Positions 1 to 64,000 of a stretch of DNA of 64,000 nucleotides are shown here, one piece after another. The stretch is taken from positions 62,001 through 126,000 of the forward strand of contig BDSU01000022.1 of NCBI GenBank assembly GCA_002897675.1, written 5' to 3'. The position numbers and the translations under genes are program-made. Source of the DNA: a bacterium BMS3Abin02. GTDB lineage: Bacteria > Actinomycetota > Acidimicrobiia > Spongiisociales > UBA4744. Every line of letters starts with the position of its first letter. Position 1 is the stretch's first letter. Below the pieces are notes generated by a model. That model saw only the letters and a list, made by a program, of their open reading frames with translations, was not told the origin of the DNA and ran no database searches.

Positions 1-493
1 TGTCGATGATGCAGGCCGAGCGTGATCCGTCGTCGGCTGAGGCGATCTCGAGAGGTCCGGTGACGAGAAAGACACGATGGGTACCGTCGCTGGTCTGTCC
101 TATCGCCACAATCTCATCCGGGTCGGGGGTGAACGATCGAATGTAGGCGGCGTCAGCAGGGAGGAACTCTGTGATCGGGTCCAGGGGGACTTCAACGGCG
201 GATTCGGGAACCTCGAAGTTCGGTGGGATGGCACGAGATGCCTGGACTACGCGTGGATCAGCGTTGATCTGGGTTGCCGGTTGCGTGAAGACCGTCGTCT
301 GGTCGGTCTGTCGTGTCTCACCGATGATGCGACCTACACCAATGAGGGCTACGACAGCGGTCACCGTTGCCAAAGCTCGGACCAGTCGCCGAGAGAACAT
401 CCGGACGTGTCGCTGTTCAATTCTGGGCCGCTCGAATGTGCCCGCCACCCGGTGGGCTTCGTCCGCGGCGCGTCTGAGTCGTTCATCCAACAT
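1..493 (-). CDS. Putative anti-sigma membrane protein, 3' end cut by window
   Basis: The reading frame starts at an ATG at 493-491 that overlaps the last 11 bases of the ECF sigma gene (stop at 485-483), and stays open to base 1, so the C-terminus is missing. About 164 residues are visible: a basic cytosolic head (1-37), one hydrophobic segment at about 38-54 (LATVTAVVALIGVG), then an extracytoplasmic part rich in Pro, Asp and Glu. I see no zinc anti-sigma motif (H-x3-C-x2-C) in the head. The role as regulator of the upstream sigma factor is inferred from the translational coupling and the one-membrane-pass layout, which recurs at the other two sigma loci in this window. Confidence 0.7.
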   Translation of the reverse strand, partial: MLDERLRRAADEAHRVAGTFERPRIEQRHVRMFSRRLVRALATVTAVVALIGVGRIIGETRQTDQTTVFTQPATQINADPRVVQASRAIPPNFEVPESAVEVPLDPITEFLPADAAYIRSFTPDPDEIVAIGQTSDGTHRVFLVTGPLEIASADDGSRSACIID

Positions 494-1025
494 GCCTGTC
501 AACCTCCTCGCTGGTCCAGATTCCGAGGACTCGCTCCAGGCGGTGTCGCCCTCGTGCCAGATGGGTCTTGACCGTCCCGGCTGAACACCCCATGATCACG
601 CCGATCTCCTTAAGGGAGAGATCATTCAGATAGCGAAAAGCTACCGCCTGCGCCTGTCGTTTGGGTAGCGCTCGCACCGCGTCCCACACCTCGGTCGCTT
701 CCCCGTCCATATCCTGGGGTCCCGGTGGCGGCGGGCGAAACAGTCTGGCCAACAGCTTCAACTCGGTGATGCCACGTCGTCGCAGGGAGACGGCCCGATT
801 CGCAACCACACGGCGCACCCACGCTTCAGGCTTGTCATAGAAGCCGATCCGATCCCAGTTCCTGAAGGCAGCAACGAACGCTTCCTGTGCCAGATCCTCA
901 GCGGTGCCGCTGCGCCCGGTCAGCACGTACGCCAAGGCAGCGACCTGTCGGTACTCGCGACGATAGAAATGCTCGAACGCCTCACGGAACGGTTGCGTTG
1001 AAGTACCACCGTTCACGGTTGTCAC
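483..1025 (-). CDS. ECF-type RNA polymerase sigma factor (SigE-like family)
   Basis: A 180-residue sigma-70 family protein of the short extracytoplasmic-function type, which directs RNA polymerase to a small regulon. Sigma region 2 lies at about residues 15-80 (EDLAQEAFVAAFRNWDRI, then the basic RRVVANRAVSLRRR), and region 4 at about 115-168 (ALPKRQAQAVAFRYLNDLS followed by the helix-turn-helix GCSAGTVKTHLARGRHRL). Region 3 is absent, as usual for the class. The start is GTG at 1025, with GAAAGGAC a few bases upstream. The gene overlaps the next minus-strand gene, a membrane protein that may hold it inactive. Which promoters it reads cannot be told from the sequence. Confidence 0.93.
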   Translation of the reverse strand: MTTVNGGTSTQPFREAFEHFYRREYRQVAALAYVLTGRSGTAEDLAQEAFVAAFRNWDRIGFYDKPEAWVRRVVANRAVSLRRRGITELKLLARLFRPPPPGPQDMDGEATEVWDAVRALPKRQAQAVAFRYLNDLSLKEIGVIMGCSAGTVKTHLARGRHRLERVLGIWTSEEVDRHVG

Positions 1026-1388
1026 ACCCGTCCTTTCTCAGTCCTTCACCAGTTACTCGCACGACCACCCAAACCGGTGGACACGATTCTCCCATGGACA
1101 GTGGCGATCTCAGCGCGAAGCGACGCTGAACGGATCTGTTCTGACGGCGGTGCTGTCAGCTGCGTCATCGTGTGGGCCACTCTCGAATCGACGCCGAGGC
1201 CCATTCCGTGTTCAGTCGGCGGTCGTGTCGAATGCGAAGCGTCAGCTATCCTCTCAACCGTGCCCACCAGCCCGAAGTGTCTGTCTTCCCTTCCGATCCG
1301 CAGACCGGTCACGGCATATCCATCGCCCGATCCACGAACCCCGGCTTCTGTGTCTCACACCACGGGTGTGCGAGTCCAACGGCCGGGT
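1026..1388 (-). other. Intergenic region upstream of the first ECF sigma gene
   Basis: These 363 bases separate two minus-strand genes and should carry the promoter of the sigma gene. No convincing -35/-10 pair stands out by eye. A 6-bp hairpin with loop acg lies at 1356-1370 (cacacc/ggtgtg), just past the stop of the lipoprotein gene, and could help end its transcript. It has no T tract. Reading frames here have no protein-like character. Confidence 0.4.
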
Positions 1389-2675
1389 TCAGCAGGCCGG
1401 CTTGCCGGTGCTGTTGGTCACGGTGACGGGTGGGGGCCTGTCGAAGGTGCCTTTGACAAGACCCATGGCGACGTCGCCGGCGGCTGTGACGTCGACCGGT
1501 TTCCCATCGACGGTGACTGTCCAGCCGGGATCTTCGACGATCACGATGGCGTAGCCTGCGTTGGAGTAGTCGACTCGGTAGCAGCCCTGCCAGGTCTCTC
1601 CCGGTCCGCCACCGACGAAACCTTCGCCACCGCCGGTGAAGAGTTCTGCCGCCCAGTAGTAGGTCGCGGCCGCCTGCTCGTCCTTGATCATCACGACGTA
1701 CCCGTCACCGAACGCGAACCGGGCGACCGGTTCGTTTCCTTCGGGAAGGTCGAAGTCTTCGGGGAGGAACGAGGAAGGGTCGACAGTGGTTGCGAGGCGT
1801 GACGATTCGTTGCTGTCGGTCGGGAAGTCGTCGGGCCAGCGGACCGGGTCGCTGATGATGCCGGCCCCGTCGATGGTGGCGCTGACGGTCACGTCGTACG
1901 GTGAAGGTCCGAGACTGAGGACGTCGCCGGTGAAGTCTGTGCCTGCATCCAAGCTGACCGTGCCCTCCCAACAGTTGCTCGTCTGCTCTGCTGTCAGGTC
2001 GTACTGCTTTGACGCTCCGTTGCCGGCGGTGACCGCCACGGATCCGGTCACACTGGCCGGTTGTGTCGCGATGTTGCCGACCAGGACGGAGAAGCTGGCG
2101 TCTGCTTCAAGGTCGCTGCCGGACGGATACCAGAACACCTGAGCGTACGGTGGTGGCGGCTCCCCGCTTGTGGTGGTGACCAGCTCGAACGCCCACGACG
2201 CGTCACCCTGATCGCCTCTACCGAACAGGTCGACCCGATACGTACCGGCCGGTCCCGGCGGTTTGATCGGCGCGCCTGCCGGATCGGCGTCGACGACCAG
2301 CGCGCCGTTGCAGTACTCACCGTCTGGCAGGAACTGTGCCTGGATGTTCCACGGCAACGGGAACACGATCGCGAGGTCGGCAGTGTCGGCAAGCGTGATG
2401 CTGGAGAGCGGATCAGGCGGTGCCCCGTCGGCGCACGCCACCTGTCGTTGCTCTCCACTTTCGGTTGACCAGCAGTAGCTGAACGCGGTGAGGGTGAGCT
2501 GGTCGTCGCCGGCGACAACCACAAGGTCCGGAGGATGATCACGCTCAACCGTCGCATCGCTCGACACCAACGACGTGGCCGATGTGTCAGCTCCGAGGTT
2601 GTTCGGGCCTCCGGGGCCTGCAGCGCAGGCGGCGCCTACCACGAACAAGAGTGCCAACCATGCCGAGCGTGCCAT
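1389..2675 (-). CDS. Secreted lipoprotein of unknown function
   Basis: A 428-residue protein with an N-terminal signal peptide (MARSAWLALLFVVGAACAAG), whose cysteine sits in an atypical lipobox (VGAAC), so lipid anchoring is likely but not certain. The start is taken at ATG 2675, because GAGG lies five bases upstream; GTG at 2681 is the alternative. After a Thr/Ser/Asp-rich linker the mature part shows beta-rich stretches with two Trp/Cys-containing blocks (SNCWEGTVSLDAG and GETWQGCYRVDYSNAGYAIV). I recognise no family. It lies among other surface lipoproteins and sigma factor genes, so a cell-envelope role is probable; nothing indicates an enzyme. Confidence 0.75.
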   Translation of the reverse strand: MARSAWLALLFVVGAACAAGPGGPNNLGADTSATSLVSSDATVERDHPPDLVVVAGDDQLTLTAFSYCWSTESGEQRQVACADGAPPDPLSSITLADTADLAIVFPLPWNIQAQFLPDGEYCNGALVVDADPAGAPIKPPGPAGTYRVDLFGRGDQGDASWAFELVTTTSGEPPPPYAQVFWYPSGSDLEADASFSVLVGNIATQPASVTGSVAVTAGNGASKQYDLTAEQTSNCWEGTVSLDAGTDFTGDVLSLGPSPYDVTVSATIDGAGIISDPVRWPDDFPTDSNESSRLATTVDPSSFLPEDFDLPEGNEPVARFAFGDGYVVMIKDEQAAATYYWAAELFTGGGEGFVGGGPGETWQGCYRVDYSNAGYAIVIVEDPGWTVTVDGKPVDVTAAGDVAMGLVKGTFDRPPPVTVTNSTGKPAC

Positions 2676-2842
2676 CACCACCTCACGCTACCCCCGATCG
2701 GCCCGAGACGCTGACGTCGGCGAATGCCGAGATCGACCCTTGGCGTGCCGACGGCACGGGGCTTCTTGTCCATGCCTCGGCGGCGGGCTCTCGGGAGTGT
2801 CGGGCTGTCGGCTTGAACCGTGTTGTGCCGTGGCTGGACATG

Positions 2843-3481
2843 TCACCACCACCAGGTGTCGTGGGCTTCGGGTTCCGGTGAGACTTTGCGTGTTCCTTTC
2901 GGACGTCGGAGGCGGCTTCCGAACAGGATCACACCGAGGATGCCGAGCAGCACCAATGCGGCGGCGGCGACGGTCGATCCTGGGTCCAGTGTGCCTGCCA
3001 CTGCTCTCTGCACCGAGATCGTGACCCGCGGGGGGATCCTCACCACGTCGGCCTCGTCGGGGCCCGCGACGATCGTGTAGATCCCCGCACGAGGAAACGA
3101 CAGGGTCGTTTCATAGGCGCCGATGTCCGTGTGTTCCATCGACGGTCGGTACGGCAGCGACACGCCGGACTGGTCGCGGATTTCCAGCAGCTCGTCAGGC
3201 TGGTCGACATCCACGGGTCGGTTGGCTTCGTCGAGGACTTTGACCTGCACATGGACACCCGAATCCGGCGTCGTGAAACGCTCTGTCGTGACGACGATCA
3301 CATGCGGTGTCTCGGTGGCAAAGGCCGGGCTCGCCCACAGTGCGACGAGTAGGACGATCCCGAGGCCGACCACGATGACGACCGGCGCTACCGCGAGATA
3401 CGATCCCGGTGAGTGGTCTCGACCATCCACGGTGCGTCGTGGCGCCATCGGTCCCATCCGCCGAGACGTGTGCCAGCACAT
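2843..3481 (-). CDS. Membrane-anchored extracytoplasmic domain protein (YtkA/FixH-like fold possible)
   Basis: A protein of up to 212 residues with a hydrophobic segment at about 29-49 (VAPVVIVVGLGIVLLVALWA), an extracytoplasmic domain of about 110 residues, and a second transmembrane helix near the C-terminus (AAAALVLLGILGVILFG) followed by a short basic tail ending in WWW. The central domain alternates beta-like stretches (VHVQVKVLDEANRPVDV, GAYETTLSFPRAGIYTIVAG), resembling the immunoglobulin-like YtkA/FixH or macroglobulin type; this is a resemblance, not an assignment. The start is uncertain: ATG codons at 3481, 3457 and 3448 are all possible. The gene is on the same strand as the lipoprotein gene 168 bases downstream. 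Confidence 0.7.
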   Translation of the reverse strand: MCWHTSRRMGPMAPRRTVDGRDHSPGSYLAVAPVVIVVGLGIVLLVALWASPAFATETPHVIVVTTERFTTPDSGVHVQVKVLDEANRPVDVDQPDELLEIRDQSGVSLPYRPSMEHTDIGAYETTLSFPRAGIYTIVAGPDEADVVRIPPRVTISVQRAVAGTLDPGSTVAAAALVLLGILGVILFGSRLRRPKGTRKVSPEPEAHDTWWW

Positions 3482-3861
3482 CAGATGTCACTGAACCCGT
3501 TCGACTGTCTCATCTTGGAACTCTTGTCGGCTCCTGACACCGTCTCGTACTCCTGATTCTTGGCTTTGCAGCCGGCTCTCTCCGTCCGCCGGCAGGGTGC
3601 AGACCGCTCTTCGCTATTCGGAAGCCATGACCCATCACGTATTCGCCGATGAGCACATTTGGGTTCCGAGATGCCGGCTTCGACTTCACCGGTAGATGAC
3701 CTGTTTTGGTGTCGCATCGGTCCCTTCACGTGGGGGTGTGGCGGTGTGTTGGCCACCGGCGGGGGAGTGCGGGTGTGTCGCGTCTGGGCCGGGAGGAGGC
3801 GGTCTCGTATGCAGGTGTCCCGCCTGGGTGACGATCGCCTTGTCGGGACGGGTGTGCCAGC
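3482..3861. other. Divergent intergenic region
   Basis: About 380 bases lie between a minus-strand membrane protein gene and the plus-strand ECF sigma gene, and must hold both promoters. Frames that are open across it have arginine/proline-rich translations typical of non-coding high-GC DNA. I see no strong hexamer pair, repeat or RNA gene. Confidence 0.4.
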
Positions 3862-4452
3862 ATGAGTCTGGTGGGCACGGACGTTACCGATGCGGAGCTG
3901 ATCGAGGCATCGTGGAGTGACGCGTCGCGTTTCGGTGACGTGTTTCGGCGTCACTACCGGGCCGTGTATGCGTACACGGTGCGGGCGGTCGGTCCGTCGG
4001 ACGGTCCGGATCTGGCCGCGGAGGTGTTCGTGAACGCGTTCGAAGCGCGGCGACGTTATGACGTTGCGTACGTGAGTGCCCGACCGTGGCTGTTGGGCAT
4101 CGCCGCGCATCTGGTCGGCACCTACTACCGCAGCAAGGCTCGAGGTCGTCGGGCGACCCTACGTCTCGGCGACCCTGCGATCGTCCCGGATTTCGCTTCC
4201 GATGCTGCCGGACGGGTCGACGCCGCGGCCGCCCGGGATGCGATCGGCAGGGCGTTGGGAGGGTTGCGACCTGCCGAGCGTGAGGTGGTGTCGCTGTTCG
4301 TGTTCGCGGGTCTGTCGTATCGGGAGATCGCGCAGTCGTTGGGTATCGCCGAGGGGACGGTGCGGTCACGGTTGAGCAGGGCCAGGGAGAAATCTCGGAA
4401 CCTGATGGCCGGTTTCGACCAATACACGGATGAAAGGACCAGAGGCGACTGA
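3862..4452 (+). CDS. ECF-type RNA polymerase sigma factor
   Basis: A 196-residue sigma-70 family protein of the short type. Region 2 is at about 20-85 (FRRHYRAVYAYTVRAVG, DLAAEVFVNAFEARRRY, then SARPWLLGIAAHLVGTYYR), and region 4 at about 125-180 (LRPAEREVVSLFVFAGLSYR followed by the helix-turn-helix LGIAEGTVRSRLSRAREK). It lacks region 3. Its stop overlaps the ATG of the next gene (TGATG), so sigma factor and the membrane protein behind it are translated together. This is the usual arrangement for a sigma factor and its regulator. The ribosome binding site is weak. Confidence 0.93.
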   Translation: MSLVGTDVTDAELIEASWSDASRFGDVFRRHYRAVYAYTVRAVGPSDGPDLAAEVFVNAFEARRRYDVAYVSARPWLLGIAAHLVGTYYRSKARGRRATLRLGDPAIVPDFASDAAGRVDAAAARDAIGRALGGLRPAEREVVSLFVFAGLSYREIAQSLGIAEGTVRSRLSRAREKSRNLMAGFDQYTDERTRGD

Positions 4453-5429
4453 TGCGTGACGACCCGATTGAGGTGCTGCGCCGTTTGGGCGGTGATCCGA
4501 TCCCGACGGTCGAGGAGGAACGGCGGGCTCGAGCCAGGCTCGTGAAAGCCATTGCTGCTGAGCGGCCCGCGCAGCGAGGGTTTCGTCGAGTCCGTTGGTT
4601 GGTTCCGGCGTTGGCGGCCGCGGCATTGGCAGTTGTTGTGGCCGGCGTGTTCGTGGCCCGTCCGAGTCCGGTGCAGGCGGCCTTCGATCAGATCGCGTTC
4701 GCGGCCCGTCTGGCAACACCTCAAGAGATCCCCGAAGGGTCGTTTCTGTATACGCGCTCTGTGAACGTCCAACTCGCCATCACACAAGGCGACGTGTTGG
4801 GTCTCGCCCAGGGATATGCCGCTTTTCTCGTGCCGACAACGCGAGAGTTCTGGCGCAACGACGCCGGCTTCGTGCAGATGAGCACCACAACCCGTCGGCC
4901 TGTCTTCTTTAGCCCCGAGGTTGAGGCCGCCTACTACACACACGGCCTCGACAAGAGGGATCATGTTGGCGAGACTTTGACCCAGCAGTTCGTCGGTGTT
5001 ACCGACCCGTACGGTGACGTAGAGTGGCCGACCGATCCCCGGCGACTCCGCGATTCACTCGAAGCCTATGTGAGGCAAGGCGGCAGCACCCTACCGTTGG
5101 ACATCCAGGTCTTTGACCTTGCCACCGATCTGCTCCGAGAAGCCGACCCCGGCCCGGACCTTCGGGCAGCACTCATGCAAGTCTTCGCCCAGCTCCCCGT
5201 CACGCTCGTCGATCAGGCACCCGACGGGTCGGTCACCCTCGCCGTCACCTACAACCGACCGCCATCGGTGCGAGATACGATCACTTTGGACGCCCGTGGA
5301 CACCTCATCGCGGAAACCAGCACGCTGCTCGAAGACGATCTCGACCTTGGTATCCCCGCCGGAACCCGCACCTCGGACGCCACCTACACCGTCCCCGCGA
5401 TCGTCGACAATCTCGAAACGAACCCGTGA
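4452..5429 (+). CDS. CU044_5270-type membrane protein, likely partner of the upstream sigma factor
   Basis: A 325-residue protein with a cytosolic head (1-47), one transmembrane helix at about 50-69 (ALAAAALAVVVAGVFVA) and a large extracytoplasmic part. The layout, and motifs such as YTRSVN, EFWRNDAGFVQ and the C-terminal VTYNRPPSVRDTITLDARG, match the actinobacterial CU044_5270 family, which is commonly encoded directly after ECF sigma genes. Its biochemical role is unproven; anti-sigma or signal-sensing function is inferred from the four-base-overlap coupling to the sigma gene. The head lacks a zinc-binding H-x3-C-x2-C motif. Confidence 0.8.
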   Translation: MRDDPIEVLRRLGGDPIPTVEEERRARARLVKAIAAERPAQRGFRRVRWLVPALAAAALAVVVAGVFVARPSPVQAAFDQIAFAARLATPQEIPEGSFLYTRSVNVQLAITQGDVLGLAQGYAAFLVPTTREFWRNDAGFVQMSTTTRRPVFFSPEVEAAYYTHGLDKRDHVGETLTQQFVGVTDPYGDVEWPTDPRRLRDSLEAYVRQGGSTLPLDIQVFDLATDLLREADPGPDLRAALMQVFAQLPVTLVDQAPDGSVTLAVTYNRPPSVRDTITLDARGHLIAETSTLLEDDLDLGIPAGTRTSDATYTVPAIVDNLETNP

Positions 5430-5638
5430 CGACACACCAGGGCCCACGGCGGGAACCCGAAAGCACCCTGCGGTGAATACATCAAGTAGGTCCAGACACC
5501 AACAAGCGCAATGACATCCGAGGGTGATGTTTGAGTGACGAAGCCAGGTGAACGACGGTCCGCCAACCTATCCAAGGTACAAGACGGGATCTTCTGTAGC
5601 CGCCGGCCCGTCGAAGAAGGAGAGGTGATGATCGCGCC

Positions 5639-6034
5639 ATGAGTACGTGTCAGAGTCATGAGCCGGCACGCTCTTCACCCGCTACCTGGTGGACCGTCGT
5701 CGTGGCGGGTGTCGTGTTGGGGATGCTCGCGGCTTCTTGTGGATCGCAGCCCACGTCCCCTGCGGTCAGTATCGATGCCGAGAGGGCGCAGCAGCTGATG
5801 CTGACGGGCGTGAACATGACCGGTATTACCGCACCGACCGAAGTGTGGGTGCAGGTCGCCCAGCGTGGATGCATCAACGGCGCCTGGGACTGGACGGTCG
5901 CCAAGGAAGTGGGTGATGCCGCAACCGATATCGTAGGCAAGCCGCTGCCCGCCGGCCTCGTGTGGGTCCTGACGGTGATGGCATGCCATGATCTCGTACC
6001 CGCCACTGCGATCGAGCAAGGCCCTCCCTCGTGA
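5639..6034 (+). CDS. Small lipoprotein of unknown function
   Basis: A 131-residue protein with a long signal peptide, hydrophobic at about 18-33, and a lipobox LAASC with the cysteine at residue 34. The mature part is about 98 residues with two further cysteines (GCINGAWDW and ACHDLV), which could form a disulfide outside the membrane. A good AAGGAGAGG site at 5617-5625 lies 13 bases before the ATG, rather far. A GTG at 5625 within the same stretch would give only a five-codon leader ending over this ATG, so the start is not fully settled. No family recognised. Confidence 0.6.
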   Translation: MSTCQSHEPARSSPATWWTVVVAGVVLGMLAASCGSQPTSPAVSIDAERAQQLMLTGVNMTGITAPTEVWVQVAQRGCINGAWDWTVAKEVGDAATDIVGKPLPAGLVWVLTVMACHDLVPATAIEQGPPS

Positions 6035-6065
6035 CCGGCCGGCTGCAACCCGTGGCGGGCATCCA

Positions 6066-6175
6066 CCACATCGGGGCTGGATCACGGTCGCGCTCAGCGC
6101 CGGCGCCAGGGCACGCGACGATGAGCTCGAAGGTGTGTTTCCCGATGTGGGGAGCGGTCGTGATTCCGGTCGATT
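6066..6175 (+). pseudogene. Decayed fragment of the 11.9-13.3 kb lipoprotein gene
   Basis: About 110 bases match 12230-12338 at roughly four of five positions by eye. In frame they read HRGWITVALSAGARARD against HLGWITVAFSAGVEARQ in the intact gene, and ELEGVFPDVG against ELQRAFPDVG. One extra base near 6150 then shifts the frame, after which the relic continues as AVVVIPVDW against AVVVPVGW. No start, signal peptide or remainder of the gene is present, so this is a remnant of a duplicated copy, lying between two lipoprotein genes. Confidence 0.8.
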
Positions 6176-6190
6176 GGGGGTGAGGAGCCG

Positions 6191-7618
6191 GTGATGGACG
6201 ATGTCGACAGAAGCCTGGGTGATCCGTTGGAGGAACACAAGCTGAGGGGGTCGCCACCGATCGGGGGTGTGGTGTGGGTGATCGGATGGCTGGTGTTCGC
6301 TGTGATGGTGTTGTCGGCGTGCGTTACGGCGGAGACTTCGACGACGACCTCGAGTGATGGTACGACAACGACTCTCGGGACCACTTCAACAACGTTGGCT
6401 CCAGCGATCACCACGACAGCGGTCCTACCGACCACGACGTCGACGGTGGTGCTCGACACGAAGGAAGCCACCCGCCGCCTCGAGGGCCTTCTCGAACGAG
6501 CAGAGGGGATCGTGGCGGGTTCCGGGGATGTGGCGGCACTCGACCAGATCGCCAAGCAAGCTGGCACCATCGGTGCTCTGGTGTCCGACGAAGCGGCCGA
6601 TCCTCGGTATGGACCGACGATGAATGCGGTGTTGGCTCTGATACGGGCAGGTCGTGACGGTCTGCAGATCGGATCGCTGCTCGGTCCCGATACTGTCGTG
6701 CAGCTGCCCGGAGAGGGTGTAGCGGTCGACATCCACGGGCTCATCGTGCTCATCGATCTCGACGGGACCGTGATGGGCCATCTCGATCGCTACCGGATCG
6801 ACTACCGTTTCACCGCCCCAGGGCCGATCGTGCTCCGAGACGCCAACGACGGCCTGTGGATTCTCGATGGCGACGGTCTCCACGAGGGGGCCGGGGTGCC
6901 CCTCACCGATGGCACGATGCTCGTCGTTGGTGACGACGGCTGGGAGATCCGTCGGGACGACACCATTGTGTTCGACGCCACCAGCGAGACGACCTTCTAT
7001 GTCTCTGCCCATCGGGACGTGATCACCGCAACGGAGTGGAGTATCGAGGGTCGGGGAAACGCCGTCGCAGGCGCTCCTGTTGCCATTGATCTGGCCGACG
7101 GTTCCGAGACGACGCTTGGCGATGGGTGTGTCGTCGTCGACCGGGTCGGCAGCCGGTTCTACCTCGCCTGTACGTCCTACGGTGCATCCTCCAGTGACCA
7201 GCCGGGTGGCGACATTTCGGAGATCCGGACGCTCGATGGCGATGTGCTCGTGCCGAGCGCGGCGCGTGAGTACGAGGTTCCCGTGGGGCATTGGCGGTGG
7301 GGTGAGGTCTCTCCGGACGGGTCGGAACTGCTACTGCAGTGGAGTGCTGAGTGTGAGACGCCGGTGGCGTTCTTCGCTCCGACATCGGGTGGCAATCCTG
7401 TCGGCTACGACGGTGCCGACGATTGGACGGACACACCCGAGTCCTTCGGTCTTGGATGGACCTCGGACGGTCACGCGCTGATCCTCGCCTGGGGGAAGGA
7501 GATATGCGGCGCTGCGGCCGACCGTCCCGGCGTGCACCTCATGGACGGCCCTGGCGACGGTCGACTTCTCTACCAAGTCGACGGCTCGGACGCTCGCCTC
7601 TGGAGGGGTCGGGATTGA
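6191..7618 (+). CDS. Lipoprotein with Thr-rich linker and propeller-like domain
   Basis: A 475-residue protein with an N-terminal export signal, a textbook lipobox LSAC (cysteine 44), and a linker of about 45 residues dominated by Thr and Ser. An alpha-helical stretch follows (about 90-155), then a beta-rich C-terminal region with repeated blocks such as VDIHGLIVLIDLDGTVMGH, DGLWILDGDGLHEG and GEVSPDGSELLLQW, which look like blades of a WD40/TolB-type propeller. The start may be GTG 6191 or ATG 6194. Such lipoproteins sit on the outer face of the membrane; ligand and partner are unknown. It shares the Thr linker design with the Kelch lipoprotein at 8384. Confidence 0.75.
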   Translation: MMDDVDRSLGDPLEEHKLRGSPPIGGVVWVIGWLVFAVMVLSACVTAETSTTTSSDGTTTTLGTTSTTLAPAITTTAVLPTTTSTVVLDTKEATRRLEGLLERAEGIVAGSGDVAALDQIAKQAGTIGALVSDEAADPRYGPTMNAVLALIRAGRDGLQIGSLLGPDTVVQLPGEGVAVDIHGLIVLIDLDGTVMGHLDRYRIDYRFTAPGPIVLRDANDGLWILDGDGLHEGAGVPLTDGTMLVVGDDGWEIRRDDTIVFDATSETTFYVSAHRDVITATEWSIEGRGNAVAGAPVAIDLADGSETTLGDGCVVVDRVGSRFYLACTSYGASSSDQPGGDISEIRTLDGDVLVPSAAREYEVPVGHWRWGEVSPDGSELLLQWSAECETPVAFFAPTSGGNPVGYDGADDWTDTPESFGLGWTSDGHALILAWGKEICGAAADRPGVHLMDGPGDGRLLYQVDGSDARLWRGRD

Positions 7619-7771
7619 GTGGACCTGGTGTGTGCACAACTCTGACGTCCGGTGCCAGAGAGCGGGATCGGGAGCAGAAGTCCGGCTGCCAGGAGACTGC
7701 TGCACCGGTTCCATGTCAAGCCGGCACCCATGGCACCAGGTACTATCAGAATCGTAGGTGAGGAGTGAATC

Positions 7772-8191
7772 ATGGCCGATGACGACATGGGCCTGGATGA
7801 TCTGGTGGCGGAGCTCGCCGAGGTGCAGCAGCGTCTTCTCGAGTTGCCGTCCAACGCGTTTGCGGAACGGTTCGAACTTCAGAAGCGCCAGGACATCCTG
7901 CGGGAGCAGACCGCCAGGTTCGCTCGCGACTGGGATCTGGATCGATCCAGCGAAGATCTTCTGACCGAGTTGGCGTCGCTGCGGGAACGTTTGGGTCAGT
8001 TGGACCGTCAGAAGATCGACGTGGTAACCCAAGGTGGGGCCGGCACGGCTGCTCCCGCCAGTGACGGTTGGGGTGCGGTGCAGCTCAATCAAGCCATGGA
8101 CGCTGCCCAAGGGGCCGGTGATCTGCATGCGAGGATCGGACGTATCAAAGCGATCTTCACCGACCGTGGTAGCGATCCTGATGGGGAGTAG
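7772..8191 (+). CDS. Small acidic coiled-coil protein, hypothetical
   Basis: A 139-residue soluble protein without signal peptide. Residues 8-85 are strongly helical and heptad-like (LVAELAEVQQRLLELPS, ELASLRERLGQLDRQK), suggesting a coiled coil. The C-terminal third has a Gly/Ala linker and another helix. GTGAGGAGTGA precedes the ATG and gives a good ribosome binding site. It is the only clearly cytosolic non-sigma protein in the 1-16 kb block. No family recognised. Confidence 0.7.
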   Translation: MADDDMGLDDLVAELAEVQQRLLELPSNAFAERFELQKRQDILREQTARFARDWDLDRSSEDLLTELASLRERLGQLDRQKIDVVTQGGAGTAAPASDGWGAVQLNQAMDAAQGAGDLHARIGRIKAIFTDRGSDPDGE

Positions 8192-8383
8192 GGAGCGGAG
8201 ACGTGTGTCCGCGCATCGCGGTGGTGGCGATGGTTGAGGATCGCCGCCGCCGTCCAGGGAACCGACGTCGGGTGTCCGGCGAATACCTGGGTGAAGGGAG
8301 ATACAAACGTTGATGGCCGTCGGTAGGTGCGACAGGAATGTGGACCATGGTGTCGGGTTGGAGCAGACCCGATGGAGGAGGAC

Positions 8384-10210
8384 ATGAACCGGGCGCGCGT
8401 TTCACGATGGGGACGTCTTCGCGTGGGCGCGGTTGCTGTGGCGGTGATCCTGGCGGCAGCGGGTTGCGCGAATGGCGCGTCCCGCAGTGAGGTGCCGACC
8501 CTGTCGGGGACAGCCCCTCCGGTCGCTTCGAGGACCACGCTACCTGTGACCACGACTTCTACGCTGCCTACGACGCATCCTGTCACCTCGAGTACGGCAC
8601 CGTTGCCGGTGGTCGGACAGTGGGTTTCGATGCCGGCCGGTCCGGTTGCGCGCTCTGAGTATGTGTCGGTATGGACGGGTGAAGAGTTGTTGGTGTGGGG
8701 GAACCCGTTGGGTCCAGCAGAGACGCAGGCGACCGGTGACATCTTCGATCCGTCGAAGGGTGTGTGGCGTCCGATGGCACCTGCCCCGGAGGCACGCAGG
8801 AGCCCGGCTGCGGTGTGGACCGGCAGCCGGATGCTGATTTGGGGTGGTGATCGTGCGATGGGTGACTCGACGGTGCCTGATCTGGCGGACGACGGGTTCG
8901 CGTACGACCCGGCCACGGACACGTGGAGTTTGATCCCTGCCGCCCCGATCGCCGGACGCTGCTCCATGTTCAACGTGTGGACCGGCACCGAGCTGATCGT
9001 CTGGGGTGGCATGGTCGACCACGACGGGATGTACGGTGCCGTCGGCGACGGTGCCGCCTATGACCCGGCGACGAACACGTGGCGTGTCCTGGCCCCGTCA
9101 CCGTTGGGCGGGAAGGACCCGGGGGTTGGCGTGTGGACCGGACACGAGATGATCATCGGTGGGAACGGTGACGCCACCGACGGTGACCTGGGCTGGGCGT
9201 CCTACGATCCGGTGACCGACAGCTGGTCGGAGATCCCCGATCCGCCCGGAGTCCGCTCTTCGAGTGTCTATGTGGGTGTGTGGACCGGCACCGAAGTGCT
9301 CTTCTCCCCGTTCGGGGTGCCTGACCAGCCTGCACCGCTGGCTGCGTACAACCCGCGGTTGGGTGAGTGGCGACTCACCGCACTCCCGCCGGTGAACCTG
9401 TCTGCGGTTCCGGCGGTGTGGACCGGGTCATGGGTCGTGTTTTGGGGGCACACCGTGGCCGGTATGCCCGGGGTCGCACCGATGGCCGGTGTGGTGTACG
9501 ACCCGGCCGCCGACACGTGGGAGCGACTCGCACCCGACAGTCTCGGAACCCGTTGGGTTGGTAGCCTCGTGGCCACCGGCGACGGTGTCATCGTGTGGGG
9601 AGGCCAATCATACCGACCCTACGGTGCCTCCTCGACACCCCTGCATGACGACGGCGCCATCCTCGTGCTCCCACCGTCAAGGGCGTTAGCACCTACGTCA
9701 ACCACTACGACGGCGCCATCGACCACTACGACGTACGGCGCACAGCAAGAGTTCTCAGTGTTTTCCAATGGGTTCTTCCCTGATCCACTTCCCGGATCCA
9801 ACGAGGCCAACGGCTCCGGATGTGTCGTAAGCGGAAGCCAGTTGCCGGACGGGATATGGTTCGGCTTCGTCGAAGATGCCGGTGCCGCCACCGTAACCTT
9901 CGACCTTGCCTGTTTCTGGACCGGTGAGGCTGCGGCTGCGGAGGCCGCAGCCGACGGCCAAGAACCCCTCGAAGGGGACTTCCACATCCGCGACGAAGAC
10001 CCGCAAACTCGTACTGTTGCACGTGACTCGGCCGGGACCGCCTACTGGTTGGATGGTGCGGGCGATCTGACACCCCAGGCTATCCCGATGTCCGACTGGC
10101 CGGTCATCGGAGGTACCGCCTATCAAGAGTGCCCCGGTGACCATTGCGCCGCCTGGCTGTATGTCAACGGTGGAGTTGTCACGGAACTGGTCGAGCAGTA
10201 CCTGCCATGA
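8384..10210 (+). CDS. Kelch-repeat lipoprotein
   Basis: A 608-residue protein starting at ATG 8384, chosen because GGAGGAGG lies just upstream and because the signal peptide with lipobox AAAGC (cysteine 28) begins there; an in-frame upstream ATG at 8327 would add 19 unlikely residues. A Thr/Ser-rich linker (about 40-75) leads into at least six Kelch-like blades, each carrying a variant of VWTGxELxVWGG (for example VSVWTGEELLVWGN, NVWTGTELIVWGG) and a YDPATDTW strand, which should form a beta-propeller. A second Thr-rich linker (about residue 440) joins it to a Cys-containing C-terminal domain with four cysteines. Kelch propellers bind proteins or sugars; the ligand here is unknown. Confidence 0.88.
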   Translation: MNRARVSRWGRLRVGAVAVAVILAAAGCANGASRSEVPTLSGTAPPVASRTTLPVTTTSTLPTTHPVTSSTAPLPVVGQWVSMPAGPVARSEYVSVWTGEELLVWGNPLGPAETQATGDIFDPSKGVWRPMAPAPEARRSPAAVWTGSRMLIWGGDRAMGDSTVPDLADDGFAYDPATDTWSLIPAAPIAGRCSMFNVWTGTELIVWGGMVDHDGMYGAVGDGAAYDPATNTWRVLAPSPLGGKDPGVGVWTGHEMIIGGNGDATDGDLGWASYDPVTDSWSEIPDPPGVRSSSVYVGVWTGTEVLFSPFGVPDQPAPLAAYNPRLGEWRLTALPPVNLSAVPAVWTGSWVVFWGHTVAGMPGVAPMAGVVYDPAADTWERLAPDSLGTRWVGSLVATGDGVIVWGGQSYRPYGASSTPLHDDGAILVLPPSRALAPTSTTTTAPSTTTTYGAQQEFSVFSNGFFPDPLPGSNEANGSGCVVSGSQLPDGIWFGFVEDAGAATVTFDLACFWTGEAAAAEAAADGQEPLEGDFHIRDEDPQTRTVARDSAGTAYWLDGAGDLTPQAIPMSDWPVIGGTAYQECPGDHCAAWLYVNGGVVTELVEQYLP

Positions 10211-10393
10211 GCGATCACGACGTTGTGGGCCGTCACGATCTGGGGAGGCTGGAGCGGTCGCACCCACGACCAGCCCCACGCCGACGGTCCGATCTTCACC
10301 CCCAAGCCATGACGATGTCCGAGGAAGCGATCTCGTGCAGACCATCGACTTTCGGTCGGTTGACTTCGATGAGGTGGGCATGACGGAACTGCC

Positions 10394-11884
10394 GTGAAAG
10401 GTTTGCTCAACGGCATCGCCGCATCTGGGAAAGGCGCCTTTCGCCGATCGGACCGTGGATTGTCATGGCTGCGTCAAGCCGGGCGGTTTTCGTCCGGGGG
10501 GCACTCGCTACGGGGCGGGTGGCCGAGTAGGTTCGGCTGGTGTCTCGTACTTCTGGTCGTGTTGGTCACGGCAGCGTGCGGATCACCACAGGCCCCGAAT
10601 ACCATTCCTGCCGCCCCGGTATCGTCTGCACCGGTCGTGGGGGAGCCTCCACTGTCGGATGTTCGCACGCCATCGGTCGACGCGTGCGGCCTGTCTGATC
10701 CCTGGTCGATGGTCGAGACGGCGTTTGTGGGCACGGTGACGGCGATCGAGGTGCGAACCAACGAGGGGCGGGATTTCACGCGGCGGGAGATGGGTCTCGA
10801 TCCGGTCGGTGAGCGGTGGCCGTGGGTGACGTTTGCGGTTGACCGCTGGTACACCCACGATTTTGGGACGACGTTCTCGATGTGGGCGCCGGGTTTCAGC
10901 GCGACGATCGGTGACGAGTGGCTGATCGCCGGGGCGTTGTACTGGGTCGTCGGGGAGTCGTATCAGGTGAGTGAGCAGTCCGGGGAAGTGTTCGCGTGTC
11001 TTTCGATGCCTGCCACGAGCCCTGACATGACCTCCTGGGACAGCCGGTACGGGGGGAGCGTCCAGGCCGGTTCCGGGACCCCCGAGCAGGCCGGCGACCC
11101 TGCTGTGCTCGCCGGCCTCGCCGCACACCGGGCTGTGTGGGAGACGCAGGCACCGGACGACTACACGGCGGTCGTTTCCGTCTCCGATAGCCGCACCGTT
11201 CGCAGCAACGAGTGTGGAGCATTCGGCCTGATTCGTGTCGTCGTCGAGGGTGCTGCGGTGGTTCAGGCAGTCGACCTGCGTTCAGATTGCGTCGTCACCG
11301 ACCTGTCGACTGTGACAGACATTGGTGATCTCTTCGACATTGCCGCCGAAACGGCCGGGGCGCTGCAAGCCCCGATCGTCTACGACCCCGAGTACGGGTA
11401 CGTTCGCTCGTTCGATGCGTCGGATCGCAGTGTCGAGGTCAGCGCAGGTGCCGACATGATCGTGACGGCGGCCGTGCGAGCTTTCGTCGGGGCCGACGAT
11501 GTGTTCGCCGGTGCAGAGGCCGCCCTCACGCGATGGGAGGCTGCAGGGATCACGTCGTATGTGAGTGACGTCGAAGTGGACTGTCTGTGTTTCATTAGCG
11601 GCCGTTACCAGGTGGCCGTCACCGACGGCACAGTCGAAGCGGTGCAAGGGACGGATGGTCCTGTCGACCTGACCGAGCCTGGTTTCTCCTCGTTCGACTT
11701 CTCCGTCGAGGGACTCTTCAACACTCTCTCCGTCTGGTCTGGCGACCGGCCGGAGGCCGTTGTGGCAGGTTTTGATCCCGATCTCGGCCATCCGATCGAT
11801 CTGCGAATCGACCCCGTTGTCGACATGTTCGACGACGAACTCACGATCATCGTACGAGGGCTCACCCCTGATGAAGACGCGTGA
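10394..11884 (+). CDS. Lipoprotein with two DUF6174-like modules
   Basis: A 496-residue protein from a GTG start. The lipobox TAAC has its cysteine at residue 62, behind an unusually long 48-residue hydrophilic head, so a later start is possible although no ATG offers it. The C-terminal half carries two related modules. The clearer one is at about 375-495 (ALTRWEAAGITSYVSDVEVD, then CLCFISGRYQVAV), close to the DUF6174 pattern of a Trp, a Tyr and a Cys-x-Cys. The earlier one, at about 240-330 (HRAVWETQAPDDYTAVVSVS, then ECGAFGLIRVVV), keeps the framework with one Cys. Function of the family is unknown. Confidence 0.75.
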   Translation: MKGLLNGIAASGKGAFRRSDRGLSWLRQAGRFSSGGHSLRGGWPSRFGWCLVLLVVLVTAACGSPQAPNTIPAAPVSSAPVVGEPPLSDVRTPSVDACGLSDPWSMVETAFVGTVTAIEVRTNEGRDFTRREMGLDPVGERWPWVTFAVDRWYTHDFGTTFSMWAPGFSATIGDEWLIAGALYWVVGESYQVSEQSGEVFACLSMPATSPDMTSWDSRYGGSVQAGSGTPEQAGDPAVLAGLAAHRAVWETQAPDDYTAVVSVSDSRTVRSNECGAFGLIRVVVEGAAVVQAVDLRSDCVVTDLSTVTDIGDLFDIAAETAGALQAPIVYDPEYGYVRSFDASDRSVEVSAGADMIVTAAVRAFVGADDVFAGAEAALTRWEAAGITSYVSDVEVDCLCFISGRYQVAVTDGTVEAVQGTDGPVDLTEPGFSSFDFSVEGLFNTLSVWSGDRPEAVVAGFDPDLGHPIDLRIDPVVDMFDDELTIIVRGLTPDEDA

Positions 11885-11945
11885 AGGAACAAGCGAGACG
11901 TCGTTTCCCAAAGGCGAGAATGGGACGGATCGGGTTGGAGGCTGG

Positions 11946-13343
11946 ATGCGCCGTTTGACCGTCGTGATCGTGACGGCGGTGATCGCCGCAAGCTGTGGCA
12001 GTTTCGGTTCGGGTGCCGCCACGTCTGCTCCGGCGGATCCGTCGGATGGTCAGGTCGTTTCGGAAGTTGGTGGTGTGCCTCGCTGCGACCAGCTCGTTCA
12101 CAGCAGTGCGCCCGCCTCGTGGTATCGGGACTCGCCGATCTATGTCGCGAACGAGATGCCCCTCGAAGCAGTTCGGGCGTGGGCGGAGACCAAACCTGGG
12201 TTTGAGGCGATCTGGATCGACCGGGAGCATCTGGGGTGGATCACGGTCGCGTTCAGTGCCGGCGTCGAGGCACGCCAACGTGAACTGCAGCGGGCGTTTC
12301 CCGATGTGGGGGCGGTCGTGGTCCCGGTCGGATGGACGATGGCCGGCCTGGAGTCCCTACAACGCAGAGTGATCGACGAACTTGGCCCGTTGTTTCCTTC
12401 GTTCTCTTCGGGGATCTATCCCACCGAGGGAGTGGTCGGTATCGGGGTTGGGGTGCTGACACAGGAACGTATCGATGCGATCGATGAACGGTTCGCCGGG
12501 GAGCGGGTCTGCATCTCCGGTATCGATCCGGCCACCGCACCAGTGGCCGGCCCTCAACCTTCGGGTGGGGAAGGTTGGCGGCTGTTGGCCGACGAGGAAG
12601 GTGCCGGTGAGGCGTATCGGACAGGGATCGCCACCGACGCACGGTCCTATGTGCGGCTGTGGGATCAGGTCGCCCTGTCCGGCGGTGCCCCCACGGTCGA
12701 CTTCACCACCGAGGTGGTGATCTGGTTTGGGGCCGTGTTCGGTTCGAGCTGTCCGAACATTCGCCTCGATGATGTCGTCGTCGATCGCGACCGCGCGCTC
12801 GTCTACGCCAAGATCGTCCTCGTGGACCCGCCGGTGGCCTGCACCGCTGACGCCAACCCGCACGCCTACCTGGTGTCGGTGGACCGGTCGATGCTGCCCG
12901 TGGGTCGTTTCGCGATTCAGCTCGACGCCGACGGCCCGCCACCCGGAGCCCCCGAGGAGCGCACCATCGTCGACGCGGATCTGTCCCAGCCGGGAGCGGT
13001 CGCCGGCGACGACCAGGTCGGTCCCGACCGAAACCTGCCTGAACCATTCATCCTCGAATCCGGCGGGATCATCGAACCTGCCATCGAGACCCCCTACCGG
13101 CTCGACACCCGATGCGGCGTCGCGTGGCTGGGACGCCTCAACGACGTGTCCTGGCACACCGACAGTCCCGAGGCAGCCGACGGAGCCATCCCGGAGGCGT
13201 GGCAGGACACCGTGGATGACACCGGCTTCATCGACGTGTCGGTCGTCCTGCGTATCGTCCCCGAACCGGCCATTACTGCCCGCATGAACGGTTACGGCGT
13301 CACCTACACGCCGACCGCCAAAACCGCCCCAATCTGCCCATGA
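11946..13343 (+). CDS. Lipoprotein of unknown function, intact paralogue of the 6.07 kb relic
   Basis: A 465-residue protein. ATG 11946 is chosen because the signal peptide and lipobox IAASC (cysteine 17) start there, with GGAGG four bases upstream; earlier in-frame ATGs lie inside or just after the preceding gene. The mature protein has an N-terminal domain of about 150 residues with a GWITVAFSAGVEARQRELQ stretch and a VGIGVGVLTQERIDAID stretch, then a second domain with two cysteines (SSCPNIRLDD, VACTADANPHAY). A third part near the end contains CGVAWLGRLNDVSWH. I recognise no characterised family. It ends a run of same-strand lipoprotein genes. Confidence 0.75.
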   Translation: MRRLTVVIVTAVIAASCGSFGSGAATSAPADPSDGQVVSEVGGVPRCDQLVHSSAPASWYRDSPIYVANEMPLEAVRAWAETKPGFEAIWIDREHLGWITVAFSAGVEARQRELQRAFPDVGAVVVPVGWTMAGLESLQRRVIDELGPLFPSFSSGIYPTEGVVGIGVGVLTQERIDAIDERFAGERVCISGIDPATAPVAGPQPSGGEGWRLLADEEGAGEAYRTGIATDARSYVRLWDQVALSGGAPTVDFTTEVVIWFGAVFGSSCPNIRLDDVVVDRDRALVYAKIVLVDPPVACTADANPHAYLVSVDRSMLPVGRFAIQLDADGPPPGAPEERTIVDADLSQPGAVAGDDQVGPDRNLPEPFILESGGIIEPAIETPYRLDTRCGVAWLGRLNDVSWHTDSPEAADGAIPEAWQDTVDDTGFIDVSVVLRIVPEPAITARMNGYGVTYTPTAKTAPICP

Positions 13344-13760
13344 GGGACCCTGACCTTCGAATCTGTACGGGTCCGCGAGAAGTGACGGTGAAGGTCGTCG
13401 ATCGCGTCAGGAGACCGAAGAGATCACCGTGACATTCACAGCACCCGGCGACGTGTCCATCCAGCCCGATCAACGAAGATCCAGGCCCCGTCTGCACTGC
13501 ACGGACTCCCAGATCGTGTCGATGCGGTCGAGGCACCCAAGACGGAACGGGAGCGGCCCATCTTCCGACGATTCGCATCTCAGGACAGCTCCCCGGTACC
13601 CGGTCGGTTCTCGTTCCCAGGGGTTCTCTTCCAGGTCTGATGAGACGGGTGGGGATGTGGACAGGCTTGCTGTTTCCTCGGGGGGCGGGAGTTTCGTGTC
13701 AGCGAGGGGTGGTGCCCGTGGTGTCTTGTGGGTGGAATGGATCTGCTTCGGACGGGGACA
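13344..13760 (+). other. Intergenic region before the third ECF sigma gene
   Basis: About 417 bases between two plus-strand genes. Short open frames occur on both strands but none has coding character or a ribosome binding site. The sigma gene promoter must lie here; I could not pick it out. Nothing else is visible. Confidence 0.35.
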
Positions 13761-14228
13761 ATGAGCGTAGGGCGTGTTTCGGATGCGGAGGTGTATCGGC
13801 AGCACGCCCGTGACTTGGTCCGGTTCGCCACCGTGTTGGTGGGGTCCGACGATGCCCAGGATGTGGTGGCGAACGCGTTCCTTCGTTGCCTGTCATCGAA
13901 CGGTTGGCAGGAGGTGACAGATCGGCGGGCGTACCTGTTTCGGGTGGTCGCCAATGAGGCCCGCAATCTGAAGCGGTCTGCGGCTCGTCGGCGGGTTCGG
14001 GAAGCGTCGGTGGGAGGTGACCCGGCGGTCGAGATCCCTTCGCCTCGCCCGGATGTGGTCGCTGCGATCGGAGGGTTGAGTGTCCGTCAGCGTTCGGTGG
14101 TGTATCTGGCCTATTGGGAGGACATGACCGACCAGATGATCGCCGAGTATTTGGGGATCGGGTCGGGGTCGGTTCGTCGGCATTTGGGGAGGGCCCGGTC
14201 GAAGCTTCGGGAGGTGCTCGATGAGTGA
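13761..14228 (+). CDS. ECF-type RNA polymerase sigma factor
   Basis: A 155-residue sigma-70 family protein from ATG 13761 (GTG 13728 and ATG 13737 would extend it by up to 11 residues). Region 2 is at about 10-75 (RQHARDLVRFATVLVG, DAQDVVANAFLRCLS, RRAYLFRVVANEARNLKR), region 4 at about 100-152 (LSVRQRSVVYLAYWEDMTDQ, then the helix-turn-helix LGIGSGSVRRHLGRARSKL). It is short even for an ECF factor. Its last 8 bases overlap the ATG of the downstream membrane protein gene, the same coupling as at the other two sigma loci. Confidence 0.92.
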   Translation: MSVGRVSDAEVYRQHARDLVRFATVLVGSDDAQDVVANAFLRCLSSNGWQEVTDRRAYLFRVVANEARNLKRSAARRRVREASVGGDPAVEIPSPRPDVVAAIGGLSVRQRSVVYLAYWEDMTDQMIAEYLGIGSGSVRRHLGRARSKLREVLDE

Positions 14229-15906
14229 CAAGATGCGTAGAGATGTACGGTCCGCGATCGCCGAGATGGTGGCCGGATCCCCTGAGCCGCCCGCCTACGA
14301 GCGGGTCGTGGCGAAAGGCCATCGGCCGGCCGTTCGCCGGTCGGGCCCGATGTGGGCGTTGGCGGCGTTCGTGGTCGTGTTGGTGGTGGTGGGGGCGGCG
14401 GCGTGGCTGCGTCCGCCGGTAGCGCCGCTCCCGCCGGTGGCCGATGTCCCGTCGATCGGCGACGATGTTGCGGCTGCGGCGTTGCCGTCGGTGTTCGTTG
14501 CTGCGACCCGTGTGCCGGACGGGTTGTCCCTCGTGCGGTCCGAACGTGGCTTCGCGGATAGAGACACCGTGCTCGTATACGCGCCGTCAGGTGAGACAGG
14601 AGGATCGTCCGACGCCGACGCCGAACTGTCGATCAGGATGAGCGCACCCGAAAGTCCGGACTTTCCACCGGACATCTCGGTGATCGCCGGACGACTGACC
14701 GCCGCCTACGTGGACGCGACGATCACCGAGACGATCGTCCGGGGACAGCCGGGGTTTCTGATCGACGCCGATGGGTCGGAGATCGGCGGATGGACGGCGG
14801 CGGTGGTGACGATCGAAGAGCCCGGTCTCATCTCCGAGGTCCAGGGACGGTTCGTCGATGCCGCCGAGGTCCTCGCTGTTGCTCGCGGGCTGGTCCCGGT
14901 GTCCCGGGCCGAGTTCGAGCAGCGTGCAGCCGACGCGATCGACTGGGATTTGCAGGTCGACGCCCAGCCGGTCGACCCGAACCGTTTCCTCGACCTTCTC
15001 GCAGGGGTGCCAGGTGTTGAGTCGGCCACCTTGTCCACCTTGCACCTGAACGGGCCTGCAGTGGCATGGTCGATCGAATCGGATCCGTTATCCCAGGCCA
15101 TCCCTACGACCACCGCGCCGGTCACTACCACTACCACCACTACCGTCCTGGGCTCGGTCACTACTGGCCCGGCCGTCGGTGCAATGATCAGCGTGATGGT
15201 CACGCTCAAGGACGGCGTCGACCCGGAGACGGTAGCCGCCGGGATCCATGACCTCACAGACTTCGCCCAGGTCAGCTACTCGCCCGCGATTGCAGCAACG
15301 ATCAGTCAAGAGTATCTGGAGGCGGTGCTCGGCGACGCCACGATCATCCACCACGATCCGATCGTCTATCAGCCGCAGCCAGGTCCCGCACCAGTATTCG
15401 ACACGTCGGTTCTCGGCACCGAGGTCGAACTCGAAGCTGCCACCGCTACGACGGAGTCTCTGGACTCCACCCTCCAATCGATCGACACGTTCCGCAGTCC
15501 CCGGTTCCTGGGTGCGACTCCAACACCCTTGGAAGGTCCGATCGTCTACATTGGAGCCATCGACGACGGCGCGCGGCTGGTACTCGCGTTCATCAACGAT
15601 CGGGACTATTTCGAGATCACCGTCAAAGGATCCGAAGCCGGAGCGGGTGGAGGCAGACTCGGCGCCTTCTACTACGGAGTGACGAGTGGCGGCGGCGGAG
15701 ACGACGGCTGGTACATGACAGTCCGGGTCCCGCTCGAAACATCGGTCGTCGTGTTTGAGTTGGACGACGGGACCAGCCTGTGGCAACGTCCAATCGCCGG
15801 CCACGGACTGTTCCCGGTGGCATCGGACATATCGGGAATCTCCGGGACGATCACCGCTCTCGCCGTCGACGGGACCGTCATCGACCAATGGAGCGCCAAC
15901 CCGTGA
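14221..15906 (+). CDS. Large single-pass membrane protein coupled to ECF sigma gene
   Basis: A 561-residue protein with a basic cytosolic head (1-43), one transmembrane helix at about 44-62 (WALAAFVVVLVVVGAAAWL) and a long extracytoplasmic part. The first outer domain (about 95-240) has alternating strands. A second (about 245-370) holds two similar segments around a Thr-rich linker (LLAGVPGVESATLSTLHLNG and VMVTLKDGVDPETVAAGI), reminiscent of the ferredoxin-like outer domain of FtsX. The C-terminal 130 residues are Gly/Asp rich. Overlap with the sigma gene suggests an anti-sigma or sensor role; no zinc motif is seen. Confidence 0.75.
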   Translation: MSDKMRRDVRSAIAEMVAGSPEPPAYERVVAKGHRPAVRRSGPMWALAAFVVVLVVVGAAAWLRPPVAPLPPVADVPSIGDDVAAAALPSVFVAATRVPDGLSLVRSERGFADRDTVLVYAPSGETGGSSDADAELSIRMSAPESPDFPPDISVIAGRLTAAYVDATITETIVRGQPGFLIDADGSEIGGWTAAVVTIEEPGLISEVQGRFVDAAEVLAVARGLVPVSRAEFEQRAADAIDWDLQVDAQPVDPNRFLDLLAGVPGVESATLSTLHLNGPAVAWSIESDPLSQAIPTTTAPVTTTTTTTVLGSVTTGPAVGAMISVMVTLKDGVDPETVAAGIHDLTDFAQVSYSPAIAATISQEYLEAVLGDATIIHHDPIVYQPQPGPAPVFDTSVLGTEVELEAATATTESLDSTLQSIDTFRSPRFLGATPTPLEGPIVYIGAIDDGARLVLAFINDRDYFEITVKGSEAGAGGGRLGAFYYGVTSGGGGDDGWYMTVRVPLETSVVVFELDDGTSLWQRPIAGHGLFPVASDISGISGTITALAVDGTVIDQWSANP

Positions 15907-16042
15907 ACCCGGCATCTACCGAGATGACCGTGGGAGGGACAACCCCGTTCTCGTTGGCGATCTGGTCGTGTTTGGCCCCGAGGAGTCGGGTGTGGGGTTG
16001 CCGGCGGTTCCACCCGTCCGGCAGCGGCATTTCGACGGCTTG

Positions 16043-16592
16043 TCAGGGCGCCATGATGATGCGTGGCGATTCGCCGACCTGTCCTGCCTCGGGGTCCACG
16101 GGGTACCAGCCGACGTGGTGTTCTCGAGTCCGGAGCCTTCCAGGACGCCAACCCGCACGACTTGGCCACTTTCTTCATTCGCGATCGGACCGATGAGCAC
16201 GATGAGTCGGTCTGAGAGCATATTCCCGTCGTTGTCCACGACGGCCGACGGGTCTGTGAAGAACACGATGCAGGCTTCGTCGCCGAGTTCGGATCTGATG
16301 GCGCTCTTGGCGTCTTCGGTGAGGAACTGCGGGTTGCCCTCAAACTGGATCGCCGGCACATCACCGTACAAAGCCTCGCGTACGTAGACCTCCGACGGGA
16401 TATCGAACCCGGAATCCTCGATCGCTTTCGGGCAGCCACCGCCGGCAGCGAGGCTTCGGATCCGGAACGGTTGGACCCTGTTGCGATCCCACATCCCGCC
16501 ACGACCGTCAGGAACACAAGCCACGCGGCAAGCGGACGGATCGTTATCCTGCAAGCCTTCGCCAAGAGCTGCGGAGAATCTGTGGCATCCAC
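16043..16592 (-). pseudogene. Lipoprotein gene broken by two frameshifts
   Basis: The signal peptide and lipobox (WLVFLTVVAGCGIA) start from ATG 16592 in one frame. Near 16430-16450 the coding character jumps to a second frame (AIEDSGFDIPSEVYVREAL through VVRVGVLEGSGLE). Near 16105-16120 it jumps to a third (GWYPVDPEAGQVGESPR), which reaches a stop at 16045-16043. Both jumps fit the loss of one base each. Read together this would be a lipoprotein of about 180 residues. It is either an inactivated gene or a gene carrying two sequencing errors. No family recognised. Confidence 0.7.
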
Positions 16593-16623
16593 ATCATTAC
16601 TTCATGGGCGGAAACAACCGTAG

Positions 16624-16643
16624 AAGGCCCCCGAAGGGGCCCT
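16624..16643 (-). terminator. Hairpin after RNase P RNA
   Basis: A 6-bp G/C stem (ggcccc at 16626-16631 with ggggcc at 16636-16641) around a short loop, lying about ten bases beyond the last paired base of rnpB on the minus strand and followed by TTCTAC. It fits an intrinsic terminator with a poor T tract. Confidence 0.6.
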
Positions 16644-16650
16644 CAACGGG

Positions 16651-17003
16651 TAGTGAGTTCGCCTGTAAGCCGGATTCTGTCCCGGGTTCTCCCCGGGGAC
16701 GGCCATCTATCTGGGACCGGTGTTGCCACCGGCCTCGTGCGGCCCACCTGGGATGTAGCGGACGGGCAATCCTGTCCCTGCTTGGCCTTGCTCCGGGTGG
16801 GGTTTGCCGAGCCGCCCCGGTCACCCGGGACGCTGGTGGTCTCTTACACCACCGTTTCACCCTTACCTGTGCCCGAAGGCCATCGGCGGTCTGTTCTCTG
16901 TGGCACTTTCCGTCGGGTCACCCCGCCTGGGCGTTACCCAGCACCCTGCCCTGTGGAGTCCGGACTTTCCTCGGGTCGAAACCCGCGGCCGTCCGGCGAA
17001 CTC
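16651..17003 (-). ncRNA. rnpB: RNase P RNA, bacterial type A
   Basis: The catalytic RNA of RNase P, which removes the 5' leader from tRNA precursors. On the minus strand the conserved core is plain: GAGGAAAGTCCGGACTCCAC near the 5' end, ACAGAGA and GGTAAGGGTGAAACGG in the middle, GGAGCAAGGCCAA, and ACAGAATCCGGCTTACAGG near the 3' end. The P1 helix closes perfectly, the 5' GAGTTCGCC (17003-16995) pairing with the 3' GGCGAACTC (16663-16655). That fixes the ends to within a few bases and gives about 350 nt. A -10-like element lies just upstream and a hairpin just downstream. Confidence 0.97.
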
Positions 17004-17010
17004 ATGACGA

Positions 17011-17016
17011 ATCGTA
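17011..17016 (-). promoter_or_regulatory. -10 element of rnpB
   Basis: On the minus strand TACGAT lies seven bases before the first paired base of rnpB, the correct distance for a -10 box. I find no good -35 hexamer at 16-18 bases spacing. Confidence 0.5.
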
Positions 17017-17170
17017 CCCGAGGGCGCAAGAATCCGCCGACCTGAAACCATGCAGGGGGAGTGCAAGTCGAAGCATCTGAGAAACGGGTCATCAACATGC
17101 GAGCAGTTCCTTCCTTCTCGTGGCCGTTGCTCGGTTGTGTGGAAGTCGTCGTCCCACAGCCCTCCAGAGA

Positions 17171-17203
17171 CGTGGATGCCGGGATACGATCCCGGCATCC
17201 ACG
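17171..17203. repeat. Perfect 15-bp inverted repeat with 3-base loop
   Basis: Arms 17171-17185 and 17189-17203 are exact reverse complements around loop acg. It lies in the 345-base gap (17004-17348) between the end of the minus-strand GGCT-fold gene and the rnpB promoter, so it may stop read-through into rnpB. There is no T run on either side. The rest of the gap shows nothing else recognisable. Confidence 0.75.
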
Positions 17204-17348
17204 CGTGAGAAGCTCGTCGGCTCCACGATCGGTGAACCTGTCTCGAATGAGGGAGATGGCGTCGCTGCCGCATCGCGTGTTCCATACCGGGCAATCCGCA
17301 GCCGCCTGATCGAGCCGGGCCGGGCCGAAGCCCGGCACGGCCACTTCT

Positions 17349-17810
17349 TCAGAACGAGGGTTCCTCGACGTACTCTTCGAGGCCCGCGACCCAGCCTGTC
17401 GGCAGCTTCCAGTGTCGGCCGCCGTCGACGACCAGGCGCATGTAGTCACGACACGGCGTGTACTCGCCGTTGGGAGCGCCCTTGTGAACATGAGTGACGA
17501 CCGGATGACGATGTCCCTCGCGATCTACCGCTTTGAACGCCTCCGACCGCTCTCTGCCCTCAGACCGCTCTGTTTCGTCGAGACCAGCGAGCGCCTCGAC
17601 CGGGATCTCGAACACTGCGCCCCACACCGTGTTGCCGGGCTCGGGTTTCACCGATGGCAGACCCCCGTCCCACAGGCCGTTCTGATGGGGGAAAACGAGG
17701 CGGGTTTCGGGAAGGTGTGCGATGAACCTGAACTGCGCTTCCGGGACGACTTCGAGGATCCGCCTCGGAGACAGAAGAGCGGCATAGGCAAAATACAACG
17801 TTGTCTGCAC
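17349..17810 (-). CDS. Gamma-glutamylcyclotransferase-fold protein
   Basis: A 153-residue cytosolic protein. The start MQTTLYFAYAALLSPRRILE resembles the YFAYGSNL-type opening of the GGCT/AIG2-like fold, although the usual Gly-Ser is Ala-Ala. The core has LPETRLVFPHQNGLWDGGLPS, then NTVWGAVFEIPVEALAGLDE, where an acidic residue after the beta barrel is normally the catalytic acid. A late PCRDYMRLVVDGGRHWKLP stretch follows the family plan. Members release 5-oxoproline from gamma-glutamyl compounds or cleave related amides; the substrate here is unknown. It is a single-gene unit divergent from the WhiB gene. Confidence 0.75.
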   Translation of the reverse strand: MQTTLYFAYAALLSPRRILEVVPEAQFRFIAHLPETRLVFPHQNGLWDGGLPSVKPEPGNTVWGAVFEIPVEALAGLDETERSEGRERSEAFKAVDREGHRHPVVTHVHKGAPNGEYTPCRDYMRLVVDGGRHWKLPTGWVAGLEEYVEEPSF

Positions 17811-17939
17811 TCGATCTCCTCACCGGTTGCGAGGGTGTCAGCTTAGTGAATCGGAGTCCCGCTGGTCTTTCCGACCGGAACTTCATCGCGCATGACGACG
17901 TCAAAGGGATGAAGCGAAGGGCCAGAAACGTTGTTCTCG

Positions 17940-18188
17940 ATGGACATGCAGTACTGGATCGAAGACGAGAGACGTCCTTGGGAAGCCGAAGCAGCGTGCC
18001 GAGGCATGGATCCGGCGCTGTTCTTCCCTGCCGTGGATACGGAGGCGACCGAGGCCCTGGCGGCATGCCGGGTATGTCCCGTACGAGTCGAATGCCTCGA
18101 ATGGGCACTATCGACACGAGAACGTCACGGGATCTGGGGAGGCACCACCGAACTGGAGCGCAGACGAATCATGCGTCGCTCTGCATGA
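17940..18188 (+). CDS. WhiB-family iron-sulfur transcription factor
   Basis: An 82-residue protein with the four cysteines that hold the 4Fe-4S cluster of the Wbl family: C20, C43, C46 and C52, in the pattern C-x22-C-x2-C-x5-C. The family GIWGG turn is at 64-68 and a basic DNA-contacting tail follows (ERRRIMRRSA). Wbl proteins occur essentially only in Actinomycetota and their phages. They act with the main sigma factor in redox sensing, division or secondary metabolism. The start is ATG 17940; TTG 17931 or ATG 17946 are alternatives. It is divergent from the GGCT-fold gene and 61 bases ahead of gcdH. Confidence 0.95.
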   Translation: MDMQYWIEDERRPWEAEAACRGMDPALFFPAVDTEATEALAACRVCPVRVECLEWALSTRERHGIWGGTTELERRRIMRRSA

Positions 18189-18249
18189 ACGGTTCCTTGT
18201 CGCATCCGGCCCGTTAGCCTTTGTTCCCACAGCTCTCCGAGGAGACAGC

Positions 18250-19425
18250 ATGAGCAGGGCGCCCGACCCACACGACTTCTTGGCAATCGATTCTCTCCTC
18301 TCGGATGAGGAGAGGATGATCAGGGATACCGTCCGGCAGTTCGTCACCGATCAAGTCCTGCCCGATGTCGCCGACTGGTTTGAGACGGGGACATTCCCGA
18401 GAGAACTCGTGCCTGGAATGGGAGAACTCGGCTTGTTGGGCATGCACCTCGAGGGCTACGGCTGCGCGGGAACGTCGGCAGTCGGATACGGCCTCGCCTG
18501 CCTCGAACTGGAGGCAGGCGATTCGGGCGTCCGCTCCTTCGTGTCCGTCCAGGGATCTCTCGCCATGTTCCCCATCTGGAAGTATGGATCTGAGGAACAG
18601 AAACAGCAGTGGCTTCCCAGGATGGCCGCCGGCGAGGCCATCGGCTGCTTCGGTCTCACCGAACCCGATGCCGGCAGCGATCCGGCCGGCATGCGCACGA
18701 AGGCGCGAAGAGACGGCAGCGACTGGGTACTGAATGGAACGAAGATGTGGATCACGAACGGCGGCATCGCGGACGTGGCGGTCGTGTGGGCCACGACCGA
18801 CCAGGGAGTACGTGGGTTCATCGTGCCAACGGACAGTCCCGGGTTCACCGCAAACGACATCCACAAGAAACTGTCGCTACGAGCGTCCGTCACATCCGAG
18901 CTGGTTCTCGACGATGTGCGGTTGCCCGCCGACGCGGTGCTTGCGGGAGTCACGGGCATGCGCGGGCCGCTGTCGTGTCTGACCGAAGCTCGCTATGGAA
19001 TCCTCTTCGGAGTGATGGGCGCCGCACGATCGTGCTACGAAGTGGCGCTCGACTACTCCAAAGAGCGACGCCAGTTCGGCGCGTCACTTGCCGCGTTTCA
19101 ACTGACACAGAAGAAGCTCGTGGACATGCTGGTGGCCGTCAACCGGGGCACCCTGCTGGCGCTGCACCTCGGCCGGCTCAAAGATGGCGGCGGACTCACC
19201 CACGAGCAGGTCAGTTTCGGCAAGTTCGACAACGTCCGCAACGCGCTCGAAGTCGCTCGCACCGCGCGTGGGATCCTCGGTGCGAACGGCATCACACTCG
19301 AATACCCGGTGATTCGCCATATGAACAACCTGGAGTCCGTCTACACGTACGAGGGCACGAACGAGATCCAAATGCTGATCCTCGGCAACGCGATCACCGG
19401 AGTGCCGGCCTTCCGGGCGCCCTGA
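18250..19425 (+). CDS. gcdH: Glutaryl-CoA dehydrogenase
   Basis: A 391-residue FAD acyl-CoA dehydrogenase that oxidises and decarboxylates glutaryl-CoA to crotonyl-CoA, a late step of lysine and tryptophan breakdown. The FAD/substrate loop reads CFGLTEPDAGSDPAGM (133-148), the second family signature covers 345-385, and the catalytic base is E368 in YEGTNE. R95 and S99 in VRSFVSVQ match the residues that bind the free carboxylate of glutaryl-CoA in the human enzyme, which separates this protein from ordinary short-chain dehydrogenases. Length is typical. Its stop overlaps the start of the Fur-family gene (TGATG). Confidence 0.88.
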   Translation: MSRAPDPHDFLAIDSLLSDEERMIRDTVRQFVTDQVLPDVADWFETGTFPRELVPGMGELGLLGMHLEGYGCAGTSAVGYGLACLELEAGDSGVRSFVSVQGSLAMFPIWKYGSEEQKQQWLPRMAAGEAIGCFGLTEPDAGSDPAGMRTKARRDGSDWVLNGTKMWITNGGIADVAVVWATTDQGVRGFIVPTDSPGFTANDIHKKLSLRASVTSELVLDDVRLPADAVLAGVTGMRGPLSCLTEARYGILFGVMGAARSCYEVALDYSKERRQFGASLAAFQLTQKKLVDMLVAVNRGTLLALHLGRLKDGGGLTHEQVSFGKFDNVRNALEVARTARGILGANGITLEYPVIRHMNNLESVYTYEGTNEIQMLILGNAITGVPAFRAP

Positions 19426-19856
19426 TGGAAGCCGAAGCGCTGGTTCGTGACCTTCGCTCGGAAGGTCTCCGCATCACAGCGGCGCGCAGGGCGATGTGCG
19501 ATGCACTCGCTGCGAGCCGCGATGTGCATCTCAATGCCACGGAGATCCGTCAGCGCGCCGAGGAGGTTTCTGGCATCCGCATCGACCAATCGACGGTCTA
19601 TCGGACGATCGACGTTCTCGAACGGCTCGGCGTCCTGCATCACGTCCACCTCGGCCACGGCCCGGCCATCGTCCACCTGAGCGCCGAGACCGACCACCAG
19701 CACCTCGTCTGCGAACACTGCGGGAAGACGGTGGACATCCCGGTCGATGAGGTTGTCCAGGCCTTCGAGACTCTCGCCCGCCGCCACTCGTTCACAAGCA
19801 TTCACGGATCGCATTTCGCCATCGTTGGAACCTGTGAGGATTGCGCAACCGGCTGA
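19425..19856 (+). CDS. Fur-family metalloregulator, probably Nur-like
   Basis: A 143-residue repressor of the Fur family. The winged helix is at 5-80 (GLRITAARRAMCDALAA, STVYRTIDVLERLGVLHHVH), the dimerisation/metal domain after 85. Two CxxC pairs (C96/C99, C137/C140) form the structural zinc site, and H91, H93 and H130 are candidate sensing ligands. It is translationally coupled to gcdH. The next operon encodes a nickel/cobalt transporter whose promoter holds a near-perfect Nur box, so a nickel-responsive role (Nur) is more likely than iron or zinc. That choice is inference from context. Confidence 0.88.
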   Translation: MEAEALVRDLRSEGLRITAARRAMCDALAASRDVHLNATEIRQRAEEVSGIRIDQSTVYRTIDVLERLGVLHHVHLGHGPAIVHLSAETDHQHLVCEHCGKTVDIPVDEVVQAFETLARRHSFTSIHGSHFAIVGTCEDCATG

Positions 19857-19987
19857 TTCCGTCACACGATAGGTTCGGGCTGCATCTCTTGGATGTGATC
19901 TCGATCGGGAGCGGGAGAAACGCGCCGACCGCTGTCACTCCTGGTACCAACGCCGCCGCACAGCCCGCCGCGGGACATGATGGCGCG

Positions 19988-20015
19988 TATACTCGTTGTT
20001 GCAAGGCGCATGCAA
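19988..20015 (+). promoter_or_regulatory. Promoter and Nur-type operator of the nikMNQO operon
   Basis: TATACT at 19988-19993 is a good -10 box. Overlapping the expected transcription start is TTGCAA-GGCGC-ATGCAA (19999-20015), one base away from a perfect dyad. The Nur box known from Streptomyces is tTGCaa-N5-ttGCAA, so spacing and half-sites agree. A repressor bound here would block transcription. The ribosome binding site AAGGAGG (20017-20023) follows. No clear -35 is visible. Confidence 0.75.
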
Positions 20016-20028
20016 TAAGGAGGCTTGC

Positions 20029-20988
20029 ATGCATATCCCCGACGGTTTCATCAACGGAACCACATCCGTCGGTGCAGGTCTGGTCGCTGCCGGGAGCCTC
20101 GCAGCCGGGCTGAGGCAGGCCGGGCGTCGACTCGCCGATCGTCACGTGCCCTTGGCCGGTCTCGCCGCCGCATTCATCTTCGCCGCCCAGATGATCAACT
20201 TCCCTGTGGGCGCAGGGACGTCCGGCCATCTGATTGGTGGCGGACTCGCTGCCGTGCTACTCGGCCCGTGGCTCGCAACGGTTGTCCTGTCGGTGGTCCT
20301 CGGCGTGCAGGCCCTCATCTTCGCCGACGGGGGAGTCTCCGCACTCGGGCTGAACATCATCAACATGGCGATTCTTGCACCGTGGTCCGCATGGCTTCTC
20401 TTCAGACTGATACGTGCAGTCCTTCCAAGAACGCAGCGGGTGGTGGCCATCTCGGCCGGCATCGCGGCAGGCTTGTCGGTGGTCGTTGCCTCCCTCGGCT
20501 TTGTGGCGGAGTACGCCATCGGAGGGACCGGTGGGGCGCCCGTCAAGACGGTCCTGATCGCAATGGGAGGCGTGCACGTCTTGATCGGCATCGGGGAAGG
20601 TCTGATCACGGCCGTGATCGTCGCTGCAGTGCTCGCCGCAAGACCCGACATCGTCGCAGGGGCGGACGATCTGCTCGATACGTCGCCGCGGCCCTCTCGC
20701 AAGATCGGACGATTCGTTGCCGCAGGGTTCGGTGTGGCGCTGCTGGTCGCAGCGTTCCTCAGCCCCTTTGCGAGCAGTAGCCCGGACGGACTGGAGCGAG
20801 TCGCCGACGATCAGGGGTTCGCGGAGACCGCGCAGCCCGGAATCGTCGAAGATCGCTCTCCGTTGGCCGGCTATGAGTTTGGAGGTGAAGGCGGCCTCGC
20901 GACCGCGGTGGCAGGCGTCGCCGGTGTCGGGATCACGTTCGGCGTCGGCTACCTCGTTGTCCGGCTGCGGCGACGAGCCAAGGTATGA
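20029..20988 (+). CDS. nikMN: Nickel/cobalt ECF transporter, fused NikM-NikN component
   Basis: A 319-residue membrane protein, the substrate-binding component of an energy-coupling-factor importer. The start at ATG 20029 is set by the N-terminal MHIPDGF, where the amino group and His2 are metal ligands in CbiM/NikM proteins, and by AAGGAGG five bases upstream. About seven transmembrane helices follow, with conserved NFPVGAGTSGHLIGG. The tail (about residues 245-319) contains SPDGLERVADDQGF and a final helix, the PDGLE signature of the small NikN/CbiN subunit, so M and N are one polypeptide. Nickel rather than cobalt is inferred from the Nur-type operator. Genes Q and O follow with 4-base overlaps. 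Confidence 0.9.
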   Translation: MHIPDGFINGTTSVGAGLVAAGSLAAGLRQAGRRLADRHVPLAGLAAAFIFAAQMINFPVGAGTSGHLIGGGLAAVLLGPWLATVVLSVVLGVQALIFADGGVSALGLNIINMAILAPWSAWLLFRLIRAVLPRTQRVVAISAGIAAGLSVVVASLGFVAEYAIGGTGGAPVKTVLIAMGGVHVLIGIGEGLITAVIVAAVLAARPDIVAGADDLLDTSPRPSRKIGRFVAAGFGVALLVAAFLSPFASSSPDGLERVADDQGFAETAQPGIVEDRSPLAGYEFGGEGGLATAVAGVAGVGITFGVGYLVVRLRRRAKV

Positions 20989-21749
20989 GCGGCTTTCACA
21001 CCCATGCCCTGTACCGGCACGAGCACAGTGTGCTGCACGACCTCCCGGCGCAGGTGAAGGTCACGGCACTCGTGCTGTTCGTCGCCGCTGTCGTCGCCAC
21101 CCCCCGCGAGGCCTTCTGGGCGTTTGCGTTCGAAGGTGCCCTGGTCGTGGCGGCGCTTGCAATGGCCCGCATTCCGGTCGGTTTCGTGCTGCGCCGCCTG
21201 GTCATCGAGGTTCCGTTCATTGTCTTCGCATTCCTCATGCCGTTCCTCGGCGCGGGTGACCGGACGTCCGTTCTCGGGATATCCCTCTCGGTCGCAGGAC
21301 TGTGGGGTGCATGGACGATTCTTGCCAAGGGAACACTCGGGTTGGTGGCGTCGGTCCTGATGGCGGCGACAACCGAGATTCCCGATATTCTCGATGGCCT
21401 CGAGCGCCTGCGGGTACCTCGACTGGTGATCGCGATTGCGGGATTCATGGTTCGGTATCTCGACGTGATCGCAGGGGAGCTGCGACGGATGAGAGTGGCG
21501 ATGGCCGCACGAGGCTATGACCCGACCTGGGTTGGTCAGACGGGCCCGATCGCAGCGTCGGCAGGTGCACTCTTCGTGCGTTCCTACGAGCGGGGCGAGC
21601 GGGTCCATCAGGCGATGCTCGCCAGGGGATACACCGGGGTCATGCCGGCTTCCGATACCGCTGCGGCGACTCCGAAGGACTGGGTCGTCGGCTCTATGAT
21701 CCCGCTGCTCGCCTGGGTGGTCGCCGGAGCCGCGCTGGTGGCGCGATGA
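20985..21749 (+). CDS. nikQ: ECF transporter transmembrane (T) component, NikQ/CbiQ
   Basis: A 254-residue membrane protein that links the metal-binding component to the ATPase. It has four to five hydrophobic helices and the two short Ala-Arg-Gly motifs that T components use to grip the ATPases (AARGYDP and LARGYTG). The start overlaps the stop of the M-N gene by four bases, and its end overlaps the ATPase gene. Length is normal for CbiQ. Confidence 0.9.
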   Translation: MSGFHTHALYRHEHSVLHDLPAQVKVTALVLFVAAVVATPREAFWAFAFEGALVVAALAMARIPVGFVLRRLVIEVPFIVFAFLMPFLGAGDRTSVLGISLSVAGLWGAWTILAKGTLGLVASVLMAATTEIPDILDGLERLRVPRLVIAIAGFMVRYLDVIAGELRRMRVAMAARGYDPTWVGQTGPIAASAGALFVRSYERGERVHQAMLARGYTGVMPASDTAAATPKDWVVGSMIPLLAWVVAGAALVAR

Positions 21750-22471
21750 GCACCCCGGCGCTGGAAGTTCGAGACCTCAGCTTCTCCTATCCGGACGGGC
21801 GCAGGGCGCTCGACAGAACAGACTTCCACATCCACCCCGGGGAACGTGTCGCCCTGTTGGGTCCGAACGGGGCAGGCAAAACCACGCTGGTGCTGCACCT
21901 CAACGGGATTTTGAGGCCGAGCGCCGGCACGGTCCGTGTCGCCGGACTCGAAGTGACCGAAGTGAACCTCATGGAGATCCGGCGAAGGGTGGGTCTCGTG
22001 TTCCAGGACCCGGACGATCAGTTGTTCATGCCCACCGTTCGCAGAGATGTCGCGTTTGGACCCGCCAACTTCGGGGTCTCCGGAGAGGACCTGGAGCGGC
22101 GGGTCGCCGCTGCCTTGGCGTCGGTGGGGATGGAGGCCGAGATCGACAGGGCACCACACCATCTGAGTCTGGGAGAACGGCGGCGCGTGGCGGTTGCGAC
22201 CGTCCTCGCCATGGAGCCCGAGATCCTCGTCCTCGATGAGCCTTCGTCGAACCTCGATCCCGCCGGCCGTAGGGAGCTTGGAGGCATCCTGACGGATCTG
22301 GACATCACGATGCTGATGGTTACGCACGATCTCCCATACGCCCTCGAGTTGTGCGAGCGGGCACTCGTGATGAACGAAGGCAGGATCGTTGCAGATGGGC
22401 CGACGAGCCAGCTTCTCGCAGACCATGACCTCCTCTCGGCGAATCGCCTCGAGATGCCTCTCCTGCGGTAG
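21746..22471 (+). CDS. nikO: ECF transporter ATPase, NikO/CbiO
   Basis: A 241-residue ABC ATPase that powers metal uptake. Walker A is LLGPNGAGKTT (about 38-47), the Q loop VFQDPDDQLF, the signature LSLGERRRVAVA, Walker B ILVLDEPSSNLDP, and the switch histidine VTHDL. The VFQDPDDQLFMPTV stretch is typical of CbiO/EcfA proteins. It is the last gene of the operon and ends 27 bases from the convergent ccmG gene; no obvious terminator lies between them. Confidence 0.92.
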   Translation: MSTPALEVRDLSFSYPDGRRALDRTDFHIHPGERVALLGPNGAGKTTLVLHLNGILRPSAGTVRVAGLEVTEVNLMEIRRRVGLVFQDPDDQLFMPTVRRDVAFGPANFGVSGEDLERRVAAALASVGMEAEIDRAPHHLSLGERRRVAVATVLAMEPEILVLDEPSSNLDPAGRRELGGILTDLDITMLMVTHDLPYALELCERALVMNEGRIVADGPTSQLLADHDLLSANRLEMPLLR

Positions 22472-22498
22472 CGTCCTTCATCTCAGGATGACGAGGAA

Positions 22499-23107
22499 TC
22501 AGCCGCCGGATTGCTTCTGGGTCTGGCCCTCGTTGAGATTGCCCGGCGTTCCACCCGCAAGCAGCGTGTCGATCGTGCTGCTGATCTCGAACGGTGAGAG
22601 GGGGCCGGTCTTCTTGGCCATGATCGTCCCATCGGGTGAGATGAAGAACGTCTCAGGGACGCCGAACACGCCGAAGTCGATGGCAACTCGCGACTCGGGG
22701 TCGATGACGTAGGCCGTGTTCTCGGCTCTGCCGAACTCGTCGAGAAACGCGATCGCCCGGCGCGGCTCATCTTGGTAGACGACTCCCACGAAGCTCACAG
22801 GCTTGCCGACGTACGCGGCGGCCGCCGCCTCCAGAACCGGATGCTCCTGCCGGCAGGGAAAACACCAGGAGGCCCAGAAGTTCACCACGACGACGTTTCC
22901 CCGCAGGTCGGCGAGGCTGAGCACACCGTCCTGCTCGAGATACGCGAGCGTGTCCTCAGGTGCCGGCTTGCCGATGAGGGGGGAGGCGATCAGGCTCGGA
23001 TCCTTCCCGAAGCCACTGCTGAACACGACGACCATGGCGATCACGATCGCCAGAATCGCAGCGAGGCTCAGCCACATACCGATTCTCGGTCGTGTCGTCT
23101 CGCTCAT
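22499..23107 (-). CDS. ccmG: Cytochrome c maturation thioredoxin CcmG/DsbE
   Basis: A 202-residue membrane-tethered thioredoxin that keeps apocytochrome c cysteines reduced for haem attachment. A single anchor helix (about 11-31) precedes the thioredoxin domain with the active site FWASWCFPCRQEHP (C82, C85). The family's GVPETFFI cis-proline loop follows, and the sequence continues with SPDGTI. ATG 23107 is preferred because it overlaps the ccmF stop (ATGA); a longer frame to 23167 has a poor extension. It is the last gene of the ccm operon. Confidence 0.9.
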   Translation of the reverse strand: MSETTRPRIGMWLSLAAILAIVIAMVVVFSSGFGKDPSLIASPLIGKPAPEDTLAYLEQDGVLSLADLRGNVVVVNFWASWCFPCRQEHPVLEAAAAAYVGKPVSFVGVVYQDEPRRAIAFLDEFGRAENTAYVIDPESRVAIDFGVFGVPETFFISPDGTIMAKKTGPLSPFEISSTIDTLLAGGTPGNLNEGQTQKQSGG

Positions 23108-25137
23108 GCCGGCTGTCCGGTCGTGGTCAGCTCTTCTCGAGCGGGCTTGCGCACCAGCCATGCCCACAGGCCACCGACACTGACCAGGAACCCGCCGGCC
23201 CAGACCATCCAGAGCACAGGAAACCAGAACAGGTCGAGCGTGACCTGGCTCTGATCGATCGCCCGCAGCGACAGATAGAGGTCGCCGGCCAGTGACCCGC
23301 GAACGTCGGGGGATGCCACGGACTCGCGCCCGTTGGCGTACTGGTTGAGGCGCGGCTGCAACTCTGCGACGACGCGGCCGTTCTTGACGACTTGTATGAG
23401 TGCTCCGGTCACGAACCGGTTCGATTCGACTCTGTCGAACGTGTTCACATACGTGAGGTCGAATCCTGCAAACTGGGCGGTGTCTCCAGGAGCGAGTTGC
23501 ACCTGAGTGCGAAGCGAGAGGTTCGCGGAAAGTGCCATTCCGATCACCAGGATTGCGACCGCAGCGTGTGCGATCTGTCCACCCCAGTATCCGGGATCGG
23601 AGCGCATCGTGTGCAGCGACGCCAGGGCGAGATTCTCCTGACGCTTCTCGGCGTGCTTGCGGCTCGTGTCCCAGAGTTGGCGGGCGATGACGGCGATGAC
23701 GAACGAGCCGAGCAGAATCGCGAGGACGACCGACAGGCTGCGTCTGCCGAACACGATTCCGACGGCGGTGACCGCGAGGGCAAATCGCAGGGGATTACGG
23801 ACACGGGCCCATACGATCGGCCCTCGAGCTGCCCGCCACGGAGTGATCGGGCCGATGCCCATCGTCAGGAGCAGGAGGAAGCCGATCGGCACCGCGAGCT
23901 TGTCGAAGAAGGGACGACCGACCCCGACTTCGGAACCGGTGATCGCGTCGATGATGAGCGGATACAAAGTCCCGGTCAGGACGACGAAAGCGAACACGGC
24001 CAGGATGAGGTTGTTGGCAAGCATTGCTCCTTCGCGGCTGGCGAGCGAGTCGAGCCGAGGCGCGGAAGCCACCATGTGGGCGCGTGTGGCGAACAGTCCG
24101 AACGACAAGACAAGCGTCACCGCGAGGAACCACAGCAATGCGGGACCGATCGGTGACTGCGTAAAGCTGTGCACGGAGTTGATGATTCCTGATCGTGTGA
24201 TGAACGTCCCGAGGATTGTCAGGGCGAATGTCGAGATGACGAGGACGAAGTTCCAACTCTGCAACATGCCGCGCCGAGACTGCACGGCAGCGGAATGCAG
24301 AAATGCGGTGGCGGCCAGCCACGGCATGAACGAGGCGTTCTCCACCGGATCCCATGCCCAGAAGCCGCCCCACCCCAGCACCTCGTACGACCAGAGTCCG
24401 CCGAGCACGATACCGGCGGTCAGGAACACCCAGGCGACGAGGGTCCACGATCGGGTCCGCTTGAGCCAGTCCGTTCCGCCGGCACCGATCACGAGCGCGG
24501 ACATGGCGAAGGAGAACGGCACCGACATCCCCACATAGCCGATGTAGAGCATCGGTGGGTGGATCGCCATCAGTGGATGGTTCTGCAACAGCGGGTTTGG
24601 TCCGAAACCTTCGAGGGCTGCCTGAGCAGGGGCCCATGGGAATGGGCTCGACAGATGGCAGCCCACCTGTGCGGCCTGGGTGCAGACCTCGAACGGATTC
24701 GAAATCGTCAGCATCATCGCGAAGAAGAACGTCGAGATGATCCCCATGATCGCCAGTGCCCCCGCCCCCAGAGCGTCGGCTTTGTGAAGGCGCTGTGAGG
24801 CGAAGTACACGGTGGCGACGAACACGGCCAGGATGACTCCCCACAGGACGATGCTGCCTTCGAGCGCCGCCCAGGCCGATGCCATCTTGTACAGGAGCGG
24901 GGTACTCGACGTCGAGTTGTTCGCAACGTACGCGACAGAGAAGTCGTTCGTCAGAAGCGCGATCTCGAGGGCGATTATCGACAGGATCCCGCCGCCGAGC
25001 AGCCCATACACCGGGTACCTCAGCTTGGTCACAGGCATCCTGGTGGATGCGGACTGGACTCTGAAACCCTGGATTGTGAGCGCGATCGCCGAGACCAGCG
25101 CGATCAGAACGCCGAGACTGCCGAGTGTCGCGGCCAT
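23104..25137 (-). CDS. ccmF: Cytochrome c haem lyase subunit CcmF
   Basis: A 677-residue integral membrane protein with about 15 helices. It carries the tryptophan-rich WWD haem-handling motif SYEVLGWGGFWAWDPVENAS (around residues 248-267) and the conserved histidines in NHPLMAIHPPMLYIGYVG. Near the end a large outer loop (VQLAPGDTAQFAGFDLTYV) precedes the last helix. CcmF transfers haem from CcmE to apocytochrome c. Length and layout match proteobacterial CcmF. The gene starts five bases after ccmE and its stop overlaps ccmG. Confidence 0.95.
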   Translation of the reverse strand: MAATLGSLGVLIALVSAIALTIQGFRVQSASTRMPVTKLRYPVYGLLGGGILSIIALEIALLTNDFSVAYVANNSTSSTPLLYKMASAWAALEGSIVLWGVILAVFVATVYFASQRLHKADALGAGALAIMGIISTFFFAMMLTISNPFEVCTQAAQVGCHLSSPFPWAPAQAALEGFGPNPLLQNHPLMAIHPPMLYIGYVGMSVPFSFAMSALVIGAGGTDWLKRTRSWTLVAWVFLTAGIVLGGLWSYEVLGWGGFWAWDPVENASFMPWLAATAFLHSAAVQSRRGMLQSWNFVLVISTFALTILGTFITRSGIINSVHSFTQSPIGPALLWFLAVTLVLSFGLFATRAHMVASAPRLDSLASREGAMLANNLILAVFAFVVLTGTLYPLIIDAITGSEVGVGRPFFDKLAVPIGFLLLLTMGIGPITPWRAARGPIVWARVRNPLRFALAVTAVGIVFGRRSLSVVLAILLGSFVIAVIARQLWDTSRKHAEKRQENLALASLHTMRSDPGYWGGQIAHAAVAILVIGMALSANLSLRTQVQLAPGDTAQFAGFDLTYVNTFDRVESNRFVTGALIQVVKNGRVVAELQPRLNQYANGRESVASPDVRGSLAGDLYLSLRAIDQSQVTLDLFWFPVLWMVWAGGFLVSVGGLWAWLVRKPAREELTTTGQPA

Positions 25138-25141
25138 CCGA

Positions 25142-25561
25142 TCAACTCCCCTTGGGCGGTACCAGCGCCTCGTGCTTGTCGTCTTTTGCGTTGTACTGCT
25201 CGTTGTGTTTGACGATCAGCACATCAGAGACGAAGCGATCACCCTGCCACGAGCCCTCGACAACGGCGCCTGCTCCGCCCTGGAACAGCTGCGGCGGGGC
25301 ACCTTCGTTGTCGACGTCGATCGTGCTCTGCCCATCGGTCACCTGGAAGCTGACACCGGTGGGGGTCGTTGTGATGCTGCCGTCGACGACGAGTCCGCCG
25401 AGTCGGAACCGTTCGCCGTCCGGGAAGTCGGCCCGCTGTTGTAGCGCCTCGGTGGGGGTGAGGTAGTAAACGAGGTTCTTGTTGAGGTTGCCGAACGCGA
25501 AGAAACCGACCGCGATCAGAACCACGATGATTGCCGGAATGATGAACCAGCGATGTGCCAT
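25142..25561 (-). CDS. ccmE: Haem chaperone CcmE
   Basis: A 139-residue protein with an N-terminal anchor helix (about 6-24) and an OB-fold domain. The covalent haem-binding site is the H-x3-Y motif VKHNEQY (H119, Y123), as in proteobacterial CcmE and unlike the Cys variant found in some archaea and other lineages. The strand FRLGGLVVDGSI and the VVEGSWQGDRFVSDVLI stretch are typical. CcmE takes haem from CcmC and passes it to CcmF. It starts two bases after the ccmD stop. Confidence 0.95.
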   Translation of the reverse strand: MAHRWFIIPAIIVVLIAVGFFAFGNLNKNLVYYLTPTEALQQRADFPDGERFRLGGLVVDGSITTTPTGVSFQVTDGQSTIDVDNEGAPPQLFQGGAGAVVEGSWQGDRFVSDVLIVKHNEQYNAKDDKHEALVPPKGS

Positions 25562-25563
25562 GG

Positions 25564-25692
25564 TCAGTTACCTCTCTTGAATCGTTTGGAGACGGACCGG
25601 AACCGCACGACGAGGCTGATCGCATAGATCGTTATGAACCCGTAGACGAGAGAGTAGGCGAAGACCACCCAACTTCCAGTGAACTCAGTCAT
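25564..25692 (-). CDS. ccmD: Small haem-export accessory protein CcmD
   Basis: A 42-residue single-helix protein too short for routine gene finders. It begins MTEFTGSWVVFAYSLVYGF, has one membrane helix (about 8-29), and ends in a basic cytosolic tail (RFRSVSKRFKRGN). CcmD helps release haem-loaded CcmE from CcmABC. Position (between ccmC and ccmE), size, a start overlapping the ccmC stop by eight bases, and topology all agree, although CcmD sequences are poorly conserved. Confidence 0.85.
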   Translation of the reverse strand: MTEFTGSWVVFAYSLVYGFITIYAISLVVRFRSVSKRFKRGN

Positions 25693-26434
25693 CGATGTCA
25701 CCTCCCAGGATCGGGGCCGTTATGCCGGCTCCGGCGATCTCCAAGTTTTCGTTCGCTTCTCGTTCTTCGACGGCATCTGCCATCTGCGCGATCCATACCC
25801 GGGTTACCATGAACGCCAGGTAGATCAAGGTGAAGGTGCCCAGATTTACCATCAGCGCACGCAACATCAAAGGATTGATGGAGGGGTTGCCGGCACGCTC
25901 GAACGTCTCGGGCCGCAGCACCGTTGCCGTCTGGTGCAGGGTGCGCCACCACGTCACGGAGAAGTGGATGAGCGGGACCTGCACGAATGCGATGATGCCG
26001 AGTACTGCAGCGCGTCTCGCTCTCGTATCCGGGTCTGCGATGCTGCGCCGCAAGGCGAGGTAGCCCAGATAGGTGACGAGGATCAACGCGGTGAGCACCA
26101 GTCTGGCGTCCCCCCAATCCCAGAAGGTTCCCCAGACGGGCCGTCCCCACAGCATGCCGGTGATGAGTGCCGTCGCGGTGAAGAAGACGCCCATCTCCGC
26201 CGAGCTGGCGGCGACCCTGTCCCAGGAGTGCTTTTTGGTGACGAGATAGCCGATGCCGGCGACCAGCACGACCCCGAAAGAGACGAAGGCGAGCCACGCC
26301 GACGGGACGTGTACGTACATGATCTTCTGGAAGATTCCCTGGAACTCATCGATCGGTGCCGTGATGCCGAATGTCAATCCAACAGCAACACCGACGACCG
26401 CGAGTGCCGACAGTATCTGGACGGAACGTTTCAA
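25685..26434 (-). CDS. ccmC: Haem-handling membrane protein CcmC
   Basis: A 249-residue protein with six membrane helices and the WWD motif WGTFWDWGDARL, plus conserved histidines (VHVPSAW and IHFSVTWWRTLHQ). It loads haem onto CcmE. The start is the unusual TTG at 26434, which overlaps the ccmB stop (TTGA) and has GAGGAG eight bases upstream; the frame is open much further but that extension is Arg/Pro-rich and out of family. The C-terminal tail is longer than usual and acidic. Confidence 0.92.
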   Translation of the reverse strand: MKRSVQILSALAVVGVAVGLTFGITAPIDEFQGIFQKIMYVHVPSAWLAFVSFGVVLVAGIGYLVTKKHSWDRVAASSAEMGVFFTATALITGMLWGRPVWGTFWDWGDARLVLTALILVTYLGYLALRRSIADPDTRARRAAVLGIIAFVQVPLIHFSVTWWRTLHQTATVLRPETFERAGNPSINPLMLRALMVNLGTFTLIYLAFMVTRVWIAQMADAVEEREANENLEIAGAGITAPILGGDIDD

Positions 26435-27111
26435 CGGGATGTCTCCTCGAGTGGGCGGGCGGTGATCACACCGACGACGGTAAGGGCAAGGTTCATGGCT
26501 ACAAGCAAAACGATCCAATTGAGGATACTGCGGTCTAAGCGAAGCGCTTCCACCACCTGTGACGAAGCGATCAGGAGCGGAACGGAGAGTGGGGCGACGA
26601 GCAGGGGGGCGAGCGTCGCACGAGTCCGGAGGCCGGCTGTCACGCCCCCTGCCAAGGTGCCGATCAGGGCGAGGCCGATGGCGACGAGGAGCACGATCAG
26701 CACGAGCCATCCCCAGCCGCGAATCGGCGAGGGGTTGTACAGCACGATGTCGAGGGGTACGAGTACGAGTTCGAATCCGAGCAAGAGAAGGGCACTGGCC
26801 GTCGAGCGGCCCACGAACGTGGCGGCAGGGTCGATGCCCAGCAAGGTCAAGAGTTCCCGCTGTGCCGGTTCGTCGGTCGCGGACTGGCGAAAAGCGACCA
26901 GCATGCCGAACAGGAGGGTGATGGCGAAGAACATGCCCGGTCCGATTCGCGCGAGCATCGCCTTTTCCGTCCCGATCGCCATCGGGAGCAGGAGCAGTGC
27001 GACCGCGCCGAAGGGAACGGTGATCGACAACACTTCTCCTGCTCGTCCTTCGATCTTGAGATCCTTTCGCATGATCTCGAACGCCTGACGCCAGAACTCA
27101 CGTGCACTCAT
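26431..27111 (-). CDS. ccmB: ABC transporter permease CcmB
   Basis: A 226-residue membrane protein with six hydrophobic helices. It forms the CcmAB ABC complex that drives release of haem-loaded CcmE. ATG 27111 overlaps the ccmA stop and gives the typical short cytosolic head REFWRQAFEIMRKDLKIEGR. Family-like blocks include GMFFAITLLFGMLVAFRQS and LAPLLVAPLSVPLLIASSQ. Confidence 0.9.
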   Translation of the reverse strand: MSAREFWRQAFEIMRKDLKIEGRAGEVLSITVPFGAVALLLLPMAIGTEKAMLARIGPGMFFAITLLFGMLVAFRQSATDEPAQRELLTLLGIDPAATFVGRSTASALLLLGFELVLVPLDIVLYNPSPIRGWGWLVLIVLLVAIGLALIGTLAGGVTAGLRTRATLAPLLVAPLSVPLLIASSQVVEALRLDRSILNWIVLLVAMNLALTVVGVITARPLEETSR

Positions 27112-27764
27112 GTGGCCACCAGACCCTCGACCGCAGTTCCGCCGACGAGCTCGTACGTGCGCTCCACGAGAGGGAGCATTCGGTCCGGCTCGTGGGAGAC
27201 GAGCACGACACATCCGCCCCGCCGTTTCACTTCCGCAACGGTCGCCTCGACCAGCATTGCGGCCATCTTGTCGAGGCCGGCATGAGCCTCGTCGAGGAGT
27301 AGCAGGTCGGGCTGCGTCATGAGTACGCGGGCGAACTCGACCCTGCGCAGCATTCCGTGAGACGAGTGATCGGCTCTGCGGTCCATGGCACCCCCCAACC
27401 CCACTTTCTCGAGGGAACGCTTCACGCTCGCGTTGGCGATGCCGGCAAGGCGCGCAACGAATTCGAGGTTCTCTTCGAGGGTGAGTTCGTCGTAGAGGGC
27501 CGGGAGATGCCCGAGGAGCGCCATGCGGCGTCGGATGGCCGGGGACGGTTCACGATCGAGGGGTGCCCCGAGCACCGTCCCTTTGCCTTCGGTGGGGCGC
27601 AGCAGGGTGGCGAGAACTCTCAGAAGTGTCGATTTTCCGGAGCCGTTGGGACCAACGATCCCCACGCCTTCACCGGGATCGACACGTAGAGAGACATCGC
27701 GCAGAACGGTGAGCCGGCCGAACCGCACGCCGACGCCATCGAGGTTGATCAACGGTACGTTCAC
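27108..27764 (-). CDS. ccmA: ABC transporter ATPase CcmA
   Basis: A 218-residue ATPase subunit of the haem-related CcmAB complex. Walker A is GPNGSGKST (38-46) and Walker B LLLLDEAHAGLD. The signature position reads SSHGMLRRVEFAR rather than LSGGQ, a relaxed form also seen in CcmA proteins. It is the first gene of the ccm operon, whose seven genes overlap or nearly touch, so its promoter must lie in the repeat-rich DNA upstream. Confidence 0.92.
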   Translation of the reverse strand: MNVPLINLDGVGVRFGRLTVLRDVSLRVDPGEGVGIVGPNGSGKSTLLRVLATLLRPTEGKGTVLGAPLDREPSPAIRRRMALLGHLPALYDELTLEENLEFVARLAGIANASVKRSLEKVGLGGAMDRRADHSSHGMLRRVEFARVLMTQPDLLLLDEAHAGLDKMAAMLVEATVAEVKRRGGCVVLVSHEPDRMLPLVERTYELVGGTAVEGLVAT

Positions 27765-27854
27765 GAGTCCAGAATGTTACGGGATCGGGCGGCGATGACT
27801 CGAATCGAGAGGCTGATCAGACCTGTACCTACTCCGGTGATGTACCAGGCGCCG

Positions 27855-28318
27855 AGGCCTCGGTGAAGACCGACCCGCCTTCTTGCTTCCCCTCGCAGGG
27901 GAAGTGGCCTCGGGGCTTTGGCCGAGGTCGATGGGGTGTCTTTCCTTCCCCTCGCAGGGGAAGTGGCCTCGGGGCTTTGGCCGAGGTCGATGGGGTAGAG
28001 ACTTTTCACACACCGCCATCGCCTCGAAGACTCGGCACTTCTGTCTGAGGGGTCTGGCTCCGGCTGCGCCGGTCCTGGTACACCCCCATCGCCTCGAAGA
28101 CTCGGCACTTCCCCCTGAGGGGGAAGGAAAGAGGTTGGGGTGCTGTTCTTGCTTCGCGTCGCAGGCAGACTCCGAGAGAAGACCGACCCGTCTTTCTTGC
28201 TTCCCCTCGCAGGGGAAGTGGCCGAGGTGAGGAACGAGCCGAGGTCGATGGGGTAGAGACTCTTCACACACCGCCATCGCCTCGAAGACTCGGCACTTCC
28301 CCCTGGAGGGGGAAGGAC
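27855..28318. repeat. Island of short palindromic repeats between ccmA and glgC
   Basis: The 641-base gap between the divergent genes ccmA and glgC is mostly repeats. Unit A occurs as two identical 52-base copies (27886-27937, 27945-27996; period 59) and a variant (28200-28254). It starts with the hairpin cttcccctcgcaggggaag. Unit B (about 28012-28050, 28081-28127, 28269-28316) is A's counterpart in inverted orientation, ending in a cttccccctgagggggaag-type hairpin. A plus B joined by tagagactyttcacacacc form a composite element of about 117 bases with inverted ends (28200-28316), present again in damaged form at 27945-28050. Promoters of both genes must lie within or beside it. Confidence 0.9.
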
Positions 28319-28405
28319 AAGAGGTGAGGGTTGTCGGAAGTGCTGCTCACCCGTTTCCTGCTGAGGTGGCAGAAGAAGGGCTCGCTGTCTTGCTAGCGTG
28401 AGCGC

Positions 28406-29629
28406 ATGATCCCTCGGGTTCTCGCCATCGTTCTTGCCGGAGGCGAGGGAAGCCGCCTCTTCCCGCTGACACGCGATCGTGCCAAGCCCGCCGTACCGTT
28501 CGGTGGTGGGTACCGTCTCGTGGACTTCGTCCTGTCGAACCTCGTCAATGCGGGCTTTCGCAGAATCGTGGTCCTGACCCAGTACAAGAGTCACAGTCTG
28601 GACCGCCACCTCGCTCAGACGTGGAGGTTGTCTCCGCTCCTCGGCAGCTATGTCGCCGCCGTTCCGGCTCAGATGCGGCGGGGACCGCAGTGGTTTGCAG
28701 GTTCTGCCGACGCGATCTACCAGAACCTGAACTTGATCGAAGATGAGCGTCCGGACCATGTGCTCGTGTTTGGTGCTGATCACATCTACCGGATGGATCC
28801 CCGACAAATGCTCGAACAGCACATCGACACAGGGGCAGGGGTCACCGTCGCGGGCATCCCGGTACCGATCGAAGAAGCGAGTGAGTTCGGGATCATCGAC
28901 GCGTCCGAAGATGCCAAGATCCGAAATTTCGTCGAGAAACCGGAGCAACCGCCGTCGATGCCGGGCGATCCGACACGTGCGTTCGCGTCGATGGGCAACT
29001 ACGTCTTTCATACCAAGACGATGCTGAAAGCACTGAGGGAGGATGCGGACGATCAGGACTCACGACATGATCTGGGCGGCAACATCATCCCGAAGCTGAC
29101 CGAGCGTGGTGAGGCGTACGTCTACGACTTCGCAGGCAACCGCGTCCCCGGCCAGACGGATCGAGAACGCGGGTATTGGCGAGATGTCGGCACGTTGGAC
29201 ACGTACTACGAAGCCAGCATGGACCTCATCGCCGTCAACCCGGTGTTCGACATGTACAACGAACGCTGGCCGATCCTCACGTGGGACTTCCCTCGTCCTC
29301 CTGCGAAGTTCGTCCACAATGTCGAAGGTCGTCGTGGCAGGGCACTGAACTCCCTCGTGGCCAACGGGACGATCATTTCGGGAGCGGTGATCCGCCAGTC
29401 TGTGGTTTCTTCGAGGGTGCGGGTGCATTCGTATGCGACGGTTGAGCAGTCGGTTCTCTTCGAGGGTGTGAGCGTCGGTCGCGGTGCCGTCGTGAGGAGA
29501 GCGATCATCGACAAGAACGTCCAGGTTCCGGACGGATTCCAGATCGGCGTCGACCCGGCCAAGGATGCCGAACGGTTCACCGTGTCACACGGAGGGGTCG
29601 TGGTGATTGGCAAAGGCGGTCGCCTTTGA
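28406..29629 (+). CDS. glgC: Glucose-1-phosphate adenylyltransferase
   Basis: A 407-residue enzyme making ADP-glucose from glucose-1-phosphate and ATP, the committed step of bacterial glycogen synthesis. The nucleotidyl-transferase motif [20 protein letters not shown] (7-26), the allosteric/substrate block [19 protein letters not shown], the metal-site ADHIYRMD, and YWRDVGTLD are all present. The C-terminal left-handed beta-helix has hexapeptide-like turns ([20 protein letters not shown]). Length is typical. No other glg gene is nearby. The ribosome binding site is weak and the upstream DNA is repetitive. Confidence 0.95.
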
Positions 29630-29668
29630 AAGTCCGCCGAGGACCGATGGCACGGTCCCGGCAAACTT

Positions 29669-30799
29669 CTAGAGAACCTTTCGGAAGACCCGGTGGTTCT
29701 TGTGGGGTACCCCTCCGATGTTGATGAGGTCACGACGCATCTGGACCGCCGTCTCGGCCACCTGGGTGAGCTCATATCGGTCGAACCCGGCCCGCTGGAA
29801 TACCTCGGCGAGCTCCCGGTACAGCAGGGCGTTGCCACCTCTGCGCTGATACTCGGGGAGGATTCCGATGCCGTTGGCGACAACCCAGTTGGTGGTGCGG
29901 AGCTCTCTGAGGAGTGACACGGCTGCGAGAGAGAAGAGCCGACCTCCCATCTTCTGAAGGGAGCCGGACACGTCCGGGAAAGTGAGCACGAATCCGACAG
30001 GTTCGTCGTCGTTGGTGACGATGAGCTTGAGCAGGTCCGGTCGAGCCACGGGGATGATCTGCTTGACCACGAAGCTGACTTCCGCGTCGGTGAGGGGCAC
30101 GTACTCCCAGTTGTCCACGAACGAGTTGTTGTACGTCCGTGCGATTCGTTCCGCCCAGCGGTAGATCTCCCAACGGGAGCGGAAACGATGAACTCGCAGT
30201 CCTGAACGCCGCGCCGCACGCTCTGCGATTCTCGGGATGCGAGGATCGAGAGAGAATGTCGACGGGTCGATGACGTGGGAAATGAAGTCGATCTCTTTGA
30301 CGAAGCCGTTCTCCTTCGCCAGTCGGATGTAGTACGGGAAGTTGTAGTTGAGCATCGACATCGTCTGGCGCTGCTCGTAGCCGCGTTCGAGGATGCCGTA
30401 TCCGTCAAACGGACTCAGCCCTTTGGGGCCGACGATGGCTTCCATGCCTCTGGCGGCAGCCCAGTCGAAAACTCGTCCGAACAACGCTGCCGCCGCCTCG
30501 GAGTCATCCTCCACATCGAAGAAGTAGAACTCGGCTTCTCGACTGTCGTGGGTCGCATTGAACCGGGTATTCTCGAGAGCGCCGATGCGGCCCACATCTC
30601 TTCCGTCCCGCACGGCGATGAAGAAATCCGCCACGGAGTGCTCGTAGAACGGGTGCTTCTTGGGGTTGAGCATCGTGGCGATGTCCATCTTCAGCGGAGG
30701 CACCCAGAACGGGTCGTTCTCGTACAGGCGATAGGGGAAGTCGATGAAACGCTTCACCTGTGCCCGATTCGTGACGTCGACCTTCTCGATGGTGAGCAT
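29669..30799 (-). CDS. YghO/GNAT-like protein in lipid-type operon
   Basis: A 376-residue soluble protein. The N-terminal part (FIDFPYRLYENDPFWVPPLK, FFIAVRDGRDVGRI) and C-terminal part (NGIGILPEYQRRGGNALLYR) carry GNAT acyltransferase features, the latter with the acetyl-CoA Q/R-x-x-G-x-G/A type loop (RRGGNA). The length and layout match the poorly characterised YghO-like family. Substrate unknown. It starts two bases after the phosphatidyltransferase gene on the same strand, so it is probably co-expressed with two lipid enzymes and may modify a lipid head group; this is inference. Confidence 0.75.
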   Translation of the reverse strand: MLTIEKVDVTNRAQVKRFIDFPYRLYENDPFWVPPLKMDIATMLNPKKHPFYEHSVADFFIAVRDGRDVGRIGALENTRFNATHDSREAEFYFFDVEDDSEAAAALFGRVFDWAAARGMEAIVGPKGLSPFDGYGILERGYEQRQTMSMLNYNFPYYIRLAKENGFVKEIDFISHVIDPSTFSLDPRIPRIAERAARRSGLRVHRFRSRWEIYRWAERIARTYNNSFVDNWEYVPLTDAEVSFVVKQIIPVARPDLLKLIVTNDDEPVGFVLTFPDVSGSLQKMGGRLFSLAAVSLLRELRTTNWVVANGIGILPEYQRRGGNALLYRELAEVFQRAGFDRYELTQVAETAVQMRRDLINIGGVPHKNHRVFRKVL

Positions 30800-30800
30800 G

Positions 30801-31478
30801 TCAATGCCTTCCTGTGTCCTCCACGGCGAGATTTCGTGCTTCCCGGATCACCGACACGACGAAGATGACGATCAGGATCGCAGCGAGAGCCCCAATCACC
30901 AGGTCGTAGACCCCGACGGTACCAAACACGGTGCTGATGCGGGGAATCGGACCGAAGAAGAGTAGAGCGTTGAACCCGATGATGAGGACTCGCACCTCGG
31001 TGGGTCCGAACCGTCCGTATGAGATCTGGAACACGCCCCGCACGTACGTTGTCAGGTACACGTAGATGGAAAGGAGCAGGTAGCCGACCAGTGCGACGGC
31101 GGCAACGTTGAACGACACGTAGGGAGAAAGCCCAAGACCGAGCGCCACCAGCGTTTCACTCACGCCGTCGACGGCATGGTCGACGAAGTATCCGTACTTG
31201 GGTCGTTCGATGTGCCGGTACCGTGCGATCGTTCCGTCGAGGGAATCCCCGAACCAGTTCACGACGAGGCCGAAACTGGCGAGCCACAGGAACCATGGCG
31301 ATGCGTTGCTGGCCCAGTATCCACCGAAGGTCATCAGCGATCCGACGATGCCGATCAGCGTGAGAGTGTCGGGTGTCATCCGCTCGGGCATATGCTCGGA
31401 GAACCAGCGCAACGCTGGACGCTCGAGCGGTCCGAGCAGGATGTCGTTGACTCGCTCGTGGGACGGGGAGTCGCTCAT
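30801..31478 (-). CDS. CDP-alcohol phosphatidyltransferase family protein
   Basis: A 225-residue membrane enzyme with about six helices. The family signature D-G-x2-A-R-x8-9-G-x3-D-x3-D is seen as DGTIARYRHIERP followed by YGYFVDHAVD, binding CDP-diacylglycerol and metal. Such enzymes join a phosphatidyl group to an alcohol (glycerol phosphate, inositol phosphate or similar). The acceptor cannot be read from sequence. ATG 31478 overlaps the stop of the acyltransferase gene (ATGA). The pairing with an LPLAT recalls the actinobacterial pgsA/patA phosphatidylinositol cluster, but a PimA-like glycosyltransferase is missing. Confidence 0.85.
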   Translation of the reverse strand: MSDSPSHERVNDILLGPLERPALRWFSEHMPERMTPDTLTLIGIVGSLMTFGGYWASNASPWFLWLASFGLVVNWFGDSLDGTIARYRHIERPKYGYFVDHAVDGVSETLVALGLGLSPYVSFNVAAVALVGYLLLSIYVYLTTYVRGVFQISYGRFGPTEVRVLIIGFNALLFFGPIPRISTVFGTVGVYDLVIGALAAILIVIFVVSVIREARNLAVEDTGRH

Positions 31479-32389
31479 TCGGCCTCCTCCGCATCCGGCC
31501 ACACCGGGAAGAACATCAACCACTGCTCAGGGTGGGCACGAATGATGTTCTCCACCTCGTCGAGCGTCTCACGCCACAGTGCAGCAGCCACGTCGTCCCC
31601 TTCAATCTTCAGTGGATCGATCTGTCTTCCGACGTTGAGACGGTACCGGCCATCGGGGGTTCGTTCCACCCAGACGATCTGCAGCAGAGCGTCGGTCGAT
31701 ACCGCGAGCCTGGCAAACCCGTCCCACAGGCGGGCGTCCTTGCCGAAGAACCTTGCTGTCTGCGCGCGTTTCCTGCGGGGCGGTGGCCGGTCGACCGATG
31801 TGAACACGACACCGCCGTTGCGAAGCCGCTGGGCGGCCTCTCGCATGGCATCGCCAGAAGACGGGGTGAGGATGAGCCCTTCGGTCGTTCGCAGGTCGTT
31901 CATGAGCTCATAGCCGGACGGGGGGAGAGCGTAGGAGAGAACCTGGATGTCGTATGCGTCAGAACGGGGGCAGGCGGCGAACCCCATCCCTGCGAGATCC
32001 AGGGTGCTCACGTGTGGGCCCACGACGAGGATTCCCCGGCCGGGACGGTTGGCCGGGTCGAGAACCTCCCAGATCGTCTGCGGCATCTCGACGAGCCTGC
32101 GGTTCTCTTCGATGGTCCCTCCGAGGGCACGGAAGAAGTCGTAGCTTCCGCTCGCCGAGTGGAACAGGACCTCGTGCACATAGGAGTCGAGTCGAGGGTC
32201 GTCGGGAGTGGTGTCGAGGACGACTGCAAGGTTGGCGCGAATCGTTCGTGTGAGTGACGAGTTGCGGCGGGCAATCCGGCGGGTGACTCCTCTGAGGACG
32301 GTGTGACCGAACCGGCGTGGAACGAGAGCACTGAGACGCATGGCGAGTCTGGTGCCGGTGCCGGTGACGAGGAACTGCTGAAGGTTCAC
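31475..32389 (-). CDS. LpxL/PatA-like lysophospholipid acyltransferase
   Basis: A 304-residue protein of the LPLAT superfamily. The catalytic H-x4-D motif reads PHVSTLD after a strand ([19 protein letters not shown]). A downstream block [20 protein letters not shown] corresponds to the substrate-binding loop, and [13 protein letters not shown] near the C-terminus matches the EQWxxFxxxW end of the LpxL/HtrB and PatA groups. In actinomycetes this group acylates phosphatidylinositol mannosides; here the acceptor is unknown. First gene of a three-gene minus-strand operon. Confidence 0.82.
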
Positions 32390-32454
32390 GAACGATCGAG
32401 CGCAGCGTAGCGGTATCGCGTAGCGGGAATCCAGGCAGGATGCGCTGAGCGACG

Positions 32455-32500
32455 CCCTCAGGGGGAAGTGGCCGAGGCGCGGAATGAGTCGAGGTCGATG
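32455..32500 (+). repeat. Stray copy of the 28 kb palindromic repeat
   Basis: This stretch contains ggggaagtggccgagg followed by a variant of the rest of unit A (cggaatgagtcgaggtcgatg). It matches 28211-28250 with about four differences. It lies in the divergent gap between the acyltransferase and hotdog genes; its 5' hairpin is truncated to ccctcaggggg. Confidence 0.8.
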
Positions 32501-32600
32501 TGATGTGGCCTGCGCGGGAGTGATTCCGGCAGACCACGGCTCCGAGACATGTCAGGGGACGGCTCTGCGCTTGTACGCTGGTGGATGCCGAAAGGATCAC

Positions 32601-33008
32601 ATGAGAGAACCTGCCACGCATCTGCACATCGATCGCCGGTTCTGCGGTTCGCCTCGGCTGCTCGAAGAAGGGCGGGCCGAAGTTCGAATGACAACCATTG
32701 AAGCCATGGCCGTCGATGATCGGGGACTTGTCCACGGCGGGTTCGTGTTCGGACTGGCCGACTATGCGGCGATGCTGGCCGTGAACGATCCGAATGTCGT
32801 GCTGGGAGGCGCCGATGTCCGCTTCAGCGCCCCGGTGCGGGTTGGCGACGAGGTCCTGGCGACGGCCACGATGACCTCGGCCGTTGGGCGGAGCCGAAAA
32901 GTCGAAGTGACCGTGGATCGCGACGAAGAGACCGTGATGAAAGGTGTGTTCACCTGTTTCGTTCTCGACCATCACGTCCTGGGAGGAGACGACGATGCAC
33001 GGCGGTGA
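32601..33008 (+). CDS. Hotdog-fold thioesterase (PaaI-like)
   Basis: A 135-residue hotdog protein. The signature is [19 protein letters not shown], where the HGG turn and the following Asp line the active site, and a beta sheet follows ([19 protein letters not shown]). Members hydrolyse acyl-CoA thioesters. ATG 32601 is chosen over an upstream frame extension that runs through the repeat. It overlaps the ThDP lyase gene by 14 bases, so the two are translated together. Confidence 0.85.
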
Positions 33009-34710
33009 CCGCATCGCTCGGGTACTGGCCGGCCATCGGGTCGGAACATTGTTCACTCTGTGTGGGGGCCACATCTCGCCGATCCTGTCCGGCGCGAAGA
33101 CCGCCGGCATCCGTGTCGTCGATACGCGGCACGAGGCGGCAGCGGTCTTCGGTGCCGATGCCACGGCTCGACTGACCGGTGTGCCCGGCGTCGCTGCGGT
33201 GACCGCCGGGCCCGGCGTCACCAACGCGTTGACAGCCATCCAGAATGCCTCCCTGGCCCAGTCCCCGGTGGTGGTGCTCGGTGGCGCCGTCGCAACGGCC
33301 CTGAAGGGCAGGGGGGCGCTGCAGGACATCGACCAGGCTTCCGTCGTCCGCCCGCACGTCAAGGAGCTGTTCAGGGCCCGCCGGGTGCGGGATCTCGAAC
33401 CGATGCTGACCGAGGCGTTCCGGGTCGCCGAATCGGACGTGCCGGGCCCGGTATTCGTGGAGGTGCCCGTCGACCTCTTGTATGCCGAGCAGACAGTCCG
33501 CGAGCTATACGTGTCGGGAGGTGCGCCGAAGAACCTCGCCGGTCGGCTGACCCGCCGCTACCTGCAGTGGCACGTCGACCGACTCTTCTCCGACATGGAC
33601 GGAAACTTCACAACCCATCCGGCTCGTGTCCCTGTGCCTCTGAACGTGCAGGTGGAGCGGGCCGCGAAGGTGGTCGCGAAGGCGAGCCGCCCGGTTCTGG
33701 TCGTGGGCAGTGGGGCAATGCTGCTTCCCCGAGAGGCCGGTGATGTGGCCGCTGCCGTAGAGGCCTTGGGCATGCCCACATGGCTGGCGGGGATGGCCCG
33801 CGGCCTGCTCGGTGTGCGCCATCCGTTACACGTGCGTCATCGACGTCGCGAGGCGCTGCGAGAGGCCGACCTGGTGGTCCTCGCCGGCATGCCGATCGAC
33901 TTCCGGCTCGACTACGGACGAGTGATCGGCCGCGACGCGAACCTGGTTACGGCCGGCAGGGACGGACGTTGGCTGTCGAAGAACCGCACCCCGACGGTGA
34001 CGGTCCCCGGCGACGCCGGACGTTTTCTTCAGCAGCTCGCGGAGCTCGCAGCAGGGCGTCGTTCCGACGGGTGGCTGGAGCAACTCCGGCGCCGGGACGT
34101 CGAGAGGGACGCCGAGATCGATCGACAAGGCGGACAACCGGTCGACCCGATCAACCCCCTCAGGTTGCTCCAACGCATCGACGCGGCGATGGCGGACGAC
34201 AGCATCGTCGTCGCCGACGGCGGCGACTTCGTGGCGTCGGCGGCGTACATCCTGTGGCCGCGAGGTCCGCTGCGGTGGCTGGATCCCGGTGTCTTCGGGA
34301 CGCTCGGGGTCGGTGCCGGGTTCGCGATGGCCGCGGCGCTGGCGCAACCGAACGCGGAAGTCTGGTTGCTGTACGGGGATGGTGCCGCAGGGTTCAGCCT
34401 CATGGAGTTCGACACGTTCGCTCGTCACGGACTTGGGGTCATCGCCGTGATTGGAAACGATGCCGGATGGACCCAGATCGCCCGCGATCAGGTGACGATT
34501 CTCGGCGACGATGTCGGCACGGTGCTGGCGCCTACGGACTATCACACGGTCGCAGAAGGTCTGGGCGGGGCGGGGTTCCTGCTCGACGATCCGGCTGACG
34601 TCGATGGCGTGCTCGCCGAGGCGAAAGCGGTGGCCGCGTCCGGTCGGCCGGTGCTGATCAACGCCCGCATCGGCAGGACGGAGTTCCGCAGAGGTTCGAT
34701 GTCGATGTGA
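32995..34710 (+). CDS. ThDP-dependent lyase/synthase, ILVBL/2-hydroxyacyl-CoA lyase-like
   Basis: A 571-residue thiamine-diphosphate enzyme. The catalytic Glu that activates the cofactor is E47 in [13 protein letters not shown]. The ThDP/metal motif is [20 protein letters not shown] followed by a GNDAGW end. The opening [20 protein letters not shown] resembles the ILVBL (HACL2) branch, which cleaves 2-hydroxy fatty acyl chains, rather than true acetolactate synthase. ATG 32995 has GGGAGGAG at good distance; the longer frame lies inside the thioesterase gene. No small regulatory subunit is nearby, which also argues against acetolactate synthase. Confidence 0.88.
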
Positions 34711-34812
34711 AGAGCCGGGCCATGTTCCCTATTCATGGGGAGGTTGGCGGGGAACGCCGGTGAGCCCGCCGAGCGATACAGGGCACGCATCTCTGCGACC
34801 AGGCATCGCTCA

Positions 34813-34868
34813 TCGAGACAGATCACCCTGCCGGAATCATCGGATCGGGCCGGGGTGATCTGTCTCGA
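34813..34868. terminator. 16-bp inverted repeat between convergent genes
   Basis: Arms 34813-34828 and 34853-34868 are exact reverse complements around a 24-base loop that itself holds ccgg palindromes. It lies between the converging ThDP enzyme gene and the secreted protein gene, the place for a two-way terminator. The loop is long and no T tract follows, so Rho-independent action is uncertain. Confidence 0.6.
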
Positions 34869-34950
34869 CCCGTGGCGCCTTATGGCCCTTCGAAGCCGAC
34901 GGCAACAGCCCCTACTCCCGCGCCGCGGCCTCCTGTCGACCCGTGGGCGC

Positions 34951-34978
34951 GACACGAGATACCGGGTACTGGTACCGC
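34951..34978. repeat. Heptanucleotide-periodic tract
   Basis: Four imperfect 7-base units, gacacga-gataccg-ggtactg-gtaccgc, lie just past the stop of the minus-strand secreted protein. Similar tracts occur at four other loci in the window. Confidence 0.55.
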
Positions 34979-34980
34979 CG

Positions 34981-35823
34981 TCAGGGGGTCGCGACCTGCA
35001 GAGTCACCGTGCCGTTCCAGGTGCCGGCTGTGGCGTCCTTCGTGTAGGTGATCTGGAGGGGTAGTTCATATGTGCCGGGCTTGACTCCCGACACATCGAG
35101 GTGGAACGCGGCGTAATCGGATTCGCCGTCTTCGAGCCTGGCGTCATGGGCGAGACTGGTGAAGATTCGGCCCGCCGGGTAGGTCACGACGATGCCCGGC
35201 GGTGGGCTGACGGTCATCCGGACGTTGTCGAGACGTGGGGCGTTGCCGAGGACGCCGATGCTGATCCAACCGGCCGTTCCGACAGTGGTGACGTCGGTGG
35301 TCACCTGTGCGAGGTCCGTACCCGAGAATGAGGTGACCGGGACTCTCACGATGAAATCACTGCTGTGTGGGGTGCCTCGAGAGGTATAGGTGACGGTCAA
35401 CCCGAGAGTCACATTCCTGCGAGTGTCGTACGGGACGGTGATATGGATGGCGGTGAAATCGATCTCTCCGTCGGAAAGCGTCGCGTCGGCCATCAGTGAC
35501 GTGTAGCTTCCGGTGTTCTCCGGATAGCGGATCTCCCAGCCCGGCTCAGGATTCTTGACCGTCACCTTGAAGTTGTCGGCGTCGGCACCTATGGACTGCC
35601 AAAGGACCTGGATCCAAGCCGAGTCGCCCTCAACGAGCGCGCCGGTCCTGGCAGTGAGCAGGCGCACCCTCTCCATCTTGCTCATGCCTCCCATTCCTGT
35701 CTTGCTCTTCGCCGCGGCCGGTGACATGCCGGAGATGAGCAACAGCGTGGCGACGACGGCGATGAAGCTCGTCTTTGCGAAAGCGTTCCGCTGGTGGCGG
35801 CCGGTGGAGGTCAGGTGCTGCAT
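34981..35823 (-). CDS. Secreted protein with two tandem NEW3/CARDB-like domains
   Basis: A 280-residue exported protein with a signal peptide (hydrophobic at about 19-37, ending SPAAAK). The mature part is two similar halves of about 105 residues. Compare DNFKVTVKNPEPGWEIRYPE and GSYTSLMADATLSDGEIDFT with LDNVRMTVSPPPGIVVTYPA and RIFTSLAHDARLEDGESDYA. Each half ends in a strand set such as LGLTVTYTS or LPLQITYTK. This repeat is visible directly; the immunoglobulin-like fold is inference. It overlaps the upstream lipoprotein gene by 13 bases. Ligand unknown. Confidence 0.8.
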   Translation of the reverse strand: MQHLTSTGRHQRNAFAKTSFIAVVATLLLISGMSPAAAKSKTGMGGMSKMERVRLLTARTGALVEGDSAWIQVLWQSIGADADNFKVTVKNPEPGWEIRYPENTGSYTSLMADATLSDGEIDFTAIHITVPYDTRRNVTLGLTVTYTSRGTPHSSDFIVRVPVTSFSGTDLAQVTTDVTTVGTAGWISIGVLGNAPRLDNVRMTVSPPPGIVVTYPAGRIFTSLAHDARLEDGESDYAAFHLDVSGVKPGTYELPLQITYTKDATAGTWNGTVTLQVATP

Positions 35824-36104
35824 CGCTGCTCGTAGGCCTCTTGCACCTTCTGGCGCAGATCGAATCGACTCGTCAGGTTGTCTTTGAAGTGCCGGTACTG
35901 CGCGATGGATACGCCGTTACCGGCGAGGCGACCGTCCAGTTCGGCCTGGATGTCCGCTTGCGTTTCGAACGTGAAGCGCTGGACGTCACACATCCAGCGT
36001 CCTTCGATGGAGGCCAGGAGGTCGGCATTGTATGAGGGCGCGCACGCGGCCGTCAGCACGGCCATGATCATGGCAACGGCGATGGCGACGGTGACCTTTC
36101 GCAT
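35811..36104 (-). CDS. Small lipoprotein of unknown function
   Basis: A 97-residue protein. ATG 36104 gives a clean signal peptide and lipobox (VLTAAC, cysteine 21); a longer frame to 36182 adds a hydrophilic stretch that would bury it. The mature part is mostly charged and helical (NADLLASIEGRWMCDVQRF, FDLRQKVQEAYEQRC) with two further cysteines, and reads like a small helical bundle. It is translationally coupled to the secreted double-domain protein, suggesting they work together at the cell surface. No family recognised. Confidence 0.72.
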   Translation of the reverse strand: MRKVTVAIAVAMIMAVLTAACAPSYNADLLASIEGRWMCDVQRFTFETQADIQAELDGRLAGNGVSIAQYRHFKDNLTSRFDLRQKVQEAYEQRCST

Positions 36105-36322
36105 GAACTCAACATCGACTGATGCCGACGGAGACTTGAGCAGCAGATTGACCCAGGGACACGAGTCGGCGGACCATTGCATAGGGGGGAGGGGCGGTCA
36201 GGTGGCCGTCGACGGTGCGTCGCCGGGATCACGAGGATTCGGACCAAGTCGGCATGTCGACGTGCGAGGTGTTGCGAGCGACATGGAGGCAGGACGGACA
36301 CCGCTATTGCCTGTGTGACAGA

Positions 36323-38296
36323 CTACGACCGGCCGTATCGACCCAGTGCACCATCCAACTCCGGCCAGTCGACGATCAGCTCGCTCTTGCCTTCCCGCAG
36401 CACGGTCAAGGCGGCTTCGCGGAGCATCCCGGCCAGGTCGGCGAACGACAGACCGTCGGCGCGCCTGGCCAGCTCATCCAGGTCCACGTCGGCGGCAAAG
36501 GGCACATCCGACAGGCCCAGCAGGGCCCGGCGGGCGTCGACCTGCGGCAGGCCCAGTTCCACGTGCACCTCGAACCTTCCGGCTCGCAGCAGCGCCGGGT
36601 CGATCAGGTCCCGACGGTTCGTCGCGCCGATCACCGCCACGTCGCCACGTTCGGCGACGCCGTCCATCTCGGTCAGGAGCGCTGCCACCACCGAATCGGT
36701 CACCGAGGTGGTCGAACGTCCCCGCACAGGCGCCAGTGCGTCGAGTTCGTCGAAGAACAGGATCGCCGGCGCAGCCGCTCTCGCCCGGGCAAAGACTTCC
36801 CTGACTCCACGCTCGGACTCTCCGACGAACTTGTCCAACAGCTCCGCACCCTTGATCGGGAAGAACGCCGCACTGGACTCGTGCGCCAACGCTCGCACGA
36901 CGAAGGTCTTGCCCGTCCCCGGTGGCCCGTACAGCAGCACTCCTCGGGGTGGGTCGATCCCGAGCCGCTCAAACCGGTCGGGGCTGGTGACAGGCCAGAT
37001 CACGGACTCCGTCAACCGTTGTTTCACGTCTGAGAGGTTCGCCACCTTCTCGAACCCGTACGACGGCACCTCGCCCATCGGCACCGACCCGAGCGACGGC
37101 ACGGTTGACTCGACCGCCTCGAGGAGCAGGTCGGTCGTCAACTGCCCGCCGCGGCGCGTCGCCAGCGCCGACGCGTGGACCACCGCCGCGGTGATGTCCG
37201 CACCCGAGAACCCGGCCGACCGAGCTGCCAACAGCTCGAAGTCGAGGTCCTTCGACGGTATCCGCTCCGTTGCCGCTTCGAACATCAGTCGGCGCCGCTG
37301 CAGATCCGGCGGTGGGATGGTCAGCGTGCGGGGGAGCAGCGCCGAGCCTGCCAGCGTGTCCTCCAGCGTTGCAGCCGACGTCACACCCAGGACGCACGCA
37401 ACGCCGGACCGCTCCGCCACCGCGTCGAGGAACCAACGCAGAATTGCCGCCACCTGAGTACGGAATGGCGCCAACCCCTCTTCACCGGCGACCGCCTCCA
37501 CTCGGTCGACGAACAGCACCGCCGGTCGGGCGGCCAGCTTCACCGCCTGCTCGAGCATCGTCAACAGCCGATCCGGTTTGAAGACCAGGTTGAGGTTCAC
37601 CTCGGTCACCGTGGCGCCGGCCGCAGCTGCGGCGGCGCCCACCAGCTCGGACTTGCCGCATCCCGTCGGTCCTTCCAGCTGCACACCGGCGACCTTTGGC
37701 AGGCCCCACGCCGTCGGCAGGTCGTTCGGCGACGTCAGCAATGTCAGCCATCCGGTGAGCGTCTCCAACTCCTCGTCGAGACCGGCGAGGGCCGCCACGT
37801 CCCGGGCACGACGCGCCGGCGCCGCCGGTATGGGCGGAACGGCGCTCGACTCGGGCACGAACCGGGTAGCGGCGGTCACGATTCCTGCAGGGCCGGGGGA
37901 GACCGTCGCGATCCGTAGAGTCACCGGATGGCTGTCGCCATCCGCGTAGGAAGGGTCGACGGCAAGCATGTCACCCGGAGTGACCGGTCGGCCCTGCAAC
38001 GCGTGTACGAGCGTGCGGGCGTCGAGAGGCAGTTCGTCACCGGCGATCATGACCACTTCTGCCGTGGGCAGCATCACCCGTTTGGCCTCGATCGCCTGGC
38101 CGGCGGTGACGCCGGCATTCGTGAGCGTCTCCGGACCAAGCCGCAGCGCGGTGATCTCGGACAGGTCGGCGGGACGTACGATCGTGTGGGTCTCACCGAC
38201 CTGGAGCACACCTCCACCGGGCAGACCCATGGCCGACAGCAGTGTCGCGTCGGCACCCGCAATCGGATCGGTGCCGGTACGGACGGTGAAACGCAT
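36323..38296 (-). CDS. Cdc48/VAT-like double AAA ATPase with degenerate D1 site
   Basis: A 657-residue unfoldase of the Cdc48/p97/VAT type. Residues 1-150 look like the N-terminal substrate-recruiting double-psi barrel domain. D1 (about 165-400) has Walker A GPTGCGKS (209-216), but Walker B reads LFVDRVEAV, with Arg where the catalytic Glu (DE) belongs, so D1 may bind ATP without cutting it. D2 (about 405-657) is complete: GPPGTGKT (457-464), ILFFDELDAL (D516, E517), GATNRRDLIDPALLRAGRFE with sensor Asn and Arg fingers, and pore loop KFVGESE. Single-gene unit. Substrates unknown. Confidence 0.9.
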   Translation of the reverse strand: MRFTVRTGTDPIAGADATLLSAMGLPGGGVLQVGETHTIVRPADLSEITALRLGPETLTNAGVTAGQAIEAKRVMLPTAEVVMIAGDELPLDARTLVHALQGRPVTPGDMLAVDPSYADGDSHPVTLRIATVSPGPAGIVTAATRFVPESSAVPPIPAAPARRARDVAALAGLDEELETLTGWLTLLTSPNDLPTAWGLPKVAGVQLEGPTGCGKSELVGAAAAAAGATVTEVNLNLVFKPDRLLTMLEQAVKLAARPAVLFVDRVEAVAGEEGLAPFRTQVAAILRWFLDAVAERSGVACVLGVTSAATLEDTLAGSALLPRTLTIPPPDLQRRRLMFEAATERIPSKDLDFELLAARSAGFSGADITAAVVHASALATRRGGQLTTDLLLEAVESTVPSLGSVPMGEVPSYGFEKVANLSDVKQRLTESVIWPVTSPDRFERLGIDPPRGVLLYGPPGTGKTFVVRALAHESSAAFFPIKGAELLDKFVGESERGVREVFARARAAAPAILFFDELDALAPVRGRSTTSVTDSVVAALLTEMDGVAERGDVAVIGATNRRDLIDPALLRAGRFEVHVELGLPQVDARRALLGLSDVPFAADVDLDELARRADGLSFADLAGMLREAALTVLREGKSELIVDWPELDGALGRYGRS

Positions 38297-38487
38297 CGGC
38301 GCAATCGTAGGTCGTGGCTGGGGTCATTGGAAAGGTCGGTTCCCGAAGGCAGGTGGTTTCGGCCCAGAGCACGACGCGTCCCCTGCAACGACCTCTGGTC
38401 GCTGCACGGGCCGTGGGGCGGATCGCAATACGTTGCAGGCCTCGTTTCGGGCAGGGGTCCCGTGGAGTGTCGCTCGACGCGACAACA

Positions 38488-40134
38488 TCAGCGATGAGAG
38501 CCGACGTCCGCCAAAGAAGGCTTCGGGATCGGCCTACGCGGCAGTGCCAGCGACCCTGAGGCGTCCAGGAGGCGAACGCGAGTGCCGGTGAGCCATCGCC
38601 ATATGAGGTGCGTCTCCTCTGCAATCCGGACCGACGGTGGCGTCGGTGGCCAGTCGTCGTCGAGGCCGGCGGTCGCAGAGGTGAGGGCCGGACCGGTCGT
38701 TCCGTTCCACGCGAGGACGAGACGGCCGCGTTCGATGAGGGCACCGTCGCCGGTGTCGGATTCCACCCGGAGCAGTCCGGCCCTGTTCAGCGCCTGCCAC
38801 TCACGGCGGCGCTGCAACGCCCTCGCGAGGGCACGGTACCGGTCTCGAGCCCAGGCGGCTTCCTCGAAGCGCCGGAGCGCCGCCATGTCCGACATCTTTT
38901 CAGCAAGCGGGTCGAGGAGCAGGGAAGGATCGACAGCGATACCTCGACGGAGGTGCTCGACGATCGGCGCGTACTCGGCCTCCGAGAGGCTTCCGTCACA
39001 CGGGCACATCGACACACCCAGTTGAGCGGCGGCGCACTGTCCGTCACGTTTGCCCGGCCGGGCGGTGCAGCGCCGAATCGGCAGGGCCTCCCAGATGGCG
39101 GTCATCACGAGTTCGGCACTTCGCCGGCTTCGGAAGGGGCCAAGGTAGGCCAGACCATCCTCTCGTTGGGTCCGCACGAGTGACAGGCGAGGAAAGGCTT
39201 CCTTGGTCAGTTTGACCCAATGTGATGACTTTGGCGGCTTCGAGCGGCGATTGTGGCGAGGCCGGTGGGCGTGGATCAGCCGGAGTTCGGTGATCTCGGC
39301 CTCGAGTTCGGTCGCGCAGACACGATGCTCGATCCTGTCGAGTTCCTGCAGCATCGTCGTCACGGTCCGGCGATGATCGCCATAGAAATAGCTGCGGACT
39401 CTCGTTCTCAGGTTCTTGGCCTTGCCGACGTAGAAGACGGTGTCGACGCGATCGTGAAACAGGTAGACACCGGGCCGGCGGGGTAGCGCATCGGTCAGAC
39501 GGATCTTCGCATAGTGTTCGGACCCGCGTGCCGTCGGGAGTTGGAGGAGATCCTCGAGGGCGGTCACGCCGAGCGTTCCCGCTCGCTCGAGCAGACGATG
39601 CAGAATCCAGGCAGTGGCTCTTGCGTCTTCCAGCGCACGATGGGTAGGTTTTGTCGGCGCGCGAAAATGTGCGGCAAGCGTCGCCAACTTGAAGTTGCGA
39701 ACCTCCTTCCGCACGAGGCGGCGCGCCAGACCCAATGTGTCCACCCACCGGTTGCCGAGCTTCCCGTATCCGAGATCGAGTGCTGCGGCGTTGAGGAACG
39801 ACAGGTCGAAGCGGACATTGTGTCCAACGATCACTGCTCCGCCGAGGAACTCGAGGAACGCGGGGAACACTTCGTCGATCTTGGGAGCATCGATCACCAT
39901 CGCGTGGGTGATTCCCGTCAGGACGGTGATGAACGGAGGGATCTCGCATCCCGGATCGATGAGGGTCTGGAACGACCCGATCTCTTCGCCACCTCGATAC
40001 AGGACGGCGCCGATCTCGGTGATCGCGCAGTCTGGCGGCGTCGTGCCGGTGGTTTCGAGGTCGAGGACACAGAACGGTACGTCGCACAACGGTGCGCCCA
40101 TCTCGTCGAAACTGCGCTGCATCGCGAGGGTCAC
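38488..40134 (-). CDS. DEDDh exonuclease fused to UvrC-like GIY-YIG endonuclease
   Basis: A 548-residue DNA-repair-type protein. The N-terminal domain (about 18-185) is a DnaQ-like 3'-5' exonuclease: VLDLETTG (D25, E27), GHNVRFDLSFLN and HRALEDARAT give the DEDDh residues. A GIY-YIG nuclease domain follows (about 220-300; PGVYLFHDRVDTVFYVGKAK), then a UvrC-like middle region with a Cys cluster (RRCTARPGKRDGQCAAAQLG, SMCPCDG) and a UVR-like stretch. The C-terminal RNase H half of true UvrC is not evident. The same fusion is known from mycobacteria and other actinomycetes. It may nick and trim damaged DNA. Confidence 0.9.
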   Translation of the reverse strand: MTLAMQRSFDEMGAPLCDVPFCVLDLETTGTTPPDCAITEIGAVLYRGGEEIGSFQTLIDPGCEIPPFITVLTGITHAMVIDAPKIDEVFPAFLEFLGGAVIVGHNVRFDLSFLNAAALDLGYGKLGNRWVDTLGLARRLVRKEVRNFKLATLAAHFRAPTKPTHRALEDARATAWILHRLLERAGTLGVTALEDLLQLPTARGSEHYAKIRLTDALPRRPGVYLFHDRVDTVFYVGKAKNLRTRVRSYFYGDHRRTVTTMLQELDRIEHRVCATELEAEITELRLIHAHRPRHNRRSKPPKSSHWVKLTKEAFPRLSLVRTQREDGLAYLGPFRSRRSAELVMTAIWEALPIRRCTARPGKRDGQCAAAQLGVSMCPCDGSLSEAEYAPIVEHLRRGIAVDPSLLLDPLAEKMSDMAALRRFEEAAWARDRYRALARALQRRREWQALNRAGLLRVESDTGDGALIERGRLVLAWNGTTGPALTSATAGLDDDWPPTPPSVRIAEETHLIWRWLTGTRVRLLDASGSLALPRRPIPKPSLADVGSHR

Positions 40135-40235
40135 GGCTCCCGTCTCCCGAACATGTGTTCGATGCTAGCGCCTCGACCGGCAACCTTTGCGGCGTTCTGC
40201 CGGCCAGGAACGCCGAGCACCCCCCTTTCCCCCCG

Positions 40236-40283
40236 TTCTTGCGTGAGCTGGTTGCCTATGGCACGGGCGGCCTCACGCAAGAA
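40236..40283. repeat. 48-base palindromic element, copy 1
   Basis: Arms ttcttgcgtgag (40236-40247) and ctcacgcaagaa (40272-40283) enclose a 24-base loop with its own small hairpin (tgcc-tat-ggca). It lies in the 246-base gap between the exonuclease gene and the end of the methyltransferase gene. A second copy with the same arms lies at 55044-55091. Confidence 0.85.
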
Positions 40284-40379
40284 GGGTTGGGGGCGCCTTC
40301 GTTGTGCGGATCTTGCCTCGGCATCGACACCCCGAACGTCACCGGCCAAGGCACCGGCCGGGACGAGTGACAAGAACGG

Positions 40380-41210
40380 CTATCGGTTGTCGGTTGTCGG
40401 TTGTCGGCGGGTTGAGCGTTGGCGGACGGCCTCGTACAGCATCACACCCGCGGCCATCGCCGCGTTGAGGCTGTCCGCGTCACCGAGCATCGGGATACGG
40501 ACCGCCTCATCGGTAGATTTCAGCCAGGTCTCGGACAGGCCGTACTGCTCCGAGCCGATCACGAGTGCGCTCGGTCCCCGGTAGTCGGCTTCCCAGTGGA
40601 GGCGTTCGGCGGCCGGGGTGGCGGCAAACGTCTTGACATCGCGCGCTGCGAGCCATACCGACGTCTCGGTGCTCGATGCGACGGCCAGCGGCACGAGGAA
40701 CAGACATCCCAGCGATGCCCGTACGACATTCGGATTGAACGGGTCGGTCGTCGGGTCGGAGACGATCACTGCATCGACGCCTGCGGCATCAGCGGTTCTC
40801 AGCATCGTGCCGAGGTTTCCAGGCTTCTCGATCGACTCGACGACCAGAACGAGTGGGTTCTCGTTCAGCTCGATGCGGTCCAGTTCCGTCGGAAACTGTC
40901 GGGCAAGGCCGATGAGGCCTTCCGGTCGGTCCCGGTAGCTGACCTTACGGAAAGGGTCTTCAGCAAACTCGACGAGGCGAGCGCCGGCGACCCCGGCAGC
41001 CTCGAGGAGAGAGTGCTCATTCGCGCCAAGAAACAGCGGAGGGCAGTAGGCGACTTCTTCGAGTTGGATGCCGGATTCGATCGCCCGGGCGAGTTCTCGA
41101 TATCCCTCGATCGTGAAGAGTCCCTCGGCATCACGATGACGTCGGTTACGGAGCCGCACGAGGTGCTTGACCCGTGGGTTCTGGGTCGAGGTGATGCGAG
41201 GTTCGGTCAT
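40380..41210 (-). CDS. TrmH/SpoU-type RNA 2'-O-methyltransferase
   Basis: A 276-residue SPOUT methyltransferase that adds a methyl group to a ribose of rRNA or tRNA using S-adenosylmethionine. An N-terminal RNA-binding domain (TSTQNPRVKHLVRLRNRRHR, GLFTIEGYRELARA) is followed by the knotted domain with motif 1 ESIEKPGNLGTMLRTADAAG, motif 2 LVIGSEQYGLS and motif 3 IPMLGDADSLNAAMAAGVML. ATG 41210 is chosen from family fit. The last codons (RRQPTTDNR) are encoded by three exact copies of a 7-base repeat, so the tail may vary in length between strains. Confidence 0.92.
   Translation of the reverse strand: MTEPRITSTQNPRVKHLVRLRNRRHRDAEGLFTIEGYRELARAIESGIQLEEVAYCPPLFLGANEHSLLEAAGVAGARLVEFAEDPFRKVSYRDRPEGLIGLARQFPTELDRIELNENPLVLVVESIEKPGNLGTMLRTADAAGVDAVIVSDPTTDPFNPNVVRASLGCLFLVPLAVASSTETSVWLAARDVKTFAATPAAERLHWEADYRGPSALVIGSEQYGLSETWLKSTDEAVRIPMLGDADSLNAAMAAGVMLYEAVRQRSTRRQPTTDNR
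40383..40407. repeat. Exact heptanucleotide tandem repeat at the methyltransferase 3' end
   Basis: Three perfect copies of tcggttg followed by tcgg. It overlaps the last codons of the minus-strand methyltransferase gene. The unit length of seven means copy-number change would shift the frame and alter the C-terminus and stop. Confidence 0.85.
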
Positions 41211-41440
41211 GACTCCATCTCCAGGCGGGCCTCCTCGAGAGGCTTGGCGGCCGAATTCGTGCGGAAGCCGAGCGGCGCAGCGCCGATACGCCCGCACGCC
41301 GGCGATACCCTCACGGCGTCACACCCGCCTTCGGCGGGACGGGCACCCATGGCACGCCATTGCCGGCGGAGCGAAGGTCGCGGATCGGTCTCATCTCACC
41401 ATCCACATCTCGGGCTCTCCGGGTGCTGCGGCGGTCCCGG

Positions 41441-42220
41441 TCACACTTGGCCCACATACAGGCTCTGGAGGGAACGCCCAAGAGGACCCTGTTCATCGTA
41501 CAGGGACGATTGGGCCAGGCCGACACCGTGCGGTTGGAGGATCGTGTTCGAATGCATCAACACCCACTCTCCGGCGGGTTCGCGATGCAGATAGGCGGTC
41601 AGATCCGGGTTGATATAGAGGAATTGCCGCCAATTCACGATCGAGGAGATTCCATTCCCGCAGTCTGCGGCGACGAGCACCCGTTGCAGCGGCGTGGGTG
41701 GCTGCTCATCCACGACATTGGGCATCAGCCGGATCCACGCCGTTGCCGGACCGATCTGCGTCATGGATCCTTCGATGAAACGAACATCGAGGGCATCGGT
41801 GACGAAACTCACGGAGTCCCAGGTGAAACCGACACCGGACGTGCACTCGTCGGGGAGGCGCGATGGTGCGACGGCTGGGACCGGCGGCAGATCGAGACCC
41901 TCATGGCGGCGGATCCTGAGCGCGTGTGCCGCCGCCACCGGAGTGCCATCGACCGCCAGCGACGCGGTGACGATCTCGACACGTCTGCCGGTACGGACGA
42001 CTGCCGCCGTGGCCTCGATTTCCGCGATGGGTACCGGGCGCAGGAACTCTGCCGTGAAGCGAGCCGTGAACATTGCGGGTGTGCCGACGCTTTCCATGGC
42101 GTGGGCCATGAGCGCCGCGGGTGGCCCTCCATGCTGGGCATCCGGGCTCCACGGCCCGGTGGTCAGTTCGGTCGAGCGGAACGTGGTGGCGTCGATCTGT
42201 TCGTAGAGGGGTCTCACCAT
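41441..42220 (-). CDS. Double-hotdog acyl-CoA thioesterase (TesB-like)
   Basis: A 259-residue protein with two hotdog halves. The first begins TTGPWSPDAQHGGPPAALMA, with the HGGP turn typical of the family, and the second has QRVLVAADCGNGISSIVNW. The C-terminal strand DLTAYLHREPAGEWVLMHSN matches TesB-like thioesterases, which cleave acyl-CoA. ATG 42220 lies within the end of the nitroreductase gene (7-base overlap); a longer open frame has no family character. Substrate unknown. Confidence 0.82.
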   Translation of the reverse strand: MVRPLYEQIDATTFRSTELTTGPWSPDAQHGGPPAALMAHAMESVGTPAMFTARFTAEFLRPVPIAEIEATAAVVRTGRRVEIVTASLAVDGTPVAAAHALRIRRHEGLDLPPVPAVAPSRLPDECTSGVGFTWDSVSFVTDALDVRFIEGSMTQIGPATAWIRLMPNVVDEQPPTPLQRVLVAADCGNGISSIVNWRQFLYINPDLTAYLHREPAGEWVLMHSNTILQPHGVGLAQSSLYDEQGPLGRSLQSLYVGQV

Positions 42221-42804
42221 CGCTCCCGATGAAAGATCTCGCCTATCGGCCGCCGCCCTCGCAGGAGAGAGTCGGAGCGTTGGTCGGGAGCCGGGTGACC
42301 GATCGTCACGACACCGATCGGGAAGACCGACTCGGGTATGCCGAGCAGATCGCGGAGACCCGGAATGGCATGCACTCCGAGGAACCCTGCGGCGAGTCCC
42401 TCGTCGACGGCTGCGAGCAGCACCAGCATCATCGACGCTCCTGCGTCCACCCACCAATACGGCACCGGCCACTCGATCTCCCTGCCACCGGGACTCGCCT
42501 TGTCCGGCTCGGCGTACCGGCGGTGGTATGCCTCTTCGGACACGCAAACGACGACATGCACCGGTGCTCGGCTGATCCACGGGTCGAAACCCTTGGCGAC
42601 ATACCGGGATTCTCCGGCGAGATCCGCGATCGCTTGTCGTGTTTGTGCGTCCGTGACCGCAATGAATGACTGGCCCTGAGTGAATCCTGCGCTTGGTGCC
42701 CTTGCCGCATAGGCGACGATCCGGTCGATCGCACGTGGATCGACCGGGTCGTCTGTGTAATTGCGCACCATGCGGCGGTGCCGTACGACGTCAGGGAATT
42801 CCAA
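42214..42804 (-). CDS. Nitroreductase-family flavoprotein
   Basis: A 196-residue FMN enzyme. The N-terminal FPDVVRHRRMVRNYTDDPVD carries the FMN-phosphate-binding Arg residues; ARAPSAGFTQGQSFIAVTD and the dimer-interface block with the later GFLGVHAIPGLRDLLGIP and PIGVVTIGHP follow the family plan. It reduces unknown substrates with NAD(P)H. An acidic/aromatic insert (EEAYHRRYAEPD) is seen in some actinobacterial F420- or FMN-linked members. Coupled to the thioesterase gene downstream. Confidence 0.85.
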   Translation of the reverse strand: MEFPDVVRHRRMVRNYTDDPVDPRAIDRIVAYAARAPSAGFTQGQSFIAVTDAQTRQAIADLAGESRYVAKGFDPWISRAPVHVVVCVSEEAYHRRYAEPDKASPGGREIEWPVPYWWVDAGASMMLVLLAAVDEGLAAGFLGVHAIPGLRDLLGIPESVFPIGVVTIGHPAPDQRSDSLLRGRRPIGEIFHRERW

Positions 42805-42808
42805 CGCC

Positions 42809-44188
42809 CTACAGCTCCTTTACGGCGGTGATGATGTCACTCATGGCCTTCTTCGCATCGGAGAAGAACATCAGCGTGTTGTCCATGTAGAACAGTGGGT
42901 TGTCGATGCCGGCGAAGCCGGGGGAGAGACTCCGCTTGATTACGATCGCATGCTTCGCAAGATCGACATTGAGAATCGGCATCCCGTAGATCGGGCTGGA
43001 ATCGTCGTCACGAGCCGAAGGATTGACGACGTCGTTCGCACCGACGATCAGCGCGACATCCGTGTAGGGAAAGTCGTCCTCGATCTCGTCGAGAGAGAAC
43101 AGCTTCTCGTAGGGGACATCGGCCTCTGCGAGCAGGACGTTCATGTGCCCCGGCATCCGCCCTGCGACAGGATGGATGGCATAGCGAACATCGACCCCAC
43201 GCTCTTCGAGCAGGTCGGCCAACTCCCGCAGGTTGTGTTGCGCCTGAGCGACGGCCAGGCCATATCCGGGCACGACGATGACCGAGTTGGCGTACCCGAG
43301 AGTGATCGCGACGTCCTCGGCGGACGCTTTGTGCACCGGCCTCTCCTCGGCACCCGCCGGACCGGATCCGCCATCGCCGCCGAAGGCGGCGAAGAGAACG
43401 TGGCCAAGCGTACGGTTCATGGCCTTGACCATGATGTTGGTGAGGATCAGCCCGGAAGCACCGACCAGCGCACCGGAGATGATCAGAGCGTTCTCGCTGA
43501 TCACGAACCCTGCCAACGCGGCGGCAATCCCCGAGAACGCGTTCAAGAAGGAGATGACGACCGGCATGTCCGCGCCGCCGATCGGGATCACACGAACGAT
43601 GCCGAGGACCAGCGACAACGCGAGCAGTATCCACATGACCAGCGAGCTCCCGCCGACGATCAGCCATACGACGAGGGCGACGATGACGATCGCAAGGAGG
43701 GCATCGCCGACCTTCTGACCCGGGTATCCGAACGGTCGTCCGGGGACGAGGCCCTGAAGCTTCGCATAAGCGACAAAGCTTCCCGAAAGGGTGACCCCGC
43801 CGACCAGGATGGTCAGAGCAACGGTGATTGCCGCACGGAGATCGAATGCGGGGCTTCCAGACTTCTCGATGAATTCGGCCGCTGCGACCAGCGCCGACGC
43901 ACCACCACCAAAGCCGTTGAACGCGGCGACGAGCTGAGGCATCGCCGTCATCTCGACCGTCTTTGCGAGCCACAATCCGACGCCGCCGCCAACAACGATG
44001 CCTGCGACGATCACCCACGGGTTGAGGATCTCATACCGGACCAGAGTGACGATGATCGCCATGAGCATGCCGAGCGCGCCGATCTGGTTGCCGCGCCGGG
44101 CCGTGGCCGGGCTCTGCAACCGTTTCATGCCGACGATGAACAGCACCGCCGCGATGAGATACAGATAGCCTGCGAGCACGTGGCTCAT
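42809..44188 (-). CDS. pntB: Proton-translocating NAD(P) transhydrogenase subunit beta
   Basis: A 459-residue subunit with about nine membrane helices and a C-terminal NADP(H)-binding domain (dIII). The dIII motifs are VPGYGLAVAQAQ, HPVAGRMPGHMNVLLAEADV and NDVVNPSARDD, and it closes with VDLAKHAIVIKRSLSPGFAG. The complex passes hydride from NADH to NADP+ using the proton gradient. ATG 44188 overlaps the stop of the alpha-2 gene; the long open extension beyond it is the alpha-2 gene in another frame. Confidence 0.95.
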   Translation of the reverse strand: MSHVLAGYLYLIAAVLFIVGMKRLQSPATARRGNQIGALGMLMAIIVTLVRYEILNPWVIVAGIVVGGGVGLWLAKTVEMTAMPQLVAAFNGFGGGASALVAAAEFIEKSGSPAFDLRAAITVALTILVGGVTLSGSFVAYAKLQGLVPGRPFGYPGQKVGDALLAIVIVALVVWLIVGGSSLVMWILLALSLVLGIVRVIPIGGADMPVVISFLNAFSGIAAALAGFVISENALIISGALVGASGLILTNIMVKAMNRTLGHVLFAAFGGDGGSGPAGAEERPVHKASAEDVAITLGYANSVIVVPGYGLAVAQAQHNLRELADLLEERGVDVRYAIHPVAGRMPGHMNVLLAEADVPYEKLFSLDEIEDDFPYTDVALIVGANDVVNPSARDDDSSPIYGMPILNVDLAKHAIVIKRSLSPGFAGIDNPLFYMDNTLMFFSDAKKAMSDIITAVKEL

Positions 44189-44469
44189 GAGCGATCCTTG
44201 CTCTTGAACATCTCCAACATGCGGTCCGTGACCAGGAACCCACCCACGACGTTGATCGTCGCGAAGGAGACGGCCAGGAAGCCGAGAACGACGCCTGCCG
44301 TACCGCCGTAGCGGCCGGCGACGACGAGGGCGGCGATGATCGTGATGCCCGAGATCGCATTCGATCCGGACATCAGCGGTGTGTGCAGCGTTGGCGGCAC
44401 TTTCGTGATGACTTCGAACCCCACGTACGCCGCGAGAACGAAGACGGTGACGGAGATCAGCAGATCCAT
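44185..44469 (-). CDS. pntAB: NAD(P) transhydrogenase subunit alpha-2 (membrane part)
   Basis: A 94-residue membrane protein with three to four helices (LLISVTVFVLAAYVGFEVIT, TIIAALVVAGRYGGTAGVVL, VSFATINVVGGFLVTDRML) and the conserved LHTPLMSGSNAISGI. It is the separate small subunit that in enterobacteria is fused to the alpha chain. ATG 44469 overlaps the alpha-1 stop (TGATG), and its own stop overlaps pntB. Confidence 0.93.
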   Translation of the reverse strand: MDLLISVTVFVLAAYVGFEVITKVPPTLHTPLMSGSNAISGITIIAALVVAGRYGGTAGVVLGFLAVSFATINVVGGFLVTDRMLEMFKSKDRS

Positions 44470-45608
44470 CAGTTCGCTTCTCCTTCCAGCAAGGACCGCA
44501 CGAGTTCGTTGACGACCTTGCCGCCATAGGTGATGCAAGCTCCAGCGGTGATCTCATCCTCGAGATCGATCCGTAGCCCTTCTTCGTGTATGAGATACGT
44601 GAGCAGGTTCAGTGTGTTGCGCGCAAACATCTGGCTCGTATGCGTCGCAACACCGCTCACCAGATCTGTCGGGGCGAGGATCCTGACGCCGTGGTGCACG
44701 ACGACCTCGTCGGCCTTGCTGAGTTCGCAGTTTCCCCCGGTCGCGACGGCCAGATCGACGATGACCGAACCAGGACGCATCGCCTCGACCATCTCACGCG
44801 TGACGAGCAGCGGGGCCCGTTTCCCGGGGATCGCCGCCGTCGAGATCACGACATCGTTGCGGGCGACATGGTCGCCGAGCTGCATGAGGAGGCGCTTCTG
44901 TGCGTCTTCTTCGAGCTCGCGGGCGTAGCCACCTGCAGCCGTGTCCTGTTGCTGCGCGAGTTCGAGCCGCACGAACCGGGCACCGAGGCTTTCCACCTGT
45001 TCGGCTGCGGCTGCGCGAACATCGTACGCAGACACCATGGCTCCGAGACGCCGGGCCGTGGCGATCGCCTGGAGTCCCGCGACGCCGGCGCCGAGGATGA
45101 GGACCTTGGCCGGAGCGATGGTTCCCGCCGCTGTGGTGAGCATCGGGAAGAACTTCGTGATCGCGGCGGCTGCTTCGAGTACCGCCTGGTATCCGGCCGC
45201 GGTCGCCTGGGATGACAACACGTCCATCGACTGTGCTTTGGTCGTGCGGGGGACCGTCTCGAAGGCCAGGGTGGTGACATTCGCCGCGGCGAGCTTCGCG
45301 ACGGTCGCTGGTTGGTCGAGAGGCTGCAGCAGACCGATGAGCACGGCTCCGGCTCGGAGCATGGCGATCTGCTCGTCGCTCGGCGGTCGCACCGTGATGA
45401 CGACATCGGAGCCCCACGCGAGAGACGCCTCCGGTACGACGGAAGCGCCGGCAGCTTCGAATTCCTTGTCGAGGAATCCGGCAGCGACGCCGGCTCCCCT
45501 CTCCACGATCACCTCAAACTCCTGTTTGACGAGCCGGAGTGCGACGTCCGGGGTGATGGCTACTCGCCGCTCCTTCGGAGCGGTCTGATTGGGCACACCT
45601 ATCTTCAT
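44469..45608 (-). CDS. pntAA: NAD(P) transhydrogenase subunit alpha-1 (NAD domain)
   Basis: A 379-residue soluble NAD(H)-binding subunit (dI). It opens MKIGVPNQTAPKERRVAITP like alanine dehydrogenase/PntA, has the Rossmann motif VLILGAGVAGLQAIATARRL and SAYDVRAAAAEQVESLGARF, and the mobile-loop RPGSVIVDLAVATGGNCEL. First gene of the three-gene pnt operon, which faces away from the ATP-grasp gene across a 300-base divergent gap. Confidence 0.94.
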   Translation of the reverse strand: MKIGVPNQTAPKERRVAITPDVALRLVKQEFEVIVERGAGVAAGFLDKEFEAAGASVVPEASLAWGSDVVITVRPPSDEQIAMLRAGAVLIGLLQPLDQPATVAKLAAANVTTLAFETVPRTTKAQSMDVLSSQATAAGYQAVLEAAAAITKFFPMLTTAAGTIAPAKVLILGAGVAGLQAIATARRLGAMVSAYDVRAAAAEQVESLGARFVRLELAQQQDTAAGGYARELEEDAQKRLLMQLGDHVARNDVVISTAAIPGKRAPLLVTREMVEAMRPGSVIVDLAVATGGNCELSKADEVVVHHGVRILAPTDLVSGVATHTSQMFARNTLNLLTYLIHEEGLRIDLEDEITAGACITYGGKVVNELVRSLLEGEAN

Positions 45609-45908
45609 TGTCGTCCACCTCGAGGATGTACTTCTCGAAGCTGCAATCTATTGGAACGGGTCCTTATTCCCAAGTTGGGTCAGGGGCACCGTCGGGGGTA
45701 CCTATCCGTGTGACGTTTGGAGCCCATTGAGCGCCGCATGGCGCGTCTGGACGGTGCCGAGGAGCTCGGTGAGGAAGCCGGCCGCCGGCTTCCGGCAGGG
45801 GCCGGGACGCTCACCCCGCGATCCTGCGACGACCCGGGGTTGCGATACGGAATACGGAATGCCCGGCATCCGGCGCCTGCATCACTCTGGCTCGGGTAGC
45901 TTGGAGCG
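45609..45908. other. Divergent gap with hairpin and 60-base repeat
   Basis: Promoters of the pnt operon and the ATP-grasp gene must lie here. A perfect 9-bp hairpin with a 3-base loop (ggaagccgg-ccg-ccggcttcc) is at 45773-45793. Positions 45811-45870 match 60079-60138 without gaps at 45 of 60 bases, and end in heptad-like units gatacgg-aatacgg-aatgccc. No clear promoter hexamers are visible. Confidence 0.6.
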
Positions 45909-47294
45909 ATGGACACCGAGTACTACCAGGACCTCATTCGTCCACTCGTCGAAGGGCGCAAGTTCATCCTGGCCGGTGCTGTCCTTGCCGGCTATCCGAT
46001 GCTCGTCAAGCAGCTTCGTTCCCTGGGTGCCGCCCGGCCGTTCATCGTTGCCTCCAGCCGGGGAACCGGTGAAGTCCCGTTGGAGGAAGACGCCGAGTGG
46101 GCGATCCTCGACTTGACGGCAAGCGATGTCATCGAAGACATCCGGGTCACTGCCGCGGCATTGGCAAACCTGGCACCGAAGGTTGAGGTTGCGATCGACG
46201 CCTGGGACCCGGAAGGATCGGCGGTGATGCTCGGTCAGCCGTTCTACATGGGTACCCACATCGCCGGCCGGTCTGTGTGGGGGAGGCGCCGCCCGGAGTG
46301 GGAGGCGCTCGAGGACAAAGTGCGCGCCGACGCCGTGTGGGATGCTGCCGGCATTGCGAGAGTCCCGTCGGAGGTCGTTGCCGCCGCCGGCGACGAGCTG
46401 AGCCTGGGTCACCACTGGCTCGACCGTAGCCTTGGTACCGCCTGGGCGGGCGATGCCAAGGAAGGCTTCAATGGGGGAGCTGTCTACCTGCGCTGGATCC
46501 GGAACGCCGCAGATGCCGATGAGGCCTGTGTGTTCTTCGCCGAGCACTGCGATCGTGTCCGGGTGATGCCGTTTCTCGAAGGCATCCCGTGCTCGATTCA
46601 CGGCATGGTCTTTCCCGACACCGTCATCGCGTTCCGGCCGTGCGAGATGATCACTTTGCGTCCGGAATCGGGTAACAGGCTCCACTATGGAGGCGCAGCG
46701 ACGTTCTGGGATCCGCCCGACGCCGACCGTGTCGCCATGCGCGACGCAGCGCGAAGGGTCGGCGAGGTCCTGCGCGAGGCGGTTGGCTATCGAGGGGGAT
46801 TCACGGTCGACGGTGTCATGACCGAAGAGGGTTTTCGTCCCACCGAACTGAATACGCGCACAGGCGCAGCGATCGCAGGCATCCTGGCGGGTGTGCGCGA
46901 TCTGCCCTTCGGCATGATCCAACGTGCTCTGATCGAAGGCGAGCCGCTCGAGTACCGCCCACGCGAGTTGGAGCGTCTCATCGTCGACTCGGCCGACGAG
47001 CATCGCAGCGGCGGTGCCCTGGCTACCGTCGATCGACATCAGGCAGAGACGGACACAAGGCACCTCGTTGCCGCCGGCGATGGCTACCGGGAGGCTCGAG
47101 AGGGTGAGGAACCGGAGGCGACACTCGAGTTCGGACCAGGTGCTCTCGGGGGGTTCGTGCACTTCCGTCCCGACCCCGAACGAACGCCGGTCGGTCCGTC
47201 ACTGGCACCGCGCGCCGCCGCAGCACTGGCCATCGCCGATGAGATCTGGAACCTTGACATCGGACGTCTCTCTCCCGCTCGTTCGGTGCGGTGA
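45909..47294 (+). CDS. ATP-grasp-like protein of unknown substrate
   Basis: A 461-residue cytosolic protein. An N-terminal Rossmann-like part (KFILAGAVLAGYPMLVKQLR) is followed by an ATP-grasp-type fold. The region VGYRGGFTVDGVMTEEGFRP continues into the metal-site segment TELNTRTGAA, which matches the E-x-N motif of ATP-grasp ligases. The nucleotide-binding Lys region is around WAGDAKEGFNGGAVYLRW. The C-terminal 130 residues fit no family I know. ATP-grasp enzymes join a carboxylate to an amine or thiol; substrates here are unknown. Confidence 0.75.
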   Translation: MDTEYYQDLIRPLVEGRKFILAGAVLAGYPMLVKQLRSLGAARPFIVASSRGTGEVPLEEDAEWAILDLTASDVIEDIRVTAAALANLAPKVEVAIDAWDPEGSAVMLGQPFYMGTHIAGRSVWGRRRPEWEALEDKVRADAVWDAAGIARVPSEVVAAAGDELSLGHHWLDRSLGTAWAGDAKEGFNGGAVYLRWIRNAADADEACVFFAEHCDRVRVMPFLEGIPCSIHGMVFPDTVIAFRPCEMITLRPESGNRLHYGGAATFWDPPDADRVAMRDAARRVGEVLREAVGYRGGFTVDGVMTEEGFRPTELNTRTGAAIAGILAGVRDLPFGMIQRALIEGEPLEYRPRELERLIVDSADEHRSGGALATVDRHQAETDTRHLVAAGDGYREAREGEEPEATLEFGPGALGGFVHFRPDPERTPVGPSLAPRAAAALAIADEIWNLDIGRLSPARSVR

Positions 47295-47367
47295 GCCTGC
47301 CTCGGGAAGCCTCCTCGTTTGGCGGGAGCGGTCGAGAACTGGCAAAGTGAGCCAAACCGAGGTGAAA

Positions 47368-48246
47368 ATGCTGAGTCTCGTCGACCTGCACAAACGCTAT
47401 GGGAACGTGGTCGCTCTCGATGGGGTGAGCTTCGACGTGGCCCCGGGAAGGATCGTCGGTTTTCTCGGGCCGAACGGCGCCGGCAAGACGACCGCCATGC
47501 GCTGCATCTTTGGTCTCGTTCGTCCCGACGCCGGCGAGGTTCGATGGAACGGTGCTCCCGTCGGAGATCGTGACTATCTGCGGTTCGGGTACATGCCGGA
47601 GGAGCGTGGGCTGTACCCGAAGATGAGAATCCGAGAGCAGCTCGTGTACTTCGCTCGACTGTCTGGAGTGAGTGCTTCCGACGCGGCGGTGTCGGCCGAT
47701 CGGTGGCTCGACCGTCTCGGGCTTGTCGACCGAGCCCAGTCGAAACTCGAAGAGTTGTCCCATGGGAATCAACAGCGCGTGCAGCTGGCCGTCTCGCTCG
47801 TGCATGAGCCGACGATGGCGGTCCTGGACGAGCCGTTCGCCGGCCTCGATCCGATCGGGGTCGAAGCGATGGCCCGCACGCTGCGGGATCTTGCCACGGG
47901 CGGTGTGGGAATCGTGTTTTCGAGTCATCAACTCGATCTCGTTCAGGACGTCTGCCAGGACGTTGTCATCATCAACGAGGGCAGGGTCGTCCTCTCCGGT
48001 GAGCTCACGGAACTGCGCGACCGTTCCGAACAGCGTCATCTGGCCGTCACCGTCGAAGGAAAGCCCTGGACTCCCGACCTCTCCGACGTCGAGTCGGTCG
48101 GTTCGAACGGCGATCGGTATCTCATCCGGGCGCAGACCGACATCGGCGCCCTCCTCGAGCAGGCTCGGCGTGATGGAGAGGTCACGAGTTTCACCTTCGA
48201 GCCGCCGAGCTTGTCCGATCTGTTCAGAGAGGCGGTGCGGAAATGA
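47368..48246 (+). CDS. ABC transporter ATPase (NatA-like)
   Basis: A 292-residue ATPase. Walker A is GFLGPNGAGKTT, followed by the Q-loop region YMPEERGLYPKM, signature ELSHGNQQRVQL, Walker B MAVLDEPFAGLDPIG and switch VFSSHQ. The C-terminal domain of about 75 residues after the ATPase core is typical of NatA/YhaQ-type exporters. ATG 47368 with GAGG upstream is preferred; GTG codons at 47347 and 47362 are also possible. Coupled by four bases to the permease gene. Confidence 0.92.
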   Translation: MLSLVDLHKRYGNVVALDGVSFDVAPGRIVGFLGPNGAGKTTAMRCIFGLVRPDAGEVRWNGAPVGDRDYLRFGYMPEERGLYPKMRIREQLVYFARLSGVSASDAAVSADRWLDRLGLVDRAQSKLEELSHGNQQRVQLAVSLVHEPTMAVLDEPFAGLDPIGVEAMARTLRDLATGGVGIVFSSHQLDLVQDVCQDVVIINEGRVVLSGELTELRDRSEQRHLAVTVEGKPWTPDLSDVESVGSNGDRYLIRAQTDIGALLEQARRDGEVTSFTFEPPSLSDLFREAVRK

Positions 48247-49433
48247 CCGCGCTCCGGCAAGTGTTGCTGGTCGCATGGCGAGACTTCTTCCAGCGCGCCC
48301 GAAGCAGGGCCTTTCTGGTGTCGATGCTCATCATCGTTGCAGTGGTGGCGGGAGTCGGACCGCTCATGGCGCTCCAGGACAGGACGCCGGAGCCGTACAC
48401 GATTGGCGTGATCGGTGCGGCTCCTGCCGCTCTCGAGCCGGCGCTCGATAGAGCGGCTGCTGCGTTTGATCGGACCGTCGAAACGGTGACCTTCGACAGC
48501 GTAGACAGTGGTGAGACGGCACTCGAAGACGGTGATGCCGATGTCCTGCTGGTCGACGGAGCCGAACTCGTGTGGAAAGAAGAGCCGAGACTGCAACTGG
48601 GCGCCATCGTCAACTCTGCGATCCAGGGCCTGGAGCGGCAGCGGACGATCGCCGAGCTCGGCCTCAGCGACGCGGATGCCGCCCGGCTCCTCCATCCCGA
48701 CGCGCTGGATACACGCACCTTGACTCAACCCGATCCGAGTGCGGGACCACGCAGAATCGCCAGTTACGTCGGGTCGATCCTGCTGTACATCTCGATTCTC
48801 ATGTTCGGACAGTTCGTGATGCTCGGCGTGATGGAGGAGAAGCAGTCGAGGGTTGTCGAAGTCGTGTTGTCACGGACACGCCCGAGCCGGTTGTTGGCAG
48901 GCAAGGTGCTCGGGATCGGCGCACTGGGTTTCCTGCAGCTGGTCGTGCTGGGTGGGGCCGCATTGCTCACGTTGAGTGCGACGAACGCCATCGATGTCGA
49001 TCTGGCCGGGATCGGGATGCGGATCGTCGGCGCCGTGCTGTTCTGGTACCTGCTCGGCTACACCTTGTTCGCTGTTGTCTACGCCGCGCTCGGGGCGACG
49101 GTCTCGCGTCAGGAAGACGCACAGGGAGTCGGCATGATCCCGATCCTCGGTATCTTGCCCGGCTTCTTCCTGTCGATCGTTGCCCTCGACGATCCGAACG
49201 GAACGCTGCCTCACCTCGGATCGATCATCCCGCCGTTCTCTCCGTTCGTCATGCCGATCCGCATGACCGTGACGTCGGTTCCTCTTTGGGAGGTCGTGCT
49301 TTCGATCGCACTCATCCTCGTGACGACGTACTGGGTGTTGCGCCTCGGTGCGCGTGTCTATCAGGGATCGATCCTGCGGATCGGGGCGAAGACGCGGCTG
49401 CGCGATGCGCTGAAGGCCGGTTCCGAACGCTAG
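48243..49433 (+). CDS. ABC-2 type permease (NatB/YhaP-like)
   Basis: A 396-residue membrane protein. One N-terminal helix (VSMLIIVAVVAGVGPLMAL) is followed by an extracytoplasmic domain of about 150 residues, then five to six helices (SYVGSILLYISILMFGQFVM and after) containing the EEKQSRVVEVVLSRTRPSRL loop that contacts the ATPase. With the preceding gene it forms an exporter, of sodium ions or hydrophobic compounds in the best-known relatives; the substrate here is unknown. A very long perfect hairpin follows the stop. Confidence 0.9.
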   Translation: MTALRQVLLVAWRDFFQRARSRAFLVSMLIIVAVVAGVGPLMALQDRTPEPYTIGVIGAAPAALEPALDRAAAAFDRTVETVTFDSVDSGETALEDGDADVLLVDGAELVWKEEPRLQLGAIVNSAIQGLERQRTIAELGLSDADAARLLHPDALDTRTLTQPDPSAGPRRIASYVGSILLYISILMFGQFVMLGVMEEKQSRVVEVVLSRTRPSRLLAGKVLGIGALGFLQLVVLGGAALLTLSATNAIDVDLAGIGMRIVGAVLFWYLLGYTLFAVVYAALGATVSRQEDAQGVGMIPILGILPGFFLSIVALDDPNGTLPHLGSIIPPFSPFVMPIRMTVTSVPLWEVVLSIALILVTTYWVLRLGARVYQGSILRIGAKTRLRDALKAGSER

Positions 49434-49439
49434 AACCCC

Positions 49440-49490
49440 TGAACCCTGGGCTCGTAGTGACCCTGTGGGTCACTACGAGCCCAGGGTTCA
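49440..49490. terminator. Perfect 24-bp stem with 3-base loop
   Basis: Arms 49440-49463 and 49467-49490 are exact reverse complements around loop tgt, starting seven bases after the permease stop. Position suggests a terminator, but it has no T tract and is far longer than usual; it could equally stabilise the mRNA end. Confidence 0.75.
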
Positions 49491-49526
49491 ACGGTGTCTA
49501 CTGTTGGGACGACAAAGGAGGCGCCT

Positions 49527-50420
49527 GTGAGCGAGAAAGTCGGGTTCATCGGAATGGGGATCATGGGGGCCGGGATGGCTCGCAATCTCATCGACGACGG
49601 CTTTGACGTCAGGATTTGGAACCGGACGTCGAGTCGAATGGAACCACTCATCGAGGCTGGGGCATCTCCCGCAGATTCACCTGCGGATGTCGCAAGACGA
49701 TGTGACATCATCATGATCTGTGTCTCCGACACGCCTGATGTGCAAGAGGTCGTCCTTGGCGAGTTCGGCGTAGTCGAAGGCGTCGAGCCGGGGGCCCTGG
49801 TGGTGGATCACTCGACGATCAGCCCCTCTGCAACGCTCGAACTCGCCAAGGCGGTCGAGGAACGAGGGGCTCATTGGCTCGACGCACCGATCAGTGGGGG
49901 GAGCGAGGGGGCGGTGAAGGGGACCCTGGCGATCATGGTCGGTGGCGACGAGGCTCAGGTGGAGCGCGCTCGTCCCTTCATGGAGGCATACGGCAATACG
50001 ATCACCCACGTCGGCGGTCAAGGTGCGGGCCAGATGGTCAAGCTCGTGAACCAGATCCTCGTCGTCATCAACGGGTTGGCCGTTGCGGAGGCGCTGCTCT
50101 TCGCGCAGGCCGCAGGGCTGGATCTGGTCAAGACGGTGAAGGCGGTCGAGGGGGGTGGCGCCGGTTCGTGGATGCTGTCGAACCGTGGCCCACAGATGAT
50201 CGAACGGGACTGGCGCCCCGGTTTCATGATCGACTTGCAGCAGAAGGACTTGCGGCTGGTCCTCGAGAGTGCCGACGAGATAGGTGTCCCGACGCCCACA
50301 ACCGCACTCGTGTTCCAGATGTATCGCGCTTTGCAGCATCAGGGTCTTGGTGCCGAAGGGAACCATGCACTCGTCAAAGCACTCGAACAGATGGCTGGGA
50401 TCACCGTCGGGGAAGGCTGA
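49527..50420 (+). CDS. 3-hydroxyisobutyrate dehydrogenase-family oxidoreductase
   Basis: A 297-residue NAD(P)-dependent enzyme of the beta-hydroxyacid dehydrogenase family. The N-terminal Rossmann motif is VGFIGMGIMGAGMARNLIDD. The substrate loop DAPISGGSEGAVKGTLAIMV and the catalytic lysine region GAGQMVKLVNQILVVINGLA are both present. The start is GTG 49527, because AAAGGAGG lies six bases upstream; the in-frame GTG at 49494 is four bases from the hairpin and has no such site. Substrates of the family include 3-hydroxyisobutyrate, tartronate semialdehyde and succinic semialdehyde; which one is used cannot be read from the sequence. Confidence 0.88.
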   Translation: MSEKVGFIGMGIMGAGMARNLIDDGFDVRIWNRTSSRMEPLIEAGASPADSPADVARRCDIIMICVSDTPDVQEVVLGEFGVVEGVEPGALVVDHSTISPSATLELAKAVEERGAHWLDAPISGGSEGAVKGTLAIMVGGDEAQVERARPFMEAYGNTITHVGGQGAGQMVKLVNQILVVINGLAVAEALLFAQAAGLDLVKTVKAVEGGGAGSWMLSNRGPQMIERDWRPGFMIDLQQKDLRLVLESADEIGVPTPTTALVFQMYRALQHQGLGAEGNHALVKALEQMAGITVGEG

Positions 50421-50427
50421 GCGTGTT

Positions 50428-50470
50428 CTCGTCAATGCCTGCAGCACCAGGTGCTGCAGGCATTGACGAG
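50428..50470. terminator. Perfect 20-bp stem with 3-base loop
   Basis: Arms 50428-50447 and 50451-50470 are exact reverse complements around loop cag, eight bases after the dehydrogenase stop. Same style as the hairpins at 49440 and 17171 but a different sequence. Probable transcript end. Confidence 0.75.
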
Positions 50471-50482
50471 ACTGTCCGGGGT

Positions 50483-50503
50483 ACCGATGACCGACGACCG
50501 ATA
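50483..50503. repeat. Heptanucleotide tandem repeat
   Basis: Three 7-base units, accgatg-accgacg-accgata, with two base differences among them, lie between the hairpin and the tricorn gene. Confidence 0.7.
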
Positions 50504-50592
50504 CCCGTGAGCCATCTGTGCTCGCAGCCCCCCAGAGCCTGCTCAGCATGGGACGTTCGGTAGCATCGGAAACGTTCGACCGAGGAGACTGC

Positions 50593-53500
50593 ATGGCGAC
50601 CGCGTCCGGCTACTACCGACATCCGACCATCTGCGGTGAGCGCATCGTCTTCGTCAGCGAAGACGATCTTTGGATGGTGGCAAGCGGCGGCGGCATCGCT
50701 CGGCGACTCACGGCGAGCCCTGGAACCATCACGTTTCCCAGGTTCTCACCCGACGGTGCGCAGGTGGCGTTTACCGCGCGAGACGAAGGCCATCCCGAGG
50801 CGTACGTCATGGATGCAGATGGTGGGCCGCTGCGTCGACTCACGTGGATGGGTTCCCTCACGCAGGTCGTCGGTTGGACTCCTGACGGTGCAAGGGTCAT
50901 CGTCGCCTCGGATTTTCAGCAGCCGTTCGCCGGTGCCATGCAACTGCACACGGTTCCCATGGACGGTGGGGCGTCCGAGCCGATGAATGTGGGGGTGGCT
51001 CGAGCGATCAGCTTTCAGCCGGGTGGCCCAGGTGTCGTGCTCGGGCGAAACACGTACGATCCGGCTCGCTGGAAACGGTACCGGGGCGGGACGGCGGGCA
51101 CGTTGTGGATCGACCGGGACGGTGATGGGACGTTCGTCAAACTGATCGACCTCCCAGGCAATGTGGCATCACCGATGTGGGTCAGAAGCCGCATCTACTT
51201 CATCTCCGATCATGAAGGAGTCGGCAACCTGTACTCGTGTACGCCGACGGGACGGAACCTGCAACGTCACACGGATCACGAGGACTTCTACGCGCGGTTC
51301 GCGTCGACCGACAGGCGGCGGCTCGTCTACCACGCCGGAGCGGACCTCTGGCTCTACGACGTGCGCTCCGGCGACAATCGGCGTCTCGGCGTCGATGTCC
51401 CGGGTTCACGCAGCCGGCGGAACCGCAAGTTCATCTCCCCGGGGGGCTACCTGGAGCGCATCGATCTGCATCCCCAAGGGCATTCGCTGGTGGCAACGGC
51501 CAGGGGCGGGGTGACGGCCATGCCGTTGTGGGAGGGCGTGCCCGCTCGACATGGAACGGCTTCGGCGGTTCGCTACCGGCTGGCTTCATGGCTTCCGGAC
51601 GGTGATCGCATCGTCGCAACCACTGACGAGCACGGCGACGAGGAACTGATCGTTTTCTCCGCCGCGGCACCGGCCAAAGTGCTGAAGGTCGACGTCGGGC
51701 GGCTGGACTCGTTGCTCGTTGCGCCGGGAGGTGACGATCGGGTTGCCCTCACGAACCAACGCCAGGAAATGCTCATCGTGCATCTCACCACCGGGGACGT
51801 CACGAACGTGTATCACAGCCCGTACGAACGGATTCAGGGAACCGCGTGGTCGGCCGACGGGCGATGGTTGGCGTTTGCAGCCTTCGTGAGCAGCCGAAAC
51901 TCGTCGCTGTTCCTGTACGACACCGAGACCGGCAAGCTCAGCCAGGTCACGCGTCCGGATTTCGTGGATGTGCGCCCCTCGTTCGACCCGAAGGGCAAGT
52001 TCCTCTACTTCATCTCCATGCGGGTGTACGACCCCGTCTACGACAGCCTCTACTTCGACCTCGGCTTTCCGAAGGGAATGCGCCCTCACCTGATCACGCT
52101 GTCCGCATCGGATGTCTCCCCGTTCTCGGCAGTCACGAGGCCGCCGCGCGCTCCCGGAGAGGCCGACGGGGCCGAAACTGCCAAGGGGGCCAAGCCCGAC
52201 GAGGAGGCGGGTCCCACGCCGGTGACGGTCGATCTTCTCGGAATCGAAGACCGCGTGGTCGCCTTTCCGGTGCCCGAAGGTCGCTACCAACGTGTCCACG
52301 GTGCCGAACAGAGGATCTTGTTCTCATCGCATCCCATCGAGGGCAGTCTCGATTCACGCTGGAGCGACACGGAGGAGAAGCCCAAGAGCAAGCTCGAGGC
52401 CTATGACCTCAAACAGGACAAGGTCGAGACGGTGATGGAAGGAATCTCCGACTTCTCGGTCTCGGCCGATGGAAAAGTGTTGGGCATCCGGGTGGCCCAG
52501 AAGCTGCGGGTCGTTCCCGTGTCGTTCAAAGACGCCGATGGGAAGTCCGCGGAACCGGGCAGGGAGTCCGGATGGGTGGACCTGGACCGGATTCGTCTCG
52601 AGGTTGTGCCAGGCGACGAGTGGCAGCAGATGTTCCGAGAGGCGTGGCGTCTCCAGCGAGACCAGTTCTGGCGTCCCAACATGTCCGGAGTCGACTGGGA
52701 GGCCGTTGCGGAGCGGTATCTGCCGCTGGTCGACCGGGTGGGCTCTCGGGCCGAATTCTCCGACCTCATGTGGGAGATGCAGGGCGAGTTGGGGACATCG
52801 CACGCGTACGAGCTGGGAGGCGACTACCAGCCGGAGCCGCAGTGGCTCCAGGGTTTCCTCGGTGCAGACCTTCACTTCGATGGCAGGGTGTGGAAGATCG
52901 AGCGGATTCCGCGTGGCGACTCCTGGCAGTCCGATGCCGCTTCACCCCTGTCTGCTCCCGGCCTCGACATCAAGGCGGGTGATCGACTGGTCGCCATCGA
53001 GGGCACGACGGTCGACACTCGAACGTCGCCGTACGCCGCGCTGGTGGATCGGGCGGGCAGGCCCGTCACGTTGACGGTTCGCCGCGGGCGCCGCAAGGCT
53101 CACACGGTGATCGTCGAGACGTTGCAGAACGAGTTCGGGCTGCGATACCGGGACTGGGTCGAAGCCAACCGAGAGAGGATCCACTCCGAGACAGACGGAC
53201 GGGTCGGCTACGTCCACATCCCGGACATGGGGCCACGCGGCTACGCGGAATTCCACCGGTACTACGGCGCGGAGGTCAACCATGAGGGGCTGATCATCGA
53301 CGTGCGGAACAACCGAGGGGGACATGTGTCCCAGCTGCTGCTCGAGAAGTTGCGTCGCCGCCGGATCGGGTACGACTTCACGCGGTACGGCCAGCCGGAG
53401 TCCTATCCGGTCGATGCGCCGATGGGACCGATGGTTGCGCTCACCGACGAGCATTCCGGATCGGACGGCGACATTTTCAGTCACTCCTTCAAACTCTTCG

Positions 53501-53817
53501 GCCTGGGACCGCTGATCGGAAAACGAACGTGGGGTGGAGTCGTCGGCATCTTCCCGAGGCACGCGCTCGTCGATGGGACGATCACGACGCAGCCCGAGTT
53601 CTCCTTCTGGTTCGAAGATGTGGGCTGGGGTGTCGAGAACCACGGAACCGATCCGGACATCGAGGTGGAGATCACGCCGCAGGATCACGCCGCAGGCAGA
53701 GACCCACAACTCGATCGAGCGATCAAAGAGATTCTCGAGATCGTGCAGGAGCAGCAACCGGGCCTGCCCGTGTTCCCCGAGCCACCGTCCCGACGTCCAC
53801 CCGTGCTGTCACGCTGA
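50593..53817 (+). CDS. Tricorn protease (S41 family)
   Basis: A 1074-residue peptidase that degrades oligopeptides. ATG 50593 follows GAGGAG. The N-terminal half carries WD40-like/TolB-type propeller repeats (FPRFSPDGAQVAFTARDEGH, GTAWSADGRWLAFAAFV). Then come the C1 region with GTSHAYELGG (S736, H737, matching the Ser-His pair of archaeal tricorn), a PDZ domain (LDIKAGDRLVAIEGTTVDT), and the S41 catalytic core with nucleophile S957 in HSGSDGDIF and E1015 in GVENHGTDPD. All four residues of the known tetrad are therefore kept. Length agrees with the archaeal enzyme. Interacting aminopeptidase factors are not nearby. Confidence 0.94.
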   Translation: MATASGYYRHPTICGERIVFVSEDDLWMVASGGGIARRLTASPGTITFPRFSPDGAQVAFTARDEGHPEAYVMDADGGPLRRLTWMGSLTQVVGWTPDGARVIVASDFQQPFAGAMQLHTVPMDGGASEPMNVGVARAISFQPGGPGVVLGRNTYDPARWKRYRGGTAGTLWIDRDGDGTFVKLIDLPGNVASPMWVRSRIYFISDHEGVGNLYSCTPTGRNLQRHTDHEDFYARFASTDRRRLVYHAGADLWLYDVRSGDNRRLGVDVPGSRSRRNRKFISPGGYLERIDLHPQGHSLVATARGGVTAMPLWEGVPARHGTASAVRYRLASWLPDGDRIVATTDEHGDEELIVFSAAAPAKVLKVDVGRLDSLLVAPGGDDRVALTNQRQEMLIVHLTTGDVTNVYHSPYERIQGTAWSADGRWLAFAAFVSSRNSSLFLYDTETGKLSQVTRPDFVDVRPSFDPKGKFLYFISMRVYDPVYDSLYFDLGFPKGMRPHLITLSASDVSPFSAVTRPPRAPGEADGAETAKGAKPDEEAGPTPVTVDLLGIEDRVVAFPVPEGRYQRVHGAEQRILFSSHPIEGSLDSRWSDTEEKPKSKLEAYDLKQDKVETVMEGISDFSVSADGKVLGIRVAQKLRVVPVSFKDADGKSAEPGRESGWVDLDRIRLEVVPGDEWQQMFREAWRLQRDQFWRPNMSGVDWEAVAERYLPLVDRVGSRAEFSDLMWEMQGELGTSHAYELGGDYQPEPQWLQGFLGADLHFDGRVWKIERIPRGDSWQSDAASPLSAPGLDIKAGDRLVAIEGTTVDTRTSPYAALVDRAGRPVTLTVRRGRRKAHTVIVETLQNEFGLRYRDWVEANRERIHSETDGRVGYVHIPDMGPRGYAEFHRYYGAEVNHEGLIIDVRNNRGGHVSQLLLEKLRRRRIGYDFTRYGQPESYPVDAPMGPMVALTDEHSGSDGDIFSHSFKLFGLGPLIGKRTWGGVVGIFPRHALVDGTITTQPEFSFWFEDVGWGVENHGTDPDIEVEITPQDHAAGRDPQLDRAIKEILEIVQEQQPGLPVFPEPPSRRPPVLSR

Positions 53818-53819
53818 AC

Positions 53820-55028
53820 ATGGAGGTGCACGACCCTCGCGTGCTGCAAGCGGCGATCCGGGCGGCTCGAAAGGCCCTGAGAGATCTCGACGAGGACCAG
53901 ATCCTCGCTTCGCTCCGTCCGGTTGCAGCATCCACTGCTCGCCAGTTGCCGCCGCCGCTGGCCCGATCACTGCTTCGGGACCTCGACAGGTTCGAATGGC
54001 TGCGAGACAAGGCTGCCGAGGCATGGCCCACGATCACAGAGGCGGTAGGTGATGATGCCGCATCTGCCGCGTTTCTGCTGCGACCCGAAGGATGGGAGCA
54101 GATGGTCGAGGCTGCCGTCGCTGTGCGGTCCTACCAGGATCTCGTCGGCGACGTAGAGCACCTCGAGGCTCGGACGCGTGATCTCGAGCATCAGCTCGGC
54201 GTGGAGCGAGAGCGGGCGGACAAGGCCCGTGTGGGTGCGGCAGAGGCCGAGCGGCGTGCCAGGCGTCAGAGCCACGAGATCTCCGAGCGTGTGCAAGAGG
54301 CCCGACAGGCGGAACGGGCCAGACGAATTGCAGCGGAGTCGCGGGTGGCGGCACTGGAGCGAGACCTCGAGCAGGTGGTCGGAGACCTGGCCGAGGCAGA
54401 CGGCAGAGTGGCGTTCTTGCGCGACGAGTTGCTGCGCGCGAGGCGGGTTTCCGGCACGTCGGTTGCGGCGCACGGTCCTGACGTCTGGTCGGTACGGGAC
54501 CCGGCCACGCTGGCATCGTTGCTCGATCAGATCGTGGCTTCGGCTCGGGCCGATCCGGCACCGACACCAGCACCCGCGATTGGGCCATCATCACCCCTGA
54601 CACTGCCTGCAGGTGTCCGCCCGGACAGTGGAGCGGCGATCGAGTGGTTGTTGGGTCAACAGGAACCGTTCGTGATGATCATCGACGGGTACAACGTGTC
54701 CCATCAATGGTACGACCCGCCGGCTCGCGAAGACATCAACCACCGTCTCGCCCGCGTGCGCCGACTGGCCGTGGCGCCGGTGAGGCTGCTGGTCGTCTAC
54801 GACTCGACGCTCTCCGGCGGTGGGGAGAGCGGTCCCGGTCCCGGGGGGATCGAGGTCCGCTTCACCGACGAGGGGACGATCGCCGACGACGAGATCATCC
54901 GACTGAGCGGGGCGATCGATGGGAACGTCGTGGTCGTGAGTTCCGATCGAGAGGTGCGAGAGGGATGCCCGCGGGCGCTGTGCCTGTGGAGCCAGGCGCT
55001 GAAGGAGTGGCTCTCTCCACACTCATAG
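53820..55028 (+). CDS. NYN (YacP-like) domain protein with long coiled coil
   Basis: A 402-residue protein. Residues 1-100 are helical, and about 110-220 form a strong coiled coil rich in Glu, Arg and Ala (RDLEHQLGVERERADKARVG, ALERDLEQVVGDLAEADG). The C-terminal 150 residues are a PIN-like NYN/YacP domain, FVMIIDGYNVSHQWYD with the first acidic residue, then DSTLSGGG, TDEGTIADDEIIRLSG and VVVSSDREVREGC. NYN domains are candidate RNA-cutting nucleases; the acidic residues are kept. It starts two bases after the tricorn stop. Similar coiled-coil NYN proteins occur widely in actinomycetes. Confidence 0.88.
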   Translation: MEVHDPRVLQAAIRAARKALRDLDEDQILASLRPVAASTARQLPPPLARSLLRDLDRFEWLRDKAAEAWPTITEAVGDDAASAAFLLRPEGWEQMVEAAVAVRSYQDLVGDVEHLEARTRDLEHQLGVERERADKARVGAAEAERRARRQSHEISERVQEARQAERARRIAAESRVAALERDLEQVVGDLAEADGRVAFLRDELLRARRVSGTSVAAHGPDVWSVRDPATLASLLDQIVASARADPAPTPAPAIGPSSPLTLPAGVRPDSGAAIEWLLGQQEPFVMIIDGYNVSHQWYDPPAREDINHRLARVRRLAVAPVRLLVVYDSTLSGGGESGPGPGGIEVRFTDEGTIADDEIIRLSGAIDGNVVVVSSDREVREGCPRALCLWSQALKEWLSPHS

Positions 55029-55043
55029 CCGACAACCTTCCGC

Positions 55044-55091
55044 TTCTTGCGTGAGTTGGCTGGCCATGCCGCGGGCGGCCTCACGCAAGAA
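55044..55091. repeat. 48-base palindromic element, copy 2
   Basis: The same outer arms as copy 1 (ttcttgcgtgag at 55044-55055, ctcacgcaagaa at 55080-55091) with six loop differences. One pair of changes is compensatory: the inner hairpin is tggc-cat-gccg here and tgcc-tat-ggca in copy 1. It follows the NYN gene by 15 bases. Confidence 0.85.
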
Positions 55092-55177
55092 CGGGTCGGA
55101 GGCGCACTGACGCGTCCCGGTTTTCTGTCACACCCGGTCCGTATGCTGATCACAGATGACCTGGAGGTATCGAAACC

Positions 55178-55369
55178 ATGAAGATCAGCTGTGACGAATG
55201 CACGATGCAGCACTCGACGGCGTGCGTCGACTGTGTGGTGACCTACCTGCTGCGTGAAGGGGCAGGGCCACTGGAACTGGGCAGCGACGAGGCACAAGCC
55301 CTGGGGCAGATGGCGTCGGTGGGACTGCTCCCACCGCTTCGCCTGGTGCGTCGCGAAGCAACCTGCTGA
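55178..55369 (+). CDS. Small zinc-ribbon-like protein, hypothetical
   Basis: A 63-residue protein with two CxxC pairs close to the start (C5/C8 and C16/C19, in CDECTMQHSTACVDC), which should bind one zinc ion. A helix and a basic tail (PLRLVRREATC) follow. GGAGG lies upstream of the ATG. Short actinobacterial proteins of this pattern are common but, as far as I know, uncharacterised. It is alone between a palindromic repeat and queG. Confidence 0.75.
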   Translation: MKISCDECTMQHSTACVDCVVTYLLREGAGPLELGSDEAQALGQMASVGLLPPLRLVRREATC

Positions 55370-55541
55370 ACGCTTCTGTTGCGAGGACATCCCCGAGGCG
55401 CGCAAATCGTTCCGGGTTTTCAGCCACCGGCGATCGACAGGAGCCGCGACGCTCGCCCGACGGTCTTGGCACCGGGTAGGTCGCGATGCCAAATCGAAGT
55501 GTCAAGTACGGCGAGCGAAGCGAGACTCCTATGCTGACAGG

Positions 55542-56660
55542 ATGACCGATCGGGTGGCCCACGACCTCCGAGCCATCGCCGTCGCCGAGGGGTTGAGCGG
55601 ATTCGGCATCTGCACAGCCGAGCCGTTCGAAGACGTGCGCGTGTCAATCGAGGAGCGTAAGGCCGGCGGGCTGGCCGGGCGGCTGACGTTCACGTTCGCC
55701 AACCCGGAACGGTCCACCGACGTGCGATCCAGTTTCCCGTGGGCTCGGCGACTCGTCGTCGGCGCCGCTCCGTACGTGGCCGACAGCGGAAGCCCCTCTT
55801 TGCGAACGGCCCGTGAAGGCAGGATTGCGCGCTTTGCCACGCGAGATGCTTATGCACCGCTGCGCCAAGCTCTCGGGAGCATCGCAGAGCACCTGAGGGC
55901 GAGGGGACACGAGGCCGAAGTCCTCGTCGACGACAACCGCCTCGTGGATCGCGGCGCAGGAGTGCGAGCCGGTGTCGGCTGGTGGGGGAAGAACACGATG
56001 GTGCTCGCTCCCGGCGTGGGACCGTGGCTCCTGCTCGGGTCGGTGGTGACCGACACTCCGCTGGAGACGACCGGACCGATGCTCAGGACCTGCGGCACTT
56101 GCAGCGCGTGCCTGCCTGCATGTCCGACAGGAGCGCTCATCGGCCCGGGCATACTCGACGCACGCCGCTGTCTGGCAGCGATCGTTCAGGCACCCGGGGT
56201 GATACCGAGGGAATACCGTGAAGCGATCGCGGATCGGATCTATGGTTGCGACGATTGCCTGGAGGCGTGTCCACCTGGCCGTAGGCACCTGCTCAACGCC
56301 GGCGGATCGCGGGCAGGGATCGTCGACCTGCCGACCATCCTGAGAAGCTCCGATCGCACGATCCTGGATCGATACGGACACTTCTACATTCCACGCCGCC
56401 AGGCCCGATATCTCCGCCGCAATGCACTGGTTGCCATCGGTAATACCGGGGACTCGTCTTTCGTGAGCCTGCTCGCGGGGTACGTGGCACATCCGGACTG
56501 GCTCCTTCGCCTCCACAGCGCCTGGGCCCTCGGTCGAATCGGAGGCCCGTTCGCCATTGCCATCCTGAAAGCAGCGCAGCGACAGGAGGTCCACGATGAA
56601 GTCCGGGAGGAGATCGCGCTCGATCTCCGGGAACTTCGCGGGCATGAGCAGGTACGCTGA
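55542..56660 (+). CDS. queG: Epoxyqueuosine reductase
   Basis: A 372-residue enzyme that reduces epoxyqueuosine to queuosine in tRNA wobble positions, the last step of Q synthesis. It carries a corrinoid-type N-terminal domain (GFGICTAEPFEDVRVSIEER, VGWWGKNTMVL) and two ferredoxin-like clusters (C184, C187, C190, C194 and C236, C239, C243). Its C-terminal HEAT-like repeats read LRRNALVAIGNTGDSSFVSL and LLRLHSAWALGRIGG. ATG 55542 is chosen by family fit; the frame is open further upstream without family character. No other Q-pathway gene is in the window. Confidence 0.93.
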   Translation: MTDRVAHDLRAIAVAEGLSGFGICTAEPFEDVRVSIEERKAGGLAGRLTFTFANPERSTDVRSSFPWARRLVVGAAPYVADSGSPSLRTAREGRIARFATRDAYAPLRQALGSIAEHLRARGHEAEVLVDDNRLVDRGAGVRAGVGWWGKNTMVLAPGVGPWLLLGSVVTDTPLETTGPMLRTCGTCSACLPACPTGALIGPGILDARRCLAAIVQAPGVIPREYREAIADRIYGCDDCLEACPPGRRHLLNAGGSRAGIVDLPTILRSSDRTILDRYGHFYIPRRQARYLRRNALVAIGNTGDSSFVSLLAGYVAHPDWLLRLHSAWALGRIGGPFAIAILKAAQRQEVHDEVREEIALDLRELRGHEQVR

Positions 56661-56665
56661 GCACG

Positions 56666-57313
56666 ATGCCGAGACACGTGATCTGTCCGAACTGCGGAGC
56701 TCGCAATGCCGCTGGGGCGTTGTGGTGTGGGCAGTGCTACCGGCCGTTCGCGCAGGAGAGTGAGGGAACCGATGCGGAGCGCCCGGCACCCGAGATCACC
56801 GCCACCGCAGACGGGCAGATAAGCATGGAGCTACCCCTCCCCAAGGCGCCCCGCATCAGTGAAGGCACATGGGTGTGCTCGGTGTGCGGAACCAGCAACC
56901 CGCTCGCAGACTCGTACTGTGCGGCGTGCGGAAGTTCGATCTTCGAAGCGTTCAAGAGAGAGGAGCGACGACAGGTCGACCCTCGGAGCGCCGTGTTGCG
57001 TGCTGTCTTGTTGCCGGGGCTCGGACACGCGTATGCCGGCCAGACACTTCTCGGCATATCGGTGGGGGCGTTGGCGGCGATGAGCCTCCTCCTGGGCGCG
57101 GTGTTCATCGTCCTCGGCTTCGTTGCCGTCGGCGTCCTGCTCGTTCTCGTTGGGGTGGGGGTGTGGGGAATCGGCGTGCTCGACGCTTTTCGCTGGGCTC
57201 GCGGCGAAACCAGCGAGGTCGTGCTTCGGCCGCGTGTGCTCACGGCACTCGTCGGCGCGGTTCTGCTGGTTCTGATCATTGTGGCGGTCTCGGCACAGAG
57301 GGCGCAACGATGA
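56666..57313 (+). CDS. Double zinc-ribbon membrane protein
   Basis: A 215-residue protein. Two zinc ribbons precede the membrane part: CPNCGARNAAGALWCGQC (7-24) and CSVCGTSNPLADSYCAACGS (about 71-90). Three or four hydrophobic helices follow, starting with the RAVLLPGLGHAYAGQTLLGI segment, typical of small TM2-like or DUF5683-like membrane proteins. Function unknown. It overlaps the next small membrane protein gene by four bases. Confidence 0.78.
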   Translation: MPRHVICPNCGARNAAGALWCGQCYRPFAQESEGTDAERPAPEITATADGQISMELPLPKAPRISEGTWVCSVCGTSNPLADSYCAACGSSIFEAFKREERRQVDPRSAVLRAVLLPGLGHAYAGQTLLGISVGALAAMSLLLGAVFIVLGFVAVGVLLVLVGVGVWGIGVLDAFRWARGETSEVVLRPRVLTALVGAVLLVLIIVAVSAQRAQR

Positions 57314-57570
57314 GAGCGGCGTACGGCGTGGCGCTCGTGGTGGGGTTGATCGCACTGATCACATGGGTGATTGCGGTCGCGGCATCTCGCACCGATATCG
57401 GCAGTCCGGAGCAACGGTTCGGTTTGAGTGGCCGGCGTGTCGTCGGCGCGTTGATCGCATTTGGAATGGGGGGGTTGTCGGCGGCCTACGGAGGATGGCC
57501 GCCATGGGCGGCGGTCATTGCAGCGGGCACTGCCGCAGCCGCGGCGATCTGGTACGTCGGAACGGTGTGA
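57310..57570 (+). CDS. Small membrane protein, hypothetical
   Basis: An 86-residue protein with about three hydrophobic helices (ALVVGLIALITWVIAVAA, VVGALIAFGMGGLSAAYGG, AAVIAAGTAAAAAIWYVG). The start overlaps the zinc-ribbon gene stop (ATGA), and its stop overlaps the metallophosphoesterase start (TGATG), so it belongs to that operon. No family recognised. Confidence 0.7.
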   Translation: MRAAYGVALVVGLIALITWVIAVAASRTDIGSPEQRFGLSGRRVVGALIAFGMGGLSAAYGGWPPWAAVIAAGTAAAAAIWYVGTV

Positions 57571-58334
57571 TGCTGCTCGTATCCGATGTCCACGGGGCCT
57601 TCTCGGCGCTCGCACGCGTGGCACAGAGTGGCGAACCCTTGCTCGTTCTCGGCGACTTCATCAACTTCATCGACTATCGCACCAACGAAGGGATCCTTGC
57701 CGACGTTCTCGGAACGGCGTTCGTTCGGCAGATGTCCCGGTACCGGGCGGACGGAGACTACGCGGCGTCGAGGAGCTTGTGGAAAGAGCGGTTCGGGGGA
57801 GACGCAACGCAGATTCGTAAGGCGATCATGCGAGCCGTCGACGTTCAGTATGCGGCAGTCAGGGTCGCCCTGGACGGTGCCGAAGCGTATGCAACCTATG
57901 GAAACGTCGACTGGCCGGCGCTGCTTCGGCCCGCGCTTCCCGACGGTGTGCAGTTCGTCGACGGTGAAGTGATCGAAGTCGAGGGTATCTCGATCGGCAT
58001 GGTGGGCGGTGGGTCTCCCACGCCGCTGGGTGTGCCGGGCGAGGTCTCCGACGACGAGATGGAACGCAAGCTGGATGCGCTCGGCCCGGTGGACGTGCTG
58101 TGCACACACCTTCCGCCGGATATCCCTTCCTTACGTCGCGACGTCATCACCGGCCGGCTGGAAGGTGGATCGCGGGCGGTGCTCGACTATCTGCAGACCC
58201 TGCGGCCGACGCACCACTACTTCGGTGACATTCATCAACCGCAGGCAGCGCGTTGGAGGGTCGGCAGTACGATTTGTGTCAACGTCGGGTATTTCCGAGC
58301 GACGCAACGGCCCGTGCGTCACGAGGGTCCGTGA
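57570..58334 (+). CDS. Metallophosphoesterase
   Basis: A 254-residue calcineurin-like phosphoesterase. Metal-site motifs in order: SDVHG (D6, H8), LVLGDFINF, TYGNVDW in place of GNH(D/E), THLPPDIPS, and YFGDIHQP in place of GHxH. ATG 57570 overlaps the preceding stop. It could cut a nucleotide or phosphoprotein; the substrate is not evident. Confidence 0.85.
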   Translation: MLLVSDVHGAFSALARVAQSGEPLLVLGDFINFIDYRTNEGILADVLGTAFVRQMSRYRADGDYAASRSLWKERFGGDATQIRKAIMRAVDVQYAAVRVALDGAEAYATYGNVDWPALLRPALPDGVQFVDGEVIEVEGISIGMVGGGSPTPLGVPGEVSDDEMERKLDALGPVDVLCTHLPPDIPSLRRDVITGRLEGGSRAVLDYLQTLRPTHHYFGDIHQPQAARWRVGSTICVNVGYFRATQRPVRHEGP

Positions 58335-58377
58335 CTCGGGTGGTGGGCTACGCTTCGGACAACGAACAGGAGCGAGA

Positions 58378-58824
58378 ATGAGCGAAGGCACGGTCCAGAG
58401 CATCGAGATTCCTGCACCTGCCGGGAAGATCTTCGACGTGCTCGCGGACCTCGAACGCTATCCCGAATGGATCACCGCGATGCGATCCGTCGTTGTCCTC
58501 GAGCGAGATCCGGACGGCCTTCCTGCCCGAGCGGAGTTCGAGGTCGACGCGATGGTCAAGGTCATCACCTATGTGCTCAACTACACATTTGAGCGTCCGC
58601 ACATCATGTCCTGGGTGGCCGAACCGGGTGACGACATTCGAGAAATGGTCGGTTCGTACGAACTCAACGACATTGAGGGCGGTGGGACGGACGTGATCTA
58701 CGCGTTACGTGTCGACTACGGTTTTCCGCTTCCAGGTTTTCTCCGACGTCAGGCCGAAAAGCAGCTTGTCTCGACAGCGCTGCGCGGGTTGCGAAAGCGG
58801 GTGCGGCAAGTCGGGGAGGACTGA
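58378..58824 (+). CDS. SRPBCC (START-like) family protein
   Basis: A 148-residue protein of the helix-grip fold. It opens with SIEIPAPAGKIFDVLADLER followed by YPEWITAM, the typical START/polyketide cyclase opening, has a beta sheet in the middle, and ends in a long helix (RQAEKQLVSTALRGLRKRVR). Such proteins bind lipids or other hydrophobic ligands. Its stop overlaps the ArsA-type gene start (TGATG), so the two products probably act together. The ligand is unknown. Confidence 0.85.
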   Translation: MSEGTVQSIEIPAPAGKIFDVLADLERYPEWITAMRSVVVLERDPDGLPARAEFEVDAMVKVITYVLNYTFERPHIMSWVAEPGDDIREMVGSYELNDIEGGGTDVIYALRVDYGFPLPGFLRRQAEKQLVSTALRGLRKRVRQVGED

Positions 58825-59990
58825 TGCGAATCCTCCTCGTGACGGGCAAGGGCGGTGTCGGCAAGACGACGGTTTCGGCAGCGACTGCCTTGAAGGCGAC
58901 CGACCTGGGGTATCGGTCGTTGGTGGTCTCCACGGATCCGGCGCACAGCCTCGCCGACGCGTTCGCGCTTCCGCTCGGAGACGAACCGCGAGAGATCGTT
59001 CCCGGTCTCCACGCCCAGCAGATCGACACGCAGAAGCGACTCGAGTCCTATTGGGGGGAGATCCGCAACCAGCTGATGGCCATTCTCGACTGGGGCGGTG
59101 TGCGCGGCATTGAAGCCGAGGAGTTCCTCGTGTTCCCCGGCATGGACGAACTGTTCGCACTCATCGAGGTCCGGGCCCAGGCGATCTCCGGACGGTATGA
59201 CGTCGTCGTCGTCGACTGTGCACCGACGGCCGAGACGCTGCGCCTGTTGTCCCTTCCCGAGGTCCTGTCCTGGTACTTCGACAAGATCTTCTTCACCCAA
59301 CGTCGGCTGATGCGGGCCGCAAGGCCCGTCTTGAGTCGTGTGACCGATCTTCCCCTGCCAGGCGAGGAGGTCTACGACGCGGCAGAGAATGTGTTCACGA
59401 GTATCGAGAAGGCACGGACGCTGCTGCTCGACCCGGCCGTGACAACTGCGAGGTTGGTGGTGAATCCGGAGCGCATGGTCGTAAACGAAGCCCGCAGGAC
59501 CTACACGTACCTGACCCTGTTCGGCTACGCGGTCGACGGGGTCGTGGTCAACAGGGTTCTCCCCGACGTCGTCAACGATCCGTACTTCGAACGCTGGCGA
59601 GAGATTCAGGCGGAGCACCTCGAGCGAATCAACGAGTCATTTGCCGACGTGCCGGTGCTGAAGCTTCGACTCTTCGACGACGAGATGGTGGGGGAGGAGC
59701 GCCTGCGGGCCCTCGGGGAGGAACTGTACGGGGACACGGATCCGATCACGTCCTACGTCGGGAATCGTCCGTTCCGAGTGGTTGAGCACGAGAAGGAGGT
59801 GCGTCTCGAACTCTCTTTGCCCTTCGCGACCAGTGACGACATCGATGTCATGCGTGACGGTCACGAGGTCTACGTGACCGTCGGTCCTTACCGACGGTCG
59901 TTTGTTCTTCCGGACTCGCTCCAACGTCGGGAAATCGCCGGCGCCCGGCTTTCCCAAGGTGTGCTGACGATCGAGTTCGTGGAACGCTAA
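58824..59990 (+). CDS. ArsA/Get3-family ATPase with C-terminal Hsp20-like domain
   Basis: A 388-residue ATPase of the ArsA/Get3 class. The deviant P-loop GKGGVGKTT is at 8-16, switch I region STDPAHSLADAF at 36-47, and VVDCAPTAETLRLL gives switch II. After about residue 305 the C-terminus is an alpha-crystallin-type beta sandwich (VRLELSLPFATSDDIDVMRD, VTVGPYRRSFVLPDSLQRRE), known as the ArsA-HSP20 domain. No arsenic genes and no arsenite-binding Cys pattern are seen. A role in handling membrane or hydrophobic proteins is therefore more likely than arsenite efflux. Confidence 0.92.
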   Translation: MRILLVTGKGGVGKTTVSAATALKATDLGYRSLVVSTDPAHSLADAFALPLGDEPREIVPGLHAQQIDTQKRLESYWGEIRNQLMAILDWGGVRGIEAEEFLVFPGMDELFALIEVRAQAISGRYDVVVVDCAPTAETLRLLSLPEVLSWYFDKIFFTQRRLMRAARPVLSRVTDLPLPGEEVYDAAENVFTSIEKARTLLLDPAVTTARLVVNPERMVVNEARRTYTYLTLFGYAVDGVVVNRVLPDVVNDPYFERWREIQAEHLERINESFADVPVLKLRLFDDEMVGEERLRALGEELYGDTDPITSYVGNRPFRVVEHEKEVRLELSLPFATSDDIDVMRDGHEVYVTVGPYRRSFVLPDSLQRREIAGARLSQGVLTIEFVER

Positions 59991-60078
59991 GGGACCGCTG
60001 GGCAATTCGTGGCACGCTTCTCGACGGCCGCGCATCTTCCTTCGACATGGAGCCACCCGAGAGCAGAAGCGGCTGTGT

Positions 60079-60138
60079 TCGCCCCGCGGTCCTGCATCGA
60101 CCTGAGGTTGCGGTACGAGACACGAAGTACCAGGCACC
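60079..60138. repeat. Diverged 60-base repeat, second copy
   Basis: Matches 45811-45870 at 45 of 60 positions with no gap; 13 of the 15 differences are transitions. Its right half has 7-base periodicity (ggtacga-gacacga-agtacca-ggcacca). It lies in the convergent gap between the ArsA and Hsp20 genes. Confidence 0.7.
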
Positions 60139-60170
60139 ATGTGTGGTGAGCGAAGAGCGCCAAGACGCGG

Positions 60171-60198
60171 CGATGGCCCGACGAACGCCGGGCCATCG
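60171..60198. terminator. 10-bp hairpin between convergent genes
   Basis: Arms cgatggcccg (60171-60180) and cgggccatcg (60189-60198) pair perfectly around an 8-base loop. It lies 17 bases from the Hsp20 stop and between converging genes, so it could end transcription from both sides. No T tract. Confidence 0.65.
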
Positions 60199-60214
60199 GT
60201 GGATGGTTGCCGCG

Positions 60215-60634
60215 TCAGTCGGCGATGTCGACCTTGACCCTCTTGGGGAGGACTTCCGGGCGCTTGGGAATGGAGATCTCCAGAATCCCGTCGTGGTAGC
60301 CGGCGCTGATCTTGTCGGCGTCGTATTCGTCCGGCAGGTAGATGGCCCGCTGGAACTCACCGTGAGCGATCTCCCGGCGGTGATACCCCTTGCCCTCTTC
60401 CTCCTGCTCGAAGGAGCGGGAACCGGAGATCACCAGCTCGGAGTTCTCGATGGTGACGTCGATGTCTTCGGAACGCATTCCGGGCAACTCGGCTCGGACG
60501 ACGAGAGCGTCTTCGCGGTCGAAGACGTCGACCCGGGGAATCCAGGGCCGGTCGACCGGAGTGCCGAACCCTTCGAAGAACCTGTCCAGGTCCCTGGCGA
60601 CGCTGAACGGATCGTAGCGGAGCAAAGCTCGCAT
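60215..60634 (-). CDS. Hsp20/alpha-crystallin small heat-shock protein
   Basis: A 139-residue chaperone that holds unfolding proteins. It opens MRALLRYDPFSVARDLDRFF and has the alpha-crystallin domain at about 35-130 (PRVDVFDREDALVVRAELPG, RREIAHGEFQRAIYLP, AGYHDGILEISIPKR), with the C-terminal I/V-x-I/V-like VKVDI. AGAGAGGAGAAAGGA gives a strong ribosome binding site before ATG 60634. It has its own promoter and faces the ArsA gene, whose product carries a related domain. Confidence 0.94.
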   Translation of the reverse strand: MRALLRYDPFSVARDLDRFFEGFGTPVDRPWIPRVDVFDREDALVVRAELPGMRSEDIDVTIENSELVISGSRSFEQEEEGKGYHRREIAHGEFQRAIYLPDEYDADKISAGYHDGILEISIPKRPEVLPKRVKVDIAD

Positions 60635-60675
60635 GTCCTTTCTCCTCTCTATGGGTGCTCAGTAAAGCTGACAAT

Positions 60676-60704
60676 ATGATAATCAGATTTCATTCCCAAT
60701 GCAA
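60676..60704 (-). promoter_or_regulatory. Promoter of the Hsp20 gene
   Basis: On the minus strand TTGCAT (60704-60699) and TATCAT (60681-60676) are separated by exactly 17 bases in an AT-rich stretch that stands out from the high-GC surroundings. It fits a housekeeping sigma promoter starting transcription about 34 bases before the ATG. I see no HAIR or CIRCE element. Confidence 0.7.
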
Positions 60705-60767
60705 CTAGAGATGTGTTTCGGGGTGGCGAGGTCCTGATTGTGTGGAGGCGACCGGTAGGATGCGTCC

Positions 60768-61709
60768 GTGGCAGCGATCGGCATCGACCTCGGCGGAACG
60801 AAGATGTCGGGTGGTGTCGTCTCGGTGGAGGGGAAGGTAACGCACAGGGTCGAACTTCCGCGGCCTCGCGACTCCGCAGGGATGGTCGAGGATCCGAAAG
60901 CACTGGTGCGACAGTTGATTACGCGAGAGATTCGCGGGATCGGCCTTGGGGTTGCCGGACTGGTGACGGCGGATGGGACCATGGAATGGGGCCCAAACGT
61001 GGCCGGCGAGCACATCGCATTTCGACGGATCCTGTACGAGGAGTTCTCTCTTCCTGTCATCGTCGACAACGACGCCAATCTTGCTGCACTCGCGGAGGCG
61101 ACGCTCGGTGCCGGAGTGGGCCATCGCTCGGTTCTGATGGCGACGCTCGGAACGGGAATGGGCGGTGGATTGGTCATCGACGGCGAGGTGTATCGGGGCA
61201 GAGGCTTCGCCGGTGAGATCGGCCATATCATTGTGGACGTCGGTGGGCCGCTATGCACGTGCGGCCGGCAGGGATGCTGGGAGACGTTCGCCTCCGGAAG
61301 ACGCCTCGATCAGATGGCACGTGATGCCGTCGCAGCGGATCCTCGCGGAAGAATCGGTGTGCTTGCCACGGGAGCGATACCCGACGGGCGCCACCTCACC
61401 CAGGCGGCGATCGACGGGGATGCAGAGGCGTGCAGGCTCGTTGCAGAAATCGGCGGATGGCTCGGCGTGGGACTCGCCAATCTGATTGTCGTGCTCGATC
61501 CCGAAGTGGTTGTGGTCGGCGGCGGGGTTTCACGTCTTGGTGAGATCCTCCTCCGGCCCGCACAGCGGGCCATTGCTGCAACACTGGAAGGGTACGATGT
61601 GCGCACGCCGACTCCGATTGTGGCAGCCGCTTTCGGCGAGGATGCCGCACTGGTGGGCGCAGGCCTGGCGGCTGCGAAGGAGTCCGATGTCCGACACACT
61701 GCATCCTGA
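60768..61709 (+). CDS. ROK-family sugar kinase, probably glucokinase
   Basis: A 313-residue kinase. The phosphate motif is IGIDLGGTKMSGGVV. It is followed by the sugar-binding VDNDANLAALAEATLGAG and TLGTGMGGGLVIDG, the GEIGHI catalytic/metal motif and the zinc motif CTCGRQGCWE. GTG 60768 follows the Hsp20 promoter region. ROK glucokinases phosphorylate glucose with ATP; substrate choice is inferred from the family. The 3' end overlaps the YkvA-like gene. Confidence 0.9.
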   Translation: MAAIGIDLGGTKMSGGVVSVEGKVTHRVELPRPRDSAGMVEDPKALVRQLITREIRGIGLGVAGLVTADGTMEWGPNVAGEHIAFRRILYEEFSLPVIVDNDANLAALAEATLGAGVGHRSVLMATLGTGMGGGLVIDGEVYRGRGFAGEIGHIIVDVGGPLCTCGRQGCWETFASGRRLDQMARDAVAADPRGRIGVLATGAIPDGRHLTQAAIDGDAEACRLVAEIGGWLGVGLANLIVVLDPEVVVVGGGVSRLGEILLRPAQRAIAATLEGYDVRTPTPIVAAAFGEDAALVGAGLAAAKESDVRHTAS

Positions 61710-62106
61710 CGAGATCATCGGACCCGACGGTGTCCGATCCGGCGAGGCGCGCCGCTGGATCAAGGAGGCCGTGCTGGCGCTTCCGAACATGGTCAAGCTC
61801 GTCGGACGGCTGGTCCGTGACCCGAGGGTCCCCGCTCGGAGCAAGGCGTTCGCCGTTCTCGCTGCAGGCTACGTACTGTCGCCGGTCGATCTGGTGCCCG
61901 ACTTCATTCCGTTTCTCGGCCAGTCCGACGACGCCCTGGTCGTGATTCTGGCTCTCCATCGGCTGATTCGTTCGGCGGGGGAAGATGTCGTGCTGGAACA
62001 CTGGGATGGCTCCCAGGATGTGCTTGCCATCGTCGAGAACGTCGTGGACCTTGTGGCGGGTCTCGTTCCGGCAAGGCTCTCCTGGTTGGCACGGCGTCTC
62101 GCTTGA
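61687..62106 (+). CDS. YkvA-like (DUF1232) protein
   Basis: A 139-residue protein with the DUF1232 core AAGYVLSPVDLVPDFIPFLG followed by QSDDALVVILALHRLIRS. This Pro-rich hairpin between two hydrophobic helices is the hallmark of YkvA and is probably membrane-associated. ATG 61687 overlaps the kinase gene by 23 bases. Its stop overlaps the TTG start of the oxidoreductase gene. Function of the family is unknown. Confidence 0.85.
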   Translation: MSDTLHPDEIIGPDGVRSGEARRWIKEAVLALPNMVKLVGRLVRDPRVPARSKAFAVLAAGYVLSPVDLVPDFIPFLGQSDDALVVILALHRLIRSAGEDVVLEHWDGSQDVLAIVENVVDLVAGLVPARLSWLARRLA

Positions 62107-62900
62107 GGATTCCCGTCTCCGTGACGCTTCCGCAATTCACGCGTGACCCGGACGCGGTGCCGGCGGCGGCCGTACGCGCCGAATCGCTTGGGTTCGACGG
62201 GGTTTTCCTCTTCGACCACCTGTTTCCTCTCGACGGCAAGGATCGACCGATCGTCGAGTCGTTCGTTGCGCTCGGATCGGTCGTCGCGGCCACACACGAA
62301 ATCCGTGTCGGCACCCTGGTCCTGCGCGCCCCGATGAGGAGTCCTCAAACGACCGCTCGAGCGGTCCTGACAGCTCAGGCGCTCGGTGGGGGAAGAATCG
62401 TCTGCGGTCTCGGCGCCGCCGACTCTCTCTCTCATCCCGAGTTCGATGCGTACGGGATCACCTTCGGAAGTGTCGAGGAGCGCCTCTCCAAGGTGAGCGA
62501 AACGATCGAGGCGATTCGAAGGGGCGAGTCGCCGGTCTCGGATCGAGTGCCGATCTGGGTCGGGGGTACTTCGCGAGCCGTCCAGGACCTCGCCGCTCGA
62601 TCGGCCGATGGCTGGAATGTGTGGGCGGTGACGACCGACTGGCTCACCGAACGTCGTCGCGATGCGCCGGTCGCGGAGACGATCAGCTGGGGTGGTCAGG
62701 TTCTTTTCGCCCGCGACGAAACGGATCTCGCAGAGGCTGTTGCCCGGCGCGGATCGACCAGAGGAGTGTTGACAGGGACGGTTGCGACTCTTCCCGAGAA
62801 GCTCCGGCAACTCGCCGAGGCCGGGATCGACGAGTTCGTGCTTTCCCTCCTTGGCGACACATGGGATCTGTTTGCGGCCGAAGTGCTTCCCGTCCTCTGA
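62103..62900 (+). CDS. LLM-class oxidoreductase, probably F420-dependent
   Basis: A 265-residue luciferase-like TIM barrel enzyme. It shows GFDGVFLFDHLFPLDGKDRP, IRVGTLVLRAPMRSPQTTAR, GRIVCGLGAADSLSHPEFDA and the later DRVPIWVGGTSRAVQDLAA, the layout of the F420-dependent group common in actinomycetes. The start is TTG 62103, overlapping the YkvA stop (TTGA). It is somewhat shorter than usual (about 300 residues). Substrate unknown. Confidence 0.85.
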   Translation: MRIPVSVTLPQFTRDPDAVPAAAVRAESLGFDGVFLFDHLFPLDGKDRPIVESFVALGSVVAATHEIRVGTLVLRAPMRSPQTTARAVLTAQALGGGRIVCGLGAADSLSHPEFDAYGITFGSVEERLSKVSETIEAIRRGESPVSDRVPIWVGGTSRAVQDLAARSADGWNVWAVTTDWLTERRRDAPVAETISWGGQVLFARDETDLAEAVARRGSTRGVLTGTVATLPEKLRQLAEAGIDEFVLSLLGDTWDLFAAEVLPVL

Positions 62901-62905
62901 GAGTT

Positions 62906-62937
62906 CCGAGGTGAGGACGAGCCGAGGTCGACGGGGT
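62906..62937 (+). repeat. Stray copy of the 28 kb palindromic repeat
   Basis: Matches 28222-28254 with one base missing and one substitution (ccgaggtgagg-acgagccgagg and on). The 5' hairpin part of the unit is absent. It sits directly behind the LLM oxidoreductase gene. Confidence 0.8.
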
Positions 62938-63018
62938 GGAAGGTGATCCGAGACTCCCGTTGCGCCGGTTGCCGGCTATCGGTAACTGTCAGGTACCCTG
63001 CCGGAAACGGAGGTGAAG

Positions 63019-64000
63019 GTGCAATTCCGGCGTATCGAGAACTTGCCACCCTATGTGTTTGCCGAGGTCGACGCCGCGAAGCGGGAGGCACGTCGCGCCG
63101 GTGTGGATGTCATCGACCTTGGGTTCGGGAATCCGGACATTCCCTCGCCGCCGATCGCCGTCGCCAAGCTGGTCGAAGCGGCCCAGAACCCGAGGAATCA
63201 CCGCTATTCGGCATCACGTGGCATCCCCAACCTGCGCAAGGCGGTCGCGGCACGGTACCGGCGGCGATTCGACGTCGAGATCGATCCCGAAACCGAGGTC
63301 ATCACGACCATCGGCGCGAAGGAGGGCCTCGCCCACCTCATGTGGGCGCTCGTGCAGCCGGGAGATGTGGCTCTCGTACCCGAGCCCAGCTATCCAATCC
63401 ACATCTACGCAGCGGTGCTGGCAGGTGCGGACGTGCGACGCGTTCCCTTGGGCCTCGGCGAGGACTTCTTCGACCGCCTCGCGACCGTCTTCTCCGACAG
63501 CTGGCCCCGACCGCGGGTCATTCTCACGTCGTTCCCCCACAACCCGACGACCGCCTGTGTGGATCGGAGTTTCTTCGAGCGACTCGTCGCCATCGCCAAA
63601 GAGAATGAAGTGATGCTCGTCCACGACTTCGCCTACGCGGATATCTCATTCGATGGGTACGTGCCTCCGAGCCTCCTGGAGGTGCCGGGTGCCAAGGATG
63701 TCGGTGTGGAGCTCTACACGATGACCAAGGGACATTCGATGGCGGGCTGGCGCATCGGTTTTGCCGTCGGGAACAGGGAGATGATCGCTGCACTGGCGAA
63801 GCTCAAGTCGTATCTCGACTATGGCACGTTTCAGCCGATCCAGATTGCGTCGATCGTCGCACTCAACGAAGGCGACGACTACATCGCCGAGGTGCGCGAC
63901 ATCTACCGGACGCGCAGGGACGTGCTGATCGACGGCCTTGCCAGAGTTGGATGGGAGATTCCCCGTCCTCAGGGCACGATGTTCGCTTGGGCTCCCCTGC
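63019..64000 (+). CDS. Class I/II aminotransferase (AlaC-like), 3' end cut by window
   Basis: About 327 residues are visible of a fold-type I PLP aminotransferase. The start is GTG 63019, five bases after GGAGG (63009-63013). Motifs: [15 protein letters not shown] near the start, [20 protein letters not shown], the PLP-contacting NPTT and [12 protein letters not shown], and the Schiff-base lysine in [20 protein letters not shown]. The last motif is typical of AlaC-like glutamate-pyruvate aminotransferases and the LL-diaminopimelate aminotransferase branch. The frame continues past base 64000. Confidence 0.92.

Follow-up and report, generated by a model that had tools for sequence, protein, structure and literature searches.

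The window analysed here, a 64,000-nucleotide stretch of the BMS3Abin02 genome, carries ccmA and a glgC-like nucleotidyltransferase gene in divergent orientation, and the gap between them is filled by five or six units of one double-hairpin repeat family, at 27865-28335 (Table 1). Each unit comprises a first hairpin (CTTCCCC, a short loop, GGGGAAG), a single T, a second hairpin, and the tail GATGGGG, and is preceded by a common front, CTCTTT[C/G], or a short variant thereof. An earlier note, made from the letters alone, had described two identical 52-base units, which were recovered at 27886-27937 and 27945-27996 (100% identity, E 3e-24), as well as a composite at 28200-28316 with inverted ends that each start in a G/C-rich hairpin. 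This composite was found as described, and its 117 bases are two units in inverted orientation with a short spacer between them, both ends reading CTCTTT[C/G]CTTCCCC. The same note had the island begin at 27855 and denied the composite coding capacity. The repeat content is real, but 27764-27868 is the remnant of a lost gene and lies outside the repeat; likewise, open reading frames do run mechanically across the island, but support for any of them as a gene is nil. Two stray copies that the note had placed in the same family by eye are indeed members, both degraded.

Table 1. Features of the ccmA/glgC gap, its context, and the two outlying units, in window coordinates.
Feature	Positions	Strand	Remarks
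ccmA (context)	27108-27764	-	syntenic with G001-G003
LGT-family (PF01790) gene remnant	27764-27868	-	directly upstream of ccmA
L-type unit 1	27886-27936	+	hairpin 1, T, hairpin 2 (GGCCTCGGGGCTTTGGCCGAGGTC), GATGGGG
L-type unit 2	27945-27995	+	identical to unit 1 over 52 bases
Degenerate R-type unit	28009-28052	-	CTTCTGTCTGAGGGG arm; same rare variant on contigs C28 and C14 of the assembly
Linker hairpin between two R units	28053-28079	.	CTGGCTCCGGCTGCGCCGGTCCTGG; recurs at C11:125.6k, C11:187.1k, and C16:5.9k
R-type unit	28084-28126	-	hairpin 2 = GCCGAGTCTTCGAGGC, tandem G.A mismatches
Non-unit flank	28145-28197	+	also in island at start of contig C14
L unit of complete composite	28200-28253	+	covariance-model match, 73.3 bits, E 7.5e-17
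Spacer of inverted pair	28254-28270	.	TAGAGACTCTTCACACA
R unit of complete composite (28200-28315)	28271-28315	-	
glgC-like nucleotidyltransferase (context)	28406-29629	+	
Degraded L-type unit	32462-32500	+	E 5e-7; most surroundings absent from G001
Degraded L-type unit	62906-62937	+	E 8e-6; absent as such in G001

Full units were collected from this genome (53), from a congener (G001; 22), and from a member of the same family (G002; 18), and a single alignment (A4) formed the basis of both the covariance model and the pair counts. The sequence of hairpin 2 varies freely while its pairing is kept: across 39 distinct hairpin-2 sequences, 244 of the 326 possible standard pairs (75%) were present, compared to 124±8 after shuffling, and 53 of the 82 non-pairs were G.A or A.G, mostly owing to a mid-stem tandem GA/GA step. 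Within an alignment of 31 units, eight pairs had changed on both sides, and the covariation score reached 0.203, compared to 0.02-0.08 with slid partners and to 0.085±0.010 with shuffled partners, the latter being a control that kinship of the sequences alone can beat without any structure. Given the slid control and the existence of wholly different hairpin-2 stems (GGCGTCGAGC..GCTCGACGCC, ACCCGAGC..GCGAGGGG, and GGGTGAGG..CGAACCC), kinship alone is unlikely to explain this covariation. The loop of hairpin 1 separates two kinds of unit in this genome, L units carrying mostly TCGCA and R units CTGAG, CTCCAG, or similar, and L and R units form inverted pairs, five with a spacer of 19-27 bases and three with one of 87-88 bases. 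A search of Rfam returned no family above the gathering score for the repeat.

We searched the composite against the whole genome, an Acidimicrobiia assembly of 2.5 Mb in 46 contigs estimated to be 95% complete, and obtained 91 matches at E <= 10; at E <= 1e-3, the number reported was 45, and the best non-self match had E 8e-46. These matches group into about 30 islands across many contigs, and the copy number is far above chance. Nearly all islands (28 of 30) lie outside predicted ORFs, and contigs of the assembly often end in them. Units share common ends and occur singly, in tandem runs, and as inverted pairs, full composites being no more frequent than single units and tandem runs. The alternative that the island is a local duplication only is thus ruled out by the genome-wide copies, a criterion that the earlier note itself had set. 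A second, unrelated repeat family is represented at 40164-40354 of the window and at 6651-6830 of L099, with two conserved arms of about 43 and 52 bases lying about 100 bases apart; it occurs at some 40 places in the genome, and a copy lies directly upstream of glgC in G001.

Divergent gaps hold 6 of 88 intergenic units or islands, compared to 97 of 383 background gaps (p 5e-5, all groups), and convergent gaps hold 32 of 88, compared to 67 of 383 (p 2e-4, all groups), these counts being based on simple ORF calling and, in genomes other than this one, taking each unit of a shared gap on its own. For this genome alone, 2 of 24 were in divergent gaps, which is not significant. The island in the window itself sits in a divergent gap, a kind that the family otherwise avoids. 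Published REPs favour the same gap types, being mostly found in convergent or unidirectional ones (PMC3733652). The family is old in the genus: G001 was searched for the flanking sequences of 25 other islands, most of which could be located, and at most comparable sites G001 either has units at the orthologous place or has a contig that ends there. No target duplication or clean empty site was seen in comparison with G001, the orthologous sites being diverged or themselves holding units. Islands are thus altered through local duplication, recombination, and decay. Units are long-standing residents of the genus that probably spread as singles, tandem runs, and inverted pairs and settle mostly at the 3' ends of genes, where the harm done by an insertion should be least. 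Spread by transposition, through an unspecified agent, and spread by recombination copying both stand as readings of these data.

Two other accounts of the family draw on these observations, and both appear unlikely to us, to a similar degree. One holds that the units form a MITE family belonging to a DDE or other transposon whose terminal inverted repeats begin CTCTTTCCTTCCCC. Like bacterial MITEs, the composites are short, non-coding, and dispersed, with inverted ends sharing their first ~14-26 bases, and six inverted pairs in a Caulobacteraceae bin have a spacer of exactly 26 bases, i.e. a constant length. Single units and tandem runs are however at least as frequent as the full composite, and, unlike for bacterial MITEs, neither a target duplication nor a parent transposon or other autonomous element with these ends was found, the transposase search having covered the Y1 family only. 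The other account is that the repeat acts at the RNA level, as a 3' UTR element that affects how stable mRNAs are or how their ends are processed; selection would keep it, and recombination would be its main means of spread. The compensatory changes seen in hairpin 2 and the avoidance of divergent gaps would be expected of such an element, but units occur in both orientations and as inverted pairs, no terminator-like T run was detected at the units, no Rfam family passed the threshold, and folding of single-stranded DNA would yield the same covariation.

Comparison with relatives indicated how the gap itself arose. Synteny between G001 and the window holds on either flank (about 90% identity), but where the window has 27853-28393, G001 carries 1.35 kb with two genes. 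These genes encode a TlpA-type redoxin (AhpC-TSA, Thioredoxin) and an LGT-family membrane protein, both co-oriented with ccmA, and the same pair is found at the locus in G002 (64% and 54% identical) and in a third relative, G003 (57% and 47% identical). In the window, the TlpA-like gene is gone and the LGT-like gene is reduced to its last ~35 codons, which adjoin the first unit. This remnant was recognised by tblastn with the G001 protein (residues 192-230 match at 72%, E 1e-9), and its DNA is 90% identical to that of G001 as far as 27853. DNA of the tlpA/lgt pair had no match elsewhere in the assembly. The closest redoxin paralogs are at most 38% identical, one of them at 22499-23077, at the far end of the same ccm cluster, and because such paralogs are present in the genome, loss of the redoxin/LGT pair was probably tolerable.

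Since tlpA and lgt are present in all three relatives, the gap is not an ancestral divergent promoter gap, and the position of the island, exactly where relatives carry two genes, points to a deletion and not to a promoter region of the usual kind. The earlier proposal that the island drives the gap and must hold the promoters of both flanking transcription units was therefore not borne out: the gap derives from the loss of two genes, and a promoter scan, in itself weak evidence, detected no sigma-70-like promoter at 27750-28420. From the syntenic alignments, a deletion appears to have beheaded the ancestral ccm operon, whose leading genes were lost, the TlpA-type redoxin gene entirely and the LGT-type gene almost so, and the island would mark the place. 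Overall, we consider it probable that the island consists of REP/BIME-like, non-coding, non-autonomous double-hairpin units lying at the breakpoint of a tlpA/lgt deletion, which most likely came about through recombination between copies. The locus thus offers a view of REP-type repeats at the scar of a lost gene pair. Other differences from G001 were noted along the way: on contig C45, at 139450, one L unit is found where G001 has a 482-codon ORF (a PQQ-type propeller, by eye), and a 3.2-kb segment of the window (13382-16622) with sigma-factor-like and anti-sigma-like ORFs, again by eye, is absent from the syntenic place in G001. Next to that segment, the minus strand at 16650-17004 encodes a bacterial class A RNase P RNA.

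The exact junctions at this locus call for some caution. The start of contig C28 (1-473) opens with 127 bases identical to ccmA, continues into a variant LGT remnant and an island 94% like that of the window, and then enters unrelated genes; in G001, the genes of C28 adjoin those of contig C14, and C14 too opens within an island much like these. The C28 start may come either from a strain in which the repeats mediated a rearrangement or from chimeric joining by the assembler. Together with the contig breaks at islands, it means that the exact junctions seen here could be assembly or strain effects. An assembler that jumped over the repeats and dropped tlpA/lgt would account for contigs ending in islands and for the 127 ccmA-identical bases of C28, an assembly-word-like length, running into a variant island. 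We nonetheless regard such an artefact as quite improbable, as contig C22 joins ccm to glgC in the order seen in G001, G002, and G003, the truncated LGT-like end stands beside repeats in two diverged versions, and the missing sequence is nowhere else in the assembly. Against the account that we favour, part of the similarity between the window island and those of C14 and C28 runs past unit borders, which suggests that blocks were copied by recombination rather than units transposed one by one. In the favoured account, recombination between copies would most plausibly have left the island at the breakpoint, and a transposase acting in trans on the hairpins may once have moved the units.

The family is not restricted to the genus. 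The covariance model of the unit matched 36 of 296 genomes of the class, and a pattern scan of 85,000 species, in which only the hairpin-1 arms and the tail were fixed, returned at least 120 stretches, compared to a chance expectation of about 3-12 for the whole collection. Among the stretches listed were Alphaproteobacteria (Caulobacteraceae, Maricaulis, Minwuia, Parvularcula, and Kordiimonadales), Chloroflexota, Dormibacterota, Acidimicrobiia, Bacteroidota, and Clostridia bins, with single matches elsewhere. Hairpin 2 was left free in the pattern, and 83% of 101 distinct ones were at least 75% paired, compared to 11% after shuffling; altered patterns gave 0-1 matches in the same 865 kb. Twenty genomes with a pattern match, picked for having one so that their counts do not reflect prevalence, had 2 to 129 model matches each, including 27 in Maricaulis maris DSM 4734, 44 in M. 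alexandrii, and 40 in Carboxylicivirga marina. Within the class, arms and tail drift (CCTCCCC..GGGGAGG; tails GGAGGGG or GAAGGGG), so the letters are less constant than pattern matches suggest. A plasmid or phage origin was dropped: searches of plasmids and phages with the window island gave nothing at E <= 1e-3, and the pattern matched 1 of 2.9 million viral contigs (0 for an altered-tail control pattern).

The family behaves like REP/BIME elements: it is a short repeat, able to fold, whose copies build up behind genes. RAYT transposases are the usual explanation for REP-type repeats, and the earlier note, which had read the build as that of a MITE or REP/BIME-like element, pointed to a matching transposase or RAYT gene as its possible partner. 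The REP/BIME-like part of that reading held (dispersed, palindromic, with common ends), while the partner did not: no Y1_Tnp match was detected in the genome itself, whose assembly lacks about 5%, and 13 of 15 other carriers likewise gave none, among them G001, G002, and the isolate Maricaulis maris DSM 4734. Any one of the tags GTAG, CGTC, TGTC, and CCTC stood immediately before hairpin 1 in 2/50, 0/20, 0/17, and 1/140 units of four sets, which makes 3/227 for all the tags taken together. A classical REP family moved by a RAYT (a Y1 tyrosine transposase) recognising tag and hairpin, although in keeping with the hairpins, dimers, 3'-end location, and copy number, and with a Y1_Tnp gene in Maricaulis alexandrii that has three double-hairpin units at a distance of 0.8-1.5 kb, is accordingly very doubtful given this scarcity of enzyme and tag and the lack of any nearby unit at the eight other Y1 loci examined. 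The same two observations place the family outside the GTAG and CGTC superfamilies.

Like GTAG-type REP/BIME elements (Di Nocera et al. 2013, PMC3733652), the units are short, palindromic, intergenic, and numerous, lie mostly in convergent or unidirectional gaps, and form inverted dimers with spacers of tens of bases; L and R units distinguishable by the hairpin-1 loop and paired across 19-27-base spacers are a BIME feature as well. They depart from these elements in that the GTAG tag is missing, most carriers have no RAYT, each unit has two hairpins where a REP has one, and the tail, GATGGGG, is constant. CGTC-tagged REPs, including Neisseria dRS3, are reported without a dedicated transposase, mostly from Alphaproteobacteria but in several phyla, and are defined by a CGTC-type tag, an 8-9 bp stem starting with A/T pairs, and a CCA tail (PMC3733652). 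The present family resembles them in its mainly alphaproteobacterial but multi-phylum range, its 8-9 bp stems, and its apparent lack of a dedicated transposase, and differs in having no CGTC, TGTC, or CCTC tag, a second and freely varying hairpin, and GATGGGG rather than CCA as its tail. Our literature search, which left subscription journals mostly outside its coverage, found no description of the unit or of a trans-phylum repeat of this kind. The RIME of rhizobia, attributed to Osteras et al. in 1995, is reportedly built of two palindromes with a total length of ~100 bp. As far as their descriptions go, rhizobial RIME and A/B/C elements are similarly mosaic, intergenic, and palindromic (PMC2573895), and the trans-phylum module could already be described under another name, for example in connection with rhizobial RIMEs.

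The lack of a RAYT in most carriers suggests that the unit may be read by some mobilising enzyme that has so far been overlooked, or else by a host factor that is conserved. We tentatively suggest, as a possibility short of an even chance, that CTTCCCC..GGGGAAGT-hairpin-GATGGGG units make up an untagged third superfamily of bacterial palindromic repeats, present at least in Actinomycetota, Chloroflexota, Pseudomonadota, and Bacteroidota, and that a conserved agent other than a RAYT moves or maintains them. In this multi-phylum family, the ends are conserved and the middle hairpin can take any sequence that preserves its pairing. Beyond the first reading of this locus, the analysis adds the origin of the gap in gene loss and the recurrence of the module, with copies numbering in the tens, among Alphaproteobacteria, Chloroflexota, Bacteroidota, and a Clostridia bin. 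As cultured strains carry the module too (Maricaulis, Carboxylicivirga, Plebeiobacterium, and a Kordiimonadales bacterium), the question of what reads it can be addressed at the bench. The Clostridia bin (G317) has at least 129 model matches in 1.9 Mb, several of them arranged serially at a spacing of ~118 bases.
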